35,141 nt of DNA. Origin: Nocardiopsis listeri. GTDB lineage: Bacteria; Actinomycetota; Actinomycetes; Streptosporangiales; Streptosporangiaceae. The stretch is from contig NZ_DYZD01000260.1 of the NCBI RefSeq assembly GCF_020741345.1, positions 1 to 35,141 on the forward strand. Direction: 5' to 3'. Each line of letters begins with the position of its first letter. Within the stretch, counting starts at the first letter, position 1. A program made the position numbers and the translations under genes. The notes under the pieces were generated by a model. It saw only the letters and a list, made by a program, of their open reading frames with translations, was not told the origin of the DNA and did no database searches. Below, piece after piece: positions 1 through 35,141 of this stretch.

Positions 1-1
1 C

Positions 2-364
2 ACCCAGCGCGCCCTGGTGCGAATGCTGCGCGACGCGGGAGCCGCCGAGGTGCACGTGCGCATCTCCAGCCCACCCGTCCTATGGCCGTGCTACTACGGC
101 ATCGACTTCGCCACCCGCGCCGAGCTCATCGCCGCGAACCTGTCGGTGGAGGAGATCGCCGAGTCCGTCAACGCGGACTCGTTGGCCTACGTGGACCTGG
201 ACGAGCTCATCGCCGCGTCCGAGCAGCCCAAGGACCAACTGTGCCGCGCCTGCTTCGACGGGGTGTACCCGCTCCAGGTCGACGCCGAATCCCAGGGCAA
301 GCACCTGCTGGAGAAGGCCTGCGGCACCCCCGAGGGCTCCGCGCTGGCATCGAACCAGAAGTAG
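2..364 (+). CDS. purF: Amidophosphoribosyltransferase, C-terminal end (partial)
   Basis: This is the last 120 codons of PurF, which uses glutamine and PRPP to make phosphoribosylamine, the first step of de novo purine synthesis in the cytoplasm. The reading frame is open from base 2 and the 5' part lies outside the window. The stretch VHVRISSPPV followed by YGIDFATRAELIA is characteristic of the region after the PRPP site in PurF. The tail is short and ends at TAG 362-364. purM follows 126 bases downstream on the same strand, the usual actinobacterial order. Recognition rests on the motif and on the purM neighbour, and I am confident of it. Confidence 0.95.
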   Translation, partial: TQRALVRMLRDAGAAEVHVRISSPPVLWPCYYGIDFATRAELIAANLSVEEIAESVNADSLAYVDLDELIAASEQPKDQLCRACFDGVYPLQVDAESQGKHLLEKACGTPEGSALASNQK

Positions 365-369
365 TCACC

Positions 370-397
370 GTGCGGCGGGCCCTGGTGCCCACCGCAC
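370..397 (+). terminator. Hairpin just after purF
   Basis: GTGCGG (370-375) pairs with CCGCAC (392-397), and an inner GGC/GCC extends the structure across an internal loop. It begins 6 bases after the purF stop and has no T-tract. It could end or weaken transcription between purF and purM, or protect the purF 3' end. Confidence 0.4.
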
Positions 398-490
398 GCT
401 CATCTGTCCGGCCGGATCCTTCGGCGTGCCCTCTTCAGGGGGCGGCGGAACGAACCGAGCAGATCATCCGAATACACGAGGAGAACTCGC

Positions 491-1555
491 GTGGCAGCCG
501 ACAGCACAGGGACGAAGGGCGCGTACGCGGCGGCGGGCGTCGACATCGCCGCCGGTGAGCGCGCCGTCGACCTGATGAAGCGTCACGTCGCGCGTACGCG
601 CCGACCCGAGCAGGTCACCGACGCCAGCGGTTTCGCCGGCCTGTTCCGCCTGGACACGGCCAAGTACAAGGACCCGGTCCTGGCCACGTCCACCGACGGC
701 GTGGGCACCAAGGTGATGCTCGCCCGGCAGATGGACAGGCACGACACCATCGGCGTCGACCTGGTCGCGATGGTCGTCGACGACCTGGTGGTCAGCGGGG
801 CCGAGCCGCTCTTCATGACCGACTACATCGCCACCGGATCGGTGGTGCCCGAGCGCATCGCGGAGATCGTCGGCGGGATCGCCGAGGGTTGTCACCAGGC
901 GGGCTGCGCGCTGATCGGTGGGGAGACCGCCGAGCACCCGGGGGCGATGGAGGCCGACGAGTACGACCTGGCCGGCGCCGGAACCGGTGTGGTCGAGGGC
1001 GACGCCATCCTGGGCCCGGATCGGGTCCGCGAAGGCGACGTCGTGATCGCGATGGGTTCGTCCGGCCCGCACTCCAACGGCTATTCGCTGGTGCGCCACA
1101 TCGTGGACTCCGCCGGGCTGGACCTTCGTGCCGAGGTTCCGGAGCTGGGCGGTGTGCTGGGCGAGGTCCTGCTCACCCCGACCCGGGTCTACGCCAAGGA
1201 CTGCGTGGCGCTGACCGAGGCGGTGGAGGTTCACGCCTACTCGCACATCACCGGCGGCGGCCTGGCTGCCAACCTGTCCCGGTCCCTGCCCGAGGGCCTG
1301 GCAGCCGAACTGGACCGTTCCACCTGGGCCCCGCTCCCGGTCTTCGATTACCTGGCCGACAAGGGCGGTGTCTCCCGCCAGGACATGGAGGCCACGTTCA
1401 ACATGGGTGTGGGCATGGTGGCGATCGTGGCGGCGACGGACGCCGAACGCGCGCTCCGAGTGCTCGCCGAACGGGAGGTCCCGGCCTGGCGTCTGGGCAC
1501 GGTGAAGAACGGTGCCGGCCTCGCCACACTGAAGGGCGAGTACCGGCGAGCGTGA
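491..1555 (+). CDS. purM: Phosphoribosylformylglycinamidine cyclo-ligase (AIR synthetase)
   Basis: PurM closes the imidazole ring: it converts FGAM and ATP to aminoimidazole ribonucleotide, the fifth step of purine synthesis. The product is 354 aa, the usual length. The ATP-binding signature STDGVGTK lies at about residues 67-74, GGETAEHPG at 143-151 and GSSGPHSNGYS near 189-199, all typical of the PurM/SelD/HypE superfamily. The GTG start at 491 has a good ribosome site, GAGGAGA at 478-484, with a 6-base spacer. It lies downstream of purF on the same strand and faces the DUF3073 gene. A strong hairpin follows at 1571-1614. The gene is intact throughout. Confidence 0.97.
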   Translation: MAADSTGTKGAYAAAGVDIAAGERAVDLMKRHVARTRRPEQVTDASGFAGLFRLDTAKYKDPVLATSTDGVGTKVMLARQMDRHDTIGVDLVAMVVDDLVVSGAEPLFMTDYIATGSVVPERIAEIVGGIAEGCHQAGCALIGGETAEHPGAMEADEYDLAGAGTGVVEGDAILGPDRVREGDVVIAMGSSGPHSNGYSLVRHIVDSAGLDLRAEVPELGGVLGEVLLTPTRVYAKDCVALTEAVEVHAYSHITGGGLAANLSRSLPEGLAAELDRSTWAPLPVFDYLADKGGVSRQDMEATFNMGVGMVAIVAATDAERALRVLAEREVPAWRLGTVKNGAGLATLKGEYRRA

Positions 1556-1570
1556 GAAAAACGGACGCGA

Positions 1571-1614
1571 ATATAGCCGGTGCGAACCACCTGCGTGGTT
1601 CGCACCGGCTATAT
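1571..1614. terminator. Perfect 20-bp stem terminator between convergent purM and DUF3073 genes
   Basis: Bases 1571-1590 are the exact reverse complement of 1595-1614, leaving the 4-base loop CTGC. It lies 15 bases after the purM stop and about 90 bases past the stop of the oppositely oriented DUF3073 gene, so it can serve both. There is no T-run on either side. Confidence 0.85.
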
Positions 1615-1706
1615 CCACCTGTCCGCGACGGCTTCCGGTGTGAAGCCGTGGCCGCTACAGGTCAGCGATTGATTCCGAGCGACCTGAAAGTCTCGGCGAC
1701 GTGTGA

Positions 1707-1934
1707 CTACTTGTCGGAGTCCGAGTACTTGTCGGCAAGATCCGCGTAACGGTCGACCAGGTCATCGTGAGGCTCAGCGTAGGGATCGTCCGGACCCGAC
1801 GGTCCGGAGGGAGACCCCTCATCCTCAGCGACACCCAGCTCCGACCGCAGCCGATCAAGGTCGGTCCCGCCGGTGCTGTACTTGAGCTTCCGGGCGACCT
1901 TCTGCTGCTTGGCCTTGGCTCGGCCGCGCCCCAT
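1707..1934 (-). CDS. DUF3073 family small protein
   Basis: This 75-aa protein opens with MGRGRAKAKQQKVARKLKYS, the highly conserved basic N-terminus of the DUF3073 family found across Actinobacteria. The second half is acidic (DDPYAEPHDDLVDRYADLADKYSDSDK region), so charge is strongly split between the two ends. No enzymatic motif or membrane segment is present and the function is unknown. The basic head suggests nucleic-acid or ribosome contact, which is inference only. It sits opposite purM in the same relative place as its Streptomyces homologue. The ATG at 1934 is the only reasonable start because the conserved block begins there. Confidence 0.9.
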   Translation of the reverse strand: MGRGRAKAKQQKVARKLKYSTGGTDLDRLRSELGVAEDEGSPSGPSGPDDPYAEPHDDLVDRYADLADKYSDSDK

Positions 1935-2187
1935 TGGCTCGACCCCCTCAACGATTGGGTTCCGACGAACCCCAGATCACTTACTAACCCGCAGTACCAG
2001 GCTGATGGCCGTCAAACGCGACTGACGGCCGGCGCCAGCTTACGTACACACACAACCGTACCTGGTCGGACCGCGCCGTGCCTACGCCACCCGGGGGTGA
2101 CGGGTGTGGTGTGCGCACGAAAGCCTGTCCCGCCAGGTGTTTCTCACGGTGAGTGTCAGAGGCAACGATCTGTGCCACGATGCGATC

Positions 2188-3021
2188 GTGCTGCCCTACA
2201 CCGCGTACCTACGCGTCTACCAACCGATCGCGTCCTTCCCTCCGCGTGACCGACGGTACTGGGAGGAGTACGCCACGTCCGAGGATCGGCCGAAACGGAT
2301 CAACGCCCTGGCCGCCGAACAGGCGGAGAACCTGGGGCGGACCATCGGCACTCCCCCGGTCGTCGCCCCCGCCCAGGAGAGCGGGGACGCCTACCTGCGC
2401 CGGGTGGAGGAACGGTTGTACGTGTGCCCCTGGCAGACCCGACTGCGCTGCTGGCGCTCCTTCGACGAGTTCGCCACGGACATGCCCAAGCCCCTCGTCG
2501 AGGCCTTCGTTCCCAGGCAGGAGGCGTCTCGGGCGGAGACCGGTTACCGACAGTGGCGCGAGTCGGGAGCACAGACCAAGCCGTTCATCCTGTCGAGCAC
2601 GTGGACGATACCGGTGCCGTGGTTCGTGCCCTTCGAACACCGGGAGCGCTGCCTGGTGCTGTCGGCCGACACCACCAGGACGTTGCTGTACCTGACACAC
2701 ACCTCCCAGGCCCGCCGACGCCTGGAGCACACGGTGGCGGTGCTGCGGGAGAACATCGGGGAACACGCGATCTCGGGGTCGATCGAACGGCTCGTGGACT
2801 GGTTGGAGTCCGTCGCCCACCCCGACTCCCTGCTGGAATTGGACTACGGGGGGCTGCCGCACCTGCTCAGCGACGACCACCTGAGCGAGGACCACTCGGT
2901 GGCGGAGATCTCCGACGCGATCGAGGCGTTGGCCAAGGGCGACGGAGGTCGTGTCGTGGAGCTGCGCCGACGCATCACCCGCCGATGGAAGTCTGTGCGC
3001 GCCCTGGAGCACGCCAACTGA
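2188..3021 (+). CDS. Conserved actinobacterial hypothetical protein upstream of bldC
   Basis: The product is 277 aa from GTG 2188 and starts LPYTAYLRVYQPIASFPPRD, which I recognise as the conserved opening of a protein found between DUF3073 and bldC in many actinobacteria. It appears soluble, with several WxR/RxW motifs (YWEEYA, WQTRLRCWRSF, WRESG) and no signal peptide or transmembrane segment. The frame is open upstream to 2104, but those extra residues do not resemble the family, so I place the start at 2188, although no strong ribosome site is visible. The function is unknown. The constant neighbourhood with a developmental regulator suggests a housekeeping or developmental role, which is inference. 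Confidence 0.8.
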   Translation: MLPYTAYLRVYQPIASFPPRDRRYWEEYATSEDRPKRINALAAEQAENLGRTIGTPPVVAPAQESGDAYLRRVEERLYVCPWQTRLRCWRSFDEFATDMPKPLVEAFVPRQEASRAETGYRQWRESGAQTKPFILSSTWTIPVPWFVPFEHRERCLVLSADTTRTLLYLTHTSQARRRLEHTVAVLRENIGEHAISGSIERLVDWLESVAHPDSLLELDYGGLPHLLSDDHLSEDHSVAEISDAIEALAKGDGGRVVELRRRITRRWKSVRALEHAN

Positions 3022-3129
3022 GGGTCATGGACCCATCAGGTTTTCGTGGACGACCACGATGACGTTGTCGTCATTCCGGGCCGGAAACGGTGGAACGCCA
3101 CGCCGATGCACAACCTGGTACACCAGGTT
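3022..3129. repeat. Chain of consecutive short inverted repeats after the conserved hypothetical gene
   Basis: Six small perfect inverted repeats stand almost end to end: GGGTC-ATG-GACCC (3022-3034), CGTGG-ACGA-CCACG (3045-3058), ATGACG-TTGT-CGTCAT (3059-3074), TTCCGG-G-CCGGAA (3074-3086), GTGG-AACG-CCAC (3090-3101) and AACCTGGT-AC-ACCAGGTT (3112-3129). The first starts directly after the stop codon. They could form a compound terminator, a structured 3' end, or a set of binding sites. No coding sequence is convincing here. Confidence 0.6.
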
Positions 3130-3726
3130 TCTCACCCCATCCCGAGCTTCTTTCCGCACGTGACGGCGTTGTGGAACCCGGTCCCATTCGCCCGCGACAT
3201 CAAGGGTGGTGAAACTGGGCATAACGCCCGATAGGGATCGACGTAGACTGTAGTGAGTCGGTCACCGAGTGCACTCTGAGTAACCGAGAAACCCTTGCCA
3301 CGCCGCGAATCCGCGTAACCCGACCCATTGGCCGAAGCGGACGAGCGCACGAGGCGCGAAACCGCCCATCTCCTTCCAGAAGGCGACCGATCAAGGGCTC
3401 GCCCCTCTCCCCCGAGCTCGGCATCCGGGTTTCGGTCAGGTCTGCCCTAGCACTTCGGGCACTCCGGATCGAGAAAAACGAGGCCTGAGAACGAAGTTTT
3501 GACCGAATACGCCACATGCCACTAAACGTGTCGCTAGAATCACTTAGCGTGACGCGATCACGGGCGGCTTTCGAGGGCCTCCCACGTGCAAAGTTGCTTG
3601 GAGTGGTCGCGCAATCACCTCGGGTGATGCCAGTATGGACTTAGACGACATACTGGACATCCGGGCCAAGTGCCAGGAAAAAGGCTCAAGGATCGGCACA
3701 CAGATCCAGGAGGAGAGGCCGTACAC
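3130..3726 (+). promoter_or_regulatory. Long untranslated region and putative promoters upstream of bldC
   Basis: About 600 bases without a credible gene precede bldC. Possible -10 elements are TAGACT (3243-3248) and TAGAAT (3535-3540). TTGACC (3499-3504) lies 17 bases before CTAAAC (3522-3527). A small inverted repeat GGGC-ATAAC-GCCC lies just before the first -10. A long regulated leader fits a developmental regulator, but transcription starts cannot be fixed from sequence alone. Confidence 0.4.
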
Positions 3727-3930
3727 ATGTCAACTCGCACGCCCGAGGCGGAACCCCTGTTGACCCCCGCCGAGGTTGCCACCATGTTCCGCGTGGACCC
3801 CAAGACCGTGACACGCTGGGCCAAGGCGGGCAAGCTGACCTCGATCCGCACCCTGGGCGGCCACCGCCGCTACCGCGAAACCGAGGTCCGCGCTCTGTTG
3901 GCCGGTATCCCGAGCCAGCGTACGGAGTGA
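3727..3930 (+). CDS. bldC: BldC, MerR-like developmental DNA-binding protein
   Basis: This 67-aa protein is a single winged helix-turn-helix domain of the MerR type with no effector domain. LLTPAEVATMFRVDPKTVTR is the helix-turn-helix and GGHRRYRETEVRALL is the wing and following helix; the protein is nearly identical to Streptomyces BldC as I remember it. In Streptomyces, BldC binds variable numbers of direct repeats cooperatively and holds back entry into development. The ATG at 3727 follows AGGAGGAG (3708-3715) and matches the known N-terminus (MSTRTPEAEPLLTP); the frame extends upstream but should not be used. It stands alone with its own long leader and a strong terminator. Confidence 0.95.
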   Translation: MSTRTPEAEPLLTPAEVATMFRVDPKTVTRWAKAGKLTSIRTLGGHRRYRETEVRALLAGIPSQRTE

Positions 3931-3962
3931 TCTCCCCGGTCTGTGCCGATTCCGGGGGGAGC

Positions 3963-3981
3963 GGCCGGACGGGCTCCGGCC
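3963..3981. repeat. Small hairpin after bldC
   Basis: GGCCGGA (3963-3969) and TCCGGCC (3975-3981) form a 7-bp stem with a 5-base loop, 32 bases after the bldC stop. It may help protect the 3' end together with the stronger hairpin just downstream. Confidence 0.4.
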
Positions 3982-4000
3982 ACTGAGGACAAGAAGTGCC

Positions 4001-4033
4001 TGGGCGGGTCACCTGGATGAGGTGACCCGCCCA
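4001..4033. terminator. bldC terminator, 14-bp perfect stem
   Basis: TGGGCGGGTCACCT (4001-4014) pairs exactly with AGGTGACCCGCCCA (4020-4033) around the loop GGATG, and TTCTCG follows. It lies between bldC and the convergent LATTG-protein gene and may serve both. Confidence 0.85.
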
Positions 4034-4161
4034 TTCTCGTGCGTTCGAAAGCTCGTTGAAGAGCCGCCAAGGCCGGACCGGACCGTGGACGACCGGGGAC
4101 TTCGTCCTCACCCACGTTGTCCGGAACAGGTCCTCCGAGTTCGACCGGAACACCGGTCGGA

Positions 4162-5388
4162 TCAGTCCTCGATCCGGTCGTCCATGGCCGTGGTGCGTTT
4201 GCGGGCCAGGAAGGTCGCGGTCGCGCCGCCGCCCACCGCGACCACCGCGGCGGTGATCAGCGCGGCGATCGAACTTCCGGTCGTCGCGAGCCGACGGCTC
4301 GGAGCCGCCGCCTCCTCGCCGGGCTTCTCCCCGCGTTCGCCACGCTCCGCGCGTTCGCCGCCCTCGTCACCGTTCTCCGTCTCGGTCGCGTGGGTGGAAC
4401 CGATCGCCCACGTGTCCGCGAAGTCGACCGCGAACCCGTTCTCGGCGGAGGGGTCGCCCACCTGGACCCACACGGTCAGGGCGGAACGGACACCCTCGCC
4501 CTTCCAACCCTCCTGGTCGTCCTCGAAACCGCTCTCGTGCTCGATGAAGCGGACGCTGACGGGAACCTCCTCGGCCGTCTCACCGTCGGCGTCGAGGACC
4601 TCCAAGGTGTCCTCCGCGGTGTACTCGCCCTCGAAGTCGGGGATCGGTACACCGAAGGCGGTCAACTCCCCGTACTCCAGGGTGGCCTCGGTCCTGCCGT
4701 CGTAGCCCGCGGCGGCGGTGGAGCGCACGTCCTCCAGGGTGAACTCGATCGAGTTGCCGTCGGTGGAGACGTTCTCGGACTCACCCTCGCCAAGGATCAC
4801 CACGTCCTCCGAGGTCGGGGACTCGCCGGGCGAGGGCGAAGGCTCCTCGAAGGGTGTGTCCGGGGTGGGTTCGTCGGCCTGCTGCCGATCCCGCTCGGGC
4901 GGAGTCCACGAGCCACCGTTCTCGCTCCCCCCGGAGTCGTCGTCCTCCGGCGCGTCGGTGGGCCCGTCCTCGGAACCGTCCGAGGGGCTCGACGAAGGTT
5001 CCTTCACACCATCGGGCAGGTCGATCATGCCGAGGTCGACCAGGTCCTCCACGCCGAGTCGGACCCGGGCCTGATCGACCCTCGCCTGTGAACTCGCGCC
5101 GGTCCCGTCCGCCACCAAGGTCCGGCTCTCGCCCTGGACCCGCGTGTACCCGGCCAACGGGCCGAGGAGGGGGTCGGCGGCGGACTCGTCCTGGCGTTCC
5201 CCACCGAAACTGATCGCCGTGGAGTAGCCGGTGACCAGATCGCCGTCGGCCACCCAGGCCTGCGCGCTGGCCCAGACCAGCGGACTCGCGGAGGCGGGGG
5301 CCGCGGAGGCCACGCCGAGCGCGCCCAGCGCCACGAACAGCGTGCCGCCGGCGATCAGTCGGCGAGCGGACGGTACGGCGGGAGTCAC
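4162..5388 (-). CDS. Sortase-anchored (LATTG) secreted surface protein
   Basis: The product is 408 aa from GTG 5388, which follows AGGAG at a good distance; the open frame upstream (to 5592) is Arg/Pro-rich shadow. Residues 1-35 are a signal peptide (RRLIAGGTLFVALGALGVAS, then ASA). Residues 37-127 form one domain, 128-193 a Ser/Pro/Glu/Asp linker, and about 210-340 a second beta-rich domain. The end is a textbook sorting signal: LATTG at 367-371, a hydrophobic stretch, then RKR. LAxTG is the motif used by class E sortases of actinobacteria, so covalent attachment to peptidoglycan is likely. No sortase gene lies in the window. The domains resemble the SCO1860-type LAETG proteins only loosely and the role is unknown. 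It is convergent with bldC. Confidence 0.85.
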   Translation of the reverse strand: MTPAVPSARRLIAGGTLFVALGALGVASAAPASASPLVWASAQAWVADGDLVTGYSTAISFGGERQDESAADPLLGPLAGYTRVQGESRTLVADGTGASSQARVDQARVRLGVEDLVDLGMIDLPDGVKEPSSSPSDGSEDGPTDAPEDDDSGGSENGGSWTPPERDRQQADEPTPDTPFEEPSPSPGESPTSEDVVILGEGESENVSTDGNSIEFTLEDVRSTAAAGYDGRTEATLEYGELTAFGVPIPDFEGEYTAEDTLEVLDADGETAEEVPVSVRFIEHESGFEDDQEGWKGEGVRSALTVWVQVGDPSAENGFAVDFADTWAIGSTHATETENGDEGGERAERGERGEKPGEEAAAPSRRLATTGSSIAALITAAVVAVGGGATATFLARKRTTAMDDRIED

Positions 5389-6132
5389 CACAACACTCCT
5401 GTTGTATCTGGGGGATGCCCGACCCGAGGGTCGGTGCCGCCCCGGTGACTGTGCACCGGAACCGGGGGCACGTTCCGACCTGGTGGCCGGGCGCGGTGTT
5501 TCACGAAAGCTCGAAGAGGGTCTCGAACCGGTCTGGGTGGGCGATCGGGTGGAAACGGGTCGGGTGGAACGCCCGTGCGCGTGGCGGTCCACACCGCGAG
5601 CCTAGTCGCTGGATCACGAAACGGAAACCGTCCTACCGACGACGATGTCATGTCCATGGGGTGACCGTTGGCGGAGCGCGGGGCGATCACGAGTCGGGTT
5701 CGGCGGGTCTTCCAGACCCGGGTCGGAAAGGCCGTCCAACGCCGAGGGGCCCTGGGAACCGCGCGGTTGCCGTGGGTCTCATGACCGTTCCGGCGTCGGC
5801 GGTGGAGCCTGTCGGGGCGACGGGCCGGATGGGCGGCGGCGCCATCGGCGAAGATCGAATCACGAGAACACTGATCACGAACAGATCACGACGATTGTTC
5901 GGCCGCGCCGGGTGGTCGCCACGGAAGGGATCTGTGAAGTTCCTTCCGATCGGTGAACCCTGCCGAGCCGGCGCGTCATTGAAGTTTCCATAAGCAGGAA
6001 GGCATCCGGACTCCGTTGCTTTCTCGCATAGAGATATTCGGAGCTTTGTCCGCTTTCGGACCTTCGACATGGAACGTTCGTCACCCTTTGTGGGGGTACG
6101 GCCGGGTCTCGTCGACCCGCTAGGTTGTGGGC
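5389..6132. other. Divergent intergenic region with repeated GATCACGA words
   Basis: No convincing gene lies in these 744 bases. ATCACGA occurs on the plus strand at 5613, 5686, 5859, 5874 and 5885 (first base), four of them as GATCACGA. A hairpin CCGACC-CGAG-GGTCGG (5419-5434) lies in the leader of the LATTG-protein gene, and GTCCG-CTTT-CGGAC lies at 6048-6061. The amidase promoter lies at the right edge. Confidence 0.4.
6121..6126 (+). promoter_or_regulatory. Putative -10 element of the amidase gene (leaderless)
   Basis: TAGGTT fits TAnnnT and lies exactly 6 bases before ATG 6133, so transcription would start on or next to the start codon. No Shine-Dalgarno sequence is present. No clear -35 element was found. 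Confidence 0.55.
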
Positions 6133-7017
6133 ATGCTCGACTCCGCACCAACAGAGCGCCCGGGCCGTGTACGCGCCCTGGCCCTGCTCTCGCTCGCGGT
6201 GCTGTTGACCGCGGCCTGTTCAGCACCCGCCGACGGTGCCCCGGACGGCGATCCCACGGCCGCCCCGCCGTTGCCGGGCCCCGAGGACTCGAACGGGGAG
6301 AACGGCGACGATGGGTCCGGGGAGGGCCAGGACGGCGCGGCGAACAAAGACGGCCCGCTGGGCGATCGGGTGGTGGTGATCGATCCCGGGCACAACGGTG
6401 GCAACGCCGCGGCTCCGAGCGAGATCAACAGCCCGGTACAGGTCGGCAACGGCGAGAAGGCCTGCGACACGGTCGGTTCGGAGACCGCGGACGGCTACTC
6501 CGAACACGAGTTCAACTGGGACCTGTCGCTTCTCGTCCAGGAGCGGTTGGAGGCCGACGGGGTCGAGGTGATCCTCACCCGCGAGGACGACGAGAGTGTC
6601 GGCCCCTGTATCGACAGACGAGCCGAGATCGGCAACGAGGCGAACGCCGACGCCGTGGTGTCCATCCACGCGGACGGCGGCCCGGAGTCCGGCCGCGGAT
6701 TCCACGTCATCACCCCCGGTGAGGTCTCCGGGTTGACCGAGGACATCGTGGAGCCCTCCGCCCTGCTCGCCGAGGACCTCCGACGCGAGTACCTGGAGGG
6801 TAGCGACATCCCCTACGCGGACTACCTCGCCGACGAAGGGCTGGACGAACGCACCGACCTGGGCGGGCTGAACCTGTCCACCGTGCCGAAGGTGTTCCTG
6901 GAGACCGGGAACATGCGCAACCCCGAGGACGCGGAGCTCCTGAGCGACCCCGCCTGGCAGGCGAACGCCGCCGACGCCATCGCCACGGGTCTGGCCACCT
7001 ACCTCATGCGCGACTGA
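6133..7017 (+). CDS. Lipoprotein N-acetylmuramoyl-L-alanine amidase (Amidase_3)
   Basis: The enzyme should cut the bond between N-acetylmuramic acid and the stem peptide of peptidoglycan, acting outside the membrane. The 294-aa product has a lipoprotein signal (LAVLLTAAC, lipidated Cys29), an acidic Gly/Asp/Asn-rich spacer at 30-77 and an Amidase_3 domain from about 78. VVVIDPGHNGG gives zinc ligand His87, SEHEFN gives Glu126, VSIHADGG gives His179 and FLETGN gives catalytic Glu257, so the active site looks complete. A GTG at 6127 is an alternative start, but ATG 6133 fits a leaderless transcript. The LATTG protein is divergent to it, which makes this an envelope locus. Confidence 0.92.
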   Translation: MLDSAPTERPGRVRALALLSLAVLLTAACSAPADGAPDGDPTAAPPLPGPEDSNGENGDDGSGEGQDGAANKDGPLGDRVVVIDPGHNGGNAAAPSEINSPVQVGNGEKACDTVGSETADGYSEHEFNWDLSLLVQERLEADGVEVILTREDDESVGPCIDRRAEIGNEANADAVVSIHADGGPESGRGFHVITPGEVSGLTEDIVEPSALLAEDLRREYLEGSDIPYADYLADEGLDERTDLGGLNLSTVPKVFLETGNMRNPEDAELLSDPAWQANAADAIATGLATYLMRD

Positions 7018-7026
7018 CGCCCTCCC

Positions 7027-7452
7027 TTACGTCCAGGAGGGGGCCACCGAGAAGGGCCGAGGGGCGGGGGACCGGTCGAGGCCGGCGGCTCGGCGTCCTT
7101 GACGTCCGAAGCGGGCGGCGTGTCCTTGTCGCGCTCCCTCGGTGGGGTCCTGTCGTCGCTCTCGGAGTCGTCCTCCTCGGGGCCGAGTCGATGACGGCGT
7201 CGGCCGTGGCGGTCGTGGTGCCGTCGACGGTCGGCCGGCCGCCGATGCCGCCGGAGAAGGAGTCGGAGACCGTCCGTTCCTGGGTGATGCACGTTTCCGA
7301 GACGCCGTCACCACCGACGGCCGAGGCGTGTCCCCAGCCGTAAGTGTCCGCGTGGGCCGGCATCACGGTGGCGATATACCCAGAGCGCCGAGAGCGGCGA
7401 AGGCCGCCCCGCCCTGAAGCACACGTCGAGCACTGAAACGAGCGTTCTTCAA
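7027..7452 (-). pseudogene. Broken gene for a small secreted protein (three one-base losses)
   Basis: A TTG start at 7452 follows AAGGA (7460-7464) at 7 bases. It begins a typical signal peptide (KNARFSARRVLQGGAAFAAL), but the frame stops at 7363-7365. If one G is restored in the GGG at 7379-7381, the reading continues GALGYIATVMPAHADTYGWG, a natural signal-peptide cleavage and mature start. Restoring one C at 7179-7182 gives SAPEEDDSESDD, and one C at 7066-7070 gives an end at 7027 (FSVAPSWT), just short of the amidase stop. The rebuilt protein is about 143 aa with a Gly/Thr-rich front and an acidic, Pro-rich tail. I do not recognise the family. Either the gene is decayed or the assembly lost bases. 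Confidence 0.65.
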
Positions 7453-8027
7453 GATCAATCCTTTTTCGGATCGTTCTGACCCGAGGGAGGTCGGGCCTGG
7501 CCTGGTCGCGCTTTCCACCGCGAAACTCACAAGGCTCGGGAAAACTCACAGGATCTTCGACCAGGGGTCGGACATGGGAGATCGGACAGGACACACAGAA
7601 GTCCTTGACCTGCCACAACGAGGCATGGAATCGACCACGACCCGCGAAGGCCGGGGCCGGAAGAGCCGGTTCCTTCATGTTCGCCTGCTTGACAAGAAAA
7701 ACACAGACGGGAAAGGCATGGAACCGGGGAACCGTATTTCAGAAAGGACACGATGGAGATCGAAAATCACCATTCGTGACGGTGGTCGAAGAATTCAGTG
7801 ATCCTTCGAGAACCGTGTGAACCGTTCGCCGGCACGAGCGTCTCACCTGGAACGGCCCACCGGGGGCTCCGGCTGTTCACGGCCTTTCCGATGGTGCGCG
7901 TCACTCCGCCGACCACCCGACCGCGTCGTTACCCGACCTTCCGGGCGGAACGGGACCTACGTCCACACTCGGCCAGAAACACCGGCCGGCATGGCGCGGG
8001 CCACCCCGCCTCGGCATAATGCGGTCC
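7453..8027. other. Intergenic region, nothing assigned except a promoter at its right edge
   Basis: These 575 bases separate the broken secreted-protein gene from the DivIVA-repeat genes. Open frames are present on both strands, but none shows a ribosome site plus coherent protein character. TTGACA occurs at 7689-7694 without a matching -10. CATAAT at 8015-8020 is the likely -10 of the next gene. Confidence 0.4.
8015..8020 (+). promoter_or_regulatory. Putative -10 element of the small DivIVA-repeat gene (leaderless)
   Basis: CATAAT differs by one base from TATAAT and ends 7 bases before ATG 8028, so the message would begin at or next to the start codon. No ribosome-binding sequence lies between. 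Confidence 0.55.
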
Positions 8028-8324
8028 ATGAATCCCCCGGCCACGGCCCTCCCAGAACCCGAGTTCGACCTCGTCCTACGCGGGTTCGACCGCACCCAGG
8101 TCGCCGACGTCGTCGAACAGGGTCTACGCGCCCTCGTCTCACCCGAGTCCGCAACGATCTCCGCCGGGCGGCTTCGAGAGCTCGTGCGGGTTCCCGATTT
8201 CGACGTGGTGTTGCGGGGACTGGACCGCGACCAAGTGCTGGGCTACCTTGGCCTGCTCGCCGACCGACTCGATGGTCGGTCGGCCGGCCGACGAGACGGC
8301 ACCCGACCACCCATGGGCTCCTGA
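8028..8324 (+). CDS. Small protein with two DivIVA-like repeats
   Basis: This 98-aa soluble protein contains two copies of a DivIVA-type motif: FDLVLRGFDRTQVADVVEQG (about 12-36) and FDVVLRGLDRDQVLGYLGLL (about 57-81). The pattern F-x-x-x-LRG-[FL]-DR-x-QV matches the membrane-curvature-sensing N-terminal motif of DivIVA/Wag31, but the long coiled coil that normally follows is missing. I chose ATG 8028 over ATG 8019 because 8019 overlaps a -10 element. The next gene encodes four repeats of a related type 40 bases downstream on the same strand. A role at the pole or septum is inference from the motif. Confidence 0.75.
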   Translation: MNPPATALPEPEFDLVLRGFDRTQVADVVEQGLRALVSPESATISAGRLRELVRVPDFDVVLRGLDRDQVLGYLGLLADRLDGRSAGRRDGTRPPMGS

Positions 8325-8364
8325 CTCGGCCCCTTCGACCCGTATGAACTGCACAATGGGGACC

Positions 8365-9102
8365 ATGCCTCTGACACCGGCGGACATCCGCAACAAGAAG
8401 TTCCACACGGTGCGCCTGCGCCCGGGCTACAACGAGGAGGACGTCGACGCGCTCCTCGACCGGATCGAGGCGACCCTGGTCGCCTTGGAAGGCGGGCCGC
8501 GCAAGGGGCCTCTGATCACCGCCGAGGAGATCCGCAACTCTCGTTTCCGCACCACTCGGATGAGTCCCGGGTATCGCGAGGACGAGGTGGACGACTTCCT
8601 CGACACCGTGATCGCCGACCTCGCCGGGCGAGGGCTGGGCCAGCCGGCACCCCCGCCGCTGCCGCCGCATCCGAACCAGGACGATCCGAGACGATCCGCC
8701 GCCCCGGCGCCCGGGCATCCCGGGGCGAGCGTCCCCGGTGGCGGCGGACCCGGAGCGGGCGACCCCCGGGCCGGTGGGCGACCCGCTCCTCGGCCCCCGG
8801 CCGGTCGGCCGGTGCCGTCCGGCCCTCGAATGACCCCGGACGACATCCGCAACCAGCGCTTCGCCACCACCAGGCTGACCACGGGATACAACGAGCAGGA
8901 GGTCGACGAGTTCCTGGACCGCGCCGAGTACACGCTGGGCGTGCTGCTCCAGGGGCGTCAGGATCGGGCCACCCTCACCTCGGGTGAGGTGGAGCGGGCC
9001 CAGTTCGCCACCACTCGGGCCAGGCCGGGCTACGACCCCGCCCAGGTCGACCGTTTCCTGGACGTCCTCGCCGACGAGCTGCGCCTGTACGAGCACCACT
9101 GA
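8365..9102 (+). CDS. Protein with four tandem DivIVA-type repeats
   Basis: The product is 245 aa with four copies of a roughly 36-residue unit of the kind collected as the short DivIVA domain (pattern TxxDIRNxxFxTTRxxPGYxExEVDxFLD). The copies lie at 3-41, 52-86, 157-194 and 205-242, with a Pro/Gly-rich disordered linker at about 90-155 between the two pairs. There is no coiled coil and no membrane segment. Canonical DivIVA has one such unit followed by a long coiled coil that oligomerises, so this is a different architecture that could bring several binding units together. CACAAT (8352-8357) ends 7 bases before ATG 8365, which fits a leaderless start; ATG 8356 is an in-frame alternative. It follows another DivIVA-repeat gene. 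Confidence 0.85.
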   Translation: MPLTPADIRNKKFHTVRLRPGYNEEDVDALLDRIEATLVALEGGPRKGPLITAEEIRNSRFRTTRMSPGYREDEVDDFLDTVIADLAGRGLGQPAPPPLPPHPNQDDPRRSAAPAPGHPGASVPGGGGPGAGDPRAGGRPAPRPPAGRPVPSGPRMTPDDIRNQRFATTRLTTGYNEQEVDEFLDRAEYTLGVLLQGRQDRATLTSGEVERAQFATTRARPGYDPAQVDRFLDVLADELRLYEHH

Positions 9103-9259
9103 CGGACACCCGGAACACCCGCACGGGAACACGCCGTCAGCGACACACCACGCCAAGGAAAGCAGAACGTAATATTCGAGTACAGGGAGTAGTCATCCCA
9201 TGCCACCGGCGGCTCCGGGAACAGTGACCCCGTGCCTTCGGCGGCTGGAGGGGAGCAGC

Positions 9260-10192
9260 ATGCAACACGTCACGCCGCCCGGAACGCCCGCCCCGGCCTG
9301 CTCGGTCCACACGGCCGCCGGCCGCGCCGCCATGTCCAGGACCCACCGCACACCACGGCCGGCCTCACTCCACGGCCACGCGCCGGAACTGTGCGCCGAG
9401 GATTGCGGAGACCACGTGGTGCTGACCCCCCGGCATCCTTGGGAACGGCCGCTGTTCGCCCTGTGCACGGCGGTGTCCGTGGCGATCATGAGCACCCTGT
9501 TCCATCTGGTGTGGTCGATCGGGTCGCTCCCGTGGGCCGTGACGGCCTTGGGCGCGGTGCCGTTGGTGTGCTGGTGGGTGAGCGGGCTGAGGTACGCCCG
9601 CGAACGCGCGGAGTCGGTGCGCGTCTCCCCCACCCAGTTCCCCGAGGTGTACCGCATGGTGGTGTCACTGGCCCGGGAGATGGGGCTGTCCAAGGCCCCG
9701 GAGGCGTACGTGCGGCGCGGCGAACCGTCCCCGCGCACCGACGCGTCCGGGCACGGGTTGCGCAGGTACCTGGTGCTTCCCGGAGCCCTGCTCGACGGGT
9801 CCGGTCGGCCGCGCGACCCCGAAGCGATGGCGTTCCTGGTCGCCCACCAGATCGGGCACATCACCTCAGGGCACACCGGCTACTGGCAGCGCCTCGCGAT
9901 CCTGGGTGCCGAACTCGTCCCGGGGCTGGGCTCGTCGTTGGCCCGAACGCGGGAGTACACGGCGGACGACCACGGTCTGGCGCACGTCCCCGAGGGCGCG
10001 TCGGCGGTACGACTGTTCGCCGGTGGATCGAGCCTGTACACGCGGGTGAACCTGGGTGAGATGGCCGCTCGTGCGTCGGTCGACCGGGACCCCTCGTTGT
10101 TCGTGTACCACTTGCTGTCGCGGCGACCGGGCAACGTCCGGAGGATGGCCGCGCTCCGGGACCGCAGCCGCAGGGGGCGCGTTCTCATTTGA
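9260..10192 (+). CDS. M48-like membrane protein with HQxxH in place of HExxH (probable pseudo-peptidase)
   Basis: The product is 310 aa from ATG 9260, which follows GGAGGGGAG; ATG 9200 with AGGGAG is an in-frame alternative. Two transmembrane segments lie at about 66-86 and 92-109, followed by a cytoplasmic-type M48 peptidase domain. The zinc-site helix reads FLVAHQIGHITSGH: His196 and His200 are kept, but the catalytic Glu is Gln197 (CAG at 9848-9850). The usual third ligand segment is present as REYTADDHG with Glu232. In zinc peptidases the Glu of HExxH activates water, so Glu to Gln normally abolishes catalysis while metal may still bind. The likely role is a non-catalytic or regulatory homologue. 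It follows the DivIVA-repeat genes on the same strand. Confidence 0.8.
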   Translation: MQHVTPPGTPAPACSVHTAAGRAAMSRTHRTPRPASLHGHAPELCAEDCGDHVVLTPRHPWERPLFALCTAVSVAIMSTLFHLVWSIGSLPWAVTALGAVPLVCWWVSGLRYARERAESVRVSPTQFPEVYRMVVSLAREMGLSKAPEAYVRRGEPSPRTDASGHGLRRYLVLPGALLDGSGRPRDPEAMAFLVAHQIGHITSGHTGYWQRLAILGAELVPGLGSSLARTREYTADDHGLAHVPEGASAVRLFAGGSSLYTRVNLGEMAARASVDRDPSLFVYHLLSRRPGNVRRMAALRDRSRRGRVLI

Positions 10193-10305
10193 AACCGGGA
10201 CGGTCCGACCGTTCCTCCGCGCGGCGGGCTGCGGGCACCGGCCCGGAACTCCTAAGGTGTTCGCGACCCTCCCGAGAACCTCGACACCCTCGAACTCATG
10301 TTCGA

Positions 10306-10311
10306 TAGACT
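10306..10311 (+). promoter_or_regulatory. Putative -10 element of the DUF6504-like gene
   Basis: TAGACT ends 6 bases before GTG 10318 and 3 bases before ATG 10315. TCGACA (10281-10286), one base off the -35 consensus, lies 19 bases upstream. This arrangement fits a leaderless transcript. Confidence 0.5.
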
Positions 10312-10317
10312 GGCATG

Positions 10318-10569
10318 GTGAGTCTTCTGAACGAGCAGATCGACGTCCGTTCCACCGACAAGGGGAACCCCGCACGGTTCACCTGGCGTGGCCACACCTT
10401 CCGGGTGCGCAGGATCATCGGCGACTGGCCGGCCACGACCGAGGCCTCCGGCAACCGGACCCACCTGCTCCGGGTCTCCGCGGAGTCCGAGGCCGGCGAG
10501 CCCAGCATCATCGACATCAGCAAGGACGTCGCGTCGGACCGTTGGACCATGCGGCGTCAGTGGAACTGA
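10318..10569 (+). CDS. Small DUF6504-like protein
   Basis: This 83-aa soluble protein contains PARFTWRGHTFRVRRIIGDW, which resembles the core of the DUF6504 family (a basic beta-rich domain often encoded near DNA-polymerase-related or metabolic genes in actinobacteria). The function is unknown. GTG 10318 is the preferred start because it lies 6 bases from TAGACT; ATG 10315 immediately before it would add one residue. There is no signal peptide or membrane segment. It is convergent with the NUDIX gene, 70 bases away, and no strong terminator was seen between them. The family assignment is from memory of the motif and is only moderately certain. Confidence 0.65.
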   Translation: MSLLNEQIDVRSTDKGNPARFTWRGHTFRVRRIIGDWPATTEASGNRTHLLRVSAESEAGEPSIIDISKDVASDRWTMRRQWN

Positions 10570-10639
10570 CCCCCGGATCCATGCCCCGGCCCACGCCGCC
10601 GGCCCGTACCCCGGTTCGGACCTCGCGGTGGCGCCGGGA

Positions 10640-11107
10640 TCACCGGAGGTAGTGGGGCGTGCCTTCGGGATGGCGGGCCTTGTGGATGCGTTCCAGGATG
10701 CGGTCGGCCATGGGAGGTAGTTCCTCCTCGGTGAACCAGCCGACCTCCAGGCTCTCGTCGTTGTCCGCGCGTGCCTCGCCGCCGATGGGCCGGCAGCGGA
10801 AGGCCAGGTCGAGGAACTGCACCCGGTCGCCGTTGGGGTAGGTGTGCGGTTCCTGGGTGATCACGGTGACCAGGCGTTCCACCTCGATGTGCACGCCGGT
10901 CTCCTCCCACACCTCGCGGACCACGGCCCGCGCCGGCTGTTCGCCCGGTTCCAGGATCCCGCCCGGGGTGGCCCAGCGGCCGTCGTCGGAACGTCGGTGC
11001 AGGAGGACCCTGTCCTGGTCGAGCACCACAGCGGTCACCCCCACCAGGGGCAACAGGTCGTGGCCGACGTGTTCGCGCAGGCGCTTGAGGAAGTCAGGAA
11101 CCGGCAT
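10640..11107 (-). CDS. NUDIX hydrolase
   Basis: This 155-aa cytoplasmic enzyme should hydrolyse a nucleoside diphosphate linked to another group. The NUDIX box is complete at residues 50-72: Gly50, Glu56, Arg64-Glu65, Glu68-Glu69 and Gly71, with magnesium bound by the Glu residues. The sequence following it (PNGDRVQFLDLAFRC) is like that of ADP-ribose/MutT-type members with broad substrates, so the exact substrate cannot be read. ATG 11107 lies inside the end of the upstream acetyltransferase reading frame (14-base overlap), so the two were probably co-translated. Since that upstream gene has an internal stop, expression of this gene may be affected. Confidence 0.92.
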   Translation of the reverse strand: MPVPDFLKRLREHVGHDLLPLVGVTAVVLDQDRVLLHRRSDDGRWATPGGILEPGEQPARAVVREVWEETGVHIEVERLVTVITQEPHTYPNGDRVQFLDLAFRCRPIGGEARADNDESLEVGWFTEEELPPMADRILERIHKARHPEGTPHYLR

Positions 11108-11672
11108 GCTCCGACCGTAGCGCGTACTCCTCGGCGAGGATCGACATCAACACCGCGTCGTGCCATGTACCGTCCCAGCGCAGGTGCTTGCGCCACACCC
11201 CCTCGCGGACGAACCCGGACTTCTCATAGGAACGTTGGGCGTGGGTGTTGAAGTCGAACACCTGTAGCGCCACCCGGTGGAGCCCCGCGGTCTCGAAGGC
11301 CTACTCCAGGACGGCGTCGGTGGCCGCCGTGCCGTGGCCCCGCCCGGTGAAACCCATGTCGTTCAGGGCGATCCGGTAGTTCACCTCGGCGTTGTCCGGG
11401 TCGAAGTCGATCAGGGCACAGTCCCCGACACAGGTGTCGTCGGCGTAGACGAGCCGGTCGGCCCGGTCGTGGTGGTCCGGGCGACTCGCGGCGAAGGCGC
11501 GCAGTTCTTCCTCGGTGAAGATCCGGTGGGTGCCGGTGAGACGACGGACCTCTGGATCGAGATCGAGGATCGACGGGATGAAGTCGGCGGCGTTCTCGGC
11601 ACCGAGCGGGACGAGCCGCACCCCGCGTCCGTGGAGGGTGGGCTGGTCGCGCAAGAGGTCGGGAGGCAGCAT
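11094..11672 (-). pseudogene. GNAT acetyltransferase interrupted by an amber codon
   Basis: The frame from ATG 11672 reads as a RimJ/RimL-type N-acetyltransferase: LHGRGVRLVPLG opening, NYRIALNDMGFTGRGHGTAA as the acetyl-CoA loop region, then AVLE followed by TAG at 11301-11303 (codon 124). The same frame continues without any shift: AFETAGLHRVALQVFDFNTH, YEKSGFVREGVWRKHLRWDG and DAVLMSILAEE, the normal C-terminal half of the family, ending at TGA 11094. Family members have Tyr at this place, so TAC to TAG is a one-base change. The full frame would give about 191 aa. The truncated product lacks the second half of the fold and should be inactive unless the stop is read through. Confidence 0.85.
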
Positions 11673-11729
11673 GATGGGAATCCGATCAACGGGCCCTGTC
11701 GTGGGCAACGGGTTTTCGAGGGGGTCCTG

Positions 11730-12917
11730 TTGGAGAGGGTCAGCTTCCAGACTGTCCGGGAGACCAACCTGCGGTCGGTGTTGGGGGCCGTGCGGGAGCT
11801 GGCGCCGTGTTCCCGGGCGGCCGTGGCGGCGAACACGGGTCTGAACAAGACCACCGTCTCCAGTCTGGTCGCCGACCTGATGGAGCGTGGGCTGGTCAGG
11901 GAGACCGGGGAGACCTCGCAGCGCAGGGTGGGCCGTCCAGGGGTGCTGCTCGCGTTGGACGACCGATCGGTGGCGGCGGTGGGGCTGGAGGTCAACGTCG
12001 ACTACCTGTCGGTGGTGGCGGTGGACCTGTTGAACCACGAGCTGGTGGAACGGCACGTCCCCTTGGACGCGCGGGCGGAGGGGGCCGCAGAATGCGCCCG
12101 AAGGATCTCCGAGGCACTGCGGGAGGTCGCGGAGGATCCCGCGTTGCGGGGGCGCCGCCTGGTGGGGGTGAGCGTCGCCGTTCCGGGGTTGATCGACGTG
12201 CCGTCGGGGGTGGTGACCCGGGCTCCGAACCTGGGGTGGCGGGACGTGCCGCTGGGGGACCTGGTCCGCGGTTCCCTGGAGGGGGTTCCGGTGTCGGTGG
12301 ACAACGACGCCGACCTCGGTGCGATGGCCGAGTTCCGGTTCGGTCCGTGTGCGGGCATCCCGGACCTGGTGTACCTGACCGGTGAGGTCGGCATCGGCGC
12401 GGGTGTGCTGACCGGCGGCGAGCTGGTGCGCGGTTCCGGTGGGTGGGCCGGGGAGGTCGGACACCTGGAGCTGGAGCCGGGCGGCCCGGAATGCTCCTGT
12501 GGGCGGCGGGGTTGCCTGGAGGCCCTCGCCGGGGTGGGCGCGATCCTGCGCGAGGCGCTGCCCGGATCTTCGGGCGAGGTCGCCGACCTGGTGGCGTCGA
12601 CGGTGGAGCGCGCCGAGGCGGGCGACCCGACCGTCCTGGGCGCGTTGGAGCGGGCGGGCGATTGGCTCGGACGCGGGGTGGCGGTGCTGGTCAACGTGGT
12701 CAACCCGGGCGCCGTGGTGTTGGGCGGTTACTTCGTGCCGCTGGCGCCGTGGTTGCTCCCGCGGTGTCGGGAGGCAGCGCTGGCGCGATCCTTCGCCCCC
12801 GACGCGGGCGGTTGTCGCGTGGAGCCGTCGGATCTGGGGATGAGCGCGGCGGCCCGGGGTGGCGCCGCGGTGATGATCCACTCCCTGGAGACGGGAGACC
12901 TTCCGCTACCCCGTTGA
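11730..12917 (+). CDS. ROK-family transcriptional regulator (XylR-like)
   Basis: The product is 395 aa. Residues 1-65 form a winged helix-turn-helix (AAVAANTGLNKTTVSSLVAD) and the rest is a ROK sugar-sensing domain. The ROK zinc site is clear: GHLELEPGG with His245, then CSCGRRGCLE with Cys255, Cys257 and Cys262. VSVAVPGLIDVPSG and GIGAGVLTGG are typical of the sugar/ATP fold. I place the start at TTG 11730, which follows GAGGGGG at 5 bases and gives the usual opening SFQTVRETNLRSVL. Xylose isomerase follows 66 bases downstream on the same strand, with a ROK-type operator between them, so it probably represses xylA and its own gene in the absence of xylose. This is inference from context. Confidence 0.9.
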   Translation: MERVSFQTVRETNLRSVLGAVRELAPCSRAAVAANTGLNKTTVSSLVADLMERGLVRETGETSQRRVGRPGVLLALDDRSVAAVGLEVNVDYLSVVAVDLLNHELVERHVPLDARAEGAAECARRISEALREVAEDPALRGRRLVGVSVAVPGLIDVPSGVVTRAPNLGWRDVPLGDLVRGSLEGVPVSVDNDADLGAMAEFRFGPCAGIPDLVYLTGEVGIGAGVLTGGELVRGSGGWAGEVGHLELEPGGPECSCGRRGCLEALAGVGAILREALPGSSGEVADLVASTVERAEAGDPTVLGALERAGDWLGRGVAVLVNVVNPGAVVLGGYFVPLAPWLLPRCREAALARSFAPDAGGCRVEPSDLGMSAAARGGAAVMIHSLETGDLPLPR

Positions 12918-12950
12918 CAATTAGTTGTTGCTCTAGACAAACTGTTCGCG
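12914..12950 (+). promoter_or_regulatory. xylA promoter with ROK/XylR-type operator
   Basis: TTGACA (12914-12919) overlaps the stop codon of the ROK gene. A weak -10, CAAACT (12938-12943), lies 18 bases further. Around it TAGTTGT and the inverted AGTTTGTC (read from the minus strand) form an imperfect inverted repeat resembling the AGTTTGTT half-sites bound by XylR regulators. Confidence 0.6.
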
Positions 12951-12983
12951 TCCGGCCTCGGACCGACCCCCAGGAGCGCAGCC

Positions 12984-14141
12984 ATGTCCGACTACCAGCC
13001 CACGCCAGAGGACAACTTCACCTTCGGTCTGTGGACCGTGGGATGGCAGGGCGTCAACACCTTCGGTGACCCCGTCCGCCCCCCGCTCGACCCCGTGGAG
13101 GCGGTCCGCCGTCTGGCCGAACTCGGCGCGCACGGCATCACCTTCCACGACGACGACCTCATCCCGCGCGGCAGCACCACCGCGGAACGCGACGCGATCA
13201 TCGCCCGGTTCACCGCGGCCCTGGAGGAGACCGGGCTGACCGTGCCGATGGCGACCACCAACCTTTTCTCCCACCCGGTGTTCCGCGACGGCGGATTCAC
13301 CTCCAACAGCCGTGACGTACGCCGGTACGCGCTGCGCAAGGTCATCCGCAACATCGACCTGGCCGCCTCGCTCGGCGCGCGGACCTACGTGTGCTGGGGC
13401 GGCATGGACGGCGCCGAGTCCGAGGCCGGCAAGGACGACCACGCCGCCCTCGACCGTCTCCGCGAGGCCTTCGACCTGCTGTGCTCGTACGTGCGCGAAC
13501 AGGGCTACGACCTGCGTTTCGCCATCGAGCCCAAGCCGAACGAGCCGCGTGGCGACGTCCTGCTGCCCACGGTCGGCCACGCGTTGGCGTTCATCAACAG
13601 CCTCGAACACTCCGAGATGGTGGGGGTCAACCCCGAGGTCGGCCACGAACAGATGGCCGGGCTCAACTTCGCGCACGGCGTCGCCCAGGCGCTGTGGGCG
13701 GGCAAGCTGTTCCACATCGACCTCAACGGACAGCGTGGCGTGAAGTACGACCAGGACCTGCGCTTCGGCGCGGGCGACCTGAAGGAGTCGTTCTTCCTGG
13801 TCGACCTGTTGGAGCGGGCCGGTTACGCGGGGCCCAAGCACTTCGACTTCAAGCCGCCGCGGACCGAGGACATCTCCGGGGTGTGGGAGTCCGCCGCGGC
13901 GTGCATGCGCAACTACCTGATCCTCAAGGAGAAGGCCGCGGCGTTCCGCGCCGACCCTGCGGTGGCCACCGCCCTGGCCGAGGCCCGGGTGCCGGAGCTG
14001 ACCGAGTCCACCCTGTCCCCCGGTGAGAGCGTCGCCGACCTGCTCAAGGAGGACCTGGACCTGGACGAGGTGGGCCGGCGCGGCTACCACTTCGAGCGCC
14101 TGGACCAACTGGCCCTGGAACACCTGCTCGGCGTGCGCTGA
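12984..14141 (+). CDS. xylA: Xylose isomerase
   Basis: The enzyme converts D-xylose to D-xylulose (and glucose to fructose) in the cytoplasm, with two divalent metals. The 385-aa length and sequence match class I enzymes of Streptomyces type: ITFHDDDL places the catalytic His55 and Asp58, [11 protein letters not shown] and [11 protein letters not shown] hold the first metal Glu, [11 protein letters not shown] the next ligands, and HIDLNGQRG the Asp pair. AGGAG precedes ATG 12984 at a normal distance. No xylulokinase gene is adjacent. Regulation by the upstream ROK protein through the operator at 12921-12945 is likely. A strong hairpin follows the stop. Confidence 0.97.
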
Positions 14142-14159
14142 ACCGTCGCCGCGCGCCTC

Positions 14160-14193
14160 GGAGCCCGCCACCGGCCACCCGGTGGCGGGCTCC
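14160..14193. terminator. xylA terminator, 15-bp stem
   Basis: Bases 14160-14174 pair exactly with 14179-14193 around the loop CCAC, starting 19 bases after the xylA stop. It lies between xylA and the convergent broken gene, so it may be used from both sides. Confidence 0.85.
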
Positions 14194-14213
14194 CGCCTCG
14201 GCCATGGAACCGC

Positions 14214-14841
14214 TCAGGCTCGGCCCCCGTCGAGGACCACCGTCGAGACCGCCGCACCCGCGTGCCCGAGGACCGGGTACGGGTCGCGGAGACCGGTCAC
14301 GGGTTCGACCGAGCACCGCGCCTCCACGATCCCTTCCTCGGAGTGAGAAGGAGAACGTCGTGGTCGTGGGTGCGCTCGGCGGTGACGACCGAGACCGCGA
14401 AACGCATGGTGACGGGGACGTCGTCGCGCAGGGAAACGACCAAGGCGATGACGTTGCTGCGCCGTTCGGCCGGGGAGCCGCGTAGTCGTGGCCTTCCGGG
14501 TCCGTCGGATGCGCCGTACGTGGTCTCGTGGTCCTCGACCGGGACCTTCATCCGGCACAGGGCACGGGCGGTGAACGGAGCGACGAACGGCGCGGCCACG
14601 AACATCTCCGCCCCACGGGCGGAGGGAACAGGGGTGGCGGGGTCCACCCGCCCTGGGCCGGGACCCGGGGCACGGCGTTGAACAGGTCGGGGACCGCCGG
14701 AAGGAAGACGAGCAACGGCACCGTCCCGGGCACGGGGAGCTCTCCGGAAATCCGTTCGTCCTCGTCTACGGCGATCCGGTCCACTTCGAGGCGTTCCGAG
14801 GACCGTGGTGGTCCCGAGGCGGGGCGGCCACGGGACCTCAA
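14214..14841 (-). pseudogene. Broken hypothetical gene downstream of the STAS gene
   Basis: Three overlapping minus-strand frames read as one protein if two bases are restored. The first segment (LEVDRIAVDEDERISGELPV to VPAQGG) passes to the second with one G added at the GGG of 14647-14649, giving AQGGVDPATPVP. The second (FVAAPFVAPFTARALCRMKV to THDHDVLLLTP) passes to the third near 14340 with one C added, giving LLLTPEEGIVEARCSVEPV and ending GGRA at 14214. The joined protein is about 209 aa, mixed alpha/beta in character, with no signal peptide or motif I recognise. The start is uncertain; TTG 14841 is possible. It follows the STAS gene on the same strand by 17 bases. Confidence 0.6.
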
Positions 14842-14857
14842 CGGGTTCGAGCGGTGG

Positions 14858-15229
14858 CTAACCGGCCTGCCGTTTGGCCTCCAGGGCCTCCATCGCCGCG
14901 ATCGCGGTGGCGACGGTCTGGTGGACCGGTACCTGACGGTGCAGGCCGACCAGGCGGACGACCTTGGTGACTCGTTCGTTCAGGGCGGCCAACGACAGTG
15001 AACCGTTCTGCTCACGAACGGTCCGGTAGGCGTTGATGATGACGTTCAGCCCGCTGGAGTCCATGAAGTCCAGCGTGGACAGGTCCAGGATGAGCCACGG
15101 ACCGTGATCCTCGATCGTGGTCCCGATGTGCTCCTGGAGGTCTGCGGCGGTCGCGATGTCGAGCTCTCCCTCGATCGCGACGATCACGCTGCGGCTTTCG
15201 ACCCGCGTGCTCAGTCCGAGCCTGTGCAC
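14858..15229 (-). CDS. STAS-domain anti-sigma factor antagonist
   Basis: This 123-aa single-domain protein belongs to the SpoIIAA/RsbV group. It would bind a partner anti-sigma kinase and so free an alternative sigma factor, and be switched off by phosphorylation on serine. IVAIEGELDIATA is the first strand and turn, and DLSTLDFMDSSGLNVI carries the phospho-acceptor region with Ser58 and Ser59 of DSSG. GTG 15229 follows GGAGGAG at 5 bases; GTG 15235 and longer frames upstream are less likely. No anti-sigma kinase or sigma-factor gene is next to it, so the partner must be elsewhere. The broken gene at 14214-14841 lies directly downstream. Confidence 0.92.
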   Translation of the reverse strand: MHRLGLSTRVESRSVIVAIEGELDIATAADLQEHIGTTIEDHGPWLILDLSTLDFMDSSGLNVIINAYRTVREQNGSLSLAALNERVTKVVRLVGLHRQVPVHQTVATAIAAMEALEAKRQAG

Positions 15230-15498
15230 GTTCACTCCTCCCGGCCCCACGTTCAGATGGTGAGGGGTCCCTCGCTTAACCATACGCAGCCCGACCGGGT
15301 ACGACCACCGGGTCCGGCCCCACTCCCACAGAACCGATCCGGTGCGGAGGATTCCCTCGTGCCCGAGCGATCTGGTCGGTCGTTGGACACACACGGTATA
15401 AGCGAACCGCCGCGACGGGAATGCCATCGGGCAAGAAATTTTCGCCTCATGGGCGAGAACCTCGTTCCGGTGTCCGGTTTTCGACCGTTGACACTGGG

Positions 15499-16602
15499 TT
15501 ATTTCACGACATCGGAACCGGTGTGGTCGGCCGCCCCTCGGAGAGCTTCGGTGTCCTCTTCGGAGCGGTCACGTTCCGTTTCCACGTCTCGAACACCATC
15601 ACGCTGTGTGAAGGAATCCAGCAGAGTGCGGGCGGCCAGGGTGGGTGTGGTCTCCCCCGAGCGCACCCCGGCCTCCATGTCCGGGATGAGATCCGACACC
15701 TCCCGATCGCTCAGGAAGGTGTCCATCAGCCGATCCCGGACCTGATCCCACATCCAGCTGACGCCCTGGGCGCTGCGACGCTCGGCCAGGGCACCGTCGC
15801 GCTCCAGCACGGCCCGATGTTCGAGCACCGCCTCCCACACCCGATCCAGCCCGTCACCGGTCAGGCCGCTGCAGGTCAACACGGGCGGACGCCACTCGGG
15901 GTGGACGGGCTGGAGCAGCCGCAGGGCCCTGGAGAGCTCACGGGCGGCCTTGCGGGCGTCGTCGGCGTGCGGCCCGTCGGCCTTGTTCACGGCCACGACG
16001 TCCACCAGTTCCAGGACACCCTTCTTGATGCCCTGGAGCTGGTCACCGGTGCGCGCCAGAGTCAGGAAGAGGAAGCAGTCCACCATCGCCGCGACGGTGA
16101 CCTCGGACTGCCCGACACCCACCGTCTCGACCAGGACCACGTCGAACCCGGCCGCCTCCATCAGCAGCATGGTCTCCCGGGTCGCCCGGGCCACCCCGCC
16201 GAGGGTCCCGGCCGTGGGCGAGGGACGGATGAACGCGTTCGGGTCGACCGCCAGCTCGGACATCCGGGTCTTGTCACCGAGAATGCTGCCACCGGTCCGG
16301 GTGGACGAGGGGTCCACGGCCAGCACGGCCACCCGGTGCCCGTTCGAGGTCAGCCGACCGCCGAGCGCGTCGATGAAGGTCGACTTGCCCACCCCGGGCA
16401 CCCCGGTGATCCCCACCCGTTGCGCCTTGCCGGTGTGCGGCAGCAACCGCACCAGCAACTCCTGGGCTGCGCGCGCGTGGTCACGACGGCGCGACTCCAC
16501 CAGGGTGATCGCCCGGGCCAGGGTCGGCCGGTGTCCGGCCAGGACCCCCTCGGCCAGGGCGTCCACGTCCACCGAACGACTCCTGCGCGCCGCCACGGTC
16601 AC
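15499..16602 (-). CDS. meaB: MeaB, GTPase chaperone of methylmalonyl-CoA mutase
   Basis: This 367-aa G3E-type GTPase loads and protects the adenosylcobalamin cofactor of methylmalonyl-CoA mutase in the cytoplasm. The P-loop GVPGVGKST lies at 67-75, followed by AVDPSS (96-100) and [11 protein letters not shown], then ETVGVGQSE and NKAD as later GTPase motifs. The length is somewhat above the usual 310-330 because of an acidic C-terminal extension ([19 protein letters not shown]). The GTG start at 16602 overlaps the mutB stop as GTGA, so translation is coupled. Its place directly after mutB settles the assignment over the older name ArgK. Confidence 0.95.
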
Positions 16603-18833
16603 TCCCCTTCCAGGTCCGTTCCCAGACGTTGTTCGAGTTCGTCGAGCAGGTCGACGGCGGCTTCGGCGATCACCGTGCCCGGCGGGAAGATCGCGGACGC
16701 TCCCGCTTCGCGCAGCTCCTCGAAGTCGCCCGGAGGGATGACCCCACCGACCACGATCATGATGTCCGAACGGTCGAGCGCGGCCAGTTCCTCGCGCAGC
16801 GCCGGCACCAGGGTCAGGTGCCCCGCCGCCAGGGAGGACACCCCGACCACGTGCACGTCGGCCTCCACGGCCTGGGCGGCGACCTCGCTCGGGGTCTGGA
16901 ACAGCGGACCCACGTCGACGTCGAAGCCGAGGTCGGCGAAGGCGGTCGCGATGACCTTCTGGCCACGGTCGTGACCGTCCTGGCCCATCTTCGCCACCAG
17001 GATGCGGGGACGACGCCCCTCCGCCTCGGCGAAATCGTCGACGCGCGCGGTCACCCTGTCCATCAGTCCGGCGGCGTCGGCGTTGCCGGCCGCTTCGTCC
17101 TTGTACACACCCTGGATGGTACGGATCTGACCGGAGTGACGGTTGAAGACCTTCTCCATCGCGTCGGAGATCTCTCCCACGGTGGCCTTGGCACGGGCGG
17201 CGTTCACCGCGGCGGCCAGGAGGTTGTCGGTGAGGTTCTCGTCCGCCTTGGACTCGCGTCCGGCGGCCTCGGTCAGCGCGTCCAGTGCGGCGCGCACCTC
17301 ATCGTCGTTTCGTTCCTCGCGCAGGCGGCGCAGTTTCTCCAGCTGTTCGGCGCGCACGCGGGTGTTGTCGACCTTGAGCACCTCGATCTCGTCGGCGGTG
17401 TCGGGCCGGTACTTGTTGACGCCGATCACCGGCTGACGGCCCGAGTCGATACGCGCCTGGGTGCGCGCGGCCGCTTCCTCGATGCGCATCTTGGGCAGGC
17501 CGGCGTCGATCGCGGCGGCCATGCCACCGGCCTTCTCGACCTCCTCGATGTGCGCCCAGGCCTTGCCCGCCAACTGTCGGGTCAGGCTCTCCACGTAGTA
17601 GCCGCCGCCCCAGGGGTCGACCACCCGGGTGGTCCCGGACTCCTGTTGCAGCAGGAGCTGGGTGTTGCGGGCGATACGTGCGGAGAAGTCGGTGGGCAGG
17701 GCAAGCGCCTCGTCCAGGGCGTTGGTGTGCAGCGACTGGGTGTGTCCCTGGGTGGCGGCCATCGCCTCCACACAGGTGCGGGCCACGTTGTTGAACACGT
17801 CCTGCGCGGTGAGCGACCAGCCGGAGGTCTGCGAGTGGGTGCGCAGGCTCAGCGACTTGTCCTTGGTCCCGCCGAGGTCCTTGACCAGACGCGCCCACAG
17901 CAGGCGGGCGGCGCGCAGCTTGGCGACCTCCATGAAGAAGTTCATGCCGATCGCCCAGAAGAACGACAGCCGCGGCGCGAACGCGTCCACGTCCAGACCG
18001 GAGCGCTGACCGGCGCGGATGTACTCCACCCCGTCGGCGAGCGTGTAGGCCAGCTCCAGGTCGGCCGTGGCCCCGGCCTCCTGCATGTGGTAGCCGGAGA
18101 TCGAGATGGAGTTGAACCGCGGCATCCGCTGGGAGGTGTAGGCGAAGATGTCGGAGATGATCCGCATCGACGGCGTCGGCGGGTAGATGTAGGTGTTGCG
18201 GACCATGAACTCCTTGAGGATGTCGTTCTGGATGGTCCCCGACAACTTCTCGGGCGACACGCCCTGTTCCTCGGCGGCGACGATGTACAGCGCCAGGATG
18301 GGCAGCACCGCGCCGTTCATGGTCATGGAGACGCTCATCTTGTCCAACGGGATGCCGTCGAACAGTTGACGCATGTCATAGATGGAGTCGATGGCCACCC
18401 CGGCCATTCCGACGTCGCCGGCGACCCGAGGGTGGTCGGAGTCGTAACCGCGGTGGGTGGCCAGGTCGAAGGCGACCGACAGGCCCTTCTGTCCGGCGGC
18501 GAGGTTGCGCCGGTAGAAGGCGTTGGACTCCTGGGCGGTGGAGAACCCGGCGTACTGTCGGATGGTCCACGGCTGGTTGACGTACATGGTCGGGTAGGGC
18601 CCGCGCAGGTACGGCGGGACGCCCGGTAGTCCGTCGACGAAGTCCAGGCCGGCCCGGTCTGCGGGGGTGTAGAGCGGCTTGACCCCGATTCCCTCGGGGG
18701 TCTGCCACTCCAGGGCGTCGGCGGCCTTGCCGGTCGCCTCCTCCAGGGCACGCTGCCAGTCGGCGCCGCCCTGTGCTCCCTGCCCGGTGAAGGCAGGCGG
18801 CTCCGGTGCGATGTCGGAGAAGTCGGGGATCAT
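16599..18833 (-). CDS. mutB: Methylmalonyl-CoA mutase, large catalytic subunit
   Basis: The enzyme interconverts succinyl-CoA and (R)-methylmalonyl-CoA with adenosylcobalamin, linking propionate and odd-chain or branched-chain catabolism, or polyketide precursor supply, to the TCA cycle. The 744-aa product has the TIM-barrel substrate domain ([55 protein letters not shown]) and a C-terminal cobalamin domain with [10 protein letters not shown], where His621 is the lower axial cobalt ligand. ATG 18833 overlaps the mutA stop by 4 bases. All family motifs are intact. Confidence 0.97.
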
Positions 18834-20758
18834 GAACTCGCCCCCTGGGCGTCGGTGGTGCTGACGGGAGGATCGGTGATGAGGACGTCCACCAGGTCGG
18901 AGAGCAGGGCCACCGCGTCACAGCCCTTGTGGGCGAACACGTCCACCCCCGCCTCACGGTAGGCGTCGCGCGGCGCCCCGGCGAGCAGGACCCGACGGGC
19001 GCCCGCCCCCTTCAGGGCACGTGCCAGCGTTTCGGCGTGCTCGGCGTACACCTTGTCGGAGGAACAGATGACCGCGACCCGGTGACCGGAGGCGGCGAAG
19101 GCCTCCGCCGCGGAGCGCGGGTCCTCCAGTGGCCCCGGGGAGTCGGCGGCGATCCCGCCCGCGGCGAGGAGGTTGGTGGCGAAGGACGCGCGGGCGGTGT
19201 GCACCGCCACCGGACCCAGCGTGGCCAGGAACGCCGTGGGGCGGTGGCCGGTCCGCGCCTTCTGGGCGTCGCAACGGTCGCGCAGCGCCTCGTAGTCCTG
19301 TCCATAGCGGCGTACCGGGAAGCCGTCGGCGGTCGGTTCGACCCGGCCGGGGTCGACCTCGCGCACCAGCGGTGTCTCCTCCAGGTTCGGGAACTCGCTC
19401 AGGCCGGTCAGCGGCGCGGCACGGGTGGCCAGATCCTGTCGGCGGCGTTCCCACACCTTGTCGACGGCGGCGCGCAGTTCACCGTTTGCGATGGCCTCGG
19501 CGACGCCACCGGACCGCTCCAGTTCCTGGAAGAAACCCCACCCGGCGCGGTACAGGTCCCCGGTGAGGGACTCCACGTAGAAGGAGCCCCCGGCGGGGTC
19601 GATGACCCGTGCCAGGTGCGACTCCTCGATGAGCAGCGACTGGGTGTTTCGGGCGATACGTCGGGCGAAGTCGTCGGGCAGACCGATCGCGGAGTCGAAG
19701 GGCGCGACGGTGACGGCGTCGGCGCCGCCCACTCCCGCGGCGAAGCAGGCGACCGTGGTCCGGAGCATGTTGACGTGCGGGTCGCGGCGGGTGAGCATCG
19801 CGTCCGAGGTCGTGGCGTGCAGGCGCATGGCACGCCGGTCGGCCGGCACTCCGGAGACCTCCAGCACCTGGTTCCACATGGCGCGGACCGCGCGGAGCTT
19901 GGCGATCACCGTGAACTGGTCCGCGTTGGCGGCCAGACGGAACTCGATCCGCCCGGCGGCGTCCGCCGCGTCCAGACCGGTCTCGACCAGGGCTCGCAGG
20001 TAGGCGGTGCCCGCGGCGATGGCCGCTCCGAGCTCCTGGGAGTCGGACCCGCCGGCGTTGTGCACCAGGGTGCCGTCGGCGACGAACAGTCCGAGGTGCG
20101 GGTGGCGGGCGGCCCTTTCGGCGGCGAACCGCGCGGCGTCGGCCACCTCGGGGCGCTCACCGGCCAGGGCGGCCGTGGTGAGCGGGTCCAGACCCAGGTG
20201 GGAGATGACACGGCCGTCGGGGACGTCGGCGTCGGCGTGCGCCGCCAGCAGGGCCCGGGCCGCGTCGAAGGCCTCGGTGCCGGGGGCCCGCAACACCACC
20301 GGGGCCAGGTCGAGGTAGACGTCGGCGAGGGCCTCGCCCAACCGAGAGACCCGAAGGCCGTCACCGCCGACGCCGATCCACAGCGATGCGACACCGTTCA
20401 TCAGGTCGTTGTGGATACGCCTGCGCAGCTCGGCCGGGTCCGCGTCGCTGTGGCGCGCGCGGATGTCCCATCCGCCGGGCACACCGCCACCGGGGCGGTA
20501 CCCGCGGGTGAACGGCGCCAGCCCGGGGTAGCCGGGGTCGGGCGCCGGCGGTGCGCAGGTGTAGAGGGGATCGATGTCGAAGCCGTCGAGGGTGTGCGTG
20601 GCGAGCACCGATTCGGGCGTCCGCTCCAGGCGGTCCTCGGCGACACCGCTCTTACGCAGCACCCCGGCGACGAGTTCGCGCCACCGCTCACGTGTGGCCG
20701 CCGGGAAACCCTCGGCCAGGTCGAGGGCCTCGGCGGACCCGCTCTCTGGAACGTCCAT
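18830..20758 (-). CDS. mutA: Methylmalonyl-CoA mutase, small non-catalytic subunit
   Basis: The 642-aa product is the partner that forms the heterodimer with MutB. It keeps the barrel fold ([35 protein letters not shown]) and a degenerate cobalamin-like domain ([19 protein letters not shown], then [10 protein letters not shown]), lacking the DxHxxG cobalt ligand that MutB has, as is normal for this subunit. I start at ATG 20758 ([13 protein letters not shown]); the open frame upstream is Arg-rich and unlike the family. It heads the mutA-mutB-meaB operon. No cobalamin riboswitch is recognisable upstream; the preceding same-strand gene ends 87 bases before it. Confidence 0.93.
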
Positions 20759-20845
20759 ACTCCGAGATGGTAGAGAACGCCGTTCGGTCAAGGCGAGTCG
20801 GGGGCGGTTCGCCGCCCGCCGCAGCGGCCCCTCGGGATCCCTCAC

Positions 20846-21474
20846 CTACTTCTTGTCATTGGCCCGTTTCAACCGGATCACACCTACCAGGACGAGAAGC
20901 ATCAGACCGATTCTGAGACCCGCGGACACGAGCGCGACGGTCGTTCCCGGGTCGTCACTCTCCTCCTCATGGTCCTGGAACGTCTCGGCGACCATCGTGT
21001 TGTGCTCCTTCACGAAGTCGTCCCGTTGGAACAGGCGGATCGACTCCGCCGGCAGCTCGGGGCGCGTCGGCTCCACGCCGTCCTTCTCGGCCTTCCAATC
21101 GGCCAGACGGATGCTCTCCTGGGCGCCGTCCTCGGTCCCCGCCACACCGAATCCATGACCCATGTGGTAGACACCGTCGCCCCGGGTCCGCGCGGCGATG
21201 AGCGCCGGCACCTCTCCGGTCTCCCCGTCCACCTCGGCGAGCACGTCTCGGGCCCTTCCTCGACGTACGAGCGGATCTCATCGATGGTCTCGGCACCCAC
21301 GGCCTCGGCCATGTGGTCGTCGACGTACAAGGGGTCCTCGCGCAGGGCCTCGGCGATCTCCGAGAGCCCGGTCGTCTCTCCTTCCGCCGTCCGCGCCCAG
21401 GCGTTCGATCCCCACGACAGCGCGCTGGAGAAGAGGCTCACGACGGTGATCAGGGTCAGGACGCGAGCTCTCAT
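20846..21474 (-). pseudogene. Frameshifted membrane-anchored extracytoplasmic protein
   Basis: The frame from ATG 21474 gives a signal peptide (RVLTLITVVSLFSSALSWG), then LSEIAEALREDPLYVDDHMA and IDEIRSYVEEG. It then runs into the wrong frame. Adding one G at the GGG of 21253-21255 restores EEGARDVLAEVDGETGEVPA and an open frame to TAG 20846, with a final transmembrane segment (GLRIGLMLLVLVGVIRL) and basic tail. The rebuilt protein is about 209 aa: an external domain anchored at its C-terminus. ALREDPLYVDD resembles the opening of extracytoplasmic TPM-like proteins of actinobacteria. It lies 67 bases after the beta-propeller lipoprotein gene, probably in one operon. It could be a real lesion or an assembly error. 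Confidence 0.75.
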
Positions 21475-21541
21475 GAAGTTCACTTTCCCGTCTCGTACCG
21501 CGTTCATCCGGGCGGTCGTCCGCCGGGTACGGGGTGGGCCC

Positions 21542-23014
21542 CTAGCTCGCGTCGTCCTCGGGGGCGTCGGTCTCACCGTCGACGTCGGAGTCGGCCTCGG
21601 GGCCCGGGCCGTAGACGAATCGCTGCCGGCCCTGGACGAGGATGGCGTGCCCGGTGTCCGTGACGGCCTCCAGGTAGGCGTCCAGGTCGTCGGCGACCAC
21701 GTCCATGGTCTCGGCCTCCAGCACCAGCTGGCTGTCGCCGTCCTCGTTGGAGCGGGTGTCCCCGTAGACGAACCCGGCGTGCGCGAAGGCGGGGGAGATC
21801 GCGCCCGCCTCGTCTTCCAGGCCCCAGCGGATCTCGCCTCCGACCAGGTCGACGGCGACCATGGGAGCGCCGCCGCTGGCCTGGGGGAGCAGGAGGGTGG
21901 TGGTGTCGGAGTCGTAGAGGCCACCGGGGGCGCCGGCCTCGTCGAAGAGGGCCGAGACGGGGTTGGCCCCGGGCTCCCGAAGCGTCCACAGGACATCGCC
22001 GTCGTCGATGTCGTGCGCGGACAACGTCGAGGGCGCCTCGGGCTGGGCCCAACGCAGCAGCATGACGTCCCTTGTGGGCTCCTCCTCGGGGACCTCCTCC
22101 TCGACGTCGTCCCCGTCGGTCTCCTCGTCCGCGGTCTCGCGGGCCTCGGGGTCCGGGACCTCGTACAGCCCGAGGACCTCCGGAACGCTCAAGGGGGCGT
22201 TGGACAGGCCGAGGTCCTCGTTCTCCGCGTCCAGCGACCAGAGGTGCTCACCGGTCTCCTCGGGGTCGACCGAGTAGGCGTGCAGGCCCGACTCGGCGTC
22301 CTCGAGCAGGATCGTGTCATCCCAGGCGGAGACCGGAACGCCCAGCGGGTCGACCGGTTCCTCTTCGGTGTCCTCGTCCTCGTCCTCGGGCTCTTCGGTC
22401 TCCCCGGATTCCTCGGTGTCCTCGTCGGGTTCGGGTTCGATGGCGTAGGTCCACAGCTCCTCGCCGTCGACGTCCAGCACCGTGTAGTCGCCGTCGGGTT
22501 CCTCGGCGCTCCACTCGCTCGGTCGACGCACCGCCAGCCCGTCCAGGTACCGGTCGTCGTCCTCGGCGGGCTCCCACAGGGTCTGTCCACGGGCGTCCAG
22601 CACGAACGGGCGGTCGTCGGTGTCGCTCAGGGCCAGGACCGGGTCGCCCTCGGTGTCGACGTCGAAACCCCGGAAACGCGCCTCGCCCTCCCAGAGGAGG
22701 TCGCCGGTGGCCGCGTCGTGCAGCAGGTGGCGGTCCTCGCCACCGGAGCTGATGAGGAAGGCCCCGCCCACGGGGCTGATGCGCACACCCATCGGGTCGT
22801 CGAGGATCTCGTGGACACCCGCGTCCTCACCGTGCAGGTGACGCAGGACCCCACCCTCGATCCCGGGCGGGGGTCCCCCCTCGAACTCGGTGGGGATGGG
22901 GGCGCTCTCCTGCTCGGCCGGCGACTCAGGTGGTTCCGGATCACCGGTACATCCCGCGACCAGCAGCGCCACGAGACCACAGGTCAGGGCCTGGGGCACG
23001 CGTGAGCTGCGCAT
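21542..23014 (-). CDS. Acidic beta-propeller lipoprotein
   Basis: The 490-aa product has a lipoprotein signal (GLVALLVAGC, lipidated Cys22) followed by a PQQ-like beta-propeller with blades marked by repeated patterns such as HDAATGDLLWEG, VLDARGQTLWEP, VDGEELWTY and AVDLVGGEIRWGL. Two highly acidic inserts at about 193-222 and 288-315 are almost only Glu and Asp. Enzymatic PQQ binding is not evident; such lipoproteins usually act as scaffolds or binding proteins on the outer face of the membrane. The ATG at 23014 fits the signal peptide. The frameshifted membrane protein gene follows on the same strand. The substrate or partner is unknown. Confidence 0.82.
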   Translation of the reverse strand: MRSSRVPQALTCGLVALLVAGCTGDPEPPESPAEQESAPIPTEFEGGPPPGIEGGVLRHLHGEDAGVHEILDDPMGVRISPVGGAFLISSGGEDRHLLHDAATGDLLWEGEARFRGFDVDTEGDPVLALSDTDDRPFVLDARGQTLWEPAEDDDRYLDGLAVRRPSEWSAEEPDGDYTVLDVDGEELWTYAIEPEPDEDTEESGETEEPEDEDEDTEEEPVDPLGVPVSAWDDTILLEDAESGLHAYSVDPEETGEHLWSLDAENEDLGLSNAPLSVPEVLGLYEVPDPEARETADEETDGDDVEEEVPEEEPTRDVMLLRWAQPEAPSTLSAHDIDDGDVLWTLREPGANPVSALFDEAGAPGGLYDSDTTTLLLPQASGGAPMVAVDLVGGEIRWGLEDEAGAISPAFAHAGFVYGDTRSNEDGDSQLVLEAETMDVVADDLDAYLEAVTDTGHAILVQGRQRFVYGPGPEADSDVDGETDAPEDDAS

Positions 23015-23126
23015 TGACGGTCTCTCCCCATGAAACGATGATGATTACGGCAAATCCTAAGCCGCGGAGCGGGCGGGTGGATACACGGAGCCCACCACTC
23101 GTTACCTGTACGTGAACACCGAACGT

Positions 23127-23759
23127 TCAGGCGTCCGGGCCGGGTTCCACCTCGATCACGGTGGTCCCCTTGACCTCGAACTCGGCGCGGCCCCCGGTCA
23201 GTTCGGCCAGACGCACCTCGAACGCGGAAAGCCCGTCCTCGGGCAGGGCCACCTCGATACGGACCCGTTCCTCGTAGGCGACGTTCCGAACGTTGAGCGA
23301 GGAGTCGCGCAGGTCACTCTCCAGCCGCCCACCGAGAACGTAGTCGGCGTGGACGTCCACCACCAGCAGCGACCGACGCTCCAACAGTCCGAACTCCTCC
23401 ACCGCCGCCGACACGGAGTTGCCATAGGCCCTGATCAGGCCACCGGCACCGAGCTTGGTGCCACCGAAGTAACGGGTGACGACCGCGACGGTGTCGGTGA
23501 TCCGCCGGTGACGCAGCACTTCGAGCATGGGCACCCCGGCGGTCCCGGCGGGTTCGCCGTCGTCACTGGAACGTTGGACTCCACCGTCCTCACCGAGCAC
23601 GTAGGCGGTGCAGTTGTGGTCGGCGTTCCAGTGCTCCTTGCGACGTTGGGCGATGAACGCGCGTGCGGCCTCCTCACCGTCCACCCTGGCCATGGCGCAG
23701 ATGAACCGGGACTTCTTGATCTCGGTCTCGTGTTCGCCGCCGCGTCTGATCGTTCGCAT
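23127..23759 (-). CDS. YigZ/IMPACT (UPF0029) family protein
   Basis: This 210-aa cytoplasmic protein has the conserved core of the family: IKKSRFICAMARV at the front, then HWNADHNCTAYVLG, DDGEPAGTAGVPMLEVL and AVVTRYFGGTKLGAGGLIRAYG. A second ferredoxin-like domain fills the C-terminal third. Eukaryotic IMPACT regulates GCN2, but the bacterial role (possibly nucleic-acid or ribosome related) is not settled. ATG 23759 is a reasonable start. It stands alone between two divergently organised regions, with 110 bases to the upstream lipoprotein gene on the same strand. Confidence 0.92.
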   Translation of the reverse strand: MRTIRRGGEHETEIKKSRFICAMARVDGEEAARAFIAQRRKEHWNADHNCTAYVLGEDGGVQRSSDDGEPAGTAGVPMLEVLRHRRITDTVAVVTRYFGGTKLGAGGLIRAYGNSVSAAVEEFGLLERRSLLVVDVHADYVLGGRLESDLRDSSLNVRNVAYEERVRIEVALPEDGLSAFEVRLAELTGGRAEFEVKGTTVIEVEPGPDA

Positions 23760-24191
23760 GTCGCCTGTTCAGCAGAGGTCGTGGGTCCGACGCACAGTCT
23801 GCCGGCTTTCGGGACGAACCCGACGTGCCGAGGTTCTCGTCGTTGGCAGGACGATGAAAACGGCGTCCACCGCCCGGCGTCTCGGAGACGAGGCCCTTCG
23901 GAGGCGGCCGGGCGGGGTCGACCACAGGCCGGCCCGGCCCGGGGAGCTGACCGTCTCCACAGCCTGAGGTCGATCCGACGGTGGCGGGTCGGGACTGGTA
24001 CGGTCCCCACGCCGGAGTATGCCGGGACGCGCTTGGAACCCCCACAGGGCAACGGACCCGACTCGACGCGTTCATCCTCCGCGAGCGCTTCGATCCTCCT
24101 GGCACACCAGAGTTTCCGCACTCGCCGTTATCCGGCATGCACATTGGGTAACGTTGCGGACATCAAGCGACTATCACCCGGGAGTCCCGAC
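23760..24191. other. Intergenic region between yigZ-like and sodC-like genes
   Basis: No gene is convincing in these 432 bases: the open frames on both strands are Arg/Pro-rich and lack a ribosome site. TAACGT near 24150 and GGGAG just before ATG 24192 belong to the expression signals of the SodC-like gene. Confidence 0.35.
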
Positions 24192-24809
24192 ATGCGCACC
24201 ACTTCACCCGCCGTCGGCCTGGCACTGACCGCCTTCCTCGTCGCCGGGTGCGCCCAGGGAGCGCCCACGACCAACGACGGTTCCGCTTCCGGCGCGGACC
24301 CCTCGGCCCAGCCCACCGTCGAACCCAGCGTGACGGCGTCGATCTTCCTTCCCCCGGGTGAGAGCACCGGCGCGGTCACCTACGACGAGACCGCCGTGCC
24401 CGAAGGCGCCACCGCCGACGTCCAGGTACGTGTCCAGGACGGGTCCACGTACGTACAGTTCACCGGAACCGGCCTGGAGGCCGATCGGGACTTCGGTGCC
24501 CACGTGCACACCGATCCCTGTGGCGAGAACCCCGACGACGCCGGACCGCACTACCAGGACGAGGCCGATCCGGAGGCGACCAAGGACGAGCCCTCCACCG
24601 ATCCGGCCTACGCCAACCCGGAGAACGAGGTGTGGCTGGACATGACCACCGACTCCAGCGGCAACGCCTACATCACCTCCACGGTCGACTGGGAGTTCCG
24701 CGAGGGGGAGGCCAACTCCCTGGTCCTGCACGACGAGCACACCTCCACCCACGAGGGTCACGCCGGCACGGCGGGTGACCGCCTCGCCTGCGTGACCGTG
24801 GAGTTCTGA
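24192..24809 (+). CDS. sodC: SodC-like (copper) superoxide dismutase lipoprotein
   Basis: The 205-aa product has a lipoprotein signal (LTAFLVAGC, lipidated Cys20), a short Ser/Thr/Pro spacer and a Cu/Zn-SOD fold. GAHVHTDPCG gives copper ligands His104 and His106 and disulfide Cys110. AGPHYQDE gives the bridging His120, SLVLHDEH gives His180, and GDRLACVTVEF gives the active-site Arg197 and Cys200. The segment that normally carries the remaining zinc ligands (121-150) has no histidine, so this looks like a copper-only enzyme, as described for mycobacterial SodC. It should remove superoxide outside the membrane. GGGAG precedes ATG 24192. The frame is open far upstream, but the lipobox fixes the start. 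Confidence 0.85.
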   Translation: MRTTSPAVGLALTAFLVAGCAQGAPTTNDGSASGADPSAQPTVEPSVTASIFLPPGESTGAVTYDETAVPEGATADVQVRVQDGSTYVQFTGTGLEADRDFGAHVHTDPCGENPDDAGPHYQDEADPEATKDEPSTDPAYANPENEVWLDMTTDSSGNAYITSTVDWEFREGEANSLVLHDEHTSTHEGHAGTAGDRLACVTVEF

Positions 24810-24813
24810 ACCC

Positions 24814-25509
24814 CTAGTCGGGGATGAGCCGGCGCAGGACGAGCTTCTCGCCCAGCGCCCACGCGGTGGAGGCGCACAGGTACAGCCCCGCGGCCAGCGG
24901 CACGAACACCGCGACGAGCACGGTGAAGAACTGCAGGTAGGACAGGGCCCCGAGCATCGGCGGTTGAGCGGGGCCCGCCTGCGTGGTCGGCAACATGACG
25001 TACCGACGACTGGCCCAGGCCACCGCGGCCAGCACGATCAGTATCACGGCGAAGACCGGGGCGAAGGAACCGCCGGCCAGGGTGGCGCCCAGTTCGACCC
25101 CGGCGAAGGTGCGCCGCAACAACGCCTCGGTCCCGGGGGCGACCCCGATGAACAGCCCGTACAGGGCGATCATGATCGGAACCTGCGCGAGCCCCGGAAG
25201 GCATCCGGCCGTCGGGCCGGTACCCGCCTCGGAGTAGACCTTGCGTTGTTCGGCGATCAGCCGTTCGGGATCCTTGCGGTGGCGTTCGGTGATCGCCGCC
25301 AGACGCGGGGCGAGACGGGCGCGCTGCTTCTCCGCGCGCACCTGCGCCACCCCCAAGGGCAGGAGCAGTACGCGCACGGCCACGGTCAAAGCGATCACCG
25401 CCAGGCCGGCGGCGAGGGCCCCGGAGAACGGGGCGAGCAGGTCGGTCAGTACGGCGAGGATCGCCGAGAGCATGTCGATGAGAGCCGCGATCGGCCCGAA
25501 GGTGTACAA
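24814..25509 (-). CDS. YidC/Oxa1-family membrane insertase (accessory copy)
   Basis: The product is about 231 aa with five hydrophobic segments: a short N-terminal one, AVIALTVAVRVLLLPLGVAQ with the conserved groove Arg46, PGLAQVPIMIALYGLFIGV, FAPVFAVILIVLAAVAWASRR and LQFFTVLVAVFVPLAAGLYL. It would insert membrane proteins alone or with SecYEG. The start is uncertain: TTG 25509 gives a compact N-terminus after AAGGG, while GTG 25596 would add 29 Arg-rich residues. This is not the housekeeping copy, which normally lies beside rnpA and rpmH at oriC. Its stop is 4 bases from the convergent SodC-like stop. A DUF6412-like gene lies upstream on the same strand. Confidence 0.88.
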   Translation of the reverse strand: MYTFGPIAALIDMLSAILAVLTDLLAPFSGALAAGLAVIALTVAVRVLLLPLGVAQVRAEKQRARLAPRLAAITERHRKDPERLIAEQRKVYSEAGTGPTAGCLPGLAQVPIMIALYGLFIGVAPGTEALLRRTFAGVELGATLAGGSFAPVFAVILIVLAAVAWASRRYVMLPTTQAGPAQPPMLGALSYLQFFTVLVAVFVPLAAGLYLCASTAWALGEKLVLRRLIPD

Positions 25510-25652
25510 GGTGCAAGGCCCTTCGTCCAGGTGGAGAGTTCGGACGTGGGCCGCTCGTCGCGGATCGGGGCGCGCACGGGGCCGCGCCGAGCACACGGTG
25601 GAACGCGTGTCAGAGCGTGTGGCGGGGCATGGTCACCGAAAGGCGCACGGAT

Positions 25653-25952
25653 CTAGAGAGCGGCCGGAAGGGCCCGTCCCGGCGCTCGGGGACGTGGTCG
25701 ACCCGCCGCGTCGGGGTCACGGAGGGTGAGGACGGGCAGCCGGGCGGAACGCCGCCGCATCGCGTGTCCGGCGCCGGTGGCGCTGTCGCCGACCGGCCAC
25801 AGGGCCGTGCCTCGCAGGACCATCCAGGTCAGGGCCGCGCCGACGGCCACCGCCACCAGCACGAGCGCGGGGCCCTGGGTTCCGAGGTCGAGGAGTTCGG
25901 TGGGAAGCACACCGAGGAGGAGGAAATCGAACAGGGGAATCAGGTAGTGCAC
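25653..25952 (-). CDS. DUF6412-like small membrane protein
   Basis: This 99-aa protein has two hydrophobic stretches (LIPLFDFLLLGVLPTELL and PALVLVAVAVGAALTWMVL), followed by a basic C-terminal tail ending LTLRDPDAAGRPRPRAPG. That tail is the signature I associate with the DUF6412 family, which often sits directly upstream of an accessory yidC in actinobacteria, exactly as here. The GTG start at 25952 follows a G-rich ribosome site. The function is unknown; a role as partner or substrate of the insertase is inference from the constant pairing. Confidence 0.75.
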   Translation of the reverse strand: MHYLIPLFDFLLLGVLPTELLDLGTQGPALVLVAVAVGAALTWMVLRGTALWPVGDSATGAGHAMRRRSARLPVLTLRDPDAAGRPRPRAPGRALPAAL

Positions 25953-26173
25953 CCGGCCCCCCTTTTTCCGTTTCGATCACCGTCGATACCGGCATCGATC
26001 GTATCCAGCCATCATCATACGGACAAAGGTGCTGATCAGCCAAGGGAGAAATTCCGCCGACACTCCGCCGACGTTCCACTCCGATCACGCGAACCTGTAG
26101 CTAAATGACACAGAGTAACCATCTCCGCCGTGTCTTTCCGGGCTCGCGCGAGCCTTCCGAAGAGGGGAACCCC

Positions 26174-26482
26174 GTGCCGATCCGCCCTGCGAACCTTGCC
26201 ACCATGTCCGCGACCATCGCCGGAGCCATCTCAGGCATGTCCGACAGGGACCGGACCGCCCCGGTCCGTGTCACCTTCGAGTCGGGTCACGAGCAGAACG
26301 TGGAGAACGGCGGTTGCCGGGTGTTGGAGACCGGCCAGGGCGGAGTCGTGGAGATCGAAGGGGACTCACGCTTTGCCTTGTTCGCCGGGACCAGCTGCCA
26401 GGGCAGCCGCACCCTGGCCTCCGGTCACGGCAGCGTCCGCTTCGGCACCCCGGTCCTGGCCGGCGCCATCGTCATCGGCTGA
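26174..26482 (+). CDS. Small hypothetical protein, possibly secreted
   Basis: The product is 102 aa from GTG 26174, which follows GAGGGG at 6 bases; an in-frame ATG at 26105 would add 23 residues with no ribosome site. After a weakly hydrophobic start (NLATMSATIAGAISGMS) comes a beta-rich, Gly-rich domain with two cysteines (NGGCRVLE and AGTSCQGS) that could form a disulfide. The domain has alternating small and hydrophobic residues to the end (PVLAGAIVIG). I do not recognise the family. It is convergent with the D-aminoacylase gene, 66 bases away. Confidence 0.55.
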   Translation: MPIRPANLATMSATIAGAISGMSDRDRTAPVRVTFESGHEQNVENGGCRVLETGQGGVVEIEGDSRFALFAGTSCQGSRTLASGHGSVRFGTPVLAGAIVIG

Positions 26483-26548
26483 TCCCGACCCCGGTCACTC
26501 GTGGACGTCGCGACGACCGGCCTTTGACGTCGACGATGGCGACGGCGA

Positions 26549-28147
26549 TCATCGGCGGTTCCTGCGCACCGAGCGGCCGGGGAGGCGATCGGTGCGTCGA
26601 CCGTCCCGGACGGTGAACTCCCCGGACAACAGCACGTGTTCGATACCCACCGGGGTGCGGCGGGGGTCGTCGTAGGTGGCGCGGGCGGCGACGGTGTCGG
26701 GGTCGAAGACGACGAGGTCGGCGTGGGCCCCCAGCTGGATGATGCCTCGGTCGGCCAGGCCCAGGCGTTGTGCCGGTCGGGAGGTCAGGTGCCGCACGCA
26801 TTCCTCCAGACCGAGCAGGCCCAGTTCGCGAACGTAGTGGCCCAGGTAGCGGGGGAAGGTTCCCCAACCACGCGGGTGCGGTCGGTCACCGACGAGGATG
26901 CCGTCACTGCCGGCGGTGTGCGCGCTGTGCCGCATGATGGTGCGGATGTTCTCCTCGTTGCCGACCTGGAGCAGACAGCCGCTGCGGAGTTCGTCGGCGA
27001 CCAACAGGTCGGCGTACAGCCGGCCCGGCTCCTCGCCCCGTCGCAGTGCCAGGTCGGCGATGGAGTGCCCGACCGCCCAGGACAGGCCCGGGTCGGCGGT
27101 GCCGGTGACGACGAGGGTCCCCCAGTCCATGGGTACGCCGTGGTTGCCGTCGGTGCCCCTGGTCTCCACCTCCCACAGGATCCGACCGCGGGTGTCCGGG
27201 TCGCGCAACCGGTCGAGGGTGGCGGTGGTGCCGCCCTCCTGCGCCCAGCTCGGCAGTGGAGCGGCGAGGTAGGTGGCACTGGCCCGGTAGGGGTAGCTGT
27301 CGAGGGTGACGTCGAGCCCGAAGTGGACGGTGGCCTCGTCGATGGCGTCCAGGACCTCCGCGGCACGTCCACGGTTGCGCGGGAAGTTGACGTGGCAGTG
27401 GGCCAGGTGGAGCGGGACCTGCGCGCGGCGGGCCACGTCCAGGCATTCCTGGTAGGACTCCACGACCCGGGAACCGTAGTTTCGGTGGTGGGGGCAGTAG
27501 TAGCCGCCGGCGTCCCGGACCGGCCCGAGGAGGGCGACGATCTCGTCGTCGGTCGCGTACATGCCCGGGGTGTAGGTCAGTCCGGTGGAGAGCCCGTGCG
27601 CGCCGTCGGCCATGCCCTGGGCCACCATGGCGCGCATCCGGTCGAGTTCGGCGTCGGTGGGCGGACGGTCCTCGTTTCCCAGGACCGCCATCCGGACGTT
27701 GCCGTGGGGGACGAGGTAGGCGGCGTTGGTGGGGGCTCCATGGTCGACGCGGTCCAGGTACTCGCCGACGCTCCGCCACGCGTGGTCCAGGTCGGGGGTG
27801 CCGTTCCAGGCGGCGATCTGCTCGCGGATCGGTTCGACGGTGTCGTCGGTGACGGGGGCGTATCCGAGTCCGTCCTGTCCGAGCACCTCGAGGGTGACGC
27901 CCTGGCAGACCTTGGCCTCGTGCGCCGGGTCCGCGAGAAGGGCGAGGTCGGAGTGGGCGTGCATGTCGACGAAGCCCGGTGCGACGACGAGGCCGCTCAC
28001 GTCGAGGGTCTCACCGGTGGATCGGGCGGCTCCGGGCGAGATGATGTGGCTGATACGGCCGTCGCGTAGGACGAGGTCGGCCAGGCGGGAGGGGCCGCCT
28101 GAGCCGTCGACGACCCGTCCCCCGCTGAGTACGGTCTCGGGCTGCAC
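26549..28147 (-). CDS. N-acyl-D-amino-acid deacylase (D-aminoacylase)
   Basis: This 532-aa amidohydrolase releases D-amino acids from N-acyl derivatives in the cytoplasm. VAPGFVDMHAHSDLAL supplies metal ligands His63 and His65, PLHLAHCHV a further His, and GSDGILVGDRPHPRGWGTFP the catalytic Asp and the family C-terminal signature. The position where the Alcaligenes enzyme has a metal-bridging Cys (GNCG) reads GQDG here, a variant I believe is frequent in actinobacteria. GTG 28147 follows GGAGGA; the open frame further upstream to 28339 should not be used. It is divergent from ridA with a palindrome between them. Confidence 0.92.
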   Translation of the reverse strand: MQPETVLSGGRVVDGSGGPSRLADLVLRDGRISHIISPGAARSTGETLDVSGLVVAPGFVDMHAHSDLALLADPAHEAKVCQGVTLEVLGQDGLGYAPVTDDTVEPIREQIAAWNGTPDLDHAWRSVGEYLDRVDHGAPTNAAYLVPHGNVRMAVLGNEDRPPTDAELDRMRAMVAQGMADGAHGLSTGLTYTPGMYATDDEIVALLGPVRDAGGYYCPHHRNYGSRVVESYQECLDVARRAQVPLHLAHCHVNFPRNRGRAAEVLDAIDEATVHFGLDVTLDSYPYRASATYLAAPLPSWAQEGGTTATLDRLRDPDTRGRILWEVETRGTDGNHGVPMDWGTLVVTGTADPGLSWAVGHSIADLALRRGEEPGRLYADLLVADELRSGCLLQVGNEENIRTIMRHSAHTAGSDGILVGDRPHPRGWGTFPRYLGHYVRELGLLGLEECVRHLTSRPAQRLGLADRGIIQLGAHADLVVFDPDTVAARATYDDPRRTPVGIEHVLLSGEFTVRDGRRTDRLPGRSVRRNRR

Positions 28148-28231
28148 TGTTCCTCCGTTCGGGTCACCGGCGCCCGGCGCGGCGAAGCGCGGGTGTCGGT
28201 GTGGCCCAAGATACGCTTTCGGGCAAATAAT

Positions 28232-28248
28232 TGGTAACTTTGTTGCCA
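28232..28248. promoter_or_regulatory. Putative operator between D-aminoacylase and ridA
   Basis: TGGTAAC-TTT-GTTGCCA is a 17-base inverted repeat with one mismatch, in a short AT-rich island (28222-28256) that contrasts with the high GC around it. It is centred between two divergent genes of likely shared function, so one regulator could control both. Confidence 0.55.
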
Positions 28249-28331
28249 GTAAAAGTGCCCATGGTCCGCCATGAGTCCGCACGAGCACCGGCGCGCGCAT
28301 GTGCACGCGACCCTCCGACCGAAGGAGCCCC

Positions 28332-28712
28332 ATGTCCAAGCAGGCGGTCCAGACCGACCGGGCCCCCGTTCCCGCCGGCGCCTACAGCCAGGGCGTCATC
28401 GCGGGAGGTTTCCTGTTCACCGCCGGGTTCGGCCCCCAGGACCCCGAGACCGGGCGGGTCGCACCCACCGTGGGCGAACAGACCGCCCAGGTTCTGGCCA
28501 ACGTCTCCGCCGTCCTGGCCGAACACGGGCTGACCTTGGACGACGTCGTCAAGGCCACCGTCCACCTGGAGAACCTCAAGGCGGACTTCCCCGAGTTCAA
28601 CGCCGTCTACGCGGAACACTTCACCGCCCCCTACCCCGTGCGGACGACCGTGGGCTCCGACCTCGCGAACATCCTCGTCGAGATCGACGTCGTCGCCAAG
28701 CTCAAGGACTGA
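28332..28712 (+). CDS. ridA: RidA-family enamine/imine deaminase
   Basis: This 126-aa protein hydrolyses reactive enamine/imine intermediates to keto acids and ammonia, protecting PLP enzymes. The family residues are present: GAYSQGVIAGGFLFTAGFGP at the front, PVRTTVGSDL with the substrate-binding Arg, and VEIDVVAKL with the conserved Glu; it should form the usual trimer. GAAGGAG precedes ATG 28332. It is divergent from the D-aminoacylase gene, which fits handling of intermediates from D-amino-acid breakdown. A strong hairpin ends the unit. Confidence 0.95.
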   Translation: MSKQAVQTDRAPVPAGAYSQGVIAGGFLFTAGFGPQDPETGRVAPTVGEQTAQVLANVSAVLAEHGLTLDDVVKATVHLENLKADFPEFNAVYAEHFTAPYPVRTTVGSDLANILVEIDVVAKLKD

Positions 28713-28717
28713 GGTCC

Positions 28718-28745
28718 GGCCGCCCCGGGAAGCCCCGGGGCGGCC
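28718..28745. terminator. ridA terminator, 12-bp stem
   Basis: GGCCGCCCCGGG (28718-28729) pairs with CCCGGGGCGGCC (28734-28745) around a 4-base loop, 5 bases after the ridA stop. It lies between ridA and the convergent methyltransferase gene. Confidence 0.85.
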
Positions 28746-28764
28746 ACTCCGTCCTTCGCGGTAC

Positions 28765-29415
28765 CTACCCCGAACGGCGGGCGCGGACCACGAGGTCGTG
28801 CACGGCGTAGGTGACATCGTCGATCGTCTGTCGCCGTGGGCGGGACTCGTCGACGAGCACCTCCCACTCCCCCTCGCCGAGCGCCGCGGTCACCGCGTCA
28901 CCCTCATAGAACAGTTCCGGCATGGGCGGCCGGGGCACCCCGGTCTCCAGGTCGCTCGGGTGGTGCGCGACGACCAACAACTCGCCGCCGGGCGCCACCG
29001 CCGCGGCCAGGTCCGCGAACAGGCGCGCCCTGGGGTTGGGGAGCATGTGCATGAACTGGGCCGTGACCAGGTCGAAGGGCGGCTCCGGCGGCGACCAGCG
29101 GGTCACGTCGGCCCGCAGCCACGTGACGCGTTCGGAGATCTGCGCGCCACGTTCCCGTGCGTGGGTCTCGGCGCGGTCCAGCGCCACGGACGAGATGTCG
29201 ACCGCGGTGACCCGCCATCCCCGCTCGGCCAACCACAGGGCGTCGGCCCCCTCGCCGCTGCCCACGTCCAGGGCGCGGCCGGGTTCGAGCCCGGTGACCT
29301 CCGCCACCAGATGGCGGTTGGGCTCACCGCTCCAGATCCGGTCCCTGGACCGGTAACGCTCGTTCCAGAAGTCCTCGCCCATCTCCTCGGGCGCGGCTCC
29401 GTGTTCCTGGGTCAT
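28765..29415 (-). CDS. SAM-dependent methyltransferase (class I)
   Basis: The 216-aa product has the Rossmann methyltransferase core: ALDVGSGEGADALWLAERGW is motif I for SAM, VTAVDISSVALDRAE motif II, LRADVTRW and FDLVTAQFMHM the following motifs. The front, FWNERYRSRDRIWSGEPN, matches small tellurite-resistance/TehB-like and related methyltransferases of actinobacteria, so a thiol or metalloid substrate is possible but not shown. ATG 29415 follows GGAGG; upstream sequence in frame is not conserved in character. It is convergent with ridA and divergent from the small membrane-protein gene. Confidence 0.88.
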   Translation of the reverse strand: MTQEHGAAPEEMGEDFWNERYRSRDRIWSGEPNRHLVAEVTGLEPGRALDVGSGEGADALWLAERGWRVTAVDISSVALDRAETHARERGAQISERVTWLRADVTRWSPPEPPFDLVTAQFMHMLPNPRARLFADLAAAVAPGGELLVVAHHPSDLETGVPRPPMPELFYEGDAVTAALGEGEWEVLVDESRPRRQTIDDVTYAVHDLVVRARRSG

Positions 29416-29615
29416 CGATCGACCACCTCCGCCAACACTCTCGTCGTCGGCGACCCACGAGACCACTTCCCTTGCCGATACGGCAAGCACTCGCCCCCGA
29501 CCGGGGAAGGCGAGGAACCGCTCGGGTTTCTCACCGAAAAAGGAGAACCACTCTCCGTGATCATGTGTCACATCAGATGTCCCGAATCCCCCTGACAACT
29601 GGAAAAGGAACAATC

Positions 29616-29939
29616 ATGCTCATCTGGCGCGGATGGGGCATCCTCGTCCCCCTCATCGCGGCGGTCCTCGCCATCCCCTGTGCCCTCGTCGTCGCCGAGG
29701 CGACGGGGCGGGAACACCTCGGTGGTATCGGCGCCGGGGTGGGATTCCTTCTCGCCGCAGTGGCCGTGTTCTTCGCGGGACGCAAGCTCAACGCGCCCAG
29801 GAGCGGATTCCACCCGGCGACCGGTCAACCGGTGGAATACCGCAACTCGCACACGTTCTTCTTCGTGCCGATGCAGTACTGGGCGTTCGTTCTGCCCCTG
29901 GCCGGCGCGGGCGCCATCGCCACCGCGTTCCCCCTGTAG
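29616..29939 (+). CDS. Small three-segment membrane protein
   Basis: This 107-aa protein has hydrophobic segments at about 7-27 (GILVPLIAAVLAIPCALVVA), 38-56 (GAGVGFLLAAVAVFFAG) and 86-105 (YWAFVLPLAGAGAIATAF), with a hydrophilic loop containing GFHPATGQPVEYRNSHTFFF before the last. That loop is typical of a small actinobacterial membrane family of unknown function. AAAAGGAA precedes ATG 29616; the frame is open upstream to 29472 but the ribosome site decides the start. It is convergent with the TetR gene; a weak CCCCGA/TCGGGG hairpin at 29942-29969 lies between. Confidence 0.75.
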   Translation: MLIWRGWGILVPLIAAVLAIPCALVVAEATGREHLGGIGAGVGFLLAAVAVFFAGRKLNAPRSGFHPATGQPVEYRNSHTFFFVPMQYWAFVLPLAGAGAIATAFPL

Positions 29940-29971
29940 AACCCCGATAGGCCCGTGAGGACCTCGGGGCC

Positions 29972-30586
29972 CTAAGGATCGTCCGGGTCCGGGGCTCCGA
30001 AGTCCTCCAGGCACAGCTCCAACATGGCCTGGATCCGCGCGGTGAGCCGCGTGCGCTCCTGCCCGCGCAGCGCCTCTCCCCCTTCGATGCGCCGCACCCG
30101 CCCCAGCCCCAACCAGACGGCGGCGATCAGGGAGGCGTGCACCTCGGCGTTCTCCCGTCCCAGGTACTCGATGAGCGGTTCGATGAACGCGCTCTTGAGC
30201 CGCCCCTGGTAGACCGCCTGCAGGTCCGGATCTCCGGCCGAGTGGTCCAGGGCACGCTGCAGCGTGCTCCCCTCCCCGTGCAGCCGCCCCACCGCGTGTT
30301 CGGCCAGTCGACGAGGCAGTTCCTCGACCGGTCCGTCGGTGATGAGTCGGGGAAAGACGCCGTCCTCTCGCAGGATCTCGGTGAGCAGCCCGGCCTTGGA
30401 ACCGAAGTACCGGTTGATCAGCGCGACGTTCACCCCGGCGTGCGAGGCGATCATCCGGGAGGAGACCGAGCCGAACCCTTCCTGGGCGAAGAGCTCCTTG
30501 GCGCTGGTGAGGATGCGCTCTCTGGTCACCTCACGGCGACGGGTGGGCACGGTGGCGCCGCTTCCGGTCGCGTCCGGACGCTCCAT
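29972..30586 (-). CDS. TetR-family transcriptional regulator
   Basis: The product is 204 aa. Residues about 20-65 form the TetR helix-turn-helix: TRERILTSAKELFAQEGFGS, then IASHAGVNVALINRYFGSKA. The C-terminal ligand domain is variable as usual. ATG 30586 follows AAGGGG; the longer frame to 30676 adds residues unlike the family. It is divergent from an MFS exporter with a short perfect palindrome over the exporter's -35 element, so it most probably represses that exporter until a drug or metabolite binds. The ligand is unknown. Confidence 0.92.
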   Translation of the reverse strand: MERPDATGSGATVPTRRREVTRERILTSAKELFAQEGFGSVSSRMIASHAGVNVALINRYFGSKAGLLTEILREDGVFPRLITDGPVEELPRRLAEHAVGRLHGEGSTLQRALDHSAGDPDLQAVYQGRLKSAFIEPLIEYLGRENAEVHASLIAAVWLGLGRVRRIEGGEALRGQERTRLTARIQAMLELCLEDFGAPDPDDP

Positions 30587-30680
30587 CTGCACCCCTTGGG
30601 GCCTCGATACGACAGTCAGGACTCCAGGGTCCCACCTCTGTGGACCGAGCGCATACCGGTGGCGTTCGAGCGACATCGAC

Positions 30681-30709
30681 TTGACAGGTCAACAGCGTTT
30701 ACCTATACC
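30681..30709 (+). promoter_or_regulatory. MFS exporter promoter with overlapping TetR operator
   Basis: TTGACA (30681-30686), a 17-base spacer and TATACC (30704-30709) form a near-consensus sigma-70-type promoter, the best in the window. TTGAC-AG-GTCAA (30681-30692) is a perfect palindrome that covers the -35, so a bound repressor would block polymerase. Confidence 0.75.
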
Positions 30710-30776
30710 TGATTCCGGATGCCGCCCCCGGCTGTCTTGCCGCGGGGCTTTCGTGCGTCCAGAGAACGGGGAACCC

Positions 30777-32453
30777 ATGGAACAGTCGCCGAGCGGAATG
30801 TCGAAGACCCGGGACCCCGTCCCGAAGGCGAAACCCTCCGAGGATCCCGCGGCGACACCGTCGCCCGGACCCGCTCCCGACTATCCGCCACGGCGCGTCG
30901 TGCGTCGGATCATGGTCGGTCTCGTGCTGGCCATGCTCACCTCGATGCTCACCAACTCGATCATCGGGACCGCTTTGCCCACCATCATGGGCGAACTCGG
31001 CGGACAGGACCGGCTGGCCTGGGTGGCCACCGCGGCGCTGCTCACCATGACCGCATCCACTCCGGTCTGGGGCAAGCTCTCCGACCTGTGGGGACGCAAG
31101 CTCCTCTTCCAGATCGCCCTCGGCGTCTTCATCGTGGCCTCGCTCGCCGCCGGGTTCGCCCAGGACATCAACTGGCTCATCGCCGCTCGCGCCCTGCAGG
31201 GACTGGGCGTCGGCGGACTCGCCACCCTGCCCAACATCATCCTGGGCGACGTCGTCTCCCCGCGTGAACGCGGCCGCTACAGCGGCCTGATCGGCATGGT
31301 CTTCGGTGTGTCCACCGTGCCGGGTCCTCTGGTCGGCGGCTTCCTCGTGGACAGCCCCTTGGGGTGGCGCTGGTGCTTCCTCATCACCGTTCCCCTCGCC
31401 GTGGTGGCCTTCACCGTCGTCCAGTTCATGTTCCGGATGCCGTTCGCCCCGCGCCGAGACGCGCCGGTGGACCGCCTCGGGGCCGCGCTGATCTTCAGTG
31501 CCGCCAGCACGGTGATCGTCCTGCTCAGCCTGGGTGGGACCCAGATCCCGTGGAACTCGCCGACCGCCTACGTCATGGGCGCGGGCGCGGTGCTGCTGAC
31601 GGTCTCCGCGGTCCTGGTCGAGCGCCGTGCCGCCGAACCCATCATCCCGCCCCGCCTGTTCCGGGACCGTACGTTCGTGCTGGCCTCCGCGGGCTCGGTG
31701 ACCGTCGGCATGATGATGTTCGGACTCATCATCTACATGCCGCAGTACCTGCAGATGGTGCACGGCATGAGCCCCACGGTCTCCGGTCTGATGACACTGC
31801 CGCTCGTGGGTTCCTTCCTCACCACCTCGATCGGCTCCGGGTACGCCATCAGCGGCACCGGCCGATGGAAGGTCTACCCGGTGGTGGGCATGGTGCTGTG
31901 CGTCATCGGTTTCACGACGCTGAGCCTGGCGCAGGTCGACCCCGGGCCGACCACGATCGTCGTCGGGCAGATATGCGTGGGCCTGGGTTTCGGACTCAAC
32001 ATGCAGATCCTGCTCTTGGCCACGCAGAGCGCCCTGCCACTGCGTGACATGGCCTCCGGAACCGCCTCGGTGACCTTCTTCCGGAACCTGGGCGGCGCCA
32101 TGGGCGTGGCCGCCTTCGGCGCGGTGATGGTCGGCCGACTCAACAACGAGCTGGCCGCCGCGGCCACCGCGGCCGGGGAGGCGATGGCCGCCGACCGGGC
32201 CGAGGGCACGGACTCGGGCGCCGAGGAGCTGTCGATCGGTCTGGAACAGGCCGCCGAGTCCGCCCAGGGTTCCCCCGAGCTGGTGCACTCCCTGCCCGGA
32301 CCGGTCCGTGACGTGATCGTGGGCGCCTTCGACCACGCGATGCAGGGCGTGTTCGTCGCGGGGATCCCCATCGCCGTGATCGGGCTGGTCTCGGTGTCCT
32401 TCATGAAGGGGGTGCCGTTGCGCGGCGGAGGTCCCAAGCGGGATCGACGCTGA
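30777..32453 (+). CDS. MFS drug exporter, DHA2 (14-segment) family
   Basis: This 558-aa membrane protein has about 14 transmembrane segments and should export drugs or metabolites with protons. MFS motif A appears as GKLSDLWGRK, ALQGLGVGGLATLPNIILGD is motif B-like and GWRWCFLITVPLA is the DHA2-typical motif. An N-terminal Pro-rich cytoplasmic tail of about 45 residues precedes the first segment. A hydrophilic external loop rich in Glu and Ala (about 460-510) lies before the last segment. GGGGAA precedes ATG 30777; the frame is open much further upstream but overlaps the promoter. It is controlled, by context, by the divergent TetR gene. Confidence 0.93.
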   Translation: MEQSPSGMSKTRDPVPKAKPSEDPAATPSPGPAPDYPPRRVVRRIMVGLVLAMLTSMLTNSIIGTALPTIMGELGGQDRLAWVATAALLTMTASTPVWGKLSDLWGRKLLFQIALGVFIVASLAAGFAQDINWLIAARALQGLGVGGLATLPNIILGDVVSPRERGRYSGLIGMVFGVSTVPGPLVGGFLVDSPLGWRWCFLITVPLAVVAFTVVQFMFRMPFAPRRDAPVDRLGAALIFSAASTVIVLLSLGGTQIPWNSPTAYVMGAGAVLLTVSAVLVERRAAEPIIPPRLFRDRTFVLASAGSVTVGMMMFGLIIYMPQYLQMVHGMSPTVSGLMTLPLVGSFLTTSIGSGYAISGTGRWKVYPVVGMVLCVIGFTTLSLAQVDPGPTTIVVGQICVGLGFGLNMQILLLATQSALPLRDMASGTASVTFFRNLGGAMGVAAFGAVMVGRLNNELAAAATAAGEAMAADRAEGTDSGAEELSIGLEQAAESAQGSPELVHSLPGPVRDVIVGAFDHAMQGVFVAGIPIAVIGLVSVSFMKGVPLRGGGPKRDRR

Positions 32454-32477
32454 CCCGGGTCATCCCATGACCGGGTC
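32452..32477. terminator. Hairpin between MFS and GNAT genes
   Basis: GACCCGGGTCAT (32452-32463) pairs with ATGACCGGGTC (32467-32477) with a single bulged base and a 3-base loop. It overlaps the MFS stop codon and lies between two convergent genes. Confidence 0.55.
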
Positions 32478-32495
32478 GTCCACACACCCCCGGGT

Positions 32496-32942
32496 TCAGA
32501 GGTAGCGGCGGAAACCCTCGGCCGAGTCGTCGAAGCCCAGGTTCCGGTAGAAGTGGTGCGCCCCCTGGCGGCTCTCGTGGGAGAGCAGCTCGACCTTGTA
32601 GCAACCCGCGCGGGTGGCCCGGTCCAGGGCGTCCTCCATGAGGGCCCTGCCGATGCCCTGGAAGCGGGTCTCGGGGTCGACGACGAGGTTGTCGACCACC
32701 GCCCACGGCTGGGCGTCGTGGGTCAGGTTGGCCACGACCATCAGGTCGAGGGTCCCGATGATCTGGCCTCGGCGTTCGGCCACAAGGACGGTGCGGTCGG
32801 GGTCGTTCTCCATCCGGGTCCAGGCCCGGACCGCGGCGGAGGACATGCGAACGTGCGCGCTCCGCGTATGGGTGGTGTCACCGAGTTCACGCAAGAGGCG
32901 CAGAATCGCACCGAGGTCGGACCGAATGGCCGCACGTATCAT
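32496..32942 (-). CDS. GNAT-family N-acetyltransferase
   Basis: The product is 148 aa from ATG 32942, giving the usual opening IRAAIRSDLGAILRLL. TVLVAERRGQIIGTLDLMVV is the beta-sheet core, VVDNLVVDPETRFQGIGRAL holds the acetyl-CoA loop (RxxGxGxxL with Gln before Gly), and HHFYRNLGF is the terminal motif. It transfers an acetyl group from acetyl-CoA to an amine; the acceptor cannot be told from sequence. ATG 32945 or 32957 are possible starts and none has a strong ribosome site. It is convergent with the MFS gene. Confidence 0.88.
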   Translation of the reverse strand: MIRAAIRSDLGAILRLLRELGDTTHTRSAHVRMSSAAVRAWTRMENDPDRTVLVAERRGQIIGTLDLMVVANLTHDAQPWAVVDNLVVDPETRFQGIGRALMEDALDRATRAGCYKVELLSHESRQGAHHFYRNLGFDDSAEGFRRYL

Positions 32943-33013
32943 CATGGCTTTCGGCATCGTAGCCGACAGCCTGCGACAAGGCGGACGACCCCCTACAACC
33001 AGTCACAAAACGC

Positions 33014-33041
33014 CGAGGGCGGGACGACCGTCCCGCCCTCG
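33014..33041 (-). terminator. Intrinsic terminator of the DivIVA-family gene
   Basis: A 12-bp perfect stem (33014-33025 with 33030-33041, loop GACC) is followed on the minus strand by GCGTTTTG, so it has both stem and T-tract. It lies 36 bases after the stop of the coiled-coil protein gene. Confidence 0.9.
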
Positions 33042-33077
33042 AACCCGCCACCAGGCGGGGTACTTCCCGACGAACCC

Positions 33078-34319
33078 TCAGGGTTTGCGGATGACCCGCA
33101 CGCCCTCGTCGTTGGTCGGAGGCTGCTGCCGGCCCTCCGGACGACGGTAGACGCCGGTGAGACCCGGGTCCCCGGTGTCGGTCGGAGCCTGCTCCTGGCC
33201 GCTCTGCGGCTGCTGCGGACCACTGGGTGCCTGCTGAGGCCCGCCCTGCGGCCGCTGAGGACCGCTCTGGGGCTGCTGCGGACCGCTGGGCGCGTGCGGC
33301 TGCGAAGCGTGCGGCGGGCCACTCGGAGCGGGCGCGTTGTAGCGGGCCCCCTGCGGCGGCTGGGGCGCGGCGGGCTTGGGCTCTCCGCCCTTGCCCTCCT
33401 CCGGCCGACCCTGCTCGTTCTTGGGCAGCGGCTGAATGCGCACCGTCGCCTCGTCCGGAGCCTGCGGCTGCGCCTGGGCTGCCTCGTCCTGCTTCGGCTC
33501 GGCCTTCGGAGCCTTGGCCTTGGCGGCCTCGGTCTCCGGACCCTTTGCCTGCGGGGCCCGGTTCTCGGGCGCCTGGTTCTGCGGCGGGCGTCCCTGCGGA
33601 CCCTTGGGCCCGGTCTTGGGAGCCTCGGCCTTGGCCTTCTCCGTGTCGGCGGCGGCGTCCTCCCGCGAAAGGCCGCTCTCGAGCGCTCCGGCCTCGTCCT
33701 CGGCGGTGACCAGTTCGGCGAGCGTGGAGTGCATGTCCTTCAGACGACGCAGGGCCTCGGCGTGCGTGGCCGTGAGAGTGGCCAGCCGACGGTCGGCCGT
33801 GTCGTGGATCTTCTTGGCCCGGGCCTCGGCCTCGTTCAGCCGCCGCTCGCCCTCCTGCTTGGCCTGTTCACGGAGCTGGTCGGCCTCCTTCTTGGCGCCG
33901 GAGACCATCTCGGTGGCCTCGGTGCGCGCGGAGGAGACGATGCGCTCAGCGTGCTCCTCGGCGTCCTTGCGGTGCTTGGAGACCTCCTCCTCGGCCTTCT
34001 TCTGGGCCTCCTTCACCTCGGACTCGACCCGGGAGCGACGCTCCTTGGCCTCTTCCTCGGCGATCCGCAGGATCTCCGCCATGCGCTCGCTGATCTGCTC
34101 GTGCTCAGGCTTGACCTGGGCCTTTTCGCGAGCGATCGCGAGGTCGCGCTTGTACTGCTCCAGTTCGTCGTCCATCCGCTGAAGACGTTCGCGGAGGTCC
34201 TTGAACTGGTTGTCCATTCGGACGTAGTAGTCGTCGACGTGCGCCTTGTCGTAGCCGCCCTTGCGCACTGTCGGGAACCTGTCTTGCTGCAGTCCGCCGC
34301 CCGGCAACATATCGCTCAT
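33078..34319 (-). CDS. DivIVA-family coiled-coil polar/septal protein
   Basis: The 413-aa product begins with a DivIVA-type head (FPTVRKGGYDKAHVDDYYVR, about 15-34), continues as a long coiled coil (about 38-210, rich in Glu, Lys, Ala and Arg) and ends in a disordered Pro/Gln/Gly-rich tail (about 225-400) with repeated SGPQQPQ-type units. Actinobacterial proteins of this plan (DivIVA/Wag31, Scy and FilP groups) organise tip growth and the cytoskeleton. The head differs from the housekeeping DivIVA beside the dcw cluster, so this is an additional member. ATG 34319 begins the conserved region. It is divergent from the carbonic-anhydrase-like gene. Confidence 0.85.
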   Translation of the reverse strand: MSDMLPGGGLQQDRFPTVRKGGYDKAHVDDYYVRMDNQFKDLRERLQRMDDELEQYKRDLAIAREKAQVKPEHEQISERMAEILRIAEEEAKERRSRVESEVKEAQKKAEEEVSKHRKDAEEHAERIVSSARTEATEMVSGAKKEADQLREQAKQEGERRLNEAEARAKKIHDTADRRLATLTATHAEALRRLKDMHSTLAELVTAEDEAGALESGLSREDAAADTEKAKAEAPKTGPKGPQGRPPQNQAPENRAPQAKGPETEAAKAKAPKAEPKQDEAAQAQPQAPDEATVRIQPLPKNEQGRPEEGKGGEPKPAAPQPPQGARYNAPAPSGPPHASQPHAPSGPQQPQSGPQRPQGGPQQAPSGPQQPQSGQEQAPTDTGDPGLTGVYRRPEGRQQPPTNDEGVRVIRKP

Positions 34320-34688
34320 GTGCCTTTCATGTCCTTAACACCGTTGACTGCACGTCGCCGATGGTGAAGTTGCCCCATCTGTCTCAAGAACACCTAAGGC
34401 GTCCCCCTGTGCGAGTTCTGCCCTCAGGTGTCTGTTTCATGCACCGGCTCGGCTCGATGAGGGGCATCGGCCGAGAGCGGAGCGTGACGCCGTGGACACC
34501 GTCCAAACGACCAAGGTAGACACGGTCCGCGCCGCCTCGTCAAGATCCCTGACGGGTACTTCGCCGTACGGACCCTGGTCACCTACTTACTAAGGTATGC
34601 GCGATCATCCCCGCACGGGGGCCGAGCGGTCAACTTCCTCCACATTCGGCCCCGGGGGAACCGAACTCGGAAAAGAAGGACGTGGAAT
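34320..34688. other. Divergent intergenic region
   Basis: These 369 bases separate the coiled-coil protein gene from the carbonic-anhydrase-like gene. TTGACT occurs at 34344-34349 on the plus strand, and TAAGGT near 34591 is a possible -10 for the rightward gene. AAGGA (34676-34680) is the ribosome site of that gene. No gene is seen. Confidence 0.35.
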
Positions 34689-35141
34689 ATGGGCAGCGCG
34701 ACGGACGGCGGTGGCGTGGGCCGGGGCGGGGGTCCGCGGATCGGCGGCGCCCCCTTCGGCGAACCGGAGATCGACCCCACCGCCTGGATCGCCCCGGGAG
34801 CGGTCGTGGTCGGCCGCGTCCGACTGGGCGCCGAGAGCAGTGTCTGGTACGGGTCCGTCCTCCGCGCCGACACCGAGGACATCGTGGTCGGTGAGAAGGT
34901 CAACATCCAGGACCAGTGCGGCATGCACTCCGACCCCGGACAGCCCGCGATCCTCCACGACAACGTGAGCCTGGGCCACAAGGCGATGGTGCACGGTGCG
35001 ATCGTCGAGGAGGGCGCGCTCATCGGCATCGGCGCCATCGTGCTCGGCGGTGCCCGGGTCGGCAAGGGCGCGCTCGTGGCCGCCGGTTCCCTGGTGGCCC
35101 CCGGCAAGGTCGTCCCACCGAACACGCTGTGGGCGGGTGTC
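34689..35141 (+). CDS. Gamma-carbonic anhydrase/hexapeptide-repeat protein (3' end outside window)
   Basis: The first 151 residues are visible and the frame runs off the window. After a Gly-rich start comes a left-handed beta-helix with hexapeptide repeats: WIAPGAVVVGRVRLG, SVWYGSVLRAD, VVGEKVNIQDQCGMHSDPG and GALIGIGAIVLGGARVGKGALVAAGS. His80, His97 and His102 are placed as the three zinc/iron ligands of gamma-class carbonic anhydrases (MHSD and LGHKAMVHG). The members named YrdA/CaiE-like share these residues but often lack proven activity, so catalysis is uncertain. ATG 34689 follows AAGGA at 8 bases. Confidence 0.9.
   Translation, partial: MGSATDGGGVGRGGGPRIGGAPFGEPEIDPTAWIAPGAVVVGRVRLGAESSVWYGSVLRADTEDIVVGEKVNIQDQCGMHSDPGQPAILHDNVSLGHKAMVHGAIVEEGALIGIGAIVLGGARVGKGALVAAGSLVAPGKVVPPNTLWAGV

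Follow-up and report, generated by a model that had tools for sequence, protein, structure and literature searches.

We analysed a 35,141-nt stretch of DNA from Nocardiopsis listeri (GCF_020741345.1, contig NZ_DYZD01000260.1, forward strand), referred to here as the window. On its plus strand lie two genes for proteins made of DivIVA-like units, div2 and div4 (genes 1 and 2), and a gene for an M48-family membrane protein (gene 3; Table 1). All three open reading frames are on the strand and at the positions that a first-pass annotation had given them, and, since the same genes, units and HQxGH motif recur across the genus, the finding is not a product of chance. The interval drawn in that annotation, 8028-10192, encloses these three genes but leaves outside it an amidase gene (6127-7017) that forms part of the conserved neighbourhood described below.

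Table 1. Features of the div2-div4-M48 locus and its flanks, in window coordinates
Feature	Position	Strand	Basis
Ami1/Rv3717-type N-acetylmuramoyl-L-alanine amidase (Amidase_3), LTAAC lipobox-like signal	6127..7017	+	PF01520, NF038140, N-terminus inspection
div2 (gene 1), small PolyDIV-like protein, 98 aa, two degenerate DivIVA-like units	8028..8324	+	TIGR03544
Conserved non-coding GCACAAT element, promoter-like	8351..8357	+	6-7 nt upstream of probable div4 start codon
div4 (gene 2), PolyDIV, four DivIVA-like units as two pairs	8365..9102	+	TIGR03544, PF05103
div4 pair 1 (units 1 + 2)	8371..8622	+	TIGR03544 matches 8371-8478, 8515-8622
div4 pair 2 (units 3 + 4)	8830..9081	+	TIGR03544 matches 8830-8937, 8974-9081
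M48-family membrane pseudo-peptidase (gene 3), helix hairpin + zinc domain, HQIGH	9260..10192	+	PF01435
DUF6504 protein, conserved flank	10315..10569	+	PF20114, 30.2 bits

Between the amidase gene and div2, the minus strand carries what is left of a broken gene for a secreted surface protein with an LAxTG tail (7056-7708), which explains the 1-kb gap upstream of div2. Its pieces lie in two frames and align, at 56% and 77% identity, with an ORF of 517 aa that is intact at the corresponding position in the sister genome (L031). Farther along the minus strand (16599-20845), two overlapping genes encode methylmalonyl-CoA mutase subunits, an ordinary occurrence of the usual pair.

The four units of div4 are clear. 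The protein scores 174.8 bits against TIGR03544 (cut-off 22) over four stretches and matches PF05103 with an E-value of 1.2e-27. Among 46 relatives, the step from one unit to the next is 48 residues in 44 for pair 1 and in all 46 for pair 2, while the step between the pairs ranges from 66 to 157 aa across a variable, Pro/Gly-rich linker. An AF2 model reaches a pLDDT of about 90 within the pairs, and the linker is modelled with low confidence. Residues 206-252 superpose on a GpsB N-terminal domain at 1.2 Å over 46 residues, although the domain is small and Z is only 3.9, and a sequence profile matches Wag31 (6lfa, E 5.7e-6). Foldseek returned nothing at E <=0.001 for the div4 model, nor for the model of the M48 protein, so that what we say about either fold rests on moderate scores. 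div2 is less regular. Its two TIGR03544 stretches reach 19.8 bits, just under the cut-off, its degenerate units follow the motif FDxVLRGxDRxQV, and in many relatives its position is taken by homologues with varying unit numbers. We class div2 as a weaker and more variable PolyDIV relative than div4.

The counts of two and four units in the first-pass annotation thus hold, weakly for gene 1 and clearly for gene 2, whereas its picture of a single head repeated along a chain does not. When the same div4 unit position is compared between genomes, identity is 73-82%; between different positions it is 36-54%. Each head is therefore kept for a reason of its own, and different binding surfaces fit this pattern better than simple avidity. 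The units had also been described as free of coiled coil, which is correct only in part, as the published domain definition includes a short coiled-coil helix (PMC9858780) and such a helix is modelled in every unit. AlphaFold models in the same study show PolyDIV pairs folding within one chain, in a possible hub with several specificities; together with the spacing in div4, this suggests that each pair probably folds within the chain as one DivIVA-like head. div4 would then be monomeric, its two different heads joined by a flexible linker.

The listed ORF of div4 begins at 8344, but the true start is most likely 8365, giving a protein of 245 aa that begins MPLTP. The GCACAAT element before this start is kept at nearly every locus compared, across genera. 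Its distance to the ATG is either 6 or 7 nt among relatives, and because this spacing varies, the stretch reads as non-coding, which favours the start at 8365. GCACAATN6-7ATG occurs once in the window against 0.04 expected. The form TGCACAATN6-7ATG has a single match in the 5.5-Mb genome, for which reason we rejected a regulon sharing the element. We can only guess that it is a candidate leaderless promoter or regulator site; its promoter-like character suggests that div4 may be transcribed separately from div2.

Gene 3 matches PF01435 Peptidase_M48 (E 1.6e-9, 38.3 bits, cut-off 20.3) and carries HQIGH at residues 216-220. Its listed ORF starts at 9200; the most likely start is 9260, for a protein of 310 aa, because this ATG is preceded by a ribosome-binding site, GGAGGGGAGC, found also before the aligned start codon in nearly all relatives. 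Hydrophobic helices at 82-107 and 110-138 form a hairpin, and the first reading of the protein as an M48 pseudo-peptidase with two membrane segments is supported. Such a hairpin would place the zinc domain and the N-terminus on the same side of the membrane, and the positive residues after helix 2, together with the comparison with HtpX, point to that side being the cytoplasm. The best PDB fold matches of the model are BlaR1 and HtpX, both membrane zinc proteases, with weak E-values; a search of PDB sequences with the M48 profile gave no match.

The catalytic Glu of HExxH is Gln in 46/46 members of the HQ clade. A sequencing error can be discarded as the source of HQxGH, as Gln stands in every genus sequence read. 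Across 37 aligned sequences the zinc ligands H216, H220 and E252 do not vary, and the EYTADxHA helix is retained. A second M48 gene elsewhere in the genomes sampled encodes a protein of 267-269 aa with the active-type motif HEVGH; the two proteins are 38-42% identical and have their zinc site in common. In the cluster copies, the NAFASGHG stretch that is conserved in this paralogue has degenerated. By the Nei-Gojobori method (own script), dN/dS ranges from 0.15 to 0.29 over five HQ pairs and equals 0.09 for one HE pair. The invariance of Gln and of the zinc ligands after the loss, with dN/dS of 0.15-0.29, argues for a maintained pseudo-peptidase. A literature search of open-licence full texts turned up nothing relevant on M48 pseudo-proteases of this kind.

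The most constant partner of the PolyDIV genes is the amidase. It matches PF01520 with 121.7 bits (cut-off 27) and lies upstream of the PolyDIV genes at most loci of the lineage, in Nocardiopsis and related genera (about 14 by the numbering of the genome search). It does not hold at contig ends, in Allosalinactinospora (L189) or in one genus (L260) whose 1.5-kb flank contains no repeat. Among 45 loci of named genomes, mostly from Nocardiopsis with others from Streptomonospora, Allosalinactinospora and Marinactinospora, the amidase is present in 41 and M48 in 38, each always on the div4 strand. The M48 gene is lacking at seven loci, of which one is truncated by the end of its contig and six belong to genomes that have no cluster copy anywhere; these six keep the amidase and PolyDIV, which makes M48 an accessory part of the set and rules out an obligate M48-PolyDIV pair. 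PolyDIV occurs without a cluster-type M48, but the complete loci yielded no cluster-type M48 apart from PolyDIV. An HQ copy, full or partial, is present in 39/40 genus genomes; the exception, G035, was dropped as a case of M48 loss because the contig ends at its div4, which makes it uninformative.

The conserved same-strand neighbourhood on which the first-pass proposal of a three-gene unit depended is thus present, and to that extent the proposal stands; M48 is dispensable, as the six genomes show, and the constant partner had been missed. Nor is the set a fixed operon, given those genomes and the unrelated genes that intervene between div4 and M48 in other genera. Synteny within the genus is in itself weak evidence, because the nudix, ROK and xylA genes nearby show it there as well. 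These three leave the neighbourhood in other genera, whereas the amidase-PolyDIV arrangement stays. The gene for the DUF6504 protein is nearly always the next one, but its strand flips among relatives and it is probably not part of the unit.

One sub-lineage has the M48 gene downstream on the PolyDIV strand. In further genera of the group the amidase adjoins PolyDIV and there is no M48, 12 outgroup loci from 11 genera of the same broad family have no DivIVA repeats beside the amidase, and in one of these 12, L270, the amidase adjoins DUF6504 with no PolyDIV. These arrangements point to stepwise assembly, probably from an amidase-DUF6504 pair, into which PolyDIV and then M48 would have been inserted.

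Several individual records deserve mention. At L107, L109, L114, L184 and L188, in several genera, a gene is inserted between div4 and M48 or DUF6504, and its product, by eye, appears to resemble Uma2-family nucleases. In Nocardiopsis eucommiae CP074402.1 (L058 / L165) each of the genes for M48, the amidase and the nudix protein is spread over more than one frame; with several genes affected together, errors in the assembly seem a likelier cause than decay. Records titled Streptomonospora nanhaiensis (L170) and Glycomyces fuscus (L172) hold Nocardiopsis-like clusters in the same order with div4 at 70% identity, and their names may be outdated or wrong.

The history of the M48 gene can be followed in a tree of 64 sequences. 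A single branch (support 94/90) divides the HQ and HE groups, and one Glu-to-Gln change explains the HQ clade in 95% of bootstrap trees, so that we set aside several independent losses, with the reservation that this support is not absolute. The tree was rooted at its midpoint, so that the direction of the change depends on HExxH as the ancestral state of M48. Three cluster-located HE sequences adjoining PolyDIV (L113, L116 and L118) fall outside the HQ group, and the Marinactinospora locus L198 has HELGHFAAGH, as does L118. The existence of these Glu-bearing cluster copies indicates that M48 joined the cluster before the Glu was lost. The simplest history would be a duplication, arrival beside PolyDIV with an intact active site, and then one loss of the Glu.

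We suggest, in a model that we consider about as likely to be right as wrong, that a PolyDIV adaptor is tied to the cutting of septal or polar wall and that the M48 protein is its membrane-anchored, non-cleaving partner. Here div4 and div2 would be cytoplasmic PolyDIV adaptors of the cell-division or polar-growth machinery, sharing a process with the neighbouring exported Ami1-type amidase. This lineage is one of fragmenting, hyphal actinomycetes, and the process could be the control of where and when septal or polar wall is cut in hyphal fragmentation and branching. M. smegmatis without Ami1 forms chains and shows branching, ectopic poles and mislocalised DivIVA (PMC5430687). Read with this phenotype, the retention of PolyDIV beside an Ami1-type gene across the lineage points to septum splitting and the control of ectopic growth. 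Any amidase-PolyDIV link would be indirect, since the amidase acts outside the membrane and PolyDIV inside. The M48 protein, the duplicate of an initially active peptidase that would have settled beside div4 and lost the catalytic Glu in a single event, most likely serves today as a membrane-anchored, zinc-stabilised docking or sensor domain that does not cleave, on the cytoplasmic side with PolyDIV. A more specific and rather doubtful extension is that PolyDIV binds the M48 zinc domain at septa or poles, linking the polarity machinery of the cytoplasm with the splitting of septa by Ami1. If this were true, the binding would define a new division and fragmentation module of Nocardiopsis and its relatives, with M48 as a pseudo-protease partner of the DivIVA superfamily.

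The main rival of the overall model is that these genes are neighbours by descent only, PolyDIV and then M48 having been inserted into an ancestral amidase-DUF6504 pair, with each product acting alone. The arrangement at L270 is what this account would expect, DUF6504 keeps its position as well as M48 does despite its variable strand, and the same gap has received unrelated gene insertions. We nonetheless think it somewhat unlikely, given that the amidase, PolyDIV and M48 are invariant in strand and order where DUF6504 flips, and that the amidase-PolyDIV arrangement outlasts ROK, xylA and nudix in other genera.

Two further alternatives concern the M48 protein itself. Pseudo-peptidases are frequent regulators of their active relatives, and the HQ protein could regulate the HEVGH paralogue, or shield its substrates, having landed beside PolyDIV incidentally. 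The presence of that paralogue at another site in the genus genomes sampled, its degree of identity and the shared zinc site are in keeping with such a role. Against it, the cluster copy adjoins PolyDIV on one strand at every complete locus read, in many species and several genera, and the Glu-bearing cluster copies place the joining before the loss; we regard this alternative as unlikely. It is far less probable that the HQ protein remains catalytic through altered chemistry, such as slow or substrate-assisted hydrolysis. Retention of all zinc ligands and of the EYTADxHA helix would suit such an enzyme, but the HExxH Glu is the general base in this peptidase class, and with NAFASGHG also degenerate two active-site features are gone. 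In these soil bacteria the conserved neighbourhood, with a catalytic residue lost once and not regained, would fit a scaffold associated with the cutting of the cell wall into which a dead enzyme was drawn.

PolyDIV proteins are already known, having been published in 2023, and the first-pass view of the repeat proteins as an undescribed kind must be given up. What is new is the link of PolyDIV with the amidase and the M48 pseudo-peptidase, which we did not find in open-licence full texts. Our search of the same texts for follow-up work on PolyDIV gave nothing relevant, and where the proteins appear they are named only, with no function given. The constant link with an Ami1-type amidase offers a concrete, testable guess at the process in which PolyDIV takes part, and it is informative because mycobacterial Ami1 loss misplaces DivIVA. 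The M48 gene, in turn, is a clear example from nature of an enzyme that would have joined a neighbourhood with its active site intact, died once and was kept.

On its sequence, div4 is a PolyDIV. The family as described has 2-8 DivIVA-like domains per chain, even in number and in pairs, and is restricted to Actinobacteria, with Streptosporangiales among the named orders (PMC9858780, PLoS One 2023). div4 shares the multiple, paired units, with connectors shorter within pairs (48 aa) than between them (66-157 aa among the 46 relatives). It differs in its neighbours: UMP kinase is near most PolyDIV clusters in that study, as against the Ami1-type amidase and M48 pseudo-peptidase here, terms that are absent from its main text (PMC9858780). 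TIGR03543 (divI1A_rptt_fam) is likewise actinobacterial and has a repeated DivIVA domain with no long DivIVA rod, but div4 reaches only 77.2 bits, half the cut-off of 154.2, and the above-cut-off members in the class search are found in other families, so we rejected it as the family of div4. The div4 units match the N-terminal domain of Wag31/DivIVA and GpsB; unlike these, div4 has four different heads and no long coiled-coil rod, and it scores 77.1 bits against NF050102 (Wag31/DivIVA), where the cut-off is 260. A separate single-domain DivIVA-type gene lies on contig C11 of the same genome. Like HtpX and BlaR1, to which its fold matches are weak, the M48 protein combines membrane helices with a zinc domain, but it has HQxGH in place of HExGH and scores 20.8 bits against an HtpX equivalog cut-off of 422. 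The amidase of the window resembles Ami1/Rv3717 (PMC5430687) in its Amidase_3 domain, its export and its 223.4 bits to NF038140, and departs from it in falling below the cut-off of that model (335), in its lipobox-like signal LTAAC and in its linkage to PolyDIV genes.
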